NCBI GenBank assembly: GCA_946411635.1 | Contig: CAMKES010000007.1 | Location: 19,075 to 83,074, forward strand | Direction: 5' to 3' | Length of the DNA stretch: 64,000 nucleotides | Source of the DNA: an uncultured Clostridia bacterium | GTDB lineage: Bacteria > Bacillota > Clostridia > Christensenellales > CAG-138 | Part shown: piece after piece, positions 1 through 64,000 of the stretch | How positions within the stretch are numbered: position 1 is the first letter of the stretch | How the letters are laid out: every line of letters starts with the position of its first letter | Program-made: the position numbers and the translations under genes | Notes under the pieces: model-generated | Database searches by the model: none | Seen by the model: the letters and a program-made list of their open reading frames with translations, nothing else | What the model was told of the DNA's origin: nothing

Positions 1-1205
1 CGGTCGCGATCATCCCGGCGGCGATCCTTGCGGGAGAACCGTGCGTTTTGGAGAACCTGCCGAACATCGCGGACGTCGAAAGCCTCAAGGAGATCCTCGA
101 AGGGCTCGGCGCGAAGGTCGACATGACCGAAGGCGGCTGCATGCGCATCGACCCGTCGACGATCAACACCTTCGACGCGACCTCGCACAAGGTCAGCTCC
201 ATGCGCGCGTCGTACTATCTGCTCGGCGCGATGCTCGGCGCCTACGGCGAGATCGAGCTTGCGCTGCCGGGCGGCTGCGTCATCGGCCCGCGGCCCATCG
301 ATCAGCACGTCAAGGGCATGCGCGCGCTCGGCGCGAAGATCTACATGGACGAGAGCCGCAACGTGCTGCGCGCGCAGGCGACGAAGCTCAAGGGCGCGGA
401 GATCTTTTTCGACGTCGTTTCCGTCGGCGCGACGATCAACGTCATGCTCGCGGCCTGCCGCGCGGAGGGCACGACCGTGCTTCAGAACGTCGCGAAGGAA
501 CCGCACGTCGTCGACGTGGCGAACTTCCTGAACATGATGGGCGCGTCCGTACGCGGCGCCGGTACCGACGTCATCCGTATCCAGGGCCGGAAGAAGCTGC
601 ACGGCTGCGCGTACTCCATCATCCCCGATCAGATCGAGACCGGCACGTACATGATCGCTGCCGCCGCCTCGCGCGGGGACGTGGTCATCAAGAACGTGAT
701 CCCGACGCATATGGAAGCGATCTCCGCAAAGCTGATGGAAAGCGGCGCGCGCGTCATCGAAGGCGACGACGGACGCGACTTCTTCCTGCGCGTATCGATG
801 AACGACCGGCCGCGCGCGGTCAGTTTCCGCACGATGGTCTACCCCGGCTTCCCGACCGATCTGCAGCAGCCCATGATGGCGTATCTGACGACGGCGGGCG
901 GAACGAGCGTCATTACCGAAAACATTTTCGAAAACCGGTTCAACCACGTCAGGGAGCTTCGCAAGCTCGGCGCGAGCATTTCGATCGCGAAGCGCGTCGC
1001 GCGCGTCAAGGGCGTGGAAACGCTCCGCGGCGCCGATATCTACGCCAGCGACCTGCGCGCGGGCGCCGCGCTGATCATCGCGGGGCTCATCGCGGGCGGT
1101 GAAACGCGCGTGCACAACATCGGCTTTATCGACCGCGGATACGAATATCTCGATTCCAAATTCAAGGCCATCGGTGCGGATATCCTGCGCATCGAGGAAG
1201 AATAA
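1..1205 (+). CDS. murA: UDP-N-acetylglucosamine 1-carboxyvinyltransferase (MurA), 5' end outside window
   Basis: Frame is open from base 3 (VAIIPAAILAGEPCVLENLPNIADVESL...), upstream of the listed TTG start; MurA/EPSP-synthase-like repeats (PGGCVIGPRPIDQHVKGMRALGA..., YPGFPTDLQQPMMA). Confidence 0.95.
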   Translation, partial: VAIIPAAILAGEPCVLENLPNIADVESLKEILEGLGAKVDMTEGGCMRIDPSTINTFDATSHKVSSMRASYYLLGAMLGAYGEIELALPGGCVIGPRPIDQHVKGMRALGAKIYMDESRNVLRAQATKLKGAEIFFDVVSVGATINVMLAACRAEGTTVLQNVAKEPHVVDVANFLNMMGASVRGAGTDVIRIQGRKKLHGCAYSIIPDQIETGTYMIAAAASRGDVVIKNVIPTHMEAISAKLMESGARVIEGDDGRDFFLRVSMNDRPRAVSFRTMVYPGFPTDLQQPMMAYLTTAGGTSVITENIFENRFNHVRELRKLGASISIAKRVARVKGVETLRGADIYASDLRAGAALIIAGLIAGGETRVHNIGFIDRGYEYLDSKFKAIGADILRIEEE

Positions 1206-1220
1206 CGGGAGGTTCCCCAG

Positions 1221-2084
1221 ATGTATCTTGCTTCCGGATGGAAAGATTACGCGATCCTCGACGCAGGCGGCGGCGACAAGCTGGAGCGCTGGGGCGGCGT
1301 GACGCTGCTGCGCCCCGACCCGCAGGCGGTCTGGACGATGAGCGAGCGCGCGGCGGAGCGCGCCGACGCGGTCTATCTCCGCAGCAGCACCGGCGGCGGG
1401 CACTGGGAATATAAAAAGACGCTGCCCGATCAGTGGACGATCGGCTACCGCGACCTCCGGTTCATCGTGCGGCCGACCGGCTTCAAGCACACGGGACTGT
1501 TCCCCGAGCAGGCGGTCAACTGGGACTGGATGCGCGACCGCATCGCGGCGTTTCGGAAACGCACCGGGCGCAAGGCGAAGGTCCTGAATCTGTTCGCCTA
1601 TACCGGCGGCGCGACCTGCGCCTGCGCCAAGGCCGGCGCGGAGGTCGTGCACGTCGACGCCGCGAAGGGCATGGTCGCCTGGGCAAAGGACAACGCGGCG
1701 GCGTCCGGTCTTGCCGACGCGCCGATCCGCTACATCGTCGACGACTGCGTGAAGTTCGTGAAGCGCGAGCTTCGCCGCGGCAACCGCTACGACGGCATCC
1801 TGATGGATCCGCCGAGCTACGGCAGAGGCCCGACCGGCGAAATGTGGAAAATCGAAAACGATCTCTATCCGCTCGTCGAGCTGTGTGCGGCGCTCCTTTC
1901 CGACGACCCCTGTTTCTTTCTCATCAATTCCTACACGACCGGCCTTGCGCCGACCGTGCTCTCCAACGTATTGAAGCTTGCGATCAAGGGCGGAACCGCC
2001 GAAGCCGACGAGATCGGACTGCCGATCGCCCGCGGCGGACTGATCCTGCCCTGCGGCGCGAGCGGAAGATGGACAAACGCATGA
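1221..2084 (+). CDS. Class I SAM-dependent methyltransferase, RlmI/RlmK-like (no clear PUA domain)
   Basis: VLNLFAYTGGATCACAKAGAEVVHVDAAKGMV...ILMDPPSYGRGPTGEMWKIE motifs. Confidence 0.85.
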   Translation: MYLASGWKDYAILDAGGGDKLERWGGVTLLRPDPQAVWTMSERAAERADAVYLRSSTGGGHWEYKKTLPDQWTIGYRDLRFIVRPTGFKHTGLFPEQAVNWDWMRDRIAAFRKRTGRKAKVLNLFAYTGGATCACAKAGAEVVHVDAAKGMVAWAKDNAAASGLADAPIRYIVDDCVKFVKRELRRGNRYDGILMDPPSYGRGPTGEMWKIENDLYPLVELCAALLSDDPCFFLINSYTTGLAPTVLSNVLKLAIKGGTAEADEIGLPIARGGLILPCGASGRWTNA

Positions 2085-3379
2085 TCCCGCCGCATATCTT
2101 ATTCGAAGACAATCATCTGCTGGTCGTCGAAAAACCGGCGAACCTGCCCGTGCAGGCGGACGCGTCCGGCGACGCCGACCTGCTTTCTCTCTGCAAATCC
2201 TACATCAAAGAAACGTATCATAAGCCCGGCGAGGCATACCTCGGGCTCGTGCACCGGCTCGACCGCCCCGTCGGCGGCGTGATGGTCTTTGCGAAAACGA
2301 GCAAGGCGGCGGCAAGGCTGACCGCGCAGTTCAAGGACCGCCGCGCGCACAAGCGCTACGCAGCGATCGTCGAGGGAACCGCCCCCGCGGACGGCGAATG
2401 CGTCGACTGGCTTCTGAAAGACGAAGCGACCAACACGACGCGCGTCGTAAAGGAAGGCGCGGACGGCGCGAAAAAGGCGATCCTCCGCTTCCGCACGCTC
2501 GCGCGCGAAAACGGCACGTCGCTCCTCGACGTCGAACTCCTTACCGGCCGTCCGCATCAGATCCGCGTGCAGCTTTCGAGCCGGGGTCTTCCGATCGCCG
2601 GCGACATGCGCTACAATCCGAACGCCGTGCCCGGCACGCAGATCCGGCTGTGGTCGTACGCGCTGACGATCCAGCACCCGACGCTCAACGAACCGCTGAC
2701 CTTCTATTCCATTCCGAACTGGTCCGAATATCCCGCCGCGATCCGGCTTCTGCCCGCGCACGGGGTGTGCAGCGGCGTGTATCTCGACGACGAGCTGCTC
2801 GTAGTCGACAAGAACGCAGGCGCGGAGGTCGAGGACGAGCTTCTGGGCGAGCTGTCCGCTCTCTGCGATCCGCTCTATCCCGTGCACCGGCTCGACGCGA
2901 ACACCGAAGGGCTCGTCTGCTTTGCGCGGACCGAGGCGATGCGCGACCGGCTCCTGGCGGCGTTTCGCACGCACGAGACCGAAAAGATCTATCACGCCGT
3001 CGCCGTCGGACGTCCGAAGGACGGCAAGTACGTGCACTATGCGAAAAAGGACGCGGACGCCGCGACCGTGCGGCTCTGCCGCGAGACCGATCCGGACGCG
3101 CTGAAAATGGAACTGGAGCTGCGCGTGATCGACGCGAAACGCGGTCTGTCGCTTCTGGATATCCGGCTTTTGACCGGGCGGACGCATCAGATCCGCGTGC
3201 AGCTCGCGGCGATCGGCTGTCCGGTGCTCGGCGACGATAAATACGGCGACCGCGAAGCAAACAAACGCTATAGAAAACGCCGTCAGTGCCTGTTCGCAAA
3301 ACGGCTGACGGTGCTCGGCAAAACCTTTGAAAGCACAAGAACATTCGACCTGAACGACTTTACGGAGGAAAAACAATGA
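2081..3379 (+). CDS. RluA-family pseudouridine synthase with two catalytic domains in one polypeptide
   Basis: Two HRLD motifs (LVHRLDRPVGGVMVFAK and PVHRLDANTEGLVCFAR) and two TGRPHQIRVQL/TGRTHQIRVQL motifs in one ORF; start overlaps the upstream stop (ATGA at 2081-2084). Confidence 0.88.
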   Translation: MIPPHILFEDNHLLVVEKPANLPVQADASGDADLLSLCKSYIKETYHKPGEAYLGLVHRLDRPVGGVMVFAKTSKAAARLTAQFKDRRAHKRYAAIVEGTAPADGECVDWLLKDEATNTTRVVKEGADGAKKAILRFRTLARENGTSLLDVELLTGRPHQIRVQLSSRGLPIAGDMRYNPNAVPGTQIRLWSYALTIQHPTLNEPLTFYSIPNWSEYPAAIRLLPAHGVCSGVYLDDELLVVDKNAGAEVEDELLGELSALCDPLYPVHRLDANTEGLVCFARTEAMRDRLLAAFRTHETEKIYHAVAVGRPKDGKYVHYAKKDADAATVRLCRETDPDALKMELELRVIDAKRGLSLLDIRLLTGRTHQIRVQLAAIGCPVLGDDKYGDREANKRYRKRRQCLFAKRLTVLGKTFESTRTFDLNDFTEEKQ

Positions 3380-5082
3380 ACGCAGCAGAACGATACGCAC
3401 TCTGGATGAACAGCCCCGACGTCGACGAACAGACCAAGGCGGAGCTCCGTTCGATCGCAAACGATCCGCAGGAGATCGAAGAGCGCTTCTACACCGAACT
3501 GGAGTTCGGCACGGCGGGTCTTCGCGGCATCCTCGGCGCGGGCGACAACCGCATGAACGTGTACAACGTGCGCAAGGCGACCGAAGGACTTGCGCGGTAC
3601 CTGACGGACACCGTGAACGGCACGCCGCGCGTATGCATCGCGTACGATTCGCGGCACTGCTCCGACCTGTTCGCCAAAGAGACCGCCTGCGTGCTGGCGG
3701 CGCACGGCGTCAGGGTCTTCCTCTACTCGACGCTGCATTCGGTGCCGCAGCTGAGCTTCACGGTGCTGGAGCTTCACTGCGACGCTGGCGTCGTGATCAC
3801 GGCGAGCCACAACCCGCCGAAGTACAACGGCTACAAGGTCTACGGCAGAAGCGGCGGCCAGTCCGCGCCCGACGAGGCGCAGGCGATCACGGACCGCATC
3901 CGCGAGGTCGAAGGCTTCCGGACCGCGTATAAGCCGTTCGACGAGGCGGTGAACGACGGCTCGATCACCCTGATCGGCAAGGACGTCGACGAGATCTATT
4001 ACAAAAAGACGACGTCGCTTCTGACGCAGCCGGCGCTCGTGAAGGAAAAGGGCAAGGACCTGAAGCTCGTCTATACCCCGCTGCACGGAAGCGGCAACGT
4101 GCCCGTGCGCGAGGTCCTGAAGCGCATCGGCGTGACGAACGTCACGGTCGTTCGGGAACAGGAAGCGCCGGACGGCGATTTCCCGACGGTGAAGGCGCCG
4201 AATCCCGAGGATCCGAACGCGTTCACGCTGGCGTTCCGCTATGCGAAGGAGGTCGGCGCGACGGTCATCATCGGCACCGACCCCGACAGCGACCGGCTCG
4301 GCCTCGCGGTGAAAAAGACCGACGGCGACTGGGCGGTGCTGACCGGCAACCAGATCGGCGCAATTCTCATCCACTCCCTGCTGAGCTCCTACCGGGCGAC
4401 CGGCAAGCTGCCGGACAACGGGCTCGTCGTGCGGTCGGTCGTTTCCACGCAGCTCGCCGACGCGATCTGCGCGCGCTTCGGCGTCGAATGCCGCGAGGTC
4501 CTCACCGGCTTCCGCTTCATTTCGGAACAGATCGCGGAATGCGAGCGCACGCACGAACGCACGTTCCTGTTCGGCTTTGAGGAAAGCTACGGCTTCCTCG
4601 CCGGCGGGTTCGCCCGCGACAAGGACGCGATCTGCGCCGCAATGCTCGTGGCCGAGGCGTGCGTCGTCTATGCCGAAAAGGGCATGACGCTCTACGACGC
4701 GCTGATGGAGATCTATGAAACGTACGGCTTCTACCGCGAAAAGGTGAAGTCCTATACGCTCGAGGGCAAGGCGGGCATCGAAGCGATCAAAAACGCGATG
4801 GTGCTGCTGCGCGAGCGTCCGCTCGAATCGATCGCGGGCGTTTCCGTCGCAAAGACCGAGGACTTCCTAAAGCCCGAGCAGACGGGTCTGCCGCGTTCGA
4901 ACGTGCTGCGCTTTACGCTCAGCGACGGCGCGTGGGTCACGGTTCGCCCCTCCGGCACCGAGCCGAAGCTGAAGCTCTATATCGGCGCGCACGCGGAAAC
5001 GGACGCGGCGGTGCAGCAGAAGCTCGACGGACTGATGAACGACATGGATGAAACCCTCACCGCCCTTTTGGGCCTGAAATAA
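3376..5082 (+). CDS. Phospho-sugar mutase (phosphoglucomutase/phosphomannomutase family)
   Basis: FGTAGLRGILGAGDNRMN, ITASHNPPKYNGYKVYG, GTDPDSDRLG, FGFEESYGFL, RPSGTEPKLKLY; ATGA overlap with the upstream gene. Confidence 0.95.
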   Translation: MNAAERYALWMNSPDVDEQTKAELRSIANDPQEIEERFYTELEFGTAGLRGILGAGDNRMNVYNVRKATEGLARYLTDTVNGTPRVCIAYDSRHCSDLFAKETACVLAAHGVRVFLYSTLHSVPQLSFTVLELHCDAGVVITASHNPPKYNGYKVYGRSGGQSAPDEAQAITDRIREVEGFRTAYKPFDEAVNDGSITLIGKDVDEIYYKKTTSLLTQPALVKEKGKDLKLVYTPLHGSGNVPVREVLKRIGVTNVTVVREQEAPDGDFPTVKAPNPEDPNAFTLAFRYAKEVGATVIIGTDPDSDRLGLAVKKTDGDWAVLTGNQIGAILIHSLLSSYRATGKLPDNGLVVRSVVSTQLADAICARFGVECREVLTGFRFISEQIAECERTHERTFLFGFEESYGFLAGGFARDKDAICAAMLVAEACVVYAEKGMTLYDALMEIYETYGFYREKVKSYTLEGKAGIEAIKNAMVLLRERPLESIAGVSVAKTEDFLKPEQTGLPRSNVLRFTLSDGAWVTVRPSGTEPKLKLYIGAHAETDAAVQQKLDGLMNDMDETLTALLGLK

Positions 5083-5097
5083 GAAAGGAGAACGAAT

Positions 5098-5811
5098 ATG
5101 GCGGCTCTGACTCCCCACAACGGCGCAATGCCGGGCGATTTTGCAAAGACCGTGCTGATGCCGGGCGATCCCTTGCGCGCAAAGTTCATCGCCGAAACGT
5201 ACCTTGAAAACCCGAAGCTCGTCACGGGCATCCGCAACGTGTACGGCTATACGGGCACGTATCGGGGCAAGCGCGTTTCGGTCATGGCGAGCGGCATGGG
5301 CAACCCGTCGATCGGCATTTATTCCTACGAACTGTTTCACTTCTACGGCGTGGAAAGCATCATCCGCGTCGGCTCGGCGGGCGCGTATCATCCCGATCTC
5401 CGGCTCTTTGACATCGTCATCGGCATGGGCGCCTGCACGAACTCGAACTATGCCGCGCAGTTCGGTCTGCCGGGCACGTTCGCGCCCATCGCGGATTTCG
5501 GCCTGGTGCGCAAGGCCGTCGACGCCTGCGAGGCGGTCGGCGCACGCTATATGGTCGGAAACCTCTTAAGTTCCGACGTGTTTTACGACGACGACCCGGA
5601 AGCGTGGAAAAAATGGCGCAAGATGGGCGTTCTTGCCGCGGAGATGGAGGCGGCGGCGCTGTACATGAACGCCGCGCGGTGCGGCAAAAAGGCGCTCGCG
5701 ATCGATACGATCAGCGACCTGCTCGGAACCAAAGAAGAAGCGACGCCGGAACAGCGGCAGACCGCGTTCGACCAGATGATCCGCGTCGCGCTCGAGATCG
5801 CCGAAGACTGA
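5098..5811 (+). CDS. deoD: Purine-nucleoside phosphorylase, DeoD type
   Basis: PGDFAKTVLMPGDPLRAKFIAETYLEN...GMGNPSIGIYSYELF...EMEAAALYMNAA. Confidence 0.95.
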   Translation: MAALTPHNGAMPGDFAKTVLMPGDPLRAKFIAETYLENPKLVTGIRNVYGYTGTYRGKRVSVMASGMGNPSIGIYSYELFHFYGVESIIRVGSAGAYHPDLRLFDIVIGMGACTNSNYAAQFGLPGTFAPIADFGLVRKAVDACEAVGARYMVGNLLSSDVFYDDDPEAWKKWRKMGVLAAEMEAAALYMNAARCGKKALAIDTISDLLGTKEEATPEQRQTAFDQMIRVALEIAED

Positions 5812-5820
5812 GGAGGGCAC

Positions 5821-6105
5821 ATGATCAAGCATATCGTTCTGTTCAAGTTTGAGGATCCGAAGGTGAACGTGCCGATCGTGCGCGACTCGCTGTACGCGCT
5901 CGTTCCGAAGATCCCCGAGATCGTTGAGATGCAGATCGGCGAGGACTTCCTGCACTCCGGCAGAAGCTACGACATGGCGCTTCTGGTGGATTTCAGATCC
6001 AGAGAGGATCTGGAAATCTACGACAAACATCCCGACCATCAGCAGGCGCGCGTCTACATCCACGCGCACCGGCTGGATTCCAAGACGGTCGATTTCGAGT
6101 ATTGA
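5821..6105 (+). CDS. Dabb-family stress-responsive alpha/beta barrel protein
   Basis: [10 protein letters not shown]...[30 protein letters not shown] matches the Dabb pattern. Confidence 0.85.
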
Positions 6106-8129
6106 TGGGCAGATTCAAGGTCGTCTCCCCGTACGAGCCGCAGGGCGATCAGCCGCAGGCGATCGAAACGCTGGTAAAGAGCATTGAAGCGGGCAATCCG
6201 CTGTCGGTGCTTCTGGGCGTTACGGGAAGCGGAAAAACCTATACCATGGCGAAGGTCATCGAGCGTGTGCAGAAGCCCACGCTCGTGCTTGCGCACAACA
6301 AAACGCTCGCCGCGCAGCTCTGCTCCGAGTTCAAGGAGCTGTTTCCCGACTCCGCGGTCGAGTTTTTCGTGTCGTACTACGACTATTATCAGCCGGAAGC
6401 GTACCTGCCCGCGAGCGACACCTATATCGAAAAGACGATCGACGTGAACGACGAGATCGACAAGCTCCGCCACTCCGCGACCTGCGCGCTGAACGAGCGC
6501 AGCGACGTCATCATCGTCGCGTCGGTGTCGTGCATCTACGGGCTCGGCGATCCCGAGGAATATCTGAAGCTGTCGATCTCGCTCCGCGAGGGCATGGAGA
6601 TCGACCGCCGCACGGTCATGCAGCGGCTGATCGAGAACCAGTATCAGCGAAACGATATGGACTTTTCGCGCGGGACGTTCCGCGCGCACGGCGACACGCT
6701 CGACGTGTACCCCGTGAACTGGACGGACAAGGCGCTGCGCATCGGCTTTTTCGGCGACGAGATCGAGCGCATTTCGGAGATCAACGTTCTGACCGGCGAG
6801 ATCACGGCGCGCAGGAGCCACGTTGCGATCTTCCCCGCCTCGCACTACGCGACGGGGCACGAAAAGATGCAGCAGGCGCTGCGGGAGATCGAAGCGGACA
6901 TGGAAGTGCAGGAAAAGATGTTCCTCGACACGAACCGGCCGCTGGAGGCCGAGCGCATCCGTTCGCGCGTGCTGCACGACATTGAAATGATGCAGGAGAT
7001 CGGCTTCTGCAGCGGCATCGAAAACTACTCGCGCTACTTCGACGGCAGAAAGCCGGGCGAGCCGCCGTACACGCTGATCGATTATTTCCCGGACGATTTT
7101 CTGATGTTCGTCGACGAAAGCCACGTCACGCTGCCGCAGGTCGGCGGCATGTTCCGCGGCGACCGCGCAAGGAAGGACGCGCTCGTGGAATACGGCTTCC
7201 GTCTGCCGAGCGCGCGGGACAACCGGCCGCTGACGTTCGACGAATTCATGGCGCGCGTGCCGCAGCTCGTCTGCGTGTCCGCAACGCCCGCGAGCTTCGA
7301 GCTGAACCGCGCGTCGGTCGTGGCCGAGCAGATCATCCGCCCGACGGGACTGGTCGATCCGGACGTGACGGTGCGCCCCGTAAAGGGACAGATCGACGAC
7401 ATCCTTTCCGAGGTCCGCATGCAGGCGGAAAAGGGATACCGGACGCTGATCACCACGCTCACGAAGCGCATGGCGGAGGACCTTACGGAATACCTCGACC
7501 GCATGGGCGTGCGCGTGCGCTACATGCACAGCGACATCGACACGCTCGACCGCATGGAGATCGTGCGCGATCTGCGCCTCGGCGAGTTCGACGCGCTCGT
7601 GGGCATCAATCTGCTGCGCGAGGGGCTCGATCTGCCCGAGGTGGGGCTCGTCGCGATCCTCGACGCCGACAAGGAGGGCTTTTTGCGCAGCGAAACGAGC
7701 CTGATCCAGACGATCGGCCGCGCCGCGCGAAACGCCGACGGCCGCGTCATCCTCTATGCCGACACGGTCACGCCCTCGATGCGCCGCGCAATGGACGAAA
7801 CGGCGCGCCGCAGGGCGAAGCAGCTTCAGTACAACGCGGAGCACGGCATCGTGCCGAAGACGATCCAGAAGAAGGTCTACGATACGCTGCTCATCTCGCG
7901 GCGCGAAGAGGACGCGCCGGAAAGCCTCACCGAATGGCAGAAGAAGGAGCGCATCGCCGTGCTCACCGAGCAGATGCAGCAGGCGGCGCGCGAGCTGGAG
8001 TTTGAAACCGCGGCAAAGCTCCGCGACGCGATCCTGGCGCTGAAGGGCGAAAAGACGCAGAAAAAGAGCGATCTGAAGCCCGGACAGATCGGCGCGCACA
8101 AGCGCGCACGGGAAAAGACGCACAAGTAA
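6105..8129 (+). CDS. uvrB: Excinuclease ABC subunit UvrB
   Basis: [80 protein letters not shown]-terminal UVR motif; ATG overlaps the upstream stop. Confidence 0.98.
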
Positions 8130-8131
8130 GC

Positions 8132-9025
8132 ATGGAACAGAAGCCGAAACCGACAATCGAAGAACTGCGCGCGGTTCTGAACGCGCTCGGAAGAGCGGAC
8201 GCGGATACCGCGCGGATCACCGCGTTCACCTCGGAAGAGGACGGCGCGGAATACGCCGTGTGGCGGATCGACGGCGATGAAACGGCCGTGCTGAAGCGCG
8301 CCAAGGCGTTTGAGATCGCGTGCTACGAAACGTATTTCCGCGACGGAACGCCGTACGTGCCCGCGCTTTTGGGGACCTGCCGGACCGGAGACGGCGACTG
8401 GCTTCTCACCGAATACTGCGAGGGGCGTGATCTTCGCCGCTGCGACCGGCCGCGGCTCGTAAAAGCGATCGACGCGCTCGCGGGGCTTCAGAACGCGTTC
8501 TGGCAGCGCGCGGATCTGTATGATTCCTGCATCACGATGGAACGCGCCGAAAAGGCGGTCAAGGACCGCGGAACGTATCTCGGCTCGGAAAAGCTGGAAC
8601 GCGCGTACGCGGCGTTCGAGCGCGTCTACCGGGAAACGCCGCGGACGCTTTCCCACGAGGATCTGCTGCCGATCAACGTGCTTGCGAACGAAGACCGCGC
8701 GGTACTGATCGACTGGGAACACGCCGGCATCCTGCCGTACGCCGGTCCGTTCGCGCGGCTGATCGCGCACGGACGCGAGGACGAAGACGCGTTCTTTTAT
8801 CTGACGGAGGCGGACCGCGATTTTGCGATCGGGTATTATTACGAGCGGCTGCCGCAGATGCACGGGATCTCCTATGCGGACTACCGGCGCACGCTCGATC
8901 ATTTTCTGTTTTACGAATACTGCGAATGGATCATGCTCGGCAACCGTTACGACGCGCGCGGCGACGAGCGGTTCGGGTACTGCAGCAAGCTTGCGGACCG
9001 GACGGCGGACCGCCTGCTGCAGTAA
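8132..9025 (+). CDS. Aminoglycoside/choline-kinase-like phosphotransferase (APH fold)
   Basis: TLSHEDLLPINVLANEDRAVLIDWEHAGILPYAGPFARLIAH resembles the Brenner/DFG-like motifs of the APH family. Confidence 0.7.
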   Translation: MEQKPKPTIEELRAVLNALGRADADTARITAFTSEEDGAEYAVWRIDGDETAVLKRAKAFEIACYETYFRDGTPYVPALLGTCRTGDGDWLLTEYCEGRDLRRCDRPRLVKAIDALAGLQNAFWQRADLYDSCITMERAEKAVKDRGTYLGSEKLERAYAAFERVYRETPRTLSHEDLLPINVLANEDRAVLIDWEHAGILPYAGPFARLIAHGREDEDAFFYLTEADRDFAIGYYYERLPQMHGISYADYRRTLDHFLFYEYCEWIMLGNRYDARGDERFGYCSKLADRTADRLLQ

Positions 9026-9054
9026 AACGAAAAAAAGAAAAAGCGGCGGAAAGC

Positions 9055-9099
9055 GCTATTCTGAAAAGGGTGGTTTTCAAACCACTACTACAGAATAGC
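9055..9099. repeat. Nested inverted repeat at left edge of the low-GC island
   Basis: GCTATTCTG(9055-9063)...CAGAATAGC(9091-9099) enclosing GTGGTTT-TC-AAACCAC (9070-9085). Confidence 0.75.
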
Positions 9100-9132
9100 T
9101 GCGAGAGAGCCTTCCTGCGGTAAAAGAAGCAT

Positions 9133-9177
9133 ATTGCGGCTATTCGGAAAGGAGTAAATCCCGCGGATAGCCGCAAT
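9133..9177. repeat. Inverted repeat / leader hairpin upstream of tnpV
   Basis: ATTGCGGCTAT (9133-9143) pairs perfectly with ATAGCCGCAAT (9167-9177). Confidence 0.75.
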
Positions 9178-9202
9178 TTCATTTTATCACAGGAGGTTAC
9201 AC

Positions 9203-9574
9203 ATGAAAAGCTATTTTGAAGAACGTGGCGGTTCGTATTCTCAAATCGGTGATTATCAAATTCCGAATCTTGTCATGGACGATCAGCCGGAAGGCGACAT
9301 CGGCGTATGGGGCTGGCGCAGAAAACAGTATCTCAAAGAGCATCGAAAAGGCACTTACAATGCAATGCTCATGCAGGGAACACTGACACAGCACCTGATC
9401 GAAACAAACGAGGCAGCACTTGACCTTATGGAATCTCTCGTCAAACAAAGAGCAGCAGCCGAAGGTGTGACGGAAGAATTGAAGCGGAAAGACCAAATGG
9501 CATGGGTCGGGAGAATGAATAACATTCGGAATCGAGCCGACGAGATTGTACGGAACGAATATATTTATGTATGA
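9203..9574 (+). CDS. TnpV-like transposon-encoded protein
   Basis: MKSYFEERGGSYSQIGDYQIPNLVMDD...YLKEHRKGTYN...AAAEGVTEELKRKDQMAWVGRMNNIRNRADEIV, characteristic of TnpV. Confidence 0.85.
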   Translation: MKSYFEERGGSYSQIGDYQIPNLVMDDQPEGDIGVWGWRRKQYLKEHRKGTYNAMLMQGTLTQHLIETNEAALDLMESLVKQRAAAEGVTEELKRKDQMAWVGRMNNIRNRADEIVRNEYIYV

Positions 9575-9645
9575 TCGAGAATGGTTTTCTCAATACCGTC
9601 AGCACGAAGAAATGGTGGTCAAGTTGGCCACCATTTTTTTTGCGT

Positions 9646-10647
9646 TTATTCGACTATATGATTACTGCGCCTATACTTGCTGTCTTTGCTTTTACCTTCT
9701 ATGATATTTTCATAATCAATCACTGCCTTCTCCTTTTCAAATCCCAAATCCTCGTCCGCCCATTTCTCGTATGCCTTGCCGATCCTTTGTATCCGCTTAT
9801 AGACGGCGCTGTGCGTTTTCAGCCCCACGAGATCAGCAACCTCTTGCATTGGCTTTCCCATGTTCCGTAAGAGCAGAATCTTCTGATCGGTTTCCGAAAG
9901 CGACAGGAAGAATGCTTTGCCGTCAATCCGCGCGATAGCGTCCTCCTCCATATCGTCCTCGGTTTCCATCTGCATCAGGCGGTGGTGGATTTTGGAGTTC
10001 TCTGACCTTCGTATCACGTCCAAAGATACCGTCGGATGCTTTGTCTGCCGGTGATACCATTGCCGCTGAAAGTTCAGAAGTCGTCGATTGAAAAACCGTT
10101 CCTCATCGAAATCTTCCTCGCACGGCATTTCATTGCACACGTCGATCACCGCTCCGCGATGCTCCATACCGAACACATCTCCCGCAACGGAATCGACCAT
10201 ATCCATCGCATCATCCAACGAGGGGAAACCGATCTGCTGTTCGGACAAGGGCTTTGCGTACAGATCGTGATTTGTCCATAAGATCCATCGACGCTGCATC
10301 TGTTTGGTCCATAACGGCGTTTCATGCGCTATAACCCATTGCGGCGCATTGCGGGAATAATATTCCATCCAGCCGGACATCTGCATAGCGTTCCAGATCA
10401 GATATGCATAGCCGTCGATAACCGTTTCGAGAAACTTATCGCTTTCGACCAGTGCAAGACTGTTCGGATCAAGCAGCAGCTCGGAGGGACAGCGCGGAAG
10501 CATTTGCAGATTCTCCTCGGCATTGACCATGATTTCTGCGGGCAGCGCATAGAACGCGGGAATCCACTCGCTGTTTTTTACAACTCTGTAAGACCCATCC
10601 TCCTCCGGGATCAAAATCTGATCATTGTAAGCCACATAGATTTTCAT
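9646..10647 (-). CDS. HTH / sigma-70 region 4-like protein within the mobile element
   Basis: C-terminal LSLSETDQKILLLRNMGKPMQEVADLVGLKTHSAVYKRIQRIG is HTH-like; N-terminal part unassigned. Confidence 0.6.
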   Translation of the reverse strand: MKIYVAYNDQILIPEEDGSYRVVKNSEWIPAFYALPAEIMVNAEENLQMLPRCPSELLLDPNSLALVESDKFLETVIDGYAYLIWNAMQMSGWMEYYSRNAPQWVIAHETPLWTKQMQRRWILWTNHDLYAKPLSEQQIGFPSLDDAMDMVDSVAGDVFGMEHRGAVIDVCNEMPCEEDFDEERFFNRRLLNFQRQWYHRQTKHPTVSLDVIRRSENSKIHHRLMQMETEDDMEEDAIARIDGKAFFLSLSETDQKILLLRNMGKPMQEVADLVGLKTHSAVYKRIQRIGKAYEKWADEDLGFEKEKAVIDYENIIEGKSKDSKYRRSNHIVE

Positions 10648-10876
10648 GTTCCATCACCTCCCAACAGCTGCTTTCCGATTCTTCAAACCCATTCTACCGA
10701 AATAAACATCCCATAAACCGGACAGAATCCATTGCGGAAGAAAATATATTATTTTAACAGGAACAATTCGGGGGTAGAAATTGCTTTTATAGGTGAAAGG
10801 AGCGCTTTTTTGTGAACCGATTTGAAGGGAGGCATATCGACTTATGAATACTGCGCCCACTTTTTGACGCAACTGC

Positions 10877-11115
10877 GGTGCCCCGTTGGAGCACCGTGAT
10901 CGGCGAGTTCATCGGCCGTTTTCATAATATGATAACTGCTCCCACCCTTTTATTCGAGAGAGAGCGTTTGGAGTACCTTTACAGAACTTCCCGACAAGTT
11001 GGCGGGAAGTTCATCTGATTGAAAATGAATCCCAACTTGAGATGAATTTTCAGCATGGCAACTTGTGTCCAACTTGAACACAAGTTCGGATCATAAAACT
11101 GTCCTCACTTTTGAG
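10877..11115. repeat. Upstream hairpin cluster (about 5 members)
   Basis: CGGTGCcCC-GTT-GGaGCACCG; GAACTTCCCG..CGGGAAGTTC; GAAAATgaATC..GATgaATTTTC; AACTTGTGTcCAACTTGaACACAAGTT; CCTCA-CTTT-TGAGG. Confidence 0.75.
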
Positions 11116-11125
11116 GTTCAGCATA

Positions 11126-11466
11126 TTCGCACCGCCGCAGCGGGAAGATCACAGAAAGAAAAACAAATAGAACGGCATTCTTCGGTCAGCTTTCGGGCTG
11201 GCTTTTCTTTTACCGTTCGGAAAGGAGCATCAATATCGCACCGTCTGCGGGCGGGAAAGGAACAGTATTGATCAGTCAGACGCAGCCGTAGTGGAATGGT
11301 GGCGAGCGTTTGTCCGCGTATCGCACCGCTTATAACTTGTCGTCCACTGGGCGATAGGTGCAACGGGAACGGAATCATCATGGAAATAAAAACGCAAGGA
11401 GGACACCCTATAGACCCATGAAACACAACCGGCGTTGCCGCGCTTGCGGCAAATCGTATCGCACCG
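11126..11466. repeat. Dispersed short direct repeat TATCGCACCG, about 4 copies upstream of tnpW/recombinase
   Basis: TTCGCACCG (from 11126), TATCGCACCG at 11234, 11319 and 11457; two copies extend to CGTATCGCACCGCTT. Confidence 0.5.
11185..11212 (+). terminator. Rho-independent terminator-like hairpin
   Basis: GTCAGC-TTTCGG-GCTGGC followed by TTTTCTTTT. Confidence 0.5.
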
Positions 11467-11608
11467 CTTGTCGGGAAGTGAACACAAACGACCAAATTAT
11501 TATTTTCAGAAAAGAGGATTACAAACATGATAGACCATCTATCCAACAGCATCGTTGCACTGCACACATTCAACGGACTCTTGAAGAAAGGAGGACTGCG
11601 CCGACCGT

Positions 11609-11800
11609 ATGTACATCACACAACGTATTGGAAACACGGTGTACCGCGTCAAGGTCACGGTAAGCGAAAGCGGTACGCAAACTTTAGAGGATATTTTGCT
11701 GCGGCTGATCCGCAATGATACCCTTGCAAACAGCGGCGAATGTGGTATAATAGCGTTACCGCAGGAAGGTTATCCGCAGCTCGAAAGGATACCTTCATGA
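11609..11800 (+). CDS. TnpW-like transposon-encoded protein
   Basis: MYITQRIGNTVYRVKVTVSESGTQTLEDILLRLIRNDTLANSGECGII resembles the TnpW pattern; stop overlaps the recombinase ATG (ATGA). Confidence 0.75.
   Translation: MYITQRIGNTVYRVKVTVSESGTQTLEDILLRLIRNDTLANSGECGIIALPQEGYPQLERIPS
11724..11751 (+). promoter_or_regulatory. Predicted promoter upstream of serine recombinase (inside tnpW)
   Basis: TTGCAA-N16-TATAAT with TGTGG immediately upstream of the -10. Confidence 0.6.
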
Positions 11801-13602
11801 AGCAACCTATAATTACAAATCAGATCACCGCTCTATATGAGCGTCTTTCCCGCGACGACGAGGTCGCCGGTGACAGCGTTTCGATCCAGACGCAAAAGCA
11901 GATTCTTCGGGACTATGCACAGCAGCATGGTTTCTATAACTGTGTGGACTATACGGATGACGGTTTCTCCGGCGGCAATTTCAATCGCCCTGCTTGGGAA
12001 CGGATGATTGCCGATATCGAAGCCGGAAAGATTTCTGCCGTCATTGTCAAGGATATGTCCCGTGTCGGGAGAAACTACCTGCAGACCGGGTATTATACCG
12101 AGGTCTATTTCCCGCAAAATCATGTACGTTTCATAGCCATTGCGAACAATGTAGACAGCGCCGATCAGCAAAGCAGCGAGTTTGCACCGTTCTTGAATAT
12201 CATGAACGAATGGTATCTGCGAGATATGAGCCGAAAGCAGAAGCAGGCGTATAAAGCACGCGGCAAAGCCGGGAAGCGATATGCAACGATTCCCTGCTAC
12301 GGCTATCGTAAAGACCCGGAGAACAAATACAAATGGATCGTGGACGAAGAAGCTGCAGATGTCGTCAGAATGATTTTCTCGTGGGCTGCGCAAGGGATCG
12401 GCGTTGTAGAGATTGCTCGCCGCTTGTCCAAGCAGCAGATTGAGAAGCCGTCCTACTATATGTCGACGCATGGAATATGGAAATGCGGCGATCCGTGGAT
12501 CAATGAACGTCCGTATGATTGGAACTGCCGAACCGTTGGGGATATTCTTGCAAAGCAGGAATATCTCGGTCATACGATCAATGCAAGGTTCTCGGTGGAA
12601 TCGTACAAAACGCACAGAACGGTTCGCAACGATCCTTCCGAGTGGCAGATCATTGAGAATACACACGAAGCGATCATTGATCAAAAGACGTTTGAAACGG
12701 TACAGAAAGCCAGGAACGTCAAGCGGAGAACCGATACGCTCGGAAAAGCAAACCCACTGACGGGTCTTGTGTTCTGCGCCGATTGCGGAAGACGGATGTA
12801 CAATCACCGCTGCGGATCGAAAGCACGGAAGAAGAATGCAGTACCGGACCCAATCACCGGACTGTTCCCGATGGACTTCTATGCCTGCTCCACCTATTCG
12901 CTGACAAAGAATCGCTCGGATCGGACCTGTACACAGCACCAAATCATGACGAAAACAATCCGGTCGCTGATTCTGAACACAATCCGTACAACGGTACAGT
13001 TTGCGCTGTTTGACAAGGATCGATTCTTACAGCGGGTACGCGAAGATTCTCTGATTCGGGATCGGACGCAGGCGAAGGAATTGCAGAAGAAGATCGCTAA
13101 GGAAGAAAAACGTATTGCCGAGCTGGATCGGCTGATCATGAAACTGTATGAGGACTATGCGCTCGATCGGCTTCCGTTTGACCGGTATCGGCAGATGACG
13201 GAGCAGTATGAAGCGGAGCAGAAAGTGCTGAAGGCGTCGCTTTCGGAAGATCAGTCGAAGGTCGATTCCTATACCGACGACACCGACCGTGCCGAACGGT
13301 TCCTTGCCATTGCCGAACAATACACGGATTTCACCGTCTTGACAGATGATATGATTCTTGCATTTGTGGACAAGATCCTTGTGCACGCGCCGGAGAAGAT
13401 CGACGGGCAGCGGATACAGGATGTGGAGATCTATCTGAATCACATCGGCAAGATCGACCTTCCGACGGATGTGATCGCAATCGGTGCGAAGGAAGCAGAC
13501 AAGGAAGCCGAGCTGCAAAAGAAGCGGGAATACCATCGCCGGTATTACCGTACAAAAGTCAAACCGAAGAAAGAAGCGCAAAAAGTGACGAACGCGGGAT
13601 AA
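11797..13602 (+). CDS. Large serine recombinase (TnpX-like, recombinase + zinc-ribbon + DUF4368-like C-terminus)
   Basis: ALYERLSRDDEVAGDSVSIQTQKQILRDYA...DDGFSGGNFNRPAWERMIADIEAGKISAVIVKDMSRVGRNYLQTGYYTEV...GLVFCADCGRRMYNHRCGS. Confidence 0.95.
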   Translation: MKQPIITNQITALYERLSRDDEVAGDSVSIQTQKQILRDYAQQHGFYNCVDYTDDGFSGGNFNRPAWERMIADIEAGKISAVIVKDMSRVGRNYLQTGYYTEVYFPQNHVRFIAIANNVDSADQQSSEFAPFLNIMNEWYLRDMSRKQKQAYKARGKAGKRYATIPCYGYRKDPENKYKWIVDEEAADVVRMIFSWAAQGIGVVEIARRLSKQQIEKPSYYMSTHGIWKCGDPWINERPYDWNCRTVGDILAKQEYLGHTINARFSVESYKTHRTVRNDPSEWQIIENTHEAIIDQKTFETVQKARNVKRRTDTLGKANPLTGLVFCADCGRRMYNHRCGSKARKKNAVPDPITGLFPMDFYACSTYSLTKNRSDRTCTQHQIMTKTIRSLILNTIRTTVQFALFDKDRFLQRVREDSLIRDRTQAKELQKKIAKEEKRIAELDRLIMKLYEDYALDRLPFDRYRQMTEQYEAEQKVLKASLSEDQSKVDSYTDDTDRAERFLAIAEQYTDFTVLTDDMILAFVDKILVHAPEKIDGQRIQDVEIYLNHIGKIDLPTDVIAIGAKEADKEAELQKKREYHRRYYRTKVKPKKEAQKVTNAG

Positions 13603-13684
13603 CGGGATATGCAGAAACACCCATTTGCCATTGTTCCCTCCTAAAAACAATACATTTCAACCGCATATCGTTATCCGCATCTTA

Positions 13685-14494
13685 ATTTCGTCCCATCTTG
13701 GGACGAAGTGACAAAGCAGCAAACGCGTCGCAGGGTTCACCCCTTGCGACGCGTTTGAACGCTTACTGTCCGCTAATAAAGTCAGAATTTCTCGGTGTTT
13801 TCAACTTCGTCTCCACTGGAGACGAAGTGAAACCATGGCGTATGCAACGGCTTACGACGACTATGATTATGTGCTTCTTGTACATCATTATTTTGTCTCC
13901 ACTGGAGTCATATTTCCCTTGCAACTGCATATTTCGCACCGGTGTACAAAGCTCCGAGAAAATTATTCCCCACTGGGGAACAATTTTCACTTCGGCCCCA
14001 GCGGGGCCGATGTTCGCTTTTAACTTCTGCCCCAGTGGGACAGAAGTCGGGCGTTCGGAAACTTCCCGCCCATTGGCGCGGAAGTCGATATTTGTCTCCG
14101 GTGGAGGCAGATTGTCACTTCGGTCCCGCCGTGCCAAAGTCGAAGCGATCACAGAAATGGTGCCCCAGTGGGACACCATTTTCTCCGTAATTGATTATTG
14201 CGCTCGCAGTTCGCGTTGTCGTAACTTCTGTGCCACCGGCACACAAGTTAACAATGCGGCCCCGGTGAGGTCGAATAAATGAGTCGCCACCGGCGCCGCG
14301 TTTCTCCACAACAGAAAAACAGTATACAGGGCTTTCTTACAGCTGGTTCGCAAATATGCGGATCGGCTGTTTCTTTACCCTGCTTTTAACTTCGTGCCAA
14401 CTTGGCGCGAAGTTAAGACCGCATCACAATTTCTGCCCAACTTGGGCAGAAGTTGCCTGACGTGGAAATTGTGATCCATTTGATCACAATTTCC
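13685..14494. repeat. Array of about 17 sequence-diverse short hairpins with shared architecture
   Basis: Examples: TTCGTCCCA-TCT-TGGGACGAA (13687-13707); ACTTCGTCTCCA-C-TGGAGACGAAGT (13804-13828); GAAAATTaTTCCCCA-C-TGGGGAAcAATTTTC (13958-13988); ACTTCGGCCCCAGCGGGGCCGAtGT (13989-14013); ACTTCTGcCCCA-G-TGGGaCAGAAGT (14023-14047); AAATGGTGcCCCA-G-TGGGaCACCATTT (14155-14181); TTAACTTCGTGCCAA-C-TTGGCGCGAAGTTAA (14386-14416); CAATTTCTGCCCAA-C-TTGGGCAGAAGTTG (14427-14455); GGAAATTGTGATC-CATTT-GATCACAATTTCC (14464-14494). Confidence 0.92.
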
Positions 14495-14626
14495 TATGGT
14501 GCCAAATCGAGCGAAATCCGGTGCCTTTTCCATTCTGCCCGGAAAAGCACGGTGCCGGAACGGTGCCATCCGGCAAAACAGATATTATAGCTGAAATCAC
14601 AATGGTTTTAGCAGAAAGGAGCTTTT

Positions 14627-14821
14627 ATGAACGAAACAGAACGTATCCAAGCACAGCATAGATTGGAGGAGACGCAGGCGCGGGATCGGGTCAAAGAACG
14701 CAAGGCACGAACCAGACGATTGATTCAGATCGGCGCGATTGCAGAGAGCGTGTTCCCAAAAATCAAGGACATGGAGCTTGAGGATGCGAAGCGTTACATG
14801 GAACAGATCCGAGACCGTTAG
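14627..14821 (+). CDS. Small mobilization-accessory protein, DUF3847-like
   Basis: Positively charged coiled-coil start, then IGAIAESVFPKIKDMELEDAKRYMEQI; SD AAAGGAG upstream; sits before the relaxase. Confidence 0.6.
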   Translation: MNETERIQAQHRLEETQARDRVKERKARTRRLIQIGAIAESVFPKIKDMELEDAKRYMEQIRDR

Positions 14822-14837
14822 GGGATCGGAATCGGAG

Positions 14838-14872
14838 GAAGCAGCCGTCCGCGACTGCTTCTTCTTTTTTAT
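14838..14872 (+). terminator. Rho-independent terminator
   Basis: GAAGCAG...CTGCTTC followed by TTCTTTTTTATTTTTT. Confidence 0.75.
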
Positions 14873-14894
14873 TTTTTCCGAAGGGCGCACTTAC

Positions 14895-15100
14895 TCACCA
14901 CTTGCCCGCAGGGCAAGCGGTGGTAACCCGCCCGTTGGTCGGGTCGTGCGCTCCTCCCGAAAGCGTTGCTTTCTCCGGAGGGGCAGATAATGCCGCAAGC
15001 CGTCATTGCCTGAGCAGCGGCGAATTGTCGTGCAATTCTCGCTGCATGAAACCCTGCACCGCAGGATTTCGGGTGCGCGGTGGAAACGGCGCGCCGTTTC
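14895..15100. repeat. Hairpin cluster upstream of relaxase (about 6 members), candidate oriT region
   Basis: CACCaCTTGCCC-GCA-GGGCAAGcGGTG; ACCCGcCC-GTT-GGtCGGGT; CCTCC..GAAAGC-GTT-GCTTTC..GGAGG; GCAGCG..GAATTG..CAATTC..CGCTGC; GAAAcCCTGC-ACC-GCAGGaTTTC; GAAACGGCGCGCCGTTTC. Confidence 0.75.
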
Positions 15101-15128
15101 AAAGAATCATTGAAAGGAGTTTTATCAC

Positions 15129-16826
15129 ATGGCAATTTACCATTTGGAAGCCAAGATTATCAGCCGAGGTACAGGACGCTCGGCAGTCGCCGCCGCAGCG
15201 TATATGGGCTGCGATATAATCACAAACGAATACGACGGGATCACCCACGACTATACCCGTAAGGGTGGTCTTGTATGGGAACATATCTTCCTTCCCGCGC
15301 AAGCTCCGCCGGAGTGGTCTGATCGCGAAACACTATGGAATGCCGTGGAACGGGCGGAGAAAACGAAGGACAGCCGCCTTGCAAGGGAGATGATCGTAGC
15401 TCTTCCTCTGGAAATACCTGCCGAGGAATGGAAAAGCATCTTGACCGAGTTTATCACGGAGCAATTCGTTTCCGATGGTATGTGTGCCGACGTCGCCATC
15501 CACGATACCGACGGTCACAATCCTCATGCACATATCCTGCTGACCGTTCGACCTCTCAATCAGGACGGAACATGGCAATACAAAACGCAGAAAGAATACC
15601 TGTGCGTTCGGAACGGTGAGGAGAGCGGCTTTACGGCACAGGAATTCTTACAGGCAAAGCGTGACGGTTGGGAGAAGCAGTATCCATATATGAAGGATGG
15701 CAAGAAAGTGTTTCTGCCGCCGAGCAAAGCGACAGGTTTGGAGCGCTTGTCCAAACAGCCGAAAAGCACAACATACGGACGGCAAAACCCGATCACCGCA
15801 CGGTGGAACAGCAAGGAACAGCTGGAAGCATGGCGCTCGGAATGGGCTAATACAGTCAACCTTCATTTAGAGAAATCACGGCAGCCGGAACGGATCGACC
15901 ACCGCAGCTTTGCCGATCAGGGGATTGATCTGAAGCCGACGATTCATGAGGGCGTGACAGCCCGTGTACTGGAGAGCAAAGGCATAGTCTCCGACCGTTG
16001 CGAGCTAAATCGGCAAATCAAAGCAGACAACGCCCTAATCCGGAAGCTGAAAGAGTTGTTGTCGGTCGTAAAGGACGTCATACAGGTCTTTGCGGAAAAG
16101 CTGGAATCCATCCGCGATACGTTGGTCGAATCCTTCTATGGACAGCGGCAGGCGACGGCAGCACACAAGTATTATTGGAATCAATACGCGACCGCCACCG
16201 ATCGGCTGGATCGGTTGGAAACGCTGCTGCCGGAACTGAAAGCAAAGGTGTCGGAGCAAAAGCGTGTTCACAAGGAACTGGAATCTACGGGTAAGATCCA
16301 TTTCAAGAAGCGGAAGGAGCTTGCCGAAAAGGATGCTTTGTTGATCGAGGAGGTCAACGAACTGCAAAGCGAGCGTTCCATGCTCATGCAGAAGCTGAAC
16401 CTGACGGACGAAAAGCAAATCGCCGAAAAACGCGCTTCTGTCCAGCCGTTGGAAACCGAAGCGGATCGACAATACGAACTGTCGCAGGATTTCTTTGTAC
16501 GGCATGAGCAGGCGAAGCAGGATTATGACGTCGTGGAGGAAGAATCTGCGGAACAGAACATAGACCGCAAGGAACTTTGGCAGCGGCAGCAGGCGATCCG
16601 GTTGGAGAACACCCCTTGCCTACACGACCGGCTGAAAGCACAATATGGCAAGGACTTTGACGAAGGCGGGTTCGACAGCGCAGCACGGGAAATGCATTAC
16701 TACACGCAGGCGCGTCACTATGCTTTCTCTGACTACGCGAAGCGGCTGCAGCGTGAAAAATCACGGCAAAACCGAAACGACAATACACAGAAACCGCGTA
16801 GAAGAAACAGCGAGCCGGAACGGTAG
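15129..16826 (+). CDS. MobA/MobL (MobQ-type) relaxase
   Basis: MAIYHLEAKIISRGTGRSAVAAAAYMG...REMIVALPLEIPAEEW...VSDGMCADVAIHDTDGHNPHAHILLTVRP (HxxxxNPHAHIL). Confidence 0.95.
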   Translation: MAIYHLEAKIISRGTGRSAVAAAAYMGCDIITNEYDGITHDYTRKGGLVWEHIFLPAQAPPEWSDRETLWNAVERAEKTKDSRLAREMIVALPLEIPAEEWKSILTEFITEQFVSDGMCADVAIHDTDGHNPHAHILLTVRPLNQDGTWQYKTQKEYLCVRNGEESGFTAQEFLQAKRDGWEKQYPYMKDGKKVFLPPSKATGLERLSKQPKSTTYGRQNPITARWNSKEQLEAWRSEWANTVNLHLEKSRQPERIDHRSFADQGIDLKPTIHEGVTARVLESKGIVSDRCELNRQIKADNALIRKLKELLSVVKDVIQVFAEKLESIRDTLVESFYGQRQATAAHKYYWNQYATATDRLDRLETLLPELKAKVSEQKRVHKELESTGKIHFKKRKELAEKDALLIEEVNELQSERSMLMQKLNLTDEKQIAEKRASVQPLETEADRQYELSQDFFVRHEQAKQDYDVVEEESAEQNIDRKELWQRQQAIRLENTPCLHDRLKAQYGKDFDEGGFDSAAREMHYYTQARHYAFSDYAKRLQREKSRQNRNDNTQKPRRRNSEPER

Positions 16827-16843
16827 TCCCGTTTCGGCTCGCT
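16809..16843 (+). terminator. Stem-loop spanning the relaxase stop codon
   Basis: AGCGAGCCGgAACGG-TAGT-CCGTTtCGGCTCGCT region; TAG stop lies in the loop; no strong T-tract. Confidence 0.45.
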
Positions 16844-16854
16844 TAAATTCATTC

Positions 16855-17406
16855 CTATCCTGCACACCCGTTTTCTGCGTATATCTGATGCATCTTTTTT
16901 CTCGCTCTTGACAAGCTCGACCTGACGCTGCACGGACGAACGCCCATCGTTTTCGCAATCTCCCGATCCGTCATATCCCGAAAGTACTTGTATTCCATAG
17001 CGCGCTGCTGATTCTCGGGCAAAAGGACAATAGCTCCCTTTACATTTTCAATTGCAAGCCGCGCCAATACAGCTTCCTCAACCGATTCATTTACATCCGA
17101 ATATACAAGCGTGTAATCGCAGTCGTCCGTGTTGTCGACAATGTATTTTCTTCTCGTTTCGCGCCGACGCAGTACATCGATGCTTTTCCGCCTGATACAT
17201 GTGATCAGAAACCGGCAGATTGCATTGCTTTCGACCTCGCGGATCTTTTCGGGATGAGAGAGCGCATATGTAAAGAAGTCCTGCACAACATCCTCGGCGT
17301 CGTGATAGTTGTGTACGATTTTGTTTGCTTCCTGTAAAAGCAGATAATAGTATTGTTGATACAGATCGCCCAGATAGGAACGATCAAATGCGCTCATTTC
17401 TGACAT
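16855..17406 (-). CDS. Sigma-70 family (ECF-like) RNA polymerase sigma factor
   Basis: YHDAEDVVQDFFTYAL...ICRFLITCIRRKSIDVLRRR...LPENQQRAMEYKYFRDMTDREIAKTMGVRPCSVRSSLSRARKKM. Confidence 0.9.
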   Translation of the reverse strand: MSEMSAFDRSYLGDLYQQYYYLLLQEANKIVHNYHDAEDVVQDFFTYALSHPEKIREVESNAICRFLITCIRRKSIDVLRRRETRRKYIVDNTDDCDYTLVYSDVNESVEEAVLARLAIENVKGAIVLLPENQQRAMEYKYFRDMTDREIAKTMGVRPCSVRSSLSRARKKMHQIYAENGCAG

Positions 17407-17412
17407 TGCTCC

Positions 17413-17589
17413 CTAAACCGCCTCCTTTCTCGGTGTTCCCGCGCCGGGGAAATCCGCGTTTTGTCGATCGCACGGATGACGGGAAGCGAGCGGCAGCTGC
17501 CATGGCTCCCCCGCAGCGTCCTGTTCCGGCGTTGGTACACAGGCGAGAAGCAGGATAAGTGTGAAAAGAATAATAAGCAATCGTTTCAT
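17413..17589 (-). CDS. Very short lipoprotein (truncated paralogue of neighbours)
   Basis: MKRLLIILFTLILLLACVPTPEQ signal/lipobox nearly identical to the next two ORFs, with a short unrelated tail; SD complement CCTCCT adjacent. Confidence 0.5.
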   Translation of the reverse strand: MKRLLIILFTLILLLACVPTPEQDAAGEPWQLPLASRHPCDRQNADFPGAGTPRKEAV

Positions 17590-17608
17590 CATAATCCTCC
17601 TTTGGATC

Positions 17609-18934
17609 TCATCCGGCATACAGCAGAGATCCGTCGATCCCGCTTAATATCATCAGCACATTGTTCGGTAAGTCGTTTTCATTGTTGAACGGCTCTGCGC
17701 CGCCGTCGGCTTTCTCGCAGGTTGTTCGCGAACCTTCAAACGTCCATACGGGGATCAGCGTATATCGATCGGGATGATCTTTCATCGGTATGCGAAAGTA
17801 TCCAAGTGAGATCCGGTTGACCGCGATCTCTGCGGAAATCGTGTTTTCGTCGAGCCACGAATAGGTCGCCTTCATGCTCTTCTCAAACTGCACCTGTATG
17901 TCCGAAAACGGCATAAGCGCTGCGTTTCCTAGCTCGCTGACGATTTCCGAGGGACACACATAGCTTACGGTCGTTCTTCCGTCTCCTTTATAAAAGCAGA
18001 CAAGCAGCATCTCGTTCGGCCACGGCGCGCTGTACGCATTGGCGTCGACCGCCGTTTCCGTAAAGGGCGACGACATGATCCCGTTGTATGCGGGCGCATA
18101 ATAACAGCAGATCGTGTTGTGCCCGTCCATCACCGAAACGCAGGCATAGCGGTCGGAAAGCCCGATTCCTTCGATCAACGTGTCCGCGGTCGTTTTTGCC
18201 TCTTCCGTGCTTTGCACGCCGTGATCCATAAGCCCGCAGGCAGGCGTTATGCTGTCAATGTGTAGAACGCTTTCCCGCTTATCATTCGACTCTTCCGATT
18301 GCGGCTTCCACATAAAGTTCGCGCATTCCATGCCGTTTTCATCCAAAATGCGGCACTCCATTGCGCCGTACCGACCAATCAACTCATACGCGTCAAGCGA
18401 CGTGACCGTTCCCGAGACCGCCGACTGCCGCATCTCAAACAAGCGTTCGAGCTCGGCGTTCTGCGTATCGATGTACGCGTCGCGATCCGCGTCGGAATCA
18501 AACGACATCTCGCTTGTATGCGAAAGCATCTGTCTGACCTCCTCGATCCATTGATCGACGTCCTCGACGGAATACGCCTGCCCGCCGTGATCGGAGATGC
18601 GGAGCGAACCGCCGGGGATCAGCTTGTACAAAAGCTTTGCCGCAATCTGCGGATCAATCGCCGTAGGTTTGACCTCCACGATCGGAAAATGGAGGACTTC
18701 CGGTACGGAGATCTTCGCCGAAACGGTCACCGAAACCGTCCCGTCCCGAAAGTAAAACGTGTCGTTCCATTCCGCCGGGACCGCGTTCAGAATCCCCTGT
18801 ATCTGATCACCCGCTTCGCACTGCCGCACGGTCTGAGGTTTTTCTCCCTTATTCACTACATACTCTTCCTCCGGCGTCGGCACGCAGGCGAGAAGCAGTG
18901 CAAGCGTTAGACAAAGAATAATGATTCGTTTCAT
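17609..18934 (-). CDS. Lipoprotein of unknown function (possibly DUF6034-like)
   Basis: MKRIIILCLTLALLLACVPTPEEE lipobox; long mature domain without recognised motifs. Confidence 0.7.
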   Translation of the reverse strand: MKRIIILCLTLALLLACVPTPEEEYVVNKGEKPQTVRQCEAGDQIQGILNAVPAEWNDTFYFRDGTVSVTVSAKISVPEVLHFPIVEVKPTAIDPQIAAKLLYKLIPGGSLRISDHGGQAYSVEDVDQWIEEVRQMLSHTSEMSFDSDADRDAYIDTQNAELERLFEMRQSAVSGTVTSLDAYELIGRYGAMECRILDENGMECANFMWKPQSEESNDKRESVLHIDSITPACGLMDHGVQSTEEAKTTADTLIEGIGLSDRYACVSVMDGHNTICCYYAPAYNGIMSSPFTETAVDANAYSAPWPNEMLLVCFYKGDGRTTVSYVCPSEIVSELGNAALMPFSDIQVQFEKSMKATYSWLDENTISAEIAVNRISLGYFRIPMKDHPDRYTLIPVWTFEGSRTTCEKADGGAEPFNNENDLPNNVLMILSGIDGSLLYAG

Positions 18935-18946
18935 TGGTTATCTCCT

Positions 18947-20215
18947 TTAGTTCGGCAGCACCTTGCCGGTTGCTGCGTCAAGACTGACATGGACAACATC
19001 GGTGCGAACACCATACTGTTCGACCGTGCCGAAATCAGGCGTTTGGACGCGTTCGCCGCCGTAAAAGTTCCAGACCGGGATCAGCTTGTATACGTCGCCG
19101 TGGTCACGCCACATCACGACCGCGTATTCCAACACGACCCGATCCACATAGATTTCACGGTCACCGGAAAACACGACGTCCTCCGGCAGCCATGCATACT
19201 GGTTTTTCAGCTGCTGCTTTGCATTGGAAAGAATCTGCTCGAACGGCAAAATGCCGACGTCCGTCTGCGGCAGCGCGGACGCTTTGCCCGGGTTTCTCCA
19301 GTTCACCTGCGTAATGCCTTCGCGGTCAATTTCAACAATCAGCGTGTCGGCATGCCAGATGTCTGCAACTAACATCGAATCGTCGCGTCCCAAAACGTAT
19401 CGCTCCGCAGCAGCAGTTCCGTTCACCGCCGGACGGAAGGTCATACAATAGGAATCTGCGGTTGCTGTTTCATTCCATCGATGCTCCGTCTTCCAAAGCG
19501 CCAGCTGCGGTGTGATCTTTGCAGCAAGCGCGATTGCGGTTTGCTCTGCCTGCGCCTGATCCAGATCGGATGCGGGAACGGTCTCGAATTCGTGGTCGTA
19601 GCGCGGATAAACGCGCGCCGCATCGCGCATATGCATCAGGTTTTTCCAGCAAAAGAGCTCCATCGTATGTCCTTCATACTGTGCGATTGCCATAAAATAC
19701 CGCGCGCCATCCACGTCCTGCATCCTGCGTTCAATCGGCTCGGCGTCCGGCACTTCGGAGGAAGCCGTTCGATACTCCTCCTGCAAGTCTGCCAACTCTT
19801 CCTTTGCGGCTTGATTATCGTCGCTGCCCGGGTCGGTATGCTCCATCGTGTAGACGCACGCTTCCATCTCCGCCTTGATCACGTCCTGCGTGCGTTCGGG
19901 GTATGGATAAACCGGTGCTTCGCCGATCAGTGCGGTCAAGAAGGCGTTCAGTTCGCGATCGGTGAACGCTGCCTTTTCATAGGCGATCTCCGAATATGGC
20001 GCAGTCGCTTTGACCGTGACCGTTGCATCGATCACAACACGATTGCCCGGATCGTCAAGAATGACTTCACTGACCGTCTCCGGATAGGATTCGGCAGTTT
20101 GCGCCGTGTCGACCCTTCCCGTCTGCGCATCGCCGAAGACGACTTCCTCTTCCGGCGTCGGCACACAGGCGAGCAGCAGGGCAAGCGATAAGCAAAGAAT
20201 AATGATTCGTTTCAT
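18947..20215 (-). CDS. Lipoprotein of unknown function (possibly DUF6034-like), paralogue of neighbour
   Basis: MKRIIILCLSLALLLACVPTPEEE lipobox; similar size and C-terminal layout (YxLIPVWxFxG in both). Confidence 0.7.
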   Translation of the reverse strand: MKRIIILCLSLALLLACVPTPEEEVVFGDAQTGRVDTAQTAESYPETVSEVILDDPGNRVVIDATVTVKATAPYSEIAYEKAAFTDRELNAFLTALIGEAPVYPYPERTQDVIKAEMEACVYTMEHTDPGSDDNQAAKEELADLQEEYRTASSEVPDAEPIERRMQDVDGARYFMAIAQYEGHTMELFCWKNLMHMRDAARVYPRYDHEFETVPASDLDQAQAEQTAIALAAKITPQLALWKTEHRWNETATADSYCMTFRPAVNGTAAAERYVLGRDDSMLVADIWHADTLIVEIDREGITQVNWRNPGKASALPQTDVGILPFEQILSNAKQQLKNQYAWLPEDVVFSGDREIYVDRVVLEYAVVMWRDHGDVYKLIPVWNFYGGERVQTPDFGTVEQYGVRTDVVHVSLDAATGKVLPN

Positions 20216-20461
20216 GAGAAATCTCCTTTCGTTCCGTCAATTCCAGTTCTTTGCACGCAGTATAACAGACAGAAAACGGGAAATGTTGCGTTTTGCACGA
20301 AACGACAGAATCGGCGCAGTTTTGGTCGATCGGTTCTTTTTATGAGAATTGCTCCTTGCATGAAAAGACGTAAAATGTGCCGTTTTGGTTATTGCGGGGA
20401 CTTGCTTTTTTCGCTCCGATGGGTCATGATAAGGGTATCGAATTCATGGCAGGAGTACAGC

Positions 20462-21178
20462 ATGCGGATTCTTTTTTGCGACGACGAGCCCGAAATCTTA
20501 ACGCAGATCCGGGACTATGTAAAGGAGTTCTTTCAAAGCATCGGCGGAATACAGCCGGAGTACGCGGCGTATTCGGACGGGGATTCCCTGCTTGCAAGCG
20601 AAAATCTGAAGGCTGATCTTGCGTTTTTGGACGTGGAGATGCCCGGCGTCAACGGCATCCATGTCGGCGTCAAGCTGAAGGAAGCGAATCCGAACATCCG
20701 GATCTTCATTGTGACCGCATTCCCGGACTATCTGGACGACGCCATGCGCTTTCAGGTGTTCCGTTACCTTAGTAAACCCATCGACAAAAACCGGCTGTTC
20801 CGCAATCTCAAGGACGCGGTCTCGCAGTACAATATGGAATCCAAGACCTACGCCGTCGAAACGACGGAGGGGATCATCACGCTTCGGGCGGAGGAAATCG
20901 TCTGCGTGGAGGCGTTTCAGCGGCAGGTCCTGTTAACGTCCGTCGACGGCTCGTACCGATGCACAGGCACCATGGACGATTGGCGAAGGACATTGACGCT
21001 GCCATGCTTCTTTCAACCGCACAGGAGCTTCATCATCAATATGCGATTTGTCCGGGAGATCGGAAAGGACACCGTCCTTCTGCGATACGGAAAGAATACG
21101 AAGCTCACCTACCTGACCAGACGGAAGCATACCGAATTCAAAGATACCTATCTCATGTATCTGGAAAGCGTCAAGTAA
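20462..21178 (+). CDS. LytTR-family response regulator (AgrA-like)
   Basis: MRILFCDDEPEILTQI...LAFLDVEMPGVNGIHVG...RYLSKPIDKNRLF receiver, then LytTR (EIVCVEAFQRQVLLTS...FFQPHRSFIINMRFV). Confidence 0.93.
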   Translation: MRILFCDDEPEILTQIRDYVKEFFQSIGGIQPEYAAYSDGDSLLASENLKADLAFLDVEMPGVNGIHVGVKLKEANPNIRIFIVTAFPDYLDDAMRFQVFRYLSKPIDKNRLFRNLKDAVSQYNMESKTYAVETTEGIITLRAEEIVCVEAFQRQVLLTSVDGSYRCTGTMDDWRRTLTLPCFFQPHRSFIINMRFVREIGKDTVLLRYGKNTKLTYLTRRKHTEFKDTYLMYLESVK

Positions 21179-22476
21179 TGACAAGGATCATCAGCTTTAT
21201 TCTCACATATATTGCCGAAGCGCTGATTGCGTGGCTGTATTTCGATTACATCTACGAACGCAGAAGAAAGGCGTATCTTGCCCTATTGATGTATCTTGCG
21301 GGCTACGGCGTCCTGTTTGGCCTGCAATTTTTCGGCAGCGTGATCGTCAACATTGGCGCGTTCTTTGCCGTTACAACGGCTCTGGCACTGTTCGGTCATC
21401 GGTGCAAGGTCAGGACCGCGATCTTTCATGCTGCGTTTCTGACGTTCATCATGGCGGGATCGGAAATCCTCTGCGATCTGATCATCAGCCGTTTCGGGCA
21501 CGGGTTTGCCGATTATCAGACGAACAATTCCGCCATGATCGCCCTGATGGCATCGAGCAAGCTTCTGTATCTGTTGCTTTCGCTGATCGGCGCGCGCATT
21601 TTTTCACCGCACAAGCGACACCGCGAAGAGCCGAAGATGATGATCCTGTTCTGCGCGCTGCCGTTGCTGTCGTCGATCCTTGCCTTTGTCCTCATCCAAA
21701 CGGCGTCCAAAACAGAACTGAACGCATCGTCCGGCATGATGATCGTGCTGACGGTGTTCTCGCTTTTGATCGTCAATCTGCTGTTTTTGGTGCTGTATAA
21801 TTACATCCAGCACACGAACGAAGAATATCTGGCGCTGCAGCTCAGCCAGCAGAAGGAGGAAGCGGATACCGCATACTATCAGGCGCTGCAGAAGCAGGCG
21901 GACAGCCAGCGCATTCTGATCCATGATATGAAAAACCATCTCAGCGTGATGGACGGGCTTCTTGAAAGCGGTAATCTTAAAGAACTGAAACAGTATCTTG
22001 CCGGGCTCATGAAAGATCCCGCACTCACGCAAAAGGCGCGCAAGTGCAGCGATCCGATCCTGAACATGATCCTGCTTCGCTTTGCTGAGGAATGCGAGAA
22101 CAAGGGGATCGCGTTTCAATGTGACGTGCGCGAAAACACCGTGTCCTTCATGGACGCGCCGAGCATCACGACGCTGTTCGGCAATCTTCTCTCCAACGCG
22201 ATGGAAGCGGCGGAGCAATCCGAAGATCCCAACATAGAGCTGTCAGTCACGCCTTCACAGGACAGCGTCATTCTCTCGGTCGCGAACACCTGTGCCGAGC
22301 CGCCGAAAAAGGACGAAACCGGCATGCTGCTGACGACAAAAGCGGACCCGTCTCTGCACGGATTTGGGCTAAAAGCGATCAACCGTATCGTCCGTCGCTA
22401 TCACGGAGATTCTCTGATGCGCTATGATTCGGAACAAAAGCGTTTCTGCTTTGTGATCCGGTTCCCTCTGTCTTGA
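21178..22476 (+). CDS. AgrC-like GHKL sensor histidine kinase
   Basis: N-terminal multi-TM region, then ILIHDMKNHLSVMDGLLESG...TTLFGNLLSNAMEAAE...GFGLKAINRIVRRYHG; TAATG overlap with the regulator. Confidence 0.92.
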   Translation: MTRIISFILTYIAEALIAWLYFDYIYERRRKAYLALLMYLAGYGVLFGLQFFGSVIVNIGAFFAVTTALALFGHRCKVRTAIFHAAFLTFIMAGSEILCDLIISRFGHGFADYQTNNSAMIALMASSKLLYLLLSLIGARIFSPHKRHREEPKMMILFCALPLLSSILAFVLIQTASKTELNASSGMMIVLTVFSLLIVNLLFLVLYNYIQHTNEEYLALQLSQQKEEADTAYYQALQKQADSQRILIHDMKNHLSVMDGLLESGNLKELKQYLAGLMKDPALTQKARKCSDPILNMILLRFAEECENKGIAFQCDVRENTVSFMDAPSITTLFGNLLSNAMEAAEQSEDPNIELSVTPSQDSVILSVANTCAEPPKKDETGMLLTTKADPSLHGFGLKAINRIVRRYHGDSLMRYDSEQKRFCFVIRFPLS

Positions 22477-22496
22477 ATGAATTGAGCTATATAAAC

Positions 22497-22545
22497 GAGG
22501 AGATTTGCCAAGGATTTTTGAAAAACCCCCTTGACAAATCTCCTC
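22497..22545. repeat. Long quasi-palindrome at right edge of low-GC island (possible terminator or element end)
   Basis: GAGGAGATTTG-C-CAAGG-AtTTTT...AAAAcc-CCCTTG-A-CAAATCTCCTC. Confidence 0.75.
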
Positions 22546-22559
22546 TAAAGCCGCTTTTT

Positions 22560-23519
22560 TTATTGCATCCGGAAGACCGGGGTCGATTCGTCGAGCACCT
22601 CGCTCGCGGGCAGGTACAGCCGTGTCGAGTCGCCGAACAGACGGTAGTTGTAGAAGATCAGCAAAACGCCGTCGTATCCCTTCGGCACCAGCACGCCCTC
22701 CTGCCAGGTGAAGCGCAGCTCGCGGCCGTACCAGTCGGCCTCCTCGTTCGGGCCGGTCTTCTGCCAGCACTGCACCTGCGTGCCGTACCAGTCGGCGACG
22801 AACGGGCGCAGTCCGTTTTCGTCCTCGCGCACCGCGATCCGGTTGTCCAGCAGGTAATAATCGCCGAACGTGACGGCGCTCTGCGCGCCGTTTTCCTGCG
22901 CGTCCTCGCCCGCAAAGACGAGACGCACCGTCGCAACGTGCCATTCGTATCCGTCGCGCGGCGGGAAAAGCTCGTTTCCGTCGGTCACTTCGTAGTCCGT
23001 GATCTCGACCGTGCCGGTCACGTCGACGCCGCGGTCCTCGTACGACGCGGTGGTATACGGCGCGGGCACGCCGACCGTAAGCTCGTTCAGCGTTTTTCCG
23101 GACAGCGCCGCCGGCAGCGGCTCGCCCTCCGTGTATCCGCAGCGCGTGCAGACCGCGGGCGTCTGATACGTTGCGTCCGTCATGCTGTGCCCGAGCGGTT
23201 CGCCGCGCGTGATCCCGCAGCGCAGACACGTTTCGGGCTCCAGGCAGGTCGCCTCGCGGAATTCATGCCCGAGCGGTTCGCCGCGCGTGATCCCGCAGCG
23301 TTGGCACGTTTCGGATTCCGTGCAGGTCGCCTCGCAGAATTCATGCCCGAGCGGTTCGCCGCGCGTGATCCCGCAGCGTTGGCACGTTTCGGGTTCCAGA
23401 CAGGTCGCGCCGCGAAACGCATGATTTCCGAACGTGCAGGTCGCAAAAAGCAGGACCAGCAGCACGGCGATCCCCGCCGTCCCGATCCCGACGCCCGTCC
23501 AGAGCAGGATCCGTTTCAT
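22560..23519 (-). CDS. Membrane-anchored/secreted protein with CxxC tandem repeats and a C-terminal beta-rich domain
   Basis: MKRILLWTGVGIGTAGIAVLLVLLF anchor; repeats ATCxEPETCQRCGITRGEPLGHEF; C-terminal DUF4352-like pattern. Confidence 0.7.
   Translation of the reverse strand: MKRILLWTGVGIGTAGIAVLLVLLFATCTFGNHAFRGATCLEPETCQRCGITRGEPLGHEFCEATCTESETCQRCGITRGEPLGHEFREATCLEPETCLRCGITRGEPLGHSMTDATYQTPAVCTRCGYTEGEPLPAALSGKTLNELTVGVPAPYTTASYEDRGVDVTGTVEITDYEVTDGNELFPPRDGYEWHVATVRLVFAGEDAQENGAQSAVTFGDYYLLDNRIAVREDENGLRPFVADWYGTQVQCWQKTGPNEEADWYGRELRFTWQEGVLVPKGYDGVLLIFYNYRLFGDSTRLYLPASEVLDESTPVFRMQ
23188..23421 (-). repeat. 78-bp in-frame tandem repeat (3 clear units plus degenerate flank)
   Basis: TGCCCGAGCGGTTCGCCGCGCGTGATCCCGCAGCG recurs at 23188, 23266 and 23344 (period 78 = 26 codons). 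Confidence 0.9.
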
Positions 23520-23631
23520 TTGCGCCGTTCCTCCTTCGTAATGTTCGTTCAGTGTATCATACGCCCGTTTGAATTGCAAGTATGCATTCCGTTCCCCGCC
23601 GGACGCCGTTCCCTCCAAAAAAACAAAAAAT

Positions 23632-23646
23632 CCCCCGAAGGGGGAC
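23632..23646 (-). terminator. Rho-independent terminator (minus strand)
   Basis: TCCCCC-GAA-GGGGGA with A-tract to the left (T-tract on minus strand). Orientation makes it a cdsA-distal hairpin, before the 22560-23519 gene is excluded as its source. Confidence 0.65.
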
Positions 23647-23657
23647 AGAAACCGCGC

Positions 23658-24473
23658 TTACAGCGCGTGGAACACGATCAGCGTAAAGAACGCGACCGGC
23701 AGCGCGAAGCAGAAGCTGTCCGCGCGGTCGATGATGCCGCCGTGACCGGGAAGCAGGTCGGAAAAGTCCTTGATCCCCGCCTGCCGCTTGATCATGGACG
23801 CGCACAGGTCTCCGAACTGGCCGAACACCGTGCAGAGGAACGACGCGATCAGATATACGTACCACGGGATCGGCGCAAGGTCTTTCAGGAACAGCCACGG
23901 CACGAACCCGAGCGCGGTGCCGAACACGGTGCCGAAGATCGCGCCCTCGACCGTTTTGTTCGGACTGATCGCGGGACAGAGTTTGTGCCGTCCGAACGCC
24001 CTGCCGCAGAAATACGCGAACGTGTCGCAGCCTGCCGCGGCGAACAGCGTGATGCAGAATACCGGATAGAACATCGCGTCGGCCTGCACGGAAAGATAGC
24101 AGAAGCCGAGGAACAGCAGCCCGGGATAGAAGCAGACGATGAATGAGCCGAGCACGTCCCGCATCGGGACCTTTCCGAACAGCGCGGCGAGCATGCCGAG
24201 CATGACGACGAGGCTGGCGGCGCAGAGGATGAACGAAGTCTCGTCGCGAAGGACGAACAGCACGCACAGAACGAGCGAAAGGATCCGCGCGATCCACGGG
24301 GACGCGTTTACGCCCGTTTCCCGCAGCGCGTCGGACATTTCGCGCGCGGCGAACCAGAGCATGGCGTAGAAGAAACAGATCCGCGTGACGGGACCGAGCC
24401 ACAGACAAACCGCCAGAAGCGCGATCAGGATCGTTCCCGTGATGACGCGCGTCAGCGTTCCGCTTTTTTTCAT
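23658..24473 (-). CDS. cdsA: Phosphatidate cytidylyltransferase
   Basis: Multi-TM; GCDTFAYFCGRAFGRHKLCPAISPNKTVEGAIFG...KDFSDLLPGHGGIIDRADS signature. Confidence 0.95.
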   Translation of the reverse strand: MKKSGTLTRVITGTILIALLAVCLWLGPVTRICFFYAMLWFAAREMSDALRETGVNASPWIARILSLVLCVLFVLRDETSFILCAASLVVMLGMLAALFGKVPMRDVLGSFIVCFYPGLLFLGFCYLSVQADAMFYPVFCITLFAAAGCDTFAYFCGRAFGRHKLCPAISPNKTVEGAIFGTVFGTALGFVPWLFLKDLAPIPWYVYLIASFLCTVFGQFGDLCASMIKRQAGIKDFSDLLPGHGGIIDRADSFCFALPVAFFTLIVFHAL

Positions 24474-24511
24474 GCCGCTCTCCCCTTTCCGACTTATTAA
24501 AAATCAGTATA

Positions 24512-24703
24512 TCACAAATCATTTTGCTTGTCAGCCGTTTTTTCTTCCGTTTCCCGTTTTTTTCCGCAGGCGCCCGAAAGCGCGCATCCGGCGCACGATC
24601 CGCAGCAGGCGCCGCCGCGCTTCTTTTTCCGCACGGCAAGGAACGCCGCCGCGCCGAGCGCGAGCAGAACGAGCCCGAGGATGATCCAGTCGACCGGCTT
24701 CAC
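24512..24703 (-). CDS. FeoB-associated Cys-rich membrane protein
   Basis: GTG start overlapping feoB stop (GTGA); VDWIILGLVLLALGAAAFLAVRKKKRGGACCGSCAGCALSGAC. Confidence 0.8.
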   Translation of the reverse strand: MKPVDWIILGLVLLALGAAAFLAVRKKKRGGACCGSCAGCALSGACGKKRETEEKTADKQNDL

Positions 24704-27045
24704 AGACGGAACCCTCCGCCGATCCAATGCACGAGAAACGCCGCGACCCACGCGATCACGCACTGCGCAAGCACGACAAACAGCGCCCAGCGCCGTCCGA
24801 GCTCGCGCCGGATCGACGCCACCGCCGCCACGCACGGCGTGTACAGAAGACAGAAGGTCAGAAACGCCAGCGCCGCAAGCGGCGTGAGCGCGCCGACCAC
24901 CGCCGCTTCCGAACCGAACAGGACGTTGACCGTGGAAACGACGCTCTCCTTTGCGAGAAAGCCGCCGATCAGCGCCGTGGACATGCGCCAGTCGCCGAAG
25001 CCGAGCGGCGAGAACACCGGCGCGATAAAGCCCGCGATGACGGCGAGCATGGAATCCTGCGAGTTTGTGACGACGTCCAGCCGGAAATCGAACGTCTGCA
25101 AAAACCAGATCACGACGGTCGCGATCAGGATGACCGTAAACGCGCGTTCCAGGAAGTCCTTCGCCTTGTCCCACAGAAGCCGGAGCACGTTTTTGACGCC
25201 CGGCAGCCGGTAGTTCGGCAGCTCCATGACGAACGGCACCGCCTCGCCCTTGAACAGCGTGCCCTTGGAGAGCAGCGCCGTCAGAATGCCGACGAGCACG
25301 CCGAGCACGTAGAGTCCGATCATCACGAGCGCCGCAACCTTCGGGAAGAACGCCGCGGAGAAGAACGCGTAGATCGGCAGCTTCGCCGAACAGCTCATAA
25401 ACGGCGTCAGAAGGATCGTGAGTTTCCGGTCGCGGGCGGAGGGCAGCGTGCGGCTCGCCATAACGCCCGGCACGGTACAGCCGAAGCCGATCAGCATCGG
25501 CACGATGCTGCGGCCCGACAGACCGATCTTTCGGAGCAGCTTATCCATGAAGAACGCGACGCGCGCCATGTAGCCGGAATCCTCGAGGATCGAGAGGAAA
25601 AAGAACAGAACGATGATGATCGGCAGGAAGCTCAGAACGCTTCCGACGCCATTAAAGATCCCGTCGATGATCAGCGAGTGCAGAACGCGACTGACGTTCC
25701 AGCTCGTAAGCGCGGAATCCACCGCGCCGCGCGCCGCGTCGATGCCCATTTCAAGCAGCGACTGCAGCCCCGCGCCGATCACGTGGAAGGTCAGGAAAAA
25801 CACGAGTCCCATGATCGCGATGAAGACCGGGATCGCGGTCCACTTGCCGGTGAGCACGCGGTCCAGCCTGCTGCTGCGCTTGTGCTCGCGGCTTTCCTTC
25901 GGCTTGACGACCGTCGCTTCGCACAGTTTTTTGATGAACGAAAAGCGCATGTCCGCGATGGCGGCGGCGCGGTCGAGCCCGCGCTCCTCCTCCATCTGAC
26001 AGATGATGTGTTCGACCATTTCGCGCTCGTTGTCCGTCAGCTTCAGCGCCTCGGTCACGTACGGGTCGCCCTCGACGAGTTTGCTCGCGGCGAAGCGCAG
26101 AGGGATCCCCGCTTCCGCGGCATGGTCTTCAACGAGATGCATGATGCCGTGCAGACAGCGGTGCACCGCGCCGCCGTTCGCGTCCTTGTCGCAGAAGTCT
26201 GTGCGGCTCGGTTTTTCCTGATACTGCGCGACGTGCAGCGCGTGGCTGACGAGCTCGTCGACGCCCTCGTTTTTCGCCGCGGAGATCGGAACGACCGGGA
26301 TGCCCAGAAGCTGTTCCATTTCGTTGATGCGGATCGAGCCGCCGTTGCCGCGCATCTCGTCCATCATGTTCAGCGCGAGCACCATCGGCACGTCGAGCTC
26401 CATCAGCTGCAGCGTCAGGTACAGATTGCGCTCGATGTTCGTCGCGTCGACGATGTTGATGATGCCGGTAGGCTTTTCGTTCAGAATGAACCGGCGCGAG
26501 ATGCGCTCCTCGTCGGAATACGGAGACAGCGAATAGATGCCGGGCAGATCGGTGATCTCGGTCTCCGGATGGTTGCGGATCGCGCCGCCCTTGCGGTCGA
26601 CGGTGACGCCCGGGAAGTTGCCGACGTGCTGGTTCGCACCGGTCAGCTGGTTGAACAGCGTCGTTTTGCCGCAGTTCTGGTTGCCCGCAAGCGCGAAGGT
26701 CAGCTTCGTGCCCTTTTTCAGCGGGTTTTCCGTTTCCTTGACGTGAAAGCGTCCCGTTTCGCCGAGACCGGGGTGCTCCACCTCGACGGCATACGGACGG
26801 ACCGGTCTGATCTTTGCGGATTCGACGGGCCGCACGCCGATCTTTTCCGCGTCCGCAACGCGCAGCGTCAGCTCGTAGCCGTGGATGCGGAACTCCATCG
26901 GATCGCCCATCGGCGCAAACTTCACCAGCGTCATCTCCGCGCCGGGGATCACGCCCATATCCAGAAAATGCTGTCTCAGCGCCCCCTCGCCGCCGACCGT
27001 TTCCACGATCGCGGACGCGCCGGGCTTCAGATCTCGCAACGTCAT
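24700..27045 (-). CDS. feoB: FeoA-FeoB fusion ferrous iron transporter
   Basis: N-terminal FeoA (MTLRDLKPGASAIVETVGGEGALRQHFLDMGVIPGAEMTLVKFAPMGDPMEFRI) in frame with FeoB G domain (ALAGNQNCGKTTLFNQLTGANQHVGNFPGVTVDRKGG) and TM domain. Confidence 0.95.
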   Translation of the reverse strand: MTLRDLKPGASAIVETVGGEGALRQHFLDMGVIPGAEMTLVKFAPMGDPMEFRIHGYELTLRVADAEKIGVRPVESAKIRPVRPYAVEVEHPGLGETGRFHVKETENPLKKGTKLTFALAGNQNCGKTTLFNQLTGANQHVGNFPGVTVDRKGGAIRNHPETEITDLPGIYSLSPYSDEERISRRFILNEKPTGIINIVDATNIERNLYLTLQLMELDVPMVLALNMMDEMRGNGGSIRINEMEQLLGIPVVPISAAKNEGVDELVSHALHVAQYQEKPSRTDFCDKDANGGAVHRCLHGIMHLVEDHAAEAGIPLRFAASKLVEGDPYVTEALKLTDNEREMVEHIICQMEEERGLDRAAAIADMRFSFIKKLCEATVVKPKESREHKRSSRLDRVLTGKWTAIPVFIAIMGLVFFLTFHVIGAGLQSLLEMGIDAARGAVDSALTSWNVSRVLHSLIIDGIFNGVGSVLSFLPIIIVLFFFLSILEDSGYMARVAFFMDKLLRKIGLSGRSIVPMLIGFGCTVPGVMASRTLPSARDRKLTILLTPFMSCSAKLPIYAFFSAAFFPKVAALVMIGLYVLGVLVGILTALLSKGTLFKGEAVPFVMELPNYRLPGVKNVLRLLWDKAKDFLERAFTVILIATVVIWFLQTFDFRLDVVTNSQDSMLAVIAGFIAPVFSPLGFGDWRMSTALIGGFLAKESVVSTVNVLFGSEAAVVGALTPLAALAFLTFCLLYTPCVAAVASIRRELGRRWALFVVLAQCVIAWVAAFLVHWIGGGFRL

Positions 27046-27150
27046 ACTCCCGCCTCCGATTGCTTTGGCTCCGTTCGGAACCGAAAAAAGTATACCGCAA
27101 ATCCCGGCCGGATGCAAGGCGAAACGGACGATTCTTTTGTCGGACGAAAA

Positions 27151-27175
27151 AAAGCGTCCCGAAGCGGGACGCTTT
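27151..27175 (-). terminator. Rho-independent terminator
   Basis: AAAGCGTCCCG-AAG-CGGGACGCTTT with adjacent A-tract (minus-strand T-tract). Confidence 0.7.
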
Positions 27176-27191
27176 GCCGTCTGCAATGCGA

Positions 27192-27434
27192 TCAGCCGTT
27201 TCCCCCGGGCATGCCGGAAGAAGGCGAAACGGCGGGCGTGGTCGGTTCGACCGGCGCCGCGGTTTCGGGCGGAGTCGCAGCGGGACTTGCCGTTGCGGCA
27301 GGCGCCGCGCTCGCCGCAGGCTTCATCGTCGGCGCCTTCGTCGGCATCGACGCGTCGCCGCGCACGGAACAGCTGCAGCCCGCAAACGCGAGCAGCATCG
27401 CAAGCAGCGGGATCAAAAAGAATCGTTTCATCAT
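27192..27434 (-). CDS. Small Ala/Pro/Thr-rich lipoprotein
   Basis: MKRFFLIPLLAMLLAFAGCSCS lipobox with low-complexity tail. Confidence 0.6.
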   Translation of the reverse strand: MMKRFFLIPLLAMLLAFAGCSCSVRGDASMPTKAPTMKPAASAAPAATASPAATPPETAAPVEPTTPAVSPSSGMPGGNG

Positions 27435-27492
27435 GCGCATCTCCTTTCGGTTCTTTTCCGATAGAATGTCCCGCCGCGGCCGCGTTATACGC

Positions 27493-27521
27493 TTGCGGGT
27501 CAAAAAAAACTGTGGTATACT
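27493..27521 (+). promoter_or_regulatory. Predicted promoter for ksgA, placing the start site at or near the ATG
   Basis: TTGCGG (27493-27498)-N17-TATACT (27516-27521); ATG at 27528. Confidence 0.65.
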
Positions 27522-27527
27522 GCGGGC

Positions 27528-28316
27528 ATGAGAGCAAGCGCCGAATTTGTCAAAACCGCTTTGCGGGATCTCGAAAAAACGCCGAACCGCGCGCTCGGGC
27601 AGAACTTCTGCATCGACGGCGGGCGGCTTTCTTCCTGTGTCGACCGCATGCGTCTTGAGAAAAACGTGATCGAGATCGGTCCCGGCCTCGGCGCGCTGAC
27701 CGAGCTGCTGCTTGCGAAAAACGCGTGCGTGACCGCGCTCGAAAAGGACGAAACGATGGTCGCGTTTCTTCGGGAAACGCTTTCGCATCCGAACCTTTCG
27801 GTGCGGCACGGCGACGCGCTGAAATACCGGTACGCCGACGAAGCGAAGCCGTTTTCCGTCGTCGGGAATCTGCCGTACTACATCACGACGCCGCTGTGCG
27901 CGGCGGTGCTGAAGGCGCTGCCGGCGTCGTTCTACTGCATGGTGCAGAAGGAGGCGTCGGACCGGTTTTTCGCAAAGCCGAAAGACGACTGCTACGGTCC
28001 GCTTTCGATCCTCACGCAGCTGTATTACGACGCGGCGATCCTCGACGCGTTCCCGGAGGACTGCTTTTATCCGAGCCCGAACGTGCAGTCCGTGTTCGTG
28101 GGCATGACGAAAAAGCCCGACGCGCCGGAGGACGATCCCAAAGCGCTTTCCGCGTTTGCCGCAAACCTGCTTTCGATGCGGCGCAAGACGATCAAAAACA
28201 ATCTGAAGCCGTATCCGGGCGCGGACGAGGCGCTGAAAACGCTCGGCATCCCGCCCGAAACCCGCGCGGAGACGCTGCCGCCCGAAACGGTGCTCGCGCT
28301 GTTCCGGCTGCTCTGA
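27528..28316 (+). CDS. rsmA: 16S rRNA (adenine(1518)-N6/adenine(1519)-N6)-dimethyltransferase
   Basis: LGQNFCIDGG...VIEIGPGLGALTELLL...VVGNLPYYITTPLCAAVLKA. Confidence 0.96.
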   Translation: MRASAEFVKTALRDLEKTPNRALGQNFCIDGGRLSSCVDRMRLEKNVIEIGPGLGALTELLLAKNACVTALEKDETMVAFLRETLSHPNLSVRHGDALKYRYADEAKPFSVVGNLPYYITTPLCAAVLKALPASFYCMVQKEASDRFFAKPKDDCYGPLSILTQLYYDAAILDAFPEDCFYPSPNVQSVFVGMTKKPDAPEDDPKALSAFAANLLSMRRKTIKNNLKPYPGADEALKTLGIPPETRAETLPPETVLALFRLL

Positions 28317-28325
28317 GAAGCATCA

Positions 28326-28354
28326 AAAAAAGGAGGTCCGATGACCTCCTTTTT
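28326..28354. terminator. Bidirectional Rho-independent terminator
   Basis: AAAAAGGAGGTC-CGAT-GACCTCCTTTTT between convergent genes. Confidence 0.85.
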
Positions 28355-28364
28355 GATTTACGCG

Positions 28365-29858
28365 TTATGCGAGGCGATACAGCTCCGAGTATTTCTTCGT
28401 GAGATAATCCGTATAGTACGTCGGATCGAACGGCGCGCCGAACGCCTCCTCCATCAGTTTGACCGGATCCTTCATGCAGCCGAAGCGGTAGATGTGCGCC
28501 GTGAGCCATTCGACGATCGGCCGGAGGTTGCCCGCGCGGACGTTCCCCCATACGTCGATCTCGTTTTCCATGCGTTTGATGAGCTGTGCGCCGTACGCGC
28601 TGCCCACCGCGTAGGACGGAAAGTAGCCGAACAGTCCCGTCGCCCAGTGCGAATCCTGCAGCACGCCGCGGCGATCGTCCGGCACGTCGACGCCGAGGTA
28701 TTCCTTGTACATGCGGTTCCATTCCACGGGCAGATCCTTCGCCGCGAGATCGCCGTTGAACAGGCGCTTTTCGAGCTCGTAGCGGATCATGACGTGCAGC
28801 GAATAGGTCAGCTCGTCCGCCTCCGTGCGGATCAGCGACGGCTCCGCCTTGTTGACCGCGACGTAGAATTGATGCGCGGTGACGTCCTTCAGCTGCTCCC
28901 TGAAGATCTGCTGCATCCGCGGGAAGATCGCCTCGATAAACGGCTCGCTGCGGCCGATGATATTCTCGAAGAACCGCGACTGGCTCTCGTGCACGCTCAT
29001 CGAAACGCCCTTGCCGATCGGGAGCCGCGCGACGTCGTCGGCGATATTGCGCTCGTACGTGGCGTGGCCGCCCTCGTGGATGACGCTGTACATCGACAGC
29101 TCGACCGCGTCCTCGTGGTAGTGCGTGGTGATGCGGACGTCGTTTTTCGTAAAGCTCGTCGTGAACGGGTGCTCGGTCTCGCCGATGACGCAGTGGTTTT
29201 TGTCGAGCCCCAGCACGTCCATCAGATAGTCCGAGAAGATCCGCTGCTGCGCGACCGGATAGTGCCGGTGCAGGAACGAAACGTCCGGCTGCTCCTTGAT
29301 CCTTGCGATCACGGGAACGAGACGGTCGCGGACGGTTCTGAAGAATCCGTCGAGCGTTTCGGTGTTCAGCCCCTTTTCATACGCGTCGAGCAGCGTGTCG
29401 TAGACCGGCGCGTCGGGCTGATAGTAGCGCGCAAAGCGCTTTTTCGCCGCGATCAGCTTTTCGAGATGCGGCAGGAACGACGCGAAGTCGCTCCGGAGCT
29501 TCGCCTCATGCCAGACCCGATCGGCGGTCGTCTGATCGACCGTGTACTGCACGTACTCCTCCTTCGGGATGCAGGCGATGCGCGCGCGCTGCTCCATGGC
29601 GAGCTCGGCGGTGCGGACGATCGCGGGATCGACCTCGCCACGGTGCGCGAGGATCTCCGCCTGCATCGCTTCGGTCTCCGGCGCGGTCAGAAGATCGTAC
29701 GTGACCGCGCTCAATACGCCGAGCGTGTCGCCCACGATCGGGCCCGCGCCCTTCGGCATGATCGTGCTCATATCGTAGGTCATCAGCCCCATCGCGTGGC
29801 GGTACGCGCGAAGCTTTTCCAGATAGGCGCGGTAGCGTTCAACGGTTTGCTGGATCAT
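28365..29858 (-). CDS. M32-family metallocarboxypeptidase
   Basis: HPFTTSFTKNDVRITTHY...SVIHEGGHATYERNI (HExxH-variant HEGGH), HESQSRFFENIIGRS. Confidence 0.95.
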   Translation of the reverse strand: MIQQTVERYRAYLEKLRAYRHAMGLMTYDMSTIMPKGAGPIVGDTLGVLSAVTYDLLTAPETEAMQAEILAHRGEVDPAIVRTAELAMEQRARIACIPKEEYVQYTVDQTTADRVWHEAKLRSDFASFLPHLEKLIAAKKRFARYYQPDAPVYDTLLDAYEKGLNTETLDGFFRTVRDRLVPVIARIKEQPDVSFLHRHYPVAQQRIFSDYLMDVLGLDKNHCVIGETEHPFTTSFTKNDVRITTHYHEDAVELSMYSVIHEGGHATYERNIADDVARLPIGKGVSMSVHESQSRFFENIIGRSEPFIEAIFPRMQQIFREQLKDVTAHQFYVAVNKAEPSLIRTEADELTYSLHVMIRYELEKRLFNGDLAAKDLPVEWNRMYKEYLGVDVPDDRRGVLQDSHWATGLFGYFPSYAVGSAYGAQLIKRMENEIDVWGNVRAGNLRPIVEWLTAHIYRFGCMKDPVKLMEEAFGAPFDPTYYTDYLTKKYSELYRLA

Positions 29859-29861
29859 AGA

Positions 29862-30395
29862 TTAACTCCTTTCGGTTTGCGTTTCGTCTGCCGGTTCCGC
29901 TTCGGACGGCTCCGACGCGGGTTCTTCTTTCTTCTTCAGAGGCTTGCCGAACAGGATCAGCAGCGCGACCGCGATCACGCCGATCAGGATCGTCACGGCC
30001 GTGCGGCGCGCGTCGCGCACCGTGACGGATACGGTCGAAGCCGCGGTCTCGCCCGTTTCGGTTTCCGCCGTGACGGTCAGTTTCGCCGTGCCGGCGCCGC
30101 GCGCAATCACGAACAGCGTGCCGTCTTCGTCCAGCACGCCCGCCGCGACCGATTCGTCCGCGCTTTCCACCGCAAACGTCAGCGCGGATCCGTCCGCGGC
30201 CGCGAAGCCCGCCGTATATGCGGCAAGCGCCTCCGTCATGCCGTCGCGCACGCCGAGCGGCAGCGTGATCGTGACGTCCTTCTGCCCCGGCGCCGTGATC
30301 GCCGGCGTTTCGGGGCGTTCTTCATCCTGCTTTGCCGCGCAGCCCGCCGTGATCAGCAGACACAGCGCGAGCAGAAATAAACCCGTTCGTTTCAT
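29862..30395 (-). CDS. Putative lipoprotein with Ig-like region and C-terminal TM helix
   Basis: MKRTGLFLLALCLLITAGCAAK lipobox; TAKLTVTAETETGETAASTVSVTV; TAVTILIGVIAVALLILFGKPLKKK. Confidence 0.65.
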   Translation of the reverse strand: MKRTGLFLLALCLLITAGCAAKQDEERPETPAITAPGQKDVTITLPLGVRDGMTEALAAYTAGFAAADGSALTFAVESADESVAAGVLDEDGTLFVIARGAGTAKLTVTAETETGETAASTVSVTVRDARRTAVTILIGVIAVALLILFGKPLKKKEEPASEPSEAEPADETQTERS

Positions 30396-30406
30396 ATCCA
30401 TTCCTT

Positions 30407-32002
30407 TCACCACGTTCCTCCGAGCAGCCAGTCGGCCGCGTCCTCAAGCCAGTCGAGGTCCCAGCCGCCCCAGTCGAAATCTCCGTAATACGCGTCCCAG
30501 CCGTCCCAGTCGTATGCGTCGCCGAAATCGAAATATCCGGCGCTGCTTTCTACGGTCACGAACTTGCCGAGCCATTCGATATAGTCCGCGTCGATGCCCG
30601 CGTTGCGGAACACGCGTTTCAGTTCGTTGTAGAACGTTTCGTCGCCGTACGGCAGCGTGACCGAAAGCCCCGTGAGCGTCGTTTCGTCGGACGTTGCGCC
30701 GAACGCGACGACCGCCGCCCGGAACGCGGCGCAGAGCGCGTCGGATTTGTCGGACGATACGTTCATCGCGACCGAAAGAATATCGGTCACGCAGTAATCC
30801 TCGAGCGAGCCGTTGCCGCCCGTATACCAGCCGACCGCGCGCAGACGCGGATGCACGCGTCCGCCGTCCGACATGCGGAGCTGGCTGTAATTCTTGTTCA
30901 GAAGCGCTTCCTCGCTGTCGTACGCGAAGTCCACCCACGCGGGATACAGCAGCGCGATATACGCCTCGTCGATCAGCGCGAGCGTCGCGCCGCCGTTTTT
31001 CGCGAGGTCCTTTTCGCAGGCCGCGACCGTATCGTCGATCACGATCGAAGCAAGCGTCTGCGTGGGGATCGCGGGATCCTTCGCGAGCGCCGTGAACCAG
31101 CCCGTATACGCCCAGCCGCAGCCCGGCTCGAAATCCTCGCTCAGAAGCGTATAGTCGCAGTAATCGTACAGCGCGCAGCAGACCTCGAGCGACGACATCA
31201 GACAGCAGTCCATGCCGATAAGATCGAAATACACGCCGCCGTTTTTCAGCGCGAGCTGGATCTCGTCGATGGTGAGCGTCGATTCGTACGGCTGATATTC
31301 GTCGTAGCCGAAACCGTAGACCGCGCCGCCGCCGTGATCCCAGAGGATCAGAATGTAGCGATCGGCGGGGTAGTTCGCGGCGCCCCAGCGGATGAAGTCC
31401 GCAAGCGTGGACGGAACGGTCGTATCGAGCTGTCCGAGCGTGTCGTCGACGAGCGTCAGCCCGCGGTCCGTCAGAAGATACCGCTGCGCGTGCGTCGCGG
31501 AGATGCCGTAGCGCTTGTTCCACTTGCGCGTGCCGAGCGTTTCGATCAGGACCTTCACGCGGCCGCTCTTTTGCGCGCGGACCATTTCGGTGAGGTCGTC
31601 CGTCGCCTCGCCGGACTCGGATTCGAGGTCCGAGCCGTTCATGTAGATCAGCACCGTCACCGTGTCCGTGCCGTCGTTTTTCAATTTGACGCGTTTCTCG
31701 CGCACGAGCTCCGACGCCGAGACCTGTCCGTCCGGCGATCCGGCCGGCACGGTTGCCGCGGGTTTCGCCGTCGCCGGCTTTGCCGTCGCAAGCGCCTGCG
31801 TCGCCTGCGCCGCCGGCGTTTCCGCAAGCTGCTCCGCCCATTCGCCGCAGGTCTCGATCCCGCATTTCGCGCATTTTACGCAGCGCCGGCAGGTGCAGAC
31901 GCACGTGAAGAACGCGCCGACCAGAAGCGCGATCAGTACGACCGCGACGATCAGCACGATCAGAAGCGTGCGGGATGTTTTTTTATCGGGCGTCTGTTCC
32001 AT
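30407..32002 (-). CDS. Clostripain-family (C11) cysteine peptidase, membrane-anchored
   Basis: VLIYMNGSDLESESGEATDDL...ILILWDHGGGAVYGFGYDEY...FDLIGMDCCLMSSLEVCCAL...SEDFEPGCGWAYTGW. Confidence 0.93.
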   Translation of the reverse strand: MEQTPDKKTSRTLLIVLIVAVVLIALLVGAFFTCVCTCRRCVKCAKCGIETCGEWAEQLAETPAAQATQALATAKPATAKPAATVPAGSPDGQVSASELVREKRVKLKNDGTDTVTVLIYMNGSDLESESGEATDDLTEMVRAQKSGRVKVLIETLGTRKWNKRYGISATHAQRYLLTDRGLTLVDDTLGQLDTTVPSTLADFIRWGAANYPADRYILILWDHGGGAVYGFGYDEYQPYESTLTIDEIQLALKNGGVYFDLIGMDCCLMSSLEVCCALYDYCDYTLLSEDFEPGCGWAYTGWFTALAKDPAIPTQTLASIVIDDTVAACEKDLAKNGGATLALIDEAYIALLYPAWVDFAYDSEEALLNKNYSQLRMSDGGRVHPRLRAVGWYTGGNGSLEDYCVTDILSVAMNVSSDKSDALCAAFRAAVVAFGATSDETTLTGLSVTLPYGDETFYNELKRVFRNAGIDADYIEWLGKFVTVESSAGYFDFGDAYDWDGWDAYYGDFDWGGWDLDWLEDAADWLLGGTW

Positions 32003-32579
32003 GCGTGTCCTCGTTTGCGGGATCCGGTACGGTCAGCATATCACAATCCGGCGCCGAATGCAATCGACGGCCGGAAAGCAGCCGGTAAAACGGAATGCGC
32101 ACGTACCGCGCGCCGATCTTCTTCGCGTACGGGTCGCGGTCCGTTCGCCTGCAGACCTTGCGGATGCCGAAAAAGTAGCGGAACGCGAACCGCTGACTGA
32201 GCCGGTACACGTCGGTCACGTCGAGCTCCACGCTGCGGCAGCCGCGATCGAGCAGCCGTTTCGGGATCAAAAGCGTCGAAACGTGCCGGACGTGCCGGAG
32301 CCCCTTGACGAAGAGGTACGCGTTCAGATGATATTTGAGTTCAAACGTCATGCAGGGCTCGGAAAACAGGAACGGCTTTCCGTACCGCGCTTCGTACGCG
32401 GACGACAGCGCGGACGAGACCCACGCGCAAAGCCGCTTCGTGCCGATCGCGCGCGAGACCGCGTCCCACCGTTCCGGATACGCGGACAGATCGATCCGGA
32501 AGCCCTCCGGAAGGATCTCCGTGCAGCCGGACAAAAGCCTTTTCGCCGTTTTTCGTTCCCTGTTCGTCAACGCTTTCAT
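31983..32579 (-). CDS. Conserved hypothetical protein
   Basis: ORF with consistent codon usage; start MKALTNRERKTAKRLLSG; no motif recognised. Confidence 0.5.
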   Translation of the reverse strand: MKALTNRERKTAKRLLSGCTEILPEGFRIDLSAYPERWDAVSRAIGTKRLCAWVSSALSSAYEARYGKPFLFSEPCMTFELKYHLNAYLFVKGLRHVRHVSTLLIPKRLLDRGCRSVELDVTDVYRLSQRFAFRYFFGIRKVCRRTDRDPYAKKIGARYVRIPFYRLLSGRRLHSAPDCDMLTVPDPANEDTHGTDAR

Positions 32580-32624
32580 ACCCGTATCGTAGCATATCCC
32601 GCGCGGTTTCGCAATAAAAAAACA

Positions 32625-32642
32625 GCTCCGGTCGCCCGGAGC
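32625..32642 (-). terminator. Rho-independent terminator
   Basis: GCTCCGG-TCGC-CCGGAGC with A-tract on the left (minus-strand T-tract). Confidence 0.7.
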
Positions 32643-32662
32643 CGTTCTTTTTGTCGTTGTGA

Positions 32663-32833
32663 TTATTCCGCTTTCGGTGCGCCGACGGGGCAAACCTCTG
32701 CGCAGTTGCCGCACTCGATGCAGACGTCGGGATTGATCTCGTACTTGCCGTCGCCTTCAGCGATCGCTTCAACGGGGCACTCTGCCGCGCACGCGCCGCA
32801 GGAGATGCATTCATCGGTGATTTTGTATGCCAT
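32663..32833 (-). CDS. 2[4Fe-4S] ferredoxin
   Basis: [24 protein letters not shown]...[21 protein letters not shown]. Confidence 0.96.
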
Positions 32834-33020
32834 GGTTTGTACCTCCTCTTTAGATTTCATCCTCATTATAACAAATGTTTTTGAGATTGCAACCCCTTTT
32901 TTTCAACCATTTTTTCGGGACGAAACCCTACGATTTCTGTAGGGTTTTTACGACCTTTGTCAGGCGACTTTCTTTCGACAATCGCCGCCGCGTACAATGC
33001 GGGTCGGAAAGGAGACGCAC

Positions 33021-33842
33021 ATGCTGTATTCGTTTCAACAGGGACTTCTGAACGCGCCGCCGAAGCGGGATCCGGACCGGAGGCTTCTGCTGCTGCCGGT
33101 CGAGGAGGTTCGCGTGCGGTCCGATCCACGCCGCGCGAACGAAGACCGCGCCGCGCTTTCCGAGCTGATGATCAGCATCGCGCAGGTCGGGCTCATCGAA
33201 CCGGTCGTCGTGCGGGAACGCCGCGAGGACGGCTACGAGCTGATCGCGGGCGCGCGGCGGCTCGCCGCGTGCAGGCTCCTGGGCCACCGCGAGATCCCCT
33301 GCATCGTCGTGCAGGCGGGCGACGAAAAAAGCGCGCTCCTCTCGCTTGCCGAAAACCTGCACCGGAAGGACCTTCACTACCTCGACGAGGCGGAACGGCT
33401 CAAGGCGCTGCTCGACCGCGGCACGCTCACGGAGGAACAGCTTCTGACGCGGATCGGCAAGAGCGAGCCGTATCTCGACAACCGTCTGCGGCTTCTGAAT
33501 CTTTCCACCGCCGTGCGCGCAAGGCTCCGGTCGGCAAATCTGTCGGAGCGGCATGCCCGCGCGCTGCTGCGCCTCAACGACGGGGAGCGGCAAAAACAGG
33601 CGCTCGACGTGATCGAGCGGCGGCACATGAACGCGCCCGCTGCCGAACGGCTCGTCGATTCCATGACGAACACCGCCGGCGCCGCGCCGATGCGCATCCT
33701 GCGCTTCTCCCGCGACTGCAGGCTGTTCGTGAACAGCGTCAAGACCTGCATCGAGCAGCTCGAGGGCTCCGGCATCACCGCCGCGATGGAGGAAACGCGC
33801 AGGGACGACGGCGTGGACCTGATCATCCGGGTACGGACGTAG
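33021..33842 (+). CDS. ParB/Noc-like protein without adjacent ParA
   Basis: LMISIAQVGLIEPVVVRERREDGYELIAGARRLAACRLLG...LAENLHRKDLHYLDEAERLKALL. Confidence 0.88.
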   Translation: MLYSFQQGLLNAPPKRDPDRRLLLLPVEEVRVRSDPRRANEDRAALSELMISIAQVGLIEPVVVRERREDGYELIAGARRLAACRLLGHREIPCIVVQAGDEKSALLSLAENLHRKDLHYLDEAERLKALLDRGTLTEEQLLTRIGKSEPYLDNRLRLLNLSTAVRARLRSANLSERHARALLRLNDGERQKQALDVIERRHMNAPAAERLVDSMTNTAGAAPMRILRFSRDCRLFVNSVKTCIEQLEGSGITAAMEETRRDDGVDLIIRVRT

Positions 33843-33849
33843 AAACGCA

Positions 33850-33876
33850 AAAGACCGCAGCGGCGCTGCGGTCTTT
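33850..33876. terminator. Bidirectional Rho-independent terminator
   Basis: AAAGACCGCAGC-GGC-GCTGCGGTCTTT between convergent genes. Confidence 0.8.
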
Positions 33877-33885
33877 GATTCGTTG

Positions 33886-34872
33886 TCAGAAGCTCCTGTG
33901 GATCGCGAGGAGCAGCGCGTCGGTTTCGTTCATAACGCCCTGTTTCATGCGGGCGTTGATCTCCGCAAAGGCGGCGACGGCAGCGCGGAGCCGTTCCGTC
34001 GGGACCTTCTGCGCGTTTTTGAGCGCGATCTCGGCGGCCTTCGGACTGCCGCCCATGGCCTTGATGATCTCGGGGCGGGTCCGGTTTTCGTCGAGCAGCT
34101 CGCGCGCGATCAGCATCTGCTTCAGGCGCCCTTCCAGGAACGCCGCCACGCGCAGCGGGTTTTCGCGGCCGTTCTTCATCGCCTCGGCGAGCATGCGCAT
34201 CGCGGTCTTTTTGTTGCCCGCCAGAAGCGCGTTCAGCATGGGAAAGACCTCGTATTCGACCGACGGCGTGACGACGAACTTCAGCACGTCGTTCGTGACG
34301 GTCCCGCCGCTGCCGACGTAATCGCAAAGCTTCGATACTTCGTTTTCGAGCCGGTACGCGTCGGTGCCGACCATGCCGATCAGCTGAAACGCCTCCGGAC
34401 GGTCGAGGCGCACGGAACGCAGCGCGCACGAACGCACGCACATTCTGACCGCGCGGTCTTCGGTGAGCGCGTCGAACGAAACGTACCGGTTCTTTTCCGC
34501 AAACAGCGAGACGAACGGCGTTTCCCTGCCCTTGCCGCGGCGCACGAACAGCACGATCGCATCGTTCGCGGCGAACAGCGAATCGAGTGCGCTGCGTTTT
34601 TTTAGCTCGTCAAAGAGCGCGGCGTCGTCAAATTCGGTAAAAACGGTGAGGCATTGCGCGTCGAACACCGGCACGGCGTGCGCGGCGTCGAGCACGGCGG
34701 ACGCGTCCGGCGACTTCAGGCGCTTCAGGTTCAGATCCGCGAATCCGGGATCCAGAAGCGCGGCGATCCGGTCGACCGCCTGCTGTTTGGTCAACTCCTC
34801 CGCTCCCTCGAAAAGATATGCGCCCGAAAGCGTCCGGGCCGTTGTTGCGTCGAACAATTCCTTCTCCGTCAT
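33886..34872 (-). CDS. holA: DNA polymerase III subunit delta
   Basis: AYLFEGAEELTKQQAVDRIAA...YLENEVSKLCDYVG-like region, EVFPMLNALLAGNKKTAMRML, overall HolA layout. Confidence 0.88.
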   Translation of the reverse strand: MTEKELFDATTARTLSGAYLFEGAEELTKQQAVDRIAALLDPGFADLNLKRLKSPDASAVLDAAHAVPVFDAQCLTVFTEFDDAALFDELKKRSALDSLFAANDAIVLFVRRGKGRETPFVSLFAEKNRYVSFDALTEDRAVRMCVRSCALRSVRLDRPEAFQLIGMVGTDAYRLENEVSKLCDYVGSGGTVTNDVLKFVVTPSVEYEVFPMLNALLAGNKKTAMRMLAEAMKNGRENPLRVAAFLEGRLKQMLIARELLDENRTRPEIIKAMGGSPKAAEIALKNAQKVPTERLRAAVAAFAEINARMKQGVMNETDALLLAIHRSF

Positions 34873-34921
34873 ACCGGTATTGTAACACAGAAAAAACTTT
34901 GATACAACGGGAAAATAATCC

Positions 34922-34950
34922 TTGCAATGCGGAAAAAGATGTGATATAGT
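34922..34950 (+). promoter_or_regulatory. Predicted promoter of rpsF operon
   Basis: TTGCAA-N17-TATAGT with TGTGA extended -10. Confidence 0.75.
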
Positions 34951-35014
34951 ACGTAGGCTAACGGTCCTTCTTGCCTTCCAAAGAAGGCCACAAGTCCATA
35001 AGGAGGTGAAACAC

Positions 35015-35302
35015 ATGAATCAGTACGAAGTTTTGTACGTCATCACGCCCGAGCTCGATGAAGAAGCGGATAAGGTCGTCATGGATAAGTTTGCCGACAT
35101 TATCACCGCGAACGGCGGCGAGATCGAAAAGACCGATGTGTGGGGCAAGCGTCGCCTGGCATATCCGATCGATTACAAAACGGAGGGCTATTACGTTCTG
35201 GTCGTCTTCAACGCGAATCCCGAACTGCCCCGTGAGCTGGAGCGCAACATGCGCAACGATGAACGGCTCATCCGTTACATGGTCACGCGCAAGGAAGCAT
35301 AA
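35015..35302 (+). CDS. rpsF: 30S ribosomal protein S6
   Basis: MNQYEVLYVITPELDEEA...RRLAYPIDYKTEGYYVLVVFNA; SD AAGGAGGTG. Confidence 0.97.
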   Translation: MNQYEVLYVITPELDEEADKVVMDKFADIITANGGEIEKTDVWGKRRLAYPIDYKTEGYYVLVVFNANPELPRELERNMRNDERLIRYMVTRKEA

Positions 35303-35347
35303 CGAACCCAAAGGATCAAGCACGAAAGAAAGAAAGGAAACGAAAGC

Positions 35348-35767
35348 ATGAACAAGATTACTTTGATCGGCAACCTCACCAACGACCCCGACGTGCGCAG
35401 TACGCCCAGCGGCGTGACCGTCTGCACGTTTACCATCGCCGTTAACAGACGCTTCGCATCCCAGGGCGGTGAAAGACAAACCGACTTTTTCCGCATCAAC
35501 GCCTGGCGGCAGCTGGGCGACACCTGCGCGCGTTACCTGAGCAAAGGCCGCAAGGTCGCCGTCATCGGCGAGCTGCAGGCGCGCACCTATGAAGCCAAGG
35601 ACGGCACGACCCGTATGTCGCTCGACGTATCGGCCGACGAAGTCGAGTTCCTGACGCCGAAGAGCGCGGACGATTCCGGCAGCGGTTATTCCGCGCCGCG
35701 TCCCCAGGCAAATCCGCAGGATCTCGCCGGATTCACCGATATCAATTCCGACGACTTACCTTTCTAA
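35348..35767 (+). CDS. ssb: Single-stranded DNA-binding protein
   Basis: MNKITLIGNLTNDPDVRSTPSGVTVCTFTIAVNRRF; C-terminal DINSDDLPF tip. Confidence 0.97.
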   Translation: MNKITLIGNLTNDPDVRSTPSGVTVCTFTIAVNRRFASQGGERQTDFFRINAWRQLGDTCARYLSKGRKVAVIGELQARTYEAKDGTTRMSLDVSADEVEFLTPKSADDSGSGYSAPRPQANPQDLAGFTDINSDDLPF

Positions 35768-35788
35768 AAATCTTACAGGAGGCATCAC

Positions 35789-36031
35789 ATGGAAGATCGT
35801 AAACTGCGTCCCCGTCGTCCGAGAAGCAGACGCAAAGTTTGCCGTTTCTGCGTTGAGAAGGCCACGTCCATCGATTATAAGGACATTGCAAAGCTGAAGG
35901 GCTTCATTTCCGAAAGCGGAAAGATCATGCCCCGCCGCATGTCCGGCGTGTGCGCCGAGCATCAGCGCGATCTCGCGATCGCGATCAAGCGCGCGCGGAT
36001 CATGGCTCTGCTGCCCTACTGCGCAGAGTAA
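35789..36031 (+). CDS. rpsR: 30S ribosomal protein S18
   Basis: [64 protein letters not shown]. Confidence 0.97.
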
Positions 36032-36062
36032 TTTATCAATCAGGTACCCAAGACCGCTTAGC

Positions 36063-36090
36063 ACGAGGCTCGCAGGAGCCTCGTTTTTTT
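36063..36090 (+). terminator. Rho-independent terminator of rpsF-ssb-rpsR
   Basis: ACGAGGCTC-GCAG-GAGCCTCGT followed by TTTTTT. Confidence 0.85.
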
Positions 36091-36160
36091 GCGCCGCGCA
36101 AAAAAAGAGCCGGCATAAAAAACAGCCTGCCGGAAACGCATTTCGGCAGGCTGCGGTCGT

Positions 36161-37531
36161 TCAGCCGGTAAACGGGTCGTCCTGGTGCGGCATGGACGTG
36201 ACGCTCGGCTCGTCGGACGGCTCGTCCGACGGCGTCTCGACCGGTTCGTCGCCCGGTTCGGTCGGCGTTGCGTCCGGATCGGTCGGACCCGGCGTCACGG
36301 GAGGCGGCGTCGGCACGACGTACCCCGCCTCGAACGGCGAAACGGTGATGCCGCCCTTGCTGTACAGATAGATCGTGACGGTGGTATACCCCTTGCGAAC
36401 GTACGCGGAGGCTTCGTTCATGATCGTGTCCCAGTTCTTCTGCAGCCGGGAAAGCCACGTTTCGAGGTTTGCCGTGTCGCCGACCTCGATCGTGTACGGC
36501 ATGCCTTCGAGATACATGCGGATCTGCATCAGCTCCGTCATGTCGATGCGGCTGATGCGCGGCGTCCGTTCCAGCAGGTCGAGCTCCTTGAGCTTCTGCA
36601 GGATCCGGATCAGCGCGGCGACCTGAATGTCGCTTGAGTCGCCGAGCCGCGCGCCGTTGACCGCGCTTGAAATGCTCATGCCCTCGGCGATCAGAAGTCC
36701 GCCCACGTTTTCCGCTTCGGCGTTCAGAACGGTGCCGTTCTCGTCGATGATCGCGAAGTTCTCCTTGTCCGGACCCCAGCGCACGCACGCCGCTTCGGCG
36801 CGTTTGCTGACGGTGATTTTGATCGTAGACGGGAAGGAATAGCGCACGGTCGCGTCCAGATACGGATCGTTGTCGCGGATGCGCTGTTCGATGTCGCGCA
36901 TGCTCATGAGCAGCGCGCTGCGCTTGCCGATCTTCGTGTCAAGACCGGAAAGCTCGACGATCCGCTCCTCCGTATAGCCGGCCGGAACGTTGACCACTTC
37001 CACCTTCGACACGCGCGTGATGAACCACGTGAGACCCAGAAGTCCCGCGACCGCGAGCGCGCCCAGAACGAAGGTCGACGCGCTGCGGCGGCGTTTTTTC
37101 TTTCGCTCCGCCTTCCGGAGCGCGGCCTGCATCGCTTCCTCTTTGGCGCGTTTCTTCGCGCGGATCTCGGCGCGTCTTCTCGCTTCGTCGTATTCGCGCT
37201 TCGCCTCGGTGTCGTGCTCGACGACGGTCGTCGTCGCCTTCGGCACGTTCTTGCGCTTGCCGTAACGCGCGTTCTTTTTGCCGATCCGTCTGCCGTAGCG
37301 GTCGAACCGGAACGCGGGCTCCGTTTTATTCTGCTGCGGCGCGGGTTCGGAGGGCTCGTCCGCTTCGGGCGCGTCGATCGTTTCGGGCGCGTCCGGTTCG
37401 CCGGAGTCGTATTCCGGCTCCGGCTGCGGCGCGGGTTCGTCGTCGCCGAACAGATCGATCGTCGGCGTCGTGCCCGCGTCCCTGTCAAACAGGAAGCTCG
37501 CCTGCTCCCGTTTGCCGCGTTTTTTCTTCAT
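36161..37531 (-). CDS. ftsQ: FtsQ/DivIB-type cell division protein (POTRA)
   Basis: Basic N-terminus, single TM, VEVVNVPAGYTEERIVELSGLDTKIGKRSALLMSMRDIEQRIRDNDPYLDATVRYSFPSTIKITVSKRAEAA. Confidence 0.88.
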   Translation of the reverse strand: MKKKRGKREQASFLFDRDAGTTPTIDLFGDDEPAPQPEPEYDSGEPDAPETIDAPEADEPSEPAPQQNKTEPAFRFDRYGRRIGKKNARYGKRKNVPKATTTVVEHDTEAKREYDEARRRAEIRAKKRAKEEAMQAALRKAERKKKRRRSASTFVLGALAVAGLLGLTWFITRVSKVEVVNVPAGYTEERIVELSGLDTKIGKRSALLMSMRDIEQRIRDNDPYLDATVRYSFPSTIKITVSKRAEAACVRWGPDKENFAIIDENGTVLNAEAENVGGLLIAEGMSISSAVNGARLGDSSDIQVAALIRILQKLKELDLLERTPRISRIDMTELMQIRMYLEGMPYTIEVGDTANLETWLSRLQKNWDTIMNEASAYVRKGYTTVTIYLYSKGGITVSPFEAGYVVPTPPPVTPGPTDPDATPTEPGDEPVETPSDEPSDEPSVTSMPHQDDPFTG

Positions 37532-38792
37532 CGTCAAGGTTTTCTTCCTTTCGTGCGATCGACCCGCCGAGCGAGCCGATCACCTCGTCCATTCGTTCAT
37601 ATCCGCGCTCGATGCGCTCCGCATGCCCGATCACCGTCTCGCCTTCGGCAAAGAGCCCGGCGAGCACCAGCGCCGCGCCGCCGCGCAGGTCGTGCGCCGT
37701 GACCGATGCCCCGTGCAGACGCTCCGCGCCCGTGAGGATCGCCGTGCGGTCGAGGATGCGGTTTTTCGCACCCATTTTGTTCAGTTCCTGCGCGTGGCGG
37801 AACCGGTTTTCAAAAACGTTTTCCACGATCACCGAGGTCCCGTTCGCCCTGCTCAATACCGCGAACAGCAGCGGCTGCAGGTCGGTCGGAAAGCCCGGAT
37901 ACGGACGCGTTTCGGTAAAGCCGACGCTTCGGATCCGCTCCGGCGCGCGCACGCGCACCGAGCCGCGGCCGCGCGTGACCGCGCATCCGCTTTCCGTGAG
38001 CTTGGACAGAAGCGGCTCCACGGTTTCCGGCCGCGTGTCCGTGACCGTGACGTCGCCGCCGGTGATCGCCGCGGCGAGCAGGTACGTGCCCGTCACGATG
38101 CGGTCCGGCATGATGCGAAACGCCGTGCCGTGCCCGGTTTCGACGCCGTCGATCACGACCGTCGGCGTGCCCGCGCCGTCCACGCGAAAGCCGCAGGCGT
38201 TCAGAAACGCGCCGAGATCGGCGATCTCCGGCTCGCACGCCGCGTTGCGGATCGTCGTCCGCCCCTTTGCGCGGCAGGCGGCAAGCATGACGTTTTCGGT
38301 CGCGCCGACGCTCGGATACTCGAGGTCGACGACGGCGCCGGTCAGCTTTCCGCGGCAGACGATGCGTCCGCCCTGTTCCCGGATCTGCGCGTTCAGCCGC
38401 CGGAGACCTTTGAGATGCAGGTCGATCGGACGGTTGCCGATCTCGCAGCCGCCCGGATACGGCGCATCCGCCGCGCCGAAGCGCGAGAGCACCGAGCCGA
38501 GCAGAAAGATCGACGAGCGCAGTTCGCCCGAAAGCGCCGTCGGCAGCACCCAGTTTTCCGCCGTGCGGCTGTCGACGATCAGCGCGTTTGCGCCGCGCAC
38601 GACGGTCACGCCCAGCGCTTCGAGGATGCGCAGCATGTTCTCCACGTCGCGAAGCGCCGGACAGTTGGTAAGCGTGACGGGCTCCTCAACGAGAAGCGTC
38701 GCGGCGAGGATCGGCAGAGCGGCGTTTTTCGAGCCCTGCACCGGGACCGTTCCGGAGAGAACGGCGCCGCCGCGAATGATCCAATCTGACAT
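37485..38792 (-). CDS. murA: UDP-N-acetylglucosamine 1-carboxyvinyltransferase, second copy in window
   Basis: MSDWIIRGGAVLSGTVPVQGSKNAALPILAATLL...YPGGCEIGNRPIDLHLKGL...RPYPGFPTDLQPLLFA. Confidence 0.93.
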   Translation of the reverse strand: MSDWIIRGGAVLSGTVPVQGSKNAALPILAATLLVEEPVTLTNCPALRDVENMLRILEALGVTVVRGANALIVDSRTAENWVLPTALSGELRSSIFLLGSVLSRFGAADAPYPGGCEIGNRPIDLHLKGLRRLNAQIREQGGRIVCRGKLTGAVVDLEYPSVGATENVMLAACRAKGRTTIRNAACEPEIADLGAFLNACGFRVDGAGTPTVVIDGVETGHGTAFRIMPDRIVTGTYLLAAAITGGDVTVTDTRPETVEPLLSKLTESGCAVTRGRGSVRVRAPERIRSVGFTETRPYPGFPTDLQPLLFAVLSRANGTSVIVENVFENRFRHAQELNKMGAKNRILDRTAILTGAERLHGASVTAHDLRGGAALVLAGLFAEGETVIGHAERIERGYERMDEVIGSLGGSIARKEENLDDEEKTRQTGAGELPV

Positions 38793-38850
38793 ATTCCCGA
38801 GTCCCTTCCGCATGATACTGCATCATATGCGGAGGGTTTGCGGTTCGTGC

Positions 38851-40011
38851 TTATCCGCGCGGGTTCGTATCGCGCGAGATGCTCAGAAGAAGACCCATTG
38901 CGGCAAGGAACACCAGAAGCGACGTGCCTCCCGCCGAGATGAACGGAAGCGCCTGCCCCGTCGTGGGCAGAAGCCCCGTGACGACGCCGATGTTGACGAA
39001 GACCTGGAACCCGAAAACGATCGAGATACCGGCCGCCAGCAGGCTTCCGAACCGGTTGCGGCAGCGCATCGCGATCACGATGCCGCGGAACACGATCCAG
39101 CCGTACATCAGAATGACGATCAGCCCGCCGACGAAGCCGAATTCCTCGCACAGGATCGCGAAGATGAAGTCCGACTCGCCGTAGGTCATGTACAGCAGCT
39201 TCTGATAGCTGTTGTTGAGGCCCTTGCCGAAGAAGCCGCCGGAGCCGATCGCATAATACGACTGCAGCAGCTGGTAGCCCGTGCCCTGCGGGTCGTTCTC
39301 CGGATTGGAGAACGACGTCATGCGCGCGACGCGGTACGGCTGGGAAAACGCCAGTACGAGCACCACGGCGACCGCAATGCCGCCGAGGATCAGAAGCTGC
39401 TTCCAGTCGCAGCCGCCGAGATACAGAAGCACGACGCCGATGAAGCCGATGATGACCGCCATGGACATGTTCGGCTGCAGCATGACGAGTCCCGCGATGA
39501 CGCCGATCGCGATCAGCATCGGAGCCATGCCGAAGCGGAACGTGTTCATTTCATTGCGGTGACGCGACATGTACGAGCACATGAAGATCATGAGACCGAA
39601 CTTCGCGAGCTCGCTCGGCTGGATCGAGATGCCGGCAAAGTTCAGCCAGCGCTTGCCGCCGTTCAGGTCCTGCCCCCACAGAAGGACCATGACGAGCAGG
39701 ATGATCGAGATCGCAAGGAACACCGAGCGCAGCCGCTCGATGACGCGGTAGTTGATCAGCGAGATGAGCAGCATGGTCGGATACCCGACGATCAGATACA
39801 CGAGCTGGCGCTTCAGATAATACGAGCTGTCGTTGTTTGCGCCGGAGTAGTGCTGCGCGTAGTAGTAGCTGGCGGAAAAGATCATGACGAGACCGAACGC
39901 GCACAGCACGGAAACCATGAGCAGGATGGAAAAATCCATCTTGCCGCGGGAAAGCCGCGCGGTCCGCATCCGCGTCAGGATCGATTCTTTTTTCGCCGTT
40001 CTTGCCGCCAT
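38851..40011 (-). CDS. ftsW: FtsW/RodA/SpoVE-family lipid II polymerase
   Basis: LVMIFSASYYYAQ...NGGKRWLNFAGISIQPSELAKFGLMIF...LLPTTGQALPFISAGGTSLL. Confidence 0.95.
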   Translation of the reverse strand: MAARTAKKESILTRMRTARLSRGKMDFSILLMVSVLCAFGLVMIFSASYYYAQHYSGANNDSSYYLKRQLVYLIVGYPTMLLISLINYRVIERLRSVFLAISIILLVMVLLWGQDLNGGKRWLNFAGISIQPSELAKFGLMIFMCSYMSRHRNEMNTFRFGMAPMLIAIGVIAGLVMLQPNMSMAVIIGFIGVVLLYLGGCDWKQLLILGGIAVAVVLVLAFSQPYRVARMTSFSNPENDPQGTGYQLLQSYYAIGSGGFFGKGLNNSYQKLLYMTYGESDFIFAILCEEFGFVGGLIVILMYGWIVFRGIVIAMRCRNRFGSLLAAGISIVFGFQVFVNIGVVTGLLPTTGQALPFISAGGTSLLVFLAAMGLLLSISRDTNPRG

Positions 40012-40023
40012 TCTTCCTCCGGT

Positions 40024-41373
40024 TTATTCGTATGCGCGCGCGATCTCTTTGAATACTCTGCCGCGCGTTTCGTAATTGTCGAACATATCCCAGCTTGCGC
40101 ACGCCGGGCTCAGAAGCACGCAGTCGCCGCTTTCGGCGAGATCGCGCGCCTTGTCGACCGCGTCGCGGAACGTGTCCGCCGTGTGCATCAGATGCGCGTA
40201 CCCGTGCGCCTTCGCGCATTCGAGGATCTGGGCCTTCGTGTCGCCGAGCACGACGCACGCCTTGACGATCGGCGTGAACGCGTCGAACAGCTCGTCGAAG
40301 CCGATGTGCTTGTCGTAGCCGCCCAGCAGCAGGACCGTCGGCTTTTTCATCGCCTCGATCGCGCGGACCGTGCTCGCCGGATTCGTGCCCTTCGAATCGT
40401 TGATGTAATCGACGCCGCCCTTCGTGCAGACGTACTCGATGCGGTGCTCGACGCCCGCGAACGTGCGGAACACCTCGCGGATCGTTTCGGGCGCGATCCC
40501 CTGCGACAGCGCAAGCAGCGCGCAGAGCATGGCGTTTTCGAGGTTGTGTCCGCCGGGGATGCGGATCTCGTCCGCCGGCATCAGCTCGCGCTCCTCGCCG
40601 TTCATGCGGTAAACGAGCATGCCGTTCCGCACGAACATGCCGGTTTCGACCTCCGTTTTCCGCGAGAAGTACAGCACGTGCGCCGGCGTGCGGCTTGCGA
40701 AGCCGCGCACCGTTTCGTCGTCCCAGTTCAGAACGGCGTAATCGTCCGCGGTCTGATTGTCCAGGATCTTTGCCTTGGCTTCGATGTAGTTCTCCATCGT
40801 GCCGAAGTGGTCGAGGTGATCCGGCGTGATGTTGCATACGCCCGCCGCCTTCGCGTGGAAGCGGACGTTGCCCTCGAGCTGCAGCGCGGCCGTCTCCGCG
40901 ACGACCACGTCGCCGGGCTGCGTTTCGAGCGCGTGCGCCGAGATCGCGACGCCGATGTTGCCGAGCACGAAGGTCTTCCGCCCCGCCGCCTTGAACAGCT
41001 CGCCGGTGAGCGCGGTGCAGGTGGTCTTGCCGTTGGTGCCGGTGATGCAAACGAAGTCCGCCTTCGAATAGCGGTAGCCGAGCTCGATCTCGGAGATGAC
41101 CTCGATGCCGCGGCGCTTCGCCTCGACGATAAAGTTGCGCGTCATCGGAATGATCGGACTCGGGATCAGAAGGTCCACGCCGTCCAGCAGATCCATCGGG
41201 TTCGCGCCGAGCTTGACCTCGTACGCGATGCCGGAGAGCTGGTCGAACAGGCCCTTGATCTCGGGCTTCATGTCGTTGACGATGATGCGGTAATTGTCCT
41301 GATACAGAAGACGCGCCGCGGCGATGCCGCTCTTGGCCATGCCGACGATCAGCGCGGTTTTTTGCTTTGCCAT
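40024..41373 (-). CDS. murD: UDP-N-acetylmuramoyl-L-alanine--D-glutamate ligase
   Basis: VGMAKSGIAAARLLY...VCITGTNGKTTCTALTGELF...NDSKGTNPASTVRAIEAM. Confidence 0.96.
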   Translation of the reverse strand: MAKQKTALIVGMAKSGIAAARLLYQDNYRIIVNDMKPEIKGLFDQLSGIAYEVKLGANPMDLLDGVDLLIPSPIIPMTRNFIVEAKRRGIEVISEIELGYRYSKADFVCITGTNGKTTCTALTGELFKAAGRKTFVLGNIGVAISAHALETQPGDVVVAETAALQLEGNVRFHAKAAGVCNITPDHLDHFGTMENYIEAKAKILDNQTADDYAVLNWDDETVRGFASRTPAHVLYFSRKTEVETGMFVRNGMLVYRMNGEERELMPADEIRIPGGHNLENAMLCALLALSQGIAPETIREVFRTFAGVEHRIEYVCTKGGVDYINDSKGTNPASTVRAIEAMKKPTVLLLGGYDKHIGFDELFDAFTPIVKACVVLGDTKAQILECAKAHGYAHLMHTADTFRDAVDKARDLAESGDCVLLSPACASWDMFDNYETRGRVFKEIARAYE

Positions 41374-41382
41374 AACTCCTCC

Positions 41383-42405
41383 TTATTTGCAGAACCAGAA
41401 GATCAGAAGCGCGCAGGCGCTTGCGATCGCGGTCACGACGGTGTACATGGAAACGATCCTCGTTTCCGGCGCGCCGCCGAGCTCGAAATGATGATGCAGC
41501 GGAGCCATGCGGAAGATGCGCTTATGCCGGAGCTTGTAGGAGCCGACCTGCAGGATGACCGACACGCTCGACGCGACGTACATGACGCCCATCAGCGGGA
41601 GCAGCAGCGACGTGCGGGTCAAAAGCGCCATCGCGCTGACCGCGCCGCCCAGCGTGAACGCGCCGAGGTCGCCCATGAACACCTTCGCAGGATAGGAATT
41701 GTGGATGAGAAAGCCGAGGCACGCGCCGGTGACCGCAAGCGAGAACACCGCCATGCCGGAAAGTCCGTTGAGCAGGGATACGGTCTCCTCCGCGACGGCG
41801 CCCGCGCCGCCGAAGGCCGAGACGAACAGAACGATCATGACGCCGGTCGCAAGCGAATACACCGACGTGACCGAGGAGGAAAGGCCGTCCAGCCCGTCGA
41901 TCAGGTTGACGGAGTTGACCGCCGCGATGATGACGAACATCGCGAACGGAATGAAGAAGACGCCGAGATCCGCCTTGTCAAGCCAGATCGTGCTGCCGAC
42001 CATGGGATGATAATACAGCGCGATCGCGAAGCCGAGCGAGAGCACGAACTGCGCGGCGATCTTCTGCCACGCGTGCAGGCCCATCGACCGCTTCTTCATG
42101 ATCTTGATGAAGTCGTCCAGAAATCCCACGAGCCCGAACAACGCCGTCATCAGCAGCGCCCACACCGAAAGCCGGTAGCTCGCGCCCGAAAAGATCAGCG
42201 TTGCGATCACGATCGCGATCAGAAGCATGACGCCGCCCATCGTGGGCGTGTTCTGCTTCTTGAGATGCGTCTGCGGTCCGTCGTCGCGCACGTTCTGCCC
42301 GAATTTCAGCCGGTGCAGGATCGGGATCACGATCGGGCCCAGCAGCGCGGATACGCCGAATGCGACGATCAGCGCCAGCAGGGAATTGACAACGATGTTT
42401 TCCAT
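41383..42405 (-). CDS. mraY: Phospho-N-acetylmuramoyl-pentapeptide-transferase
   Basis: QTHLKKQNTPTMGGVMLL...VGFLDDFIKIMKKRSMGL...NAVNLIDGLDGL-type motif (NSVNLIDGLDGLSSS), MAPLHHHFEL. Confidence 0.97.
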   Translation of the reverse strand: MENIVVNSLLALIVAFGVSALLGPIVIPILHRLKFGQNVRDDGPQTHLKKQNTPTMGGVMLLIAIVIATLIFSGASYRLSVWALLMTALFGLVGFLDDFIKIMKKRSMGLHAWQKIAAQFVLSLGFAIALYYHPMVGSTIWLDKADLGVFFIPFAMFVIIAAVNSVNLIDGLDGLSSSVTSVYSLATGVMIVLFVSAFGGAGAVAEETVSLLNGLSGMAVFSLAVTGACLGFLIHNSYPAKVFMGDLGAFTLGGAVSAMALLTRTSLLLPLMGVMYVASSVSVILQVGSYKLRHKRIFRMAPLHHHFELGGAPETRIVSMYTVVTAIASACALLIFWFCK

Positions 42406-42420
42406 GAAAAACGCCCCCTC

Positions 42421-43854
42421 TTACTGTTTCAGGATCTCCTCAACGATCTCGCGGTCGTCGAAGTGATGCTTGACACCGTTGATCTCCTGATAATTCTCAT
42501 GCCCCTTGCCCGCGATCACCAGCACGTCGTCCGGCTCGAGGATCGAAAGCGCGTACGCGATCGCGTCTCTGCGGTTGACGATCGAAACGTACGGCGTGCC
42601 GCTTTTCTGCACGCCGAGTTCCACGGCGCGGACGATCTCGTCCGGATTCTCGGTGCGCGGGTTGTCGCTCGTGACGACGACGAAATCCGAATGCCGCCCG
42701 CCGATCTCGCCCATGATCGGGCGTTTCGTGCGGTCGCGGTCGCCGCCGCAGCCGAACAGGGATACGACGCGCGCTTTCGCGAACTGCCGCACCGACGTCA
42801 GCACGTTCTGGAGCGCGTCGGGCGTGTGCGCGTAATCCACGTAGACCGAGAACGGACGGCCGTTCGTGTCGACGGACTGGAGCCGTCCCGAAACGCCGGA
42901 AAGCGATTCGAGGCCCTTGATGATGTCCGCGAACGAAGCGCCGACCGCCTGCATCATCGCCGCCGCGCCCATCGCGTTGTACACCGAGAACAGTCCCGAG
43001 ATGTGCATGCGCACGGGACCCTCGCCGTTCGGCGTGCGCAGGTGGAAGCGGACGCCGTCGGTGCGGATGTCGATGTTCAGCGCGGTATAGTCCGCGCGGT
43101 GCTGAATGCCCATCGTCCGGACCGGGATGGTAAGCCCGTCCGTCATGCGCTCCGCATACGCGTCGTCGACGTTGACGATCGCGAGGTCGCTCTGTTTGAA
43201 CAAAAGCTTTTTCGCTTCGAGATAGTGATCGAAGGTCTTATGGTAATCGAGATGGTCCTGCGTGAGATTCGTGAAGAGACCGACGCGGAACGGGATCCCC
43301 GCGACGCGGTCCTGCACGAGCGCGTGGCTCGAAACCTCCATTACGACGAGGTCCACGTTCTCGTCCGCCATGCGGCGCAGCAGCGCGAACAGATCCGCCG
43401 ATTCCGGCGTGGTGCGGCCGGTCTCGAGCATCGTGTCGCCGATCATGTTGCGGATCGTGCCGATGAGCCCGACCTTTTTGCCCGCCGCTTCCGCGATGGA
43501 TTTGACCATGTAGGTCGTGCTGGTCTTGCCGTTCGTGCCGGTCACGCCGAGCATGATCATCTCGCGCTCGGGATGCCCGAAGAACGCCGCGGCGGCGTGC
43601 GCCATCGCGACGCGTCCGTCCGGCACGACGATCTGCGGCACGTCGAGCGGCAGGAGCCGTTCCACGATCAGCGCGGACGCGCCCCGGTCCACCGCCTGCG
43701 CGGCGAAATTGTGCCCGTCGGACACGAGCCCCTGCATACAGCAGAACAGGCTGCCCTTCTGCACCTTTCGCGAATCGTATTCGACCGACGTGATCTCTGC
43801 GTCGCCGCCGGTGACCGGTTGTCCGAGCTCCGCGGCAATATTGGATAACAGCAT
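42421..43854 (-). CDS. murE: UDP-N-acetylmuramoyl-tripeptide synthetase, meso-DAP-type motif
   Basis: LGVTGTNGKTSTTYMVKSI...EVSSHALVQDRVAG...VVTSDNPRTENPDEI (DNPR). Confidence 0.95.
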   Translation of the reverse strand: MLLSNIAAELGQPVTGGDAEITSVEYDSRKVQKGSLFCCMQGLVSDGHNFAAQAVDRGASALIVERLLPLDVPQIVVPDGRVAMAHAAAAFFGHPEREMIMLGVTGTNGKTSTTYMVKSIAEAAGKKVGLIGTIRNMIGDTMLETGRTTPESADLFALLRRMADENVDLVVMEVSSHALVQDRVAGIPFRVGLFTNLTQDHLDYHKTFDHYLEAKKLLFKQSDLAIVNVDDAYAERMTDGLTIPVRTMGIQHRADYTALNIDIRTDGVRFHLRTPNGEGPVRMHISGLFSVYNAMGAAAMMQAVGASFADIIKGLESLSGVSGRLQSVDTNGRPFSVYVDYAHTPDALQNVLTSVRQFAKARVVSLFGCGGDRDRTKRPIMGEIGGRHSDFVVVTSDNPRTENPDEIVRAVELGVQKSGTPYVSIVNRRDAIAYALSILEPDDVLVIAGKGHENYQEINGVKHHFDDREIVEEILKQ

Positions 43855-43885
43855 TGCTTCTCCCCCTGTTTCGTTCGTTTCTGTA

Positions 43886-46123
43886 TCACTCTTTGACCTG
43901 GAACTGTACGTGCACGACCGTTCCGATCGGGACTTCCGTTCCGTCCGGAATATCCTGCTCGAAAACCTCGCCCGCACAGTTCGTGCGGTCGTAATCCAGG
44001 ATCAGACCGACCTTCTTCAGCGCGTCAAGCGCGTCGATGCGGTCCTTTCCGATCAGTTTCGGTACTTTGACCGTTTCCGTTTCCTCTTCGACCTCGGCGA
44101 AGAACGAGTATCCGCTCGAGTACAGCATGACCGTGCTGCCGCGCACGACCTGCGTGTTCGCCGCGGGCGACTGGTTCGTGACCGTGGACTGCTCCTCGGC
44201 CTCGAGATAGATCCCCGTCAGACCCGCGTCGCTCAAAGCCTTGTTCGCGTCCTTGACGGTAAGCCCGCGCACGTTCGGCACGACGGCGATCCGGCTTTCG
44301 ATGTCGGGCGCGATGCCCGCGTACGACAGCGACGCGGCAAGCACCTGCTGTACGAACGGCGCGGCGACCGTGCTGCCGTACACCTGCGGCACCTGCGGCT
44401 CGTCGACGATGATCAGACAGACGAACTGCGGATCGTCGACCGGCGCGAAGCCGATGAACGACGCGATGAGCTTGCTCGACGAAACGTTGCCGTTCTCGTC
44501 GTATTTCTGAGACGTGCCGGTCTTGCCGCCGACCGAATAGCCGGGGACCTGCGCGTTTCTGCCGCTGCCGCGCTCCACGACGCCGCGCAGAAGCGAACGG
44601 ATCGTTTCGGACGTGCTCTTCGAAATCACCTGCCGCACGACGGTGCGCTCGTTTCGAAGCAGCACGTTGCCGTCCCGGTCGACGATCTCGGAGACGATGT
44701 ACGGCTTCAGAAGCTCGCCGCCGTTGATGCAGGCGGAGAACGCCGCGCAGAGCTGCATGCCGGTGCAGCTGACGCTCTGCCCGAACCCGATGCGCGCAAG
44801 GTCGGCGTCGCGGACGTATTTCTTGTGCATGACGCTGCCGCTCGTTTCGCCCATGACGCCGCTTCCGGTCGGCTCGTCGAAGCCGAAACGGTAGATATAG
44901 TCGTAGAACGTGTCGACGCCCATTTTAAGCGCCATCGACATGAACGCCGGGTTGCAGCTGTTCGCGACGGCGTCCGCAAGGGATTCCTCGCCGTGACCGC
45001 CGGACTTCCAGCACTTGATGCGCTCGCCGCGCACCAGCAGCGAGCCGCTGCACTTGAACCGCGTCGCCTGCGTGACCGTGCCGGTCTCCAGCGCGGCCGC
45101 AAGCGTAATGACCTTGAACGCCGAGCCCGGCTCGTACGTGTCGGTGACGATGCGGTTCTTCGAAAGCTCCAGCAGCGTTTTCGCGTCGGAACGCGGCGGG
45201 TTCGAGGAGTCGAACGTCGGATACGTGCCGATCGCGAGGATCTCGCCCGTGTTCGGGTTCATCAGGATCCCCTGCACGCTCTTGGCGTTGTTGATGTAGC
45301 ACGCCTCCTGCAGCGCGTTCTCGAGAATGCCCTGGTAGCCGGTGTCGGTCGTGAGAATGAGATCCGCGCCGGGGATCGGGTCGATGTATTCCTCTTCGCC
45401 GCCGGGGACCGGGTTGTTGTCGCGGTCGGTGTCCGCCTTCTGATAGCCGTTCTCGCCGGCGAGATATTTGTTGTAGGTCAGCTCGACGCCGGTCTGTCCG
45501 TCGCCGTCGATGTTCGTAAAGCCGATCAGCTGCGCGTAGTAGCCGGTCTCCGGATAGTCGCGCTTGACGTCGGAATAATAGCTTACGCCGCTGCCGAGCT
45601 GCATGGAATTGAGCTTTGAAATGACTTCCTTGTCGACCTGGTCCTTGATCTTGACCTGCGACAGAAGCACGCGCTCGTGCGTCGTCTTATCCTTCTCGCG
45701 CGTTTTCGTCAGCTTTGCGTACACCACGTCGTAGTTCAGTTCCAGATACGTCGACAGGATATACGCGATGCGCTCGCGGTCGGACTCCTGAATGTTCTGC
45801 GGATTCACGCAGACCTGATACGTCGTGTACGACGACGCGAGCACCGTGCCGTTGCGGTCGAGGATGCGGCCGCGCTCCGCCTTGACGGAGGTAACGCGCG
45901 TCCACTGGCGCATCGCCTTCTGCGTCCAGTTCTGCCCCTTGATGACGGACACGTCAAACAGCTTTCCGATGACGAGCAGAAACGCGACGGCGGAAAGGAG
46001 CATGGCGACGAGCAGTTTTCTTTTTTGCGGTGCGATCCGTACTTTCGGCGCGCCGGAGCGGCGCTTTTTTCGTCTTGCGCGCACGCCGGCGGTCCGGAGG
46101 ATCCGCAGTCGCGGAATCTTCAT
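43886..46123 (-). CDS. Class B penicillin-binding protein (FtsI/SpoVD-like) with two PASTA domains
   Basis: YEPGSAFKVITLAAALETG, SCNPAFMSMA, GGKTGTSQKYDENG; C-terminal PNVRGLTVKDANKALSDAGL and PKLIGKDRIDALDALKKVGL. Confidence 0.95.
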   Translation of the reverse strand: MKIPRLRILRTAGVRARRKKRRSGAPKVRIAPQKRKLLVAMLLSAVAFLLVIGKLFDVSVIKGQNWTQKAMRQWTRVTSVKAERGRILDRNGTVLASSYTTYQVCVNPQNIQESDRERIAYILSTYLELNYDVVYAKLTKTREKDKTTHERVLLSQVKIKDQVDKEVISKLNSMQLGSGVSYYSDVKRDYPETGYYAQLIGFTNIDGDGQTGVELTYNKYLAGENGYQKADTDRDNNPVPGGEEEYIDPIPGADLILTTDTGYQGILENALQEACYINNAKSVQGILMNPNTGEILAIGTYPTFDSSNPPRSDAKTLLELSKNRIVTDTYEPGSAFKVITLAAALETGTVTQATRFKCSGSLLVRGERIKCWKSGGHGEESLADAVANSCNPAFMSMALKMGVDTFYDYIYRFGFDEPTGSGVMGETSGSVMHKKYVRDADLARIGFGQSVSCTGMQLCAAFSACINGGELLKPYIVSEIVDRDGNVLLRNERTVVRQVISKSTSETIRSLLRGVVERGSGRNAQVPGYSVGGKTGTSQKYDENGNVSSSKLIASFIGFAPVDDPQFVCLIIVDEPQVPQVYGSTVAAPFVQQVLAASLSYAGIAPDIESRIAVVPNVRGLTVKDANKALSDAGLTGIYLEAEEQSTVTNQSPAANTQVVRGSTVMLYSSGYSFFAEVEEETETVKVPKLIGKDRIDALDALKKVGLILDYDRTNCAGEVFEQDIPDGTEVPIGTVVHVQFQVKE

Positions 46124-46638
46124 GGTTCATCTCCGTTCGGTGCGGGGGTCGAAGGCGCGGCCGTATCCGGCGCTGCCGTTCCCGGCGCGGCCGTGTCCGA
46201 CGCGTAATCGTCGCTTCCCCTGTACCAGTTCATCGTCATGCCGAGGGTGCGGCAGACGTCGTTGATCGTTGCAAAGTCGTTCATGGAGCTCTGCGTTTTT
46301 TTGAGCTGGGAGATCTGCTCGTTGAGCGTGTCGATCTCCTTGTTGACGGCGTTCGTATTGCTGACGATGCGCGCGTAATCCGCCGCGCCGAACAGCGCGA
46401 ACAGCGCGGTCGCGGCGATCACGAACACCGAGAGCAGGATCAGGATCTTGCTCGCGGACGTCAGCCGGACTTCGGTGCGGGCGGCGCGTTTTTTGCGCGG
46501 CTGCCGCGTCGGCTGCGGGCGGATCGGCATCGACGAATCCTCCAGAACGGGCGTGGGATTGCCCGTCTGGGTCGGCGAATAGATCCGGGTCTTTGCGCCG
46601 CCGGATTTCTGCCGCTCGTCGTTGAACCGAACGTCCAT
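46120..46638 (-). CDS. FtsL-like septum-formation protein
   Basis: Single TM followed by coiled coil (NKEIDTLNEQISQLKKTQSS); located between rsmH and the class B PBP. Confidence 0.7.
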   Translation of the reverse strand: MDVRFNDERQKSGGAKTRIYSPTQTGNPTPVLEDSSMPIRPQPTRQPRKKRAARTEVRLTSASKILILLSVFVIAATALFALFGAADYARIVSNTNAVNKEIDTLNEQISQLKKTQSSMNDFATINDVCRTLGMTMNWYRGSDDYASDTAAPGTAAPDTAAPSTPAPNGDEP

Positions 46639-46656
46639 GCCGATGCTCCTTTCTAA

Positions 46657-47619
46657 TCAATATGACCCCGTTTCGGGATCGATGCGCACGATCGCCCTGA
46701 GCTTTGCGCTCGTCGCGCGCGGGTTCGCTTTCTGTTCCGCCTCCGACGCGACCAGCGGATGGCGCGTCAGGACCTTTGCGGTGGGTTTTCTGCCGCAGAT
46801 GCACACCGGCGCCGATTTCGGGCAGATGCAGGGATTCTCAAACGAGCGGAACGCGTTTTTCACGATGCGGTCCTCGAGAGAATGAAACGTCAGGATCGCA
46901 AGCCGTCCGCCCGGCTTCAGAAGGTCGTGCGCGGAACGGACCGCGTCCTCCAGCCCGTCGAGCTCGCCGTTGACCGCGATGCGGATCGCCTGAAAACAGC
47001 GCCGCGCCGGATGCTGCGGCTCGTTGCGGAACTTCGCGGGGATCGCGCTTTTGATCAGCTCCGCAAGCTCCGTCGTCGTTTCGATCGGAGAGACCGCGCG
47101 CTGCCGAACGATGCGCTGCGCGATCTTTGCGGAGAACTTCTCCTCGCCGTATGCAAAGAAGATGCGGCGCAGTTCGTCCTCCGGCCACTCGTTGACGACG
47201 GTTTTCGCCGTGAGCGGCGCGCTTCGGTCCATGCGCATGTCCAGCGGCGCCTCCGCCTTGTAGGAGAAGCCGCGTTCGCGCGCGTCGAGCTGATGCGAGC
47301 TGACGCCCAGATCCAGCAGGATTCCGTCGACCGCCGTCACGCCGCGCGCCGCGAGCAGCGCTTTCATGTCGAAAAAGTTGCCCTTGATCGCGGTGAAGCG
47401 ATCGCCGAAGCGGGAAAGCCGTTCGCCAGCCGCCTTCAGCGCGTCGTCGTCGCGGTCGATGCCGAAAAGCCTGCCGGTTTCGGGCATGGCGGAAAGCACC
47501 GCCTCCGCGTGGCCGCCGCCGCCCAGCGTTCCGTCCGCGAAAATGCCGCCGCGCGACGGCTCGAGAAGCGTCAGAACTTCCGAAACCATGATCGGAACGT
47601 GATGAAATCCGGTCTCCAT
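46657..47619 (-). CDS. rsmH: 16S rRNA (cytosine(1402)-N4)-methyltransferase
   Basis: HHVPIMVSEVLTLL...FADGTLGGGGHAEAVL...DLGVSSHQLDARERGFSY...LTFHSLEDRIVKNAF. Confidence 0.97.
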   Translation of the reverse strand: METGFHHVPIMVSEVLTLLEPSRGGIFADGTLGGGGHAEAVLSAMPETGRLFGIDRDDDALKAAGERLSRFGDRFTAIKGNFFDMKALLAARGVTAVDGILLDLGVSSHQLDARERGFSYKAEAPLDMRMDRSAPLTAKTVVNEWPEDELRRIFFAYGEEKFSAKIAQRIVRQRAVSPIETTTELAELIKSAIPAKFRNEPQHPARRCFQAIRIAVNGELDGLEDAVRSAHDLLKPGGRLAILTFHSLEDRIVKNAFRSFENPCICPKSAPVCICGRKPTAKVLTRHPLVASEAEQKANPRATSAKLRAIVRIDPETGSY

Positions 47620-47775
47620 GCGGCTCCTTTCTCCGAAACGGTACACTTCCACATATATATACATCGTAGATTATACACCAATCGTTCCGGCTTGTCATCC
47701 CATAATTGCGTCCGGAAAGCAAATTTTCTATGAAATATGAATAAACCGTAAATATGGCGGAGAAAATCCTCTCAT

Positions 47776-47797
47776 CCACAACATATTGTGGTATAAT
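47776..47797 (+). promoter_or_regulatory. Palindrome abutting a -10 box upstream of the topoisomerase B gene
   Basis: CCACAAcaTATTGTGG-like palindrome (47776-47791) immediately followed by TATAAT (47792-47797). Confidence 0.55.
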
Positions 47798-47825
47798 GAC
47801 GGGTACTAAAAAACGGAGGCAGAAT

Positions 47826-49778
<1,953 letters not shown>

Positions 49779-49781
49779 GCC

Positions 49782-52190
49782 ATGGCAAAGACGACGACAC
49801 CCACCCTGCCCGAGACCATCCTCTTAAAGAGCATGGACGAGGTCATGCACGATTCGATGATGCCGTACGCCGAGCACGTCATCCTCGAGCGCGCACTCCC
49901 GCGCGTCGAGGACGGTCTGAAGCCCGTGCAGAGACGCATCCTCTATACCATGATGGAGCTGGGGCTTTCCCCCGACAAGCCGCACCGCAAGAGCGCGCGC
50001 ATCGTCGGCGACTGCCTCGGCAAATACCATCCGCACGGCGACAGCTCGGTGTACGACGCGATGGTGCGTATGGCGCAGCCGTTCAACATGGGCGCCACGC
50101 TCGTCGACGGACACGGCAACTTCGGTTCGGTCGACGGCGACTCCGCCGCGGCGATGCGATACACCGAAGCCCGCATGACCGACGCGGCGCTGCTGCTCCT
50201 GAAGGACATCGACAAGGACACGGTCGACTATACGTGGAACTTCGACGACACCCTGAAGGAGCCGACGCTGCTGCCCGGACGGTTCCCGAACCTGCTGGTC
50301 AACGGCGCGAACGGCATCGCGGTCGGTCTTGCGACCTCGATCCCGCCGCACAATCCCGTCGAGGCGATCGACGCGGTCGTGGCGGTGCTGGACAATCCGC
50401 GCATCAAGATCCCGGATCTTCTGAAGATCATGCCCGCGCCGGACTTCCCGACCGGGGGATTCCTGCTCGACTCGCCGGAGATCGCGCAAAGCTACGAAAC
50501 GGGCCGCGGCAAGCTTATCATGCGCGCGCGCACGCACTTTGAAGAGGTCAGGAACGGCAAGACGCGCATCGTCATCGACGAGTTCCCGTATCAGATCAAC
50601 AAGGCCGCGTGCCTCTCGAAGATCCTGGAGCTCACGCAGGAGAAAAAGGCGCTGTTCTCCGCCGTCTCCGACATCCGCGACGAGTCCGACCGCACCGGCA
50701 CGCGCGCCGTCATCGAGATCAAGAAGGACGGCGATCCGGAGCGGATCCTGCAGCTGCTGTTCAAATACTCCGACCTGCAGTGCACGTTCGGCGCGAACTA
50801 CGTGGCGATCGCCGACGGCAAGCCGCAGCAGCTGAATCTCAAACAGATCATCGAATACTACGTGCGGCATCAGCGCAACGTCGTGACGCGCCGCACGAAG
50901 ACCGAGCTTGAGATCGCAAGGAAGCGCTGTCACATCCTGGAAGGCCTGATGGTCGCGGTCAACAACCTCGACCGCGTGATCCGGCTGATCCGCGCCAGCA
51001 AGTCGCCGAAGGAAGCGCGCGAAGGCCTCATGAAGACCTTCTCGCTCACCGAGATCCAGGCGCAGGCGATCCTCGATCTGCGGCTGCAGAAGCTCACGAA
51101 TCTCGAGCTTCTGGCGATCGAAAAGGAATATAAGGAAGTCAAAAAGCTGATCGCGGAGCTCGAAGCGATCCTCGCCTCCGACACGAAGCTCGTGCATCTC
51201 ATCAAAAAGGAGCTTCTGGAGGTCCGCAAGACGTTCGACGGCAAGCGCAGGACGCAGATCATTTCGGCCGACGCCGAGGTCGAACCCACGACGAACGAGC
51301 CGGAGACCGTCGAGGAGATGGTCGTCGCGGTCTGCGCCGATCTGAAGATCCGCAAGTGCCTGAAAAAGCAGTTCAATCTTTCGCAGATCCGCGCCGACAA
51401 GCCGGAGCGCATCCTCGAGCTCAACAGCAACGAGAGTATCCGCCTGTTCACGAACCGCGGCGCCATGCTGAACCTGAAGGTCAGCGACATTCCGGAGACC
51501 CGTCCGAGCTCGCGCGCTGCGAATCTCGTCAGCATCGTGGAGCTCGAAAAGGGCGAAACGATCGTCGGCGCCTTCCCCGACCGCGACGAGGGCAGCTATC
51601 TGTTCTGTACGACCGGCGGCATGGTGAAGCGGTCGAAGGCCGCGGACTACCGCGTACGCGGCAAGCGCACGGCGGCGCTGAACCTCAAGGACAAGGACGC
51701 GCTTCTGGGCGCGTACCCGATGCCGCGCATGGACATCATGCTCGTGACCGAACACGGCATGTGCATCCGCTTCGCCTCCGACTCCGTGCCGGAGACCGGA
51801 CGCGCGGCGGCGGGCGTCATCGGCATCAAGCTGGAGCCGAAGGACCGCGTCATGGCGTGCATGCCGGTCGGCGACGAGGGCGAGCTGATCGTGCTCACCG
51901 ACCGCGGCTTCGGCAAGCGCAGCTTCCTCTTCGACTACGAGCTGCAGGGCAGAAACGGCAAGGGCGTCAAGACCTTCGATTTCCGCAAAAACGGCAGCAA
52001 CGGCACGCGCATCGCGTACGCCGGAACCGTGCAGCAGCCCTTCACCCTCGTGATCGAACAGCGCCACGGCGCAAAGACGCCGATCAACACCGAACAGATC
52101 CACATCGAGCCGAAAGGCAGCAAGGGCGAAATGCTCCTTGCGGTCGTGCTCGACGACGACGTCATCTCGGCGTACCGCACCGACGACTGA
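49782..52190 (+). CDS. Type IIA topoisomerase subunit A (ParC-like: no clear GyrA box)
   Basis: [20 protein letters not shown]...[31 protein letters not shown]...[21 protein letters not shown] not seen. Confidence 0.93.
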
Positions 52191-52211
52191 TCCGAATCGA
52201 CGGAAATACTG

Positions 52212-52241
52212 CGCACCCGATCCCGGTCGGGTGCGTTTTTT
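52212..52241 (+). terminator. Rho-independent terminator
   Basis: CGCACCCGA-TCCCGG-TCGGGTGCG-TTTTTT. Confidence 0.85.
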
Positions 52242-52293
52242 CACGGCATTTTGAAAGAATTGTGACACGAAAGCAAACTCCTGCCGGAACGTA

Positions 52294-52321
52294 TTGCATA
52301 TTTGCAAAACTGTGCTATGAT
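52294..52321 (+). promoter_or_regulatory. Predicted clpB promoter
   Basis: TTGCAT-N16-TATGAT with TGTGC extended -10. Confidence 0.7.
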
Positions 52322-52325
52322 TAGT

Positions 52326-52352
52326 TTAGCACTCGGAGGTTGAGAGTGCTAA
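52326..52352 (+). promoter_or_regulatory. CIRCE operator (HrcA binding site)
   Basis: TTAGCACTC-GGAGGTTGA-GAGTGCTAA: exact 9-9-9 CIRCE consensus. Confidence 0.96.
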
Positions 52353-52397
52353 AACGAATTTGACGGCAAGATCCGTTTCGATAAGGAGGCGAAGCAT

Positions 52398-54980
52398 ATG
52401 AATGCAAACCGATTCACACAAAAATCTCTGGAAGCGATCCAGAGCGCGCAGCAGTTTGCGGACGCGAACCGCAACACGCAGGTGGAGCCGATCCATCTTC
52501 TGAAGGCGCTGACCGACGAGCGCGAGGATCTGAACGCGCAGCTTTTAGGCTCCATGCAGGTGGACCTGAACGCGTTTTCGAGCGCGGTCGACCGCGCGAT
52601 CGAGGGTCTTCCGACCTACGCCGGCGACGGGCAGCAGGCGGGCGCGGCGCCGACGGTATCGCGCGTGCTCGTCGAGGCCGACGCGCAGGCGAAGCGCATG
52701 GGCGACGCGTACGTTTCCGTCGAGCATCTGATGCTGGGACTGCTGGAAAAGCCGGACGAAACGCTGAAAAAGCTGTTCCGCACGTTCAGCGTCACGAAGG
52801 ACGCGTATCTGTCCGCGCTGAAGGCGGTGCGCGGCAACCGGCAGGTGAACACCGACAATCCCGAAGGCACCTATGACGTGCTGAAAAAGTACGGGCAGGA
52901 CCTCGTGGAGCTTGCGCGCGCGCATAAGCTCGACCCGGTCATCGGCCGCGACAACGAGATCCGCAGCATCATCCGGATCCTTTCGAGAAAGACGAAGAAT
53001 AACCCGTGCCTGATCGGCGAACCGGGCGTCGGCAAGACGGCGATCGCCGAGGGGCTCGCGCTGCGCATCGTGCGCGGCGACGTGCCCGACAATCTGAAGG
53101 ACCGCAGCATCTTCTCGCTCGACATGGGCGCTCTGGTCGCGGGCGCGAAGTACCGCGGCGAATTCGAGGAGCGTCTGAAGGCCGTGCTCGAGGAGATCAA
53201 AAAGAGCGACGGCAAGATCATTCTGTTCATCGACGAGCTGCACACCATCGTCGGCGCGGGCAAGACCGAGGGCGCGATGGACGCGGGCAACCTCTTAAAG
53301 CCGATGCTCGCGCGCGGCGAACTGCACTGCATCGGCGCGACGACGCTCGACGAGTACCGCAAGTACATCGAGAAGGACGCGGCGCTCGAACGTCGGTTCC
53401 AGCCGGTCATGGTCGAGGAGCCGAGCGTTGAGGACACGATCTCGATCCTCCGCGGTCTCGAGGAGCGCTACGAGGTCTTCCACGGCGTGAAGATCCACGA
53501 CGCGGCGCTGATCGCGGCGGCGACGCTTTCCGACCGGTACATTTCCGACCGGTTTTTGCCCGACAAGGCGATCGACCTCGTCGACGAGGCGTGCGCGCTG
53601 ATCAAGACCGAGATGAACTCGATGCCGAGCGAGATGGACGAAAAGATGCGCCGCATCATGCAGCTCGAGATCGAGGAAACGTCCCTGAAGCAGGACGACG
53701 ATCCGAAGTCCAAGGCGCACCTCCAGGAGATCGAAAAGCAGCTGAGCGAACAGCGCGACGAATTCAACGCGATGAAGGCGAAGTGGGAAGCCGAAAAGGT
53801 CGAGATCTCGAAGGTGCAGTCGCTGCGCTCCGAGATCGAATCCGTCAGCAACGAGATCACCGCGGCGGAGAACGCCTACGACCTCAACAAGGCGGCGGAG
53901 CTGAAGTACGGCAGGCTTCCGCAGCTTCAGAAGGAGCTCGCAGACGCCGAAGCGAAGAACGCGACGCGGGAAAACACGCTGCTGCGCGACCACGTCACCG
54001 AGGATGAGATCGCGCAGATCGTATCCCGCTGGACCGGCATTCCGGTGTCGAAGCTGCTCGAAAGCGAGCGGAAGAAGCTCCTGCATCTCGACGAGGTGCT
54101 GCACCGCCGCATCGTCGGACAGGACGACGCGGTGAGCCGCGTGTGCGACGCGATCCTCCGGTCGCGCGCCGGCATCCAGAACCCGAACCGGCCGATCGGC
54201 TCGTTCCTGTTCCTCGGTCCCACCGGCGTCGGCAAGACGGAGCTGTGCAAGGCGCTCGCCGAAGCGCTGTTCGACAGCGAGCGGAACATGGTCCGCATCG
54301 ATATGAGCGAATACATGGAGCAGTACTCCGTGGCGCGGCTCATCGGCGCGCCTCCGGGCTACGTCGGCTACGACGAGGGCGGTCAGCTGACCGAAGCGGT
54401 CCGCAGAAAGCCGTACGCGGTCGTGCTGTTCGACGAGGTCGAAAAGGCGCATCCGGACGTGCTGAACGTGCTGCTGCAGGTGCTCGACGACGGACGCATC
54501 ACCGACGGTCAGGGACGGACGGTCGATTTCAAGAACACGATCATCATCCTGACCTCGAACATCGGCTCCGACACGCTGCTCGAGGGCATGGACGCCGAAG
54601 GGCGTCTGCGCCCGGGCGTCGAGGACTGGGTCCGCAACGAGCTGAAGACGCGCTTCCGCCCCGAGTTCATCAACCGTCTCGACGAGATCGCGTTCTTCAA
54701 GCCGCTCACCGGCGAGAACCTCAAAAACATCGTCGAGCTGCTGTTCAAGGACCTCGAAAAGCGGCTCGCGTCGAGAAACTACCGGCTCGAGGTCACCGAA
54801 GCCGCGAAGGCGTATATCGTGGAGAACGGCTCCGATCCGCAGTTCGGCGCGCGTCCGCTGAAGCGGTTCCTCCAGTCGCACGCGGAATCGCTGCTTGCGC
54901 GGCACATCATCCGCGAGTCCCCCGCCGAGGGCACGCTTCTGACCCTCGACGCGAACGAAACGGGACTGTTCGTGCGATAA
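52398..54980 (+). CDS. clpB: ATP-dependent chaperone ClpB
   Basis: [22 protein letters not shown]...middle coiled-coil domain...[22 protein letters not shown]...[36 protein letters not shown]. Confidence 0.97.
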
Positions 54981-54987
54981 CAAGACA

Positions 54988-55023
54988 GAAAAAACAGGCT
55001 GAGGATACTCAGTCTGTTTTTTT
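54988..55023. terminator. Bidirectional Rho-independent terminator
   Basis: AAAACAGGCTGA-GGATAC-TCAGTCTGTTTT. Confidence 0.8.
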
Positions 55024-55052
55024 ATTCTGCGCCGAAGGGATCCCGGATCGCC

Positions 55053-56141
55053 TCAGACGAAATACTTTTTCACGAACGGGATCTGATTCAGGATCAGCGA
55101 CACAACGAAGGACGCCAGGAACACGAGGATCGTGATCACCGGAACGGACAGATACGGGTTGAACGTGATCGTATCAAGCCCGAGCGCCTTGAACGCGTCG
55201 ATCAGGATCGGATGAACGAGATAGACGCCGAAGGTGGCTTTGGACAGCACGGTGATCGCCTTCTGCGCACGAGCGGAGTACGGACGCTGAAGAAGCCCCT
55301 TTCCGAGCAAAAACACGCCGCACGACGTCATGGCCACGTTGACGGTTTCGTCCTGATAGAACAGAACGATCTTGTGCTGCAGACGGAAATCCAGCAGGTA
55401 ATAATTGATCCGTTTCGTCAGCAGGACCGTCGCCGCCGTGCCGGCGATCACGAGCGCCGCGGCAAGAGCGGTTCTTCTTTTCGTCAGTTCGATCCGGTCC
55501 AGCCAATATCCGAGAACAAAATAGAACGAATAGCCGAACGGCAGATACAGATACGCCTGATCCCATACGCTCTGCACAAACGCCGCCGAATTCGGACGGA
55601 ACACGGCAAGGATCGCGACCGTCTGCGGAACGACGATGCCGACCAGGAAGGAAAGGATCAGAAAATAGCGCAGCAGCGTCCTGTTCCGAACGACGGGACG
55701 CAGGAACGGGACGATCATGTAAAGCCCGACGATCATGTACAGATACCAAAGATGGTAATGTCCCTTGATCGCTTCTTTGACCGCGTCGGAAAGCGGCGTT
55801 CCCCGATACAGGGAGATCGCCGCATACAGCGCCGACCAGAAGAGAAACGCCGTCACGATACGAAGGACGTATTTCCCGTAAATGCTCCTGATCGGGCGGT
55901 CCTTGGACAGAAACAGCGCGCCGCTGATCATGGCGAACAGCGAGACCGCAAAGCGAACGCTGCCGTCGTACAGGTTGAACGCACGCCATTCGGGCGTCTT
56001 CAGCTTCACGTAAAACCAATGCTGCGCCGAGACGTGCAGCATGACCACGGCGAACGCCGCGATGATCTTCAGCACGTCGAAACAGATCTGCCGGTCTTTC
56101 GAAACGATCGGCTCAAGGCTGTTTTGTTCCGTGTTTTTCAT
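55053..56141 (-). CDS. Acyltransferase_3-family membrane acyltransferase
   Basis: CFDVLKIIAAFAVVMLHVSAQHW...MISGALFLSKDRPI, multi-TM. Confidence 0.9.
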   Translation of the reverse strand: MKNTEQNSLEPIVSKDRQICFDVLKIIAAFAVVMLHVSAQHWFYVKLKTPEWRAFNLYDGSVRFAVSLFAMISGALFLSKDRPIRSIYGKYVLRIVTAFLFWSALYAAISLYRGTPLSDAVKEAIKGHYHLWYLYMIVGLYMIVPFLRPVVRNRTLLRYFLILSFLVGIVVPQTVAILAVFRPNSAAFVQSVWDQAYLYLPFGYSFYFVLGYWLDRIELTKRRTALAAALVIAGTAATVLLTKRINYYLLDFRLQHKIVLFYQDETVNVAMTSCGVFLLGKGLLQRPYSARAQKAITVLSKATFGVYLVHPILIDAFKALGLDTITFNPYLSVPVITILVFLASFVVSLILNQIPFVKKYFV

Positions 56142-56211
56142 GGGATCGCCTCCTCTCCCGGCGTCCGAAGATCAAAAGGAGGACCCGGGCAGGGTCCTCC
56201 CGATCCGTTTC

Positions 56212-58848
56212 TCAGTATTTGCGGAACAGGACCTCGGAATTCGGTCCGTAGTACTGAACGTGCGACGTGGTGCTCAGATTCTTCGTCCAGTTGTACACAC
56301 AGCTGTAAACGTAATCGTACAGCTCTTTGACCGTGATCTCTTTGTTCTTGTTCTTGTCCGCAGGCATCGACCCCGTATACGCGCCGTTCGGATATTTGCA
56401 GCCCATTCCTTTCAGGATCGCCGAGCCGATTGCGTGTCCGCGGTACCATGTGCCGTCGATGTAAGCGATATCTCTGTCCCAGCCGCCTTCCCAGCCGACC
56501 TCGTCCTTCGCCGCCGCGGTGAGAACGATGAACTTGCTCTGCCGGAGCTCGCCGGACCGCGTGCCGCTCTGTCCGCCCTCCGGTTCAAGATAGTAACCGG
56601 AGAACGCGTCGATGATCTCCTGGTTGTAGGCCTCCGGATCGATCGTTTCGCCGTCTGCACCGTCGGACGTTGCGATCGCGTTGCCGCTGAAGCAGCTGCT
56701 GATGATCACGATCACGCGGCCCTTGACCCCGGACAGCGCTTCGGCCAATTCCGAGAACGTGATATAGTTTCCTTCCACCGTGCAGAGCGCGCCCTGATAC
56801 GTCGCGTTTCCGCCCGCATTGGCGCCGTGTCCGGCGAAATAGAACAGCGAGACGTCGTAGTCGTTCGCGGCGGCAAACGTCGTTTTGATCCCGTTCAGGA
56901 TCTGCGTCTTCGTCGCGTCATGCAGCTTCGTGCAGGTGAATTTGTTGGAAAGACCCGAGAGCATGCCGGCGATCGCGTCGGCGTCGTTGCCGCTGCCGGG
57001 CAGGTCGTTTTCCGATTCGTAATCCGATTCGCCGACCAGCAGCGCGCGGTACTTGCTGTTCGTGACCGTCTGCCCGCTGCCGGGCTTCATCGACAGCACG
57101 TTCGACCAGGCGCCGTAGTACTGCGAGCCTTCAAAATTCTGATAGGAGCGGAGGCAGACGTAATACGTCGTGCCGTTCTTGAGCGAAGGAATATTGATCG
57201 AGCCCTGCGCGGGATCGCTGACCCAGACCGACTTGACGTTCTCCGTGAACGACGCGTTCGTCGCGTACTTGATCTGATACCCGGTGAATTTGTTCGACGG
57301 CGACCAGTTCACCGTGATCTGTTTGTTCCCGGCGACCAGCGATTTCAAAACGCGCGTGGTGACGCGGACCGTGGTCCTGAGCGGCCCCACCACACCGAGA
57401 TTGTAGTTGTCGCCGACGTTGCCGCCGATCTGCGTGCCGGTCACCGGATCGGTGCGCTTTGCAAAGTACGCCTTGACGCCGTACTGATAGCGCGAGGTTG
57501 CGTACACGTTCGTATCGGTCCACGAAAGCTCCGTCGTATTGTTCCAGCGCTCGAACGTCGTCCACGTGCCCGTCTTGCTGCTCCACGCGCGGCGATAGAT
57601 GACGTAGCCCGCCGCGCCGTTCACGGCGTCCCACGTGATTTTGATGCCGTCGTTCCGGTTCACGACCGTCGTGGTCTTCGTCGCGGGCAGGTAGATCTTG
57701 AACCAGCCGCGGATCGTGCCCGAATGCGCGCCGGTGAACGTCACGAACACGTATCCCGTGCCGGCGGCGGTATTCTCGCGGTATTCGTACGTATATCCGG
57801 ACGGATCGACCGTCGTGCCGTCCGCCTTGTTCCGCACGGTAAACCGCGGCGTCTGCGCCTTGCCGTTTGCGATCACGTACGGCGTCGTGCCTTTGAACTT
57901 CACGTCGCTGCTGTTCCAGACGATCTCGGGTTCGAACGCGGCTTGTTCCTGTTCGATCATGACCGTGATGCTGCCCGTCCGATCGTTGCTGTAATACCGC
58001 GCGCCGATCCAATAGGTCTCTCCGGCATTCATCTCGTACGTGAACGAGAAATTGGTGCTTTCGTTCGAATCGTCGTTATACAGGATCGCACCGTACCCGT
58101 CCTCCAGCAGAACGCCGAGCGTGTCGTCTTCTCCGACGGAATAGACGCGATACGTTCCGCTTTCGGTCGGTCGGAAGGGATAGTACCAGATGCTGCCCTG
58201 CGTGCTGATGGTATACGTGTTTTCTCCGAGGGTCAGCTCCGGCGATCCGCTCGCGTAAGGATAATCGATCAGGACCGGGATCGATCCGGTCTGCGTTTCA
58301 TCATAAAACCTCACGCCGACGTACAGAACCTCGCCGGCATCGTGATAGCCGGAACTCCGGATCGAAAAGAACCGATCGTATCCGCTGTCGTCGTCCTCAA
58401 AGGTCACGTTCAGGCTGCTGTCCGTAAGATATCCGACCGTATCCATGACGATGACGCCGTCTTCGTAATACGGCGCAAGGGAGGAAAACCAGTAATACCC
58501 GCTGATCGGGATCGTGAAGGGACGGTAGACCGTTTCACCGGGCTCGCTGACCGTGAACCAGTTTACGCCGAGGCGAAGCGCGGAGTCGTCGATCCGTCTG
58601 GTTCCTTCCGAAACGGCCGGCATTGCGTCCGCGTTTTTTTCCGTCAGGGAAAGACCCTGCGGAATACAGATCTCCGGCACGCATTTGCCGTCCGAAGCGT
58701 CCTCCTCCGGGACCTCGGTCCGTTCCGGTATGCGGTCCGGATCGTTTGCCGGTTCTTCCGCCCGCTCCGCCGACGCGGCCGGGATCAGCGCAAGAAGCAT
58801 CACAAGGCTCAGCAGGAGCGCAAGGATCGTTTTCCGTCTCTGTTTCAT
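56212..58848 (-). CDS. Secreted caspase-like (C14/metacaspase) peptidase with PPC-like and FN3-like domains
   Basis: Signal peptide; KYRALLVGESDYESENDLPGSGNDADAIAGML; DVSLFYFAGHGAN (catalytic His); GRVIVIISSCFSGNAI (catalytic Cys); FN3-like repeats (ITWDAVNGAAGYVIYRR, VNWSPSNKFTGYQIKYATN). Confidence 0.88.
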   Translation of the reverse strand: MKQRRKTILALLLSLVMLLALIPAASAERAEEPANDPDRIPERTEVPEEDASDGKCVPEICIPQGLSLTEKNADAMPAVSEGTRRIDDSALRLGVNWFTVSEPGETVYRPFTIPISGYYWFSSLAPYYEDGVIVMDTVGYLTDSSLNVTFEDDDSGYDRFFSIRSSGYHDAGEVLYVGVRFYDETQTGSIPVLIDYPYASGSPELTLGENTYTISTQGSIWYYPFRPTESGTYRVYSVGEDDTLGVLLEDGYGAILYNDDSNESTNFSFTYEMNAGETYWIGARYYSNDRTGSITVMIEQEQAAFEPEIVWNSSDVKFKGTTPYVIANGKAQTPRFTVRNKADGTTVDPSGYTYEYRENTAAGTGYVFVTFTGAHSGTIRGWFKIYLPATKTTTVVNRNDGIKITWDAVNGAAGYVIYRRAWSSKTGTWTTFERWNNTTELSWTDTNVYATSRYQYGVKAYFAKRTDPVTGTQIGGNVGDNYNLGVVGPLRTTVRVTTRVLKSLVAGNKQITVNWSPSNKFTGYQIKYATNASFTENVKSVWVSDPAQGSINIPSLKNGTTYYVCLRSYQNFEGSQYYGAWSNVLSMKPGSGQTVTNSKYRALLVGESDYESENDLPGSGNDADAIAGMLSGLSNKFTCTKLHDATKTQILNGIKTTFAAANDYDVSLFYFAGHGANAGGNATYQGALCTVEGNYITFSELAEALSGVKGRVIVIISSCFSGNAIATSDGADGETIDPEAYNQEIIDAFSGYYLEPEGGQSGTRSGELRQSKFIVLTAAAKDEVGWEGGWDRDIAYIDGTWYRGHAIGSAILKGMGCKYPNGAYTGSMPADKNKNKEITVKELYDYVYSCVYNWTKNLSTTSHVQYYGPNSEVLFRKY

Positions 58849-59117
58849 GTTCCCATTCCCCTTTTGCAATTTATATCCGTACGGTCTCCCGAAACGGACC
58901 GCACAATCTCCTATGTAAAAATTTACCGCATCGGACGGCGTTTGTCAAGAAAACGCGGCGCGCTTCCGTCATTTGAAACGGTGCAGGAAACCGCGCATTC
59001 TTAAAAAATGTACTTTGATTTTCATTCGTATTGTATTATACTATAAACAAACTATCCGCAGTATGGTCGGTTTTGTACACGGATAGTCCAAAAAGGAGCA
59101 TATTAGGGGGTAAAGAG

Positions 59118-60593
59118 ATGGAAACCAAACCGAAACTCTCGCTCATGAGCAAGATCTCCTACGGTCTCGGCGCAGTGGGCAAGGACATGGTCTACATGCT
59201 TTCGGCAAGCTATGTTCTGTACTATTTCCAGGACGTCCTGGGAAGCCGGTTCTCCGACGCCGGCCGTACGGCGATCACCGTCGCAATGGGCGTCATCCTG
59301 CTCGTTGCGCGTATCTTCGACGCGTTCAACGATCCGCTGATGGGCGTCATTGTCGCAAAGACCAAGACCCGCTGGGGCAAGTTCCGTCCGTGGCTTCTGA
59401 TCGGTACGCTGACGAACGCCGTCATCCTGTTCCTGATGTTCGCCTGCCCTCCGTCGATCAATCAGCCGGGCGGCATTATCGCGTATGCGGCGATCTTCTA
59501 TATCCTGTGGGGCGTGACCTACACGATGATGGACATCCCGTACTGGTCGATGATCCCGGCGTTCACCGAGGGCGGCAAAGAGCGTGAAGGGCTCACCACG
59601 CTGGCGCGTTCCTGCGCGGGCGTAGGCAGCGCGATCATCACCATTCTGACCATGAAGATCGTCCCCGTGCTCGGCAGAATGTTCGGCGCGGCGGAAGGCG
59701 ACGTCGAGCTCGTCGGCTTCAAATGGTTCGCTTTGATCGTTGCGGTTATCTTCATCATCTTCACGATCCTCACCTGCGTCTTCGTCAAGGAGAAATCCAC
59801 GGTCGAGATGAAGACCGTCTCCGTCAAGCAGATGTTCAAGGCGCTGGTCAAGAACGATCAGGCGATGGTTGCGGTCATTGCGATCGTGCTCATCAACACC
59901 GCGATCTACATCACCTCAAACCTCGTTATCTACTTCTTCAAGTATGACTTCGGCGGCACGAGCTGGCACGACGATTACGTCCTGTTTAACACGTTCGGCG
60001 GCGCGGTGCAGATCCTGTCCATGATGCTGCTCTACCCGCTGCTCCGCAACGTGATCAAGATGAGCAACACGAAGATCTTCTACACCTGCCTCGGCATGGG
60101 CATCTTCGGCTACGCGGTGCTGCTCGTTCTCGCGATCGTCGGAATGGGCAACGTGTTCGTGCTGTTCGTTCCGGGCTTCTTCATCTTTGCGGCAAGCGGC
60201 CTTCTGAACATTCTGACGACCGTCTTCCTTGCGAACAGCGTCGATTACGGTCTTCTGAAGAACGGCACCAGCGACGAGTCCGTCATCTTCTCGATGCAGA
60301 CCTTCGTCGTCAAGCTGGCCAGCGGCGTCGCGGCGTTCGCGGCTTCGATCTGCCTGGCGATCGCGAATCTGCAGTCCGGCACGGACGTCTCTGAAGCGGA
60401 TGCGATCAAAGACTTCTCGGAAGGCGTTTCCACCGCGCAGAAGATGGGCCTCCGCCTGACCATGACGATCATCCCGATCATCGGTCTCGTCGTCGCGATC
60501 CTCTGGTTCCGCAAGAAGTTCATCCTGACCGACGAAAAGGTGCTTGAGATCTCCGAACAGGTCAAGGAGCTCAAGCAGAACAATGCGGAATGA
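59118..60593 (+). CDS. GPH-family (MelB-like) sugar:cation symporter
   Basis: KISYGLGAVGKDMVYMLSASYVLYYFQDVLG...ARIFDAFNDPLMGVIVAKTKTRWGKFRPWLLIG. Confidence 0.92.
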   Translation: METKPKLSLMSKISYGLGAVGKDMVYMLSASYVLYYFQDVLGSRFSDAGRTAITVAMGVILLVARIFDAFNDPLMGVIVAKTKTRWGKFRPWLLIGTLTNAVILFLMFACPPSINQPGGIIAYAAIFYILWGVTYTMMDIPYWSMIPAFTEGGKEREGLTTLARSCAGVGSAIITILTMKIVPVLGRMFGAAEGDVELVGFKWFALIVAVIFIIFTILTCVFVKEKSTVEMKTVSVKQMFKALVKNDQAMVAVIAIVLINTAIYITSNLVIYFFKYDFGGTSWHDDYVLFNTFGGAVQILSMMLLYPLLRNVIKMSNTKIFYTCLGMGIFGYAVLLVLAIVGMGNVFVLFVPGFFIFAASGLLNILTTVFLANSVDYGLLKNGTSDESVIFSMQTFVVKLASGVAAFAASICLAIANLQSGTDVSEADAIKDFSEGVSTAQKMGLRLTMTIIPIIGLVVAILWFRKKFILTDEKVLEISEQVKELKQNNAE

Positions 60594-62044
60594 GGTCCGG
60601 CATGGATAAGACGAGTGTCATCTTCGGCAATCCGATCGACAAAAAGACCGTAAAGAAGGCCGAAAAGAGCAAGGCGAAATTCCTGAAAAAGTTCGGCGAC
60701 GACACGAAGACGGAATACCATCTCGGGCTCAAGCCGATCGACGAGATCAAGGAGATCAAACTTCAGAATCTCGTGCTTTCGGATCAGCCGCTGGAGCTTC
60801 CGGAAAACGCCGTCATCGTCGGCAACATCCGCATGGGCTTCGGTCACTACCGCATCGCGATGGCGATCGCGTCGTGCGCGCAGGCGCTCGGCAGAACGCC
60901 GGTGTGGATGGACCTCGCTTCGTTCGACGCGACCGGCTCCAAGATGATCCGGCACCAGAACGACCTCTACTCGACGGGCTCGAAGCTCTCGCAGAAGATC
61001 GGTCTGTTCAACAAGCTCGTGTGGGAGCCGCTGAACAGCGAAGGGTTCCGCAAGATCACGTACAACGCGGCGGATCAGAAGAACTCCGAGCTTTTGGCGC
61101 CGCTGTATCACGATCTGCCGAAGGACGTGCCGTACATCGGCACGCACGTATGGCCGAGCCAGGGCGCGGTGCACGCGGGGCTTACGCACGTTGTGAACGC
61201 GATCCCCGACAACTGGCCGATGGGTCTGCACCTCGCGGAGGGCGCGATCCATACCGTGCAGACGCCGTTCGCCTACCTCGGCTATAAGAAGCTGAACGGC
61301 TTTGCGAAAAACGCGCTCAGGCCGATGCCGGACGGCGATCTGTACTGCGTCGGGCATTACATCGACCACGAGCTCGTCGAAAACGTCGAGCACGACTGCG
61401 CGAAGCGCGTGGAGCGCCTCGAAACCGGCGCGCCGGTCCGCTTCCTCATGACGGTCGGCGGCGCGGGCGCGGGCGGCGATCTGTACCTTGCGATGGCGAA
61501 GCACCTGCTGCCGTACGTGAAGGCGGGCAAGGCGGAGCTGTGGATCAACTTCGGCGATCATCTCGCCATGTGGGAGGTGTTCCAAAAGAAACTGCCCGAG
61601 CTCACGAATCAGACGAAGACGTTCTTCAACGACTACACGGGGCTGTCCGCGTGGGCGGAAACGCTCGACGCGCCGACGAAGGCCGGCATCACGGCGTTCT
61701 GCAACGACGACATCTTCGAGGCGGTCTACTCGACGAACCTGCTGATGCGGAAAGCGGACGTGCTGATCACGAAGCCTTCCGAGCTCGCGTTCTACCCCGT
61801 TCCGAAGCTCATGATGCGGCACATCGGCGGTCACGAGGTCTACGGCGCGATCTACGCGCGTGAGATGGGCGACTCGACCTTCGAGTGCGAAACGCCCGAG
61901 GCGCTGTGCGACATGATCGACACGCTGATCGGCGACAAGGCGATCTTAAAGCAGCTCAATAAGCGCATCGTCGAACTCAAGAACGCGGGCGTATACAACG
62001 GCGGCTACGAGGTCGTGAAACTCGCGATCGAAGGACGCAAATAA
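60590..62044 (+). CDS. Glycosyltransferase-like conserved protein of unknown function (MGDG-synthase/GT28-like N-terminal motif)
   Basis: AVIVGNIRMGFGHYRIAMAIASCAQALGRTPVWMDL...TVGGAGAGGDLYLAMAKHLLP...ADVLITKPSELAFYPVPKLMM; ATGA overlap with transporter (alternative ATG at 60602). Confidence 0.6.
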   Translation: MRSGMDKTSVIFGNPIDKKTVKKAEKSKAKFLKKFGDDTKTEYHLGLKPIDEIKEIKLQNLVLSDQPLELPENAVIVGNIRMGFGHYRIAMAIASCAQALGRTPVWMDLASFDATGSKMIRHQNDLYSTGSKLSQKIGLFNKLVWEPLNSEGFRKITYNAADQKNSELLAPLYHDLPKDVPYIGTHVWPSQGAVHAGLTHVVNAIPDNWPMGLHLAEGAIHTVQTPFAYLGYKKLNGFAKNALRPMPDGDLYCVGHYIDHELVENVEHDCAKRVERLETGAPVRFLMTVGGAGAGGDLYLAMAKHLLPYVKAGKAELWINFGDHLAMWEVFQKKLPELTNQTKTFFNDYTGLSAWAETLDAPTKAGITAFCNDDIFEAVYSTNLLMRKADVLITKPSELAFYPVPKLMMRHIGGHEVYGAIYAREMGDSTFECETPEALCDMIDTLIGDKAILKQLNKRIVELKNAGVYNGGYEVVKLAIEGRK

Positions 62045-62054
62045 ACCAAAACCG

Positions 62055-62087
62055 AAAAAGGACCCGATTCTTCGGGTCCTTTTTTTG
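62055..62087. terminator. Bidirectional Rho-independent terminator
   Basis: AAAAAGGACCCGA-TTCT-TCGGGTCCTTTTTTT. Confidence 0.85.
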
Positions 62088-62095
62088 ATGGCGTG

Positions 62096-63013
62096 TTATT
62101 TCCGCTCGTTGATATAGCGGCAGGCGGCAAGCGCGGCGGTCGCGCCGTCCGCAACGGCGGTGGTGAGCTGACGCACGAACTTCGAACGGCAGTCGCCCGC
62201 GACGTACACGCCCGGCGTTTCGGTGAGGCACTGCTCGTCGGTGTCGAAATAGCCGTATTGATTGAGCTTCGCAAGATCCCTGAACGGCTCGTTTTCGGGG
62301 ATCAGACCGATCGCCACGAACAGACCGTCGCACGCGACTTCGCGCTTCTGCCCCGTCGTGCGGTTTTCGACCTCGACGCCCGCGAGCGCGTCGCCGTTCT
62401 TCAGAAGCTTGTTGATCTTCAGGTTCGTCATAACGCGCACGTTTTTGCGCGATTCGAGCACCTGCTGCAGCTTCTGTTCGCCGGTGAGCATCGGCAGGTC
62501 CTGCAGAATGACGACCTCCTTGCATTTTTCCGCAAGCAGGATCGCTTCCTGCAGCGCGGAGTTGCCGCCGCCCGCGACGCAGACGGTGCGGCCGGAATAG
62601 AAATCGCCGTCGCATACGGCGCAGAACGAGATGCCTTCGCCGACGAGCTCGTTTTCGCCCTCGAGCCCCAGCATGCGGTGCTTGACGCCGGTCGCGATCA
62701 CGACGGTCAGCGCCTCGTAGACGCCGCCCTCTTCGGTCTCGACGATCTTGAGATCGCCCTCGGTTTTGATCGCGATCGCGCGCTCGAGCTCGATGTCCGC
62801 GCCCTGATGCAGGATCTGCTCAAGGAAGCGGTCCGCGAACTCGTTGCCGCTCATCTGGATCGTGCCCGGATAGTTTTCGACCTTCGGGGAGTGCGTGATC
62901 TGCCCGCCGAAGCCGTGCTTTTCGAGCACCAGAACCGTCTTGCCGTTGCGCAGCGCGTACAGCGCCGCCGTCATCCCGGCGGGCCCGCCGCCGATCACGA
63001 TCATATCGTACAT
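62096..63013 (-). CDS. trxB: Thioredoxin-disulfide reductase
   Basis: MYDMIVIGGGPAGMTAALYALRNGKTVLVLEK...SFCAVCDGDFYSGRTVCVAGGGNSALQEAILLA (CAVC). Confidence 0.96.
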   Translation of the reverse strand: MYDMIVIGGGPAGMTAALYALRNGKTVLVLEKHGFGGQITHSPKVENYPGTIQMSGNEFADRFLEQILHQGADIELERAIAIKTEGDLKIVETEEGGVYEALTVVIATGVKHRMLGLEGENELVGEGISFCAVCDGDFYSGRTVCVAGGGNSALQEAILLAEKCKEVVILQDLPMLTGEQKLQQVLESRKNVRVMTNLKINKLLKNGDALAGVEVENRTTGQKREVACDGLFVAIGLIPENEPFRDLAKLNQYGYFDTDEQCLTETPGVYVAGDCRSKFVRQLTTAVADGATAALAACRYINERK

Positions 63014-63095
63014 GGAATACCTCCCAAAACCCGTAAAGATGTGAGATTCTCCGCAGGGGAACTGCGGAGAATCGTGCGGTTCGATGTGAAAGGGC

Positions 63096-64000
63096 TTACG
63101 CGTCCTTATGCATCAGCCAGCCCTTGATCTCGGAGACGCCGCGGTACTTTTCGACGCCGTCGTCCTTGAGAAGCACGAGCGTGGGCGCCTGCTTGACGCC
63201 GTACTGCTCGACGAGCTCCTTCTCCTCGTTCGCGTTGAGCGCGGTGAACGCGATCCCCGCCTTTTCCAGCAGCATCGTCGCCGCCTTGCAGTTCGGGCAG
63301 GTGGGCGTCTTGAACAGGATCGCCTTCGGCGCTTCCGCCTGCATGACCGGCGCGGCCGGCGCGCAGCAGGGGGATTCCTCGAGCGCTTCCTGTGCCGCTT
63401 CGGCAACGGTGTCGACGGGCGCGGGGTTCGGGCCCTGATGCGTCAGGTGCGAACGGCCGATGTTGTAGACCTTGCGGTCTTTGAATTCCTGCGCCTTGCC
63501 GTCGTTCCAGTTCTGGACCGGACGGTAGTAGCCGGTGATCCGGCTGTAGACCTCGGTCTTGCCGCCGCAGATCGGGCAGGTGAAGTGCTCGCCCGTGATG
63601 TAGCCGTGGTCCTTGCAGACCGAGTACGTCGGCGACATCGTGTAGTACGGAAGCTTGTAGTTCTCCGCGATCTTGCGGACGAGGTTCGCGGCCGCTTTCC
63701 AGTCGGGCAGCTTCTCGCCGAGGAAGGCGTGGAACACGGTGCCGGAGGTGTAAAGCGTCTGCAGATCGTCCTGGATGTCCAGTGCGGAGAAGATGTCCTC
63801 GGTGTAGCCGACCGGCAGGTGCGACGAGTTCGTGTAGTACGGCGTGCCGTTCATGTTCGCGGTGATGATATCCGGATACTTGGACTTGTCGTGCTTCGCG
63901 AAGCGGTACGTCGTGGATTCCGCGGGGGTCGCCTCGAGGTTGTACAGGTCGCCGTACTTCTCCTGATAGTCGGAGAGGCGCTCGCGCATGTGGTTCAGCA
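63096..64000 (-). CDS. nrdD: Anaerobic ribonucleoside-triphosphate reductase (NrdD) C-terminus fused to a thioredoxin/glutaredoxin-like domain; N-terminus outside window
   Basis: NMNGTPYYTNSSHLPVGYTEDIFSALDIQD...CPICGGKTEVYSRITGYYRPVQNWNDGKAQEFKDRKVY (glycyl-radical region), linker, AILFKTPTCPNCKAATMLLEKAGIAFTALNA...KQAPTLVLLKDDGVEKYRG. Confidence 0.92.
   Translation of the reverse strand, partial: LNHMRERLSDYQEKYGDLYNLEATPAESTTYRFAKHDKSKYPDIITANMNGTPYYTNSSHLPVGYTEDIFSALDIQDDLQTLYTSGTVFHAFLGEKLPDWKAAANLVRKIAENYKLPYYTMSPTYSVCKDHGYITGEHFTCPICGGKTEVYSRITGYYRPVQNWNDGKAQEFKDRKVYNIGRSHLTHQGPNPAPVDTVAEAAQEALEESPCCAPAAPVMQAEAPKAILFKTPTCPNCKAATMLLEKAGIAFTALNANEEKELVEQYGVKQAPTLVLLKDDGVEKYRGVSEIKGWLMHKDA

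Follow-up and report, generated by a model that had tools for sequence, protein, structure and literature searches.

A row of parS-like palindromes of many specificities in a clostridial mobilizable element without ParA or ParB: probable mimics of the ParB sites of co-resident elements

In ParABS partition systems the centromere can lie inside a partition gene, as is known for parS in spo0J of Bacillus subtilis. The palindromes described here resemble such centromeres in that they track the recognition helix of ParB, that ParA stands beside ParB in many loci, and that a site is found inside parB. They differ in being odd palindromes of 27 bp, compared with the even 16-bp parS, and in having a hypervariable inner arm that co-evolves with the helix, site and helix apparently being swapped as a cassette. 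The location also varies: single members lie inside parB, whereas the array that is our main subject lies in an element with neither ParA nor ParB. Partition sites that imitate those of another element have been described for SGI1, in which two mimics of the IncC parS bind ParB, stabilise SGI1 and destabilise its helper (PMC10954446). Like SGI1, the element analysed here is an integrative mobilizable element (IME) that has no Par system of its own and carries palindromes resembling the parABS sites of another element. Unlike SGI1, which holds two sites of one specificity directed at one helper family, the arrays of this family hold 13–35 sites of many specificities in one row; they occur in serine-recombinase IMEs of Clostridia and are predicted to bind ParB, as the SGI1 sites have been shown to do. 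Imitation of several specificity subtypes by a hitch-hiker is also found in staphylococcal plasmids that carry oriT mimics of several conjugative-family subtypes, some plasmids with two or three different ones (PMC8136818). Those mimics are read by SmpO and the relaxase, whereas the sites described here are putatively of the ParB type and are far more numerous. A review describes the maintenance of excised mobilizable elements as 'an unexplored world' (PMC5704250).

The window, by which we mean the whole 64-kb stretch of DNA that was analysed, comes from an uncultured Clostridia bacterium of the rumen or gut (contig CAMKES010000007.1) and contains an IME of about 7.8 kb on the forward strand (9052..16844). 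These limits are a minimal extent given by homology, blastn alignments reaching from 9052 with locus L049 and as far as 16844 with locus L047; GC content is 0.45–0.54 in the element and about 0.62 at 8000–9000. The forward strand encodes TnpV (9203..9574; Pfam PF14198, 139.9 bits), a large serine recombinase of the TnpX type (11740..13602; Pfam Resolvase, Recombinase, Zn_ribbon_recom and DUF4368), a small DUF3847-like protein 5' of the relaxase (14627..14821; Pfam PF12958, under the cut-off) and a MobA/MobL relaxase (15129..16826; Pfam PF03389, 297.7 bits). With its recombinase, TnpV and relaxase, and with the conjugation machinery absent, the element resembles the Tn4451/TnpX family; our literature search turned up no account of ParB sites arrayed in elements of this family. 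Recombinase and relaxase are thus present, and ParA and ParB are both absent. The reverse strand carries a 333-aa ORF (9646..10647) with a weak C-terminal helix-turn-helix (HTH) resembling sigma-70 region 4, no Pfam match and a predicted fold of low confidence (mean pLDDT 62). Its homologs, found at 39 loci, belong to mobile elements of Clostridia, mainly from gut and rumen, and two motifs, PCxEDFD and WYHxxTKHP, are conserved. The ORF adjoins most arrays, and in the window array members lie on both sides of it.

The original prediction had placed about 17 short inverted repeats of common architecture between the recombinase and mobilization genes. The array is real and far beyond chance. In the window, 12 or more of the 13 arm pairs form in only ten 27-mers, of which nine are family members, starting at 9610, 10985, 11060, 13803, 13960, 14155, 14388, 14428 and 14466; as a single strand, the array region folds 14.6 s.d. 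below dinucleotide shuffles. The common outer arm and core hold, and can be refined to one exact length of 27 bp (13 + 1 + 13) with a single central base, where pairing ends. The consensus is an odd-centred palindrome, AAnTT…CCAnTGG…AAnTT, with centres mostly CAA/TTG or CCA/TGG, a third base that is nearly always A or C, and inner arms that belong to a vocabulary of recurring types. The count proved somewhat lower: the main array of these putative ParB sites (13684..14492, no strand assigned, as for all members) comprises about 14–16 members, some of them degenerate, and at least five more lie outside it, between 9610 and 11360. The array also encloses an unrelated 38-nt hairpin at 13720–13757, with a 16-bp stem and a 6-nt loop. 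Another, terminator-like hairpin, ACAGCTGGTTCGC...CGGCTGT (14339–14370), is largely kept in L049 and L055. Intrinsic terminators, already set aside in the original prediction, are ruled out, as most members have no T-tract; the array region contains four terminator-like sites against 1.9 ± 1.2 expected.

Members were recognised by their pair counts, by matches to a covariance model of the family and by comparison with L055, a locus of another species. Outside the main array, AAATGGTGGTCAAGTTGGCCACCATTT (9610..9636), on the 3' side of the 333-aa ORF, has 12 of 13 pairs and a model match. Pair count and model match also identify AACTTCCCGACAAGTTGGCGGGAAGTT (10985..11011), which is kept in L049, AAATGAATCCCAACTTGAGATGAATTT (11023..11049) and AACTTGTGTCCAACTTGAACACAAGTT (11060..11086); the degenerate AACTTGTCGTCCACTGGGCGATAGGTG (11334..11360; model match of 26.5 bits) is missing from L049. 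Within the main array, several members share half-sites with palindromes located in ParB genes. The right half-site (positions 3–12) of AATTTCGTCCCATCTTGGGACGAAGTG (13684..13710) is identical to sites in ParB genes encoding TSSQVGTK, and AACTTCGTCTCCACTGGAGACGAAGTG (13803..13829) is of the GTCTC type, as is the ParB site on contig C2 of the same genome, from which it differs at position 12. Half-sites of AAATTATTCCCCACTGGGGAACAATTT (13960..13986), AACTTCTGTGCCACCGGCACACAAGTT (14223..14249) and AACTTCGTGCCAACTTGGCGCGAAGTT (14388..14414) equal those of the ParB sites of L022, of L117, and of L080 and L023, respectively, and the right half-site of AATTTCTGCCCAACTTGGGCAGAAGTT (14428..14454) equals that of the ParB sites of L072 and L176. 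Pair count together with a model match supports AACTTCTGCCCCAGTGGGACAGAAGTC (14022..14048) and AAATTGTGATCCATTTGATCACAATTT (14466..14492), and pair count supports CACTTCGGCCCCAGCGGGGCCGATGTT (13988..14014). The partly decayed TATTTTGTCTCCACTGGAGTCATATTT (13889..13915) is recognised by model match and the L055 comparison, ATATTTGTCTCCGGTGGAGGCAGATTG (14088..14114) by a model match, its L055 ortholog being more symmetric, and AAATGGTGCCCCAGTGGGACACCATTT (14155..14181) has an L055 ortholog with compensatory pair differences. Two members are weak: AACTTCCCGCCCATTGGCGCGGAAGTC (14060..14086), with 9 of 13 pairs and an orthologous site in L055, and AAATGAGTCGCCACCGGCGCCGCGTTT (14277..14303), identified by pair count and the L055 comparison.

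The covariation inside the locus on which the original prediction rested is borne out. Standard pairs occupy 85% of pair cells in 18 members, compared with 62.5 ± 2.2% in shuffles, and 89% against 62% in 107 members from several elements; pairing also exceeds that of slid controls. The covariance model, run against the 2.06-Mb genome of origin, gave only two matches outside the element, one on contig C2 and a weak one on contig C3, and both lie inside the two ParB genes of that genome. The proposed tie to mobile elements therefore holds, and the genome-wide scatter that would mark REP/BIME palindromes, which are ruled out, is not seen. Relatives with model matches number 25 of 60 (26 of 61 genomes when the window's own is counted), and in several of them the array reaches up to 35 members. 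Arrays lie upstream of genes for relaxases of two families, MOBP and MobL, and lone members lie in parB. The window array and the L055 array correspond site by site as orthologs, conservation being 86% in sites and 66% in spacers. Compensatory changes do occur between the two, but one-sided changes are more frequent. Elsewhere, L169 and L172 each contain a cluster of three near-identical member sites, unlike the mixed arrays, the L172 cluster adjoining a relaxase, and L170 (776–972), from another family of the class, has six sites of mixed type in about 200 bp, possibly an independent small array.

The homologs of the 333-aa ORF at the 39 clostridial loci led to array-free elements in which a single member palindrome lies 2.5–4 kb away. 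This lone palindrome is part of a ParB-like gene. Throughout the order and the class it occupies the same codons, which encode DLTS-x-Q-[LVI]-x-x-K and variants. The peptide varies (TSAQVGQK, TCGQVGHK, TSGQVVPK, TSCQVGTK, TSDQLGPK, TLSQVATK, NVRQVGAH, NYSPVGNN and others) while the DNA stays palindromic: the parB-borne sites have 11.8 of 13 pairs compared with 6.7 in synonymous-codon shuffles (z = 31), and all 71 exceed their own shuffled mean. A class-wide model search found a match inside a ParB gene in 20 of 28 fetched loci. ParA adjoins ParB in 46 of 116 ParB loci, and in a Cohnella plasmid parA and parB overlap, with the palindrome within parB. An AlphaFold model of ParB places the encoded peptide (residues 134–141) in a disordered linker with pLDDT below 50 that immediately precedes the HTH; the recognition helix of this HTH spans residues 157–168. 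ParB genes with AAATT-type sites (L026, L038, L053, L106, L120, L121 and L134) encode a GRP motif, AGRPxxEN or a similar sequence, immediately ahead of the site; it might touch the outer arm in the manner of an AT-hook. AACTT-type ParBs have GxRTDLT in its place.

The inner half-site was compared with six residues of the recognition helix in a partial Mantel test that controls for the rest of ParB. The correlation was significant in the order-wide set (r = 0.394, p = 2e-4) and was replicated class-wide in an independent set (r = 0.445, p = 3e-4); with the sets combined (n = 71), r was 0.353, the best of 227 control windows reaching 0.144. Resolved by residue, the coupling concentrates on −5 and −4 of the helix against positions 9 and 10 of the site (z 13–15), and on −1 against position 8 (z 6–7); nearly all remaining pairs score far lower, although linker position −16 also reaches z = 10. 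For example, helices with RNQ-Q go with GTCCC (and other xxCCC), AR-Q with GTGCC, YKT-Q with GGGAC, RD-F/Y with GTCGC, KDT-K with GGWGC and SASQVK with GGACC. In our alignment on S-R-x-x-[VI], residue −5 corresponds to R173 of Caulobacter ParB, which sets parS/NBS specificity (PMC7383237). Site and helix are encoded within one gene, about 20 codons apart, so that linkage inflates the association; yet both the control for the rest of the protein and the distribution over residues speak against linkage as the sole cause. The ParBs of L118 and L121 are 99–100% identical outside the site-to-helix segment and 48% identical within it, and their palindromes differ; a second pair shows 97% and 59%, respectively. 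Site and reader thus appear to be exchanged between ParBs as one cassette. Given this co-evolution and the paired difference between L118 and L121, the palindrome is very probably the ParB's own parS-like site, and many clostridial mobile elements would carry their cognate site within the parB linker codons before the HTH.

When the arrays were compared with these ParB sites, 88 of 131 array half-sites matched a ParB half-site, compared with 60.4 ± 4.9 in shuffles, and exact matches over positions 3–11 numbered 41 of 125, where permutation of the outer and inner blocks gave 30.3 ± 3.3. Array members include 27/27 copies of parB sites, and for one of these, in genome G034, the parB gene concerned belongs to that genome too. 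Eight of 12 co-resident ParB sites are perfectly matched over positions 3–11 by the array of their own genome, and the mean for co-resident sites against their own array is 8.25, compared with 7.26 ± 0.25 shuffled. The window's own genome has two co-resident ParB sites, one so matched and the other without a close match in the array. Class-wide ParB sites, taken as left half-sites, matched arrays no better than column shuffles did (21% vs 54% exact). Mimicry aimed specifically at types that circulate locally is therefore a more limited claim, supported by few cases; some array members match no known ParB site. ParB or ParA was found in none of the array-bearing loci within the fetched stretches. 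Among the 39 loci with the 333-aa ORF, 13 have ParB, eight have an array and none has both (p about 0.025, calculated by hand), several loci having neither.

Taken together, these matches make it probable that the array is a set of parS-like sites of many specificities, which mimics the ParB sites of co-resident elements and recruits foreign ParBs. That the inner arm co-varies with the ParB residues that read DNA suggests protein sites in double-stranded DNA with two-fold symmetry, and each 27-bp palindrome would be bound by a ParB dimer. A homodimer imposes two-fold symmetry on sites of differing specificity, and this accounts for the apparent conservation of a fold, which the original prediction had read from the covariation, so that no RNA or ssDNA fold is needed. 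An element without ParA or ParB would thereby hold, beside its mobilization genes, a collection of sites resembling those of different co-resident elements. By analogy with SGI1 and the IncC ParB, we infer that the window element most likely recruits whichever foreign ParB is present. The excised element could then be partitioned by the ParAB of the other element; alternatively, the array might titrate that element's ParB, and ParB loaded on the array could also signal to the mobilization genes.

The last two of these steps, and not partition, may in fact be what the sites are for, namely to titrate foreign ParBs, causing incompatibility or de-repressing a helper, or to sense a helper and switch the mobilization genes on. 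We hold this tentatively, as a serious possibility; it is compatible with the recruitment of foreign ParBs that we favour, and the two likelihoods are not additive. It is in keeping with the parS sites of SGI1, which both stabilise SGI1 and expel the helper in a dose-dependent manner (PMC10954446), with the position of the arrays directly upstream of mobilization genes of two relaxase families, and with the many ParBs that have no ParA in the fetched stretch.

It is very unlikely that the palindromes act as folded single strands, whether as hairpins in ssDNA during conjugative transfer or replication or as RNA hairpins for an element-encoded binder. The very strong folding (z = −14.6), the strong covariation of pairs and the place of the array just upstream of the mobilization genes would all suit such roles, which the original prediction had put forward. 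However, mismatches in the arrays show little strand bias (G.T 72, A.C 57), and on the sense strand of parB G.T mismatches (15) are fewer than A.C (54), the opposite of what an RNA hairpin would leave. The palindromes are odd-centred with a one-base spacer, they are coupled to the recognition-helix residues of ParB, and Rfam gives no match.

An operator or decoy for one protein, such as the product of the nearby sigma-region-4-like 333-aa ORF, is highly improbable: that ORF is a neighbour of most arrays and in the window has members on either side, but a single binder leaves unexplained both the symmetric variation of the inner arms and the vocabulary shared with ParB sites, and the ORF also occurs in array-free elements with ParB and in several with neither. 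For the 333-aa protein in particular, the operator reading was rejected because the ORF is present in ParB elements lacking arrays. Hardly credible are selfish or mutationally maintained repeats, that is, mobile palindromes or palindromes kept by template-switch correction, with no binder, that landed in parB too. Template-switch correction had been the third role proposed in the original prediction. Such repeats would explain the presence in noncoding arrays and coding DNA alike, the several independent clusters and the many types, but the position in parB is always at the same codons, scatter across the genome is lacking, the palindrome type tracks the recognition helix, and one-sided changes dominate between close relatives, so that correction is not immediate. 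A structured RNA family (no Rfam match, no G.U excess) and oriT hairpins (15–35 diversified copies by two unrelated relaxase families, one copy inside parB) were rejected.

For ParB itself, the parB genes offer a natural data set of about 70 receptor–site pairs in which the site is encoded in the gene of its receptor, and from these pairs a ParB–DNA recognition code could be read and tested directly. For the IMEs of gut and rumen Clostridia, recruitment of foreign ParBs suggests a wider and more speculative picture, which we think somewhat doubtful as a whole: they might carry counterfeit centromeres by the dozen, a bank that evolves and has one for each ParB specificity among their rivals, serving as a universal adaptor or as a weapon against co-resident elements, while the rivals keep changing their swappable ParB site-plus-helix cassette in an arms race over partition specificity. 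If this is true, one element with sites for many ParBs would make hijacking or sabotage general and not specific to a helper.
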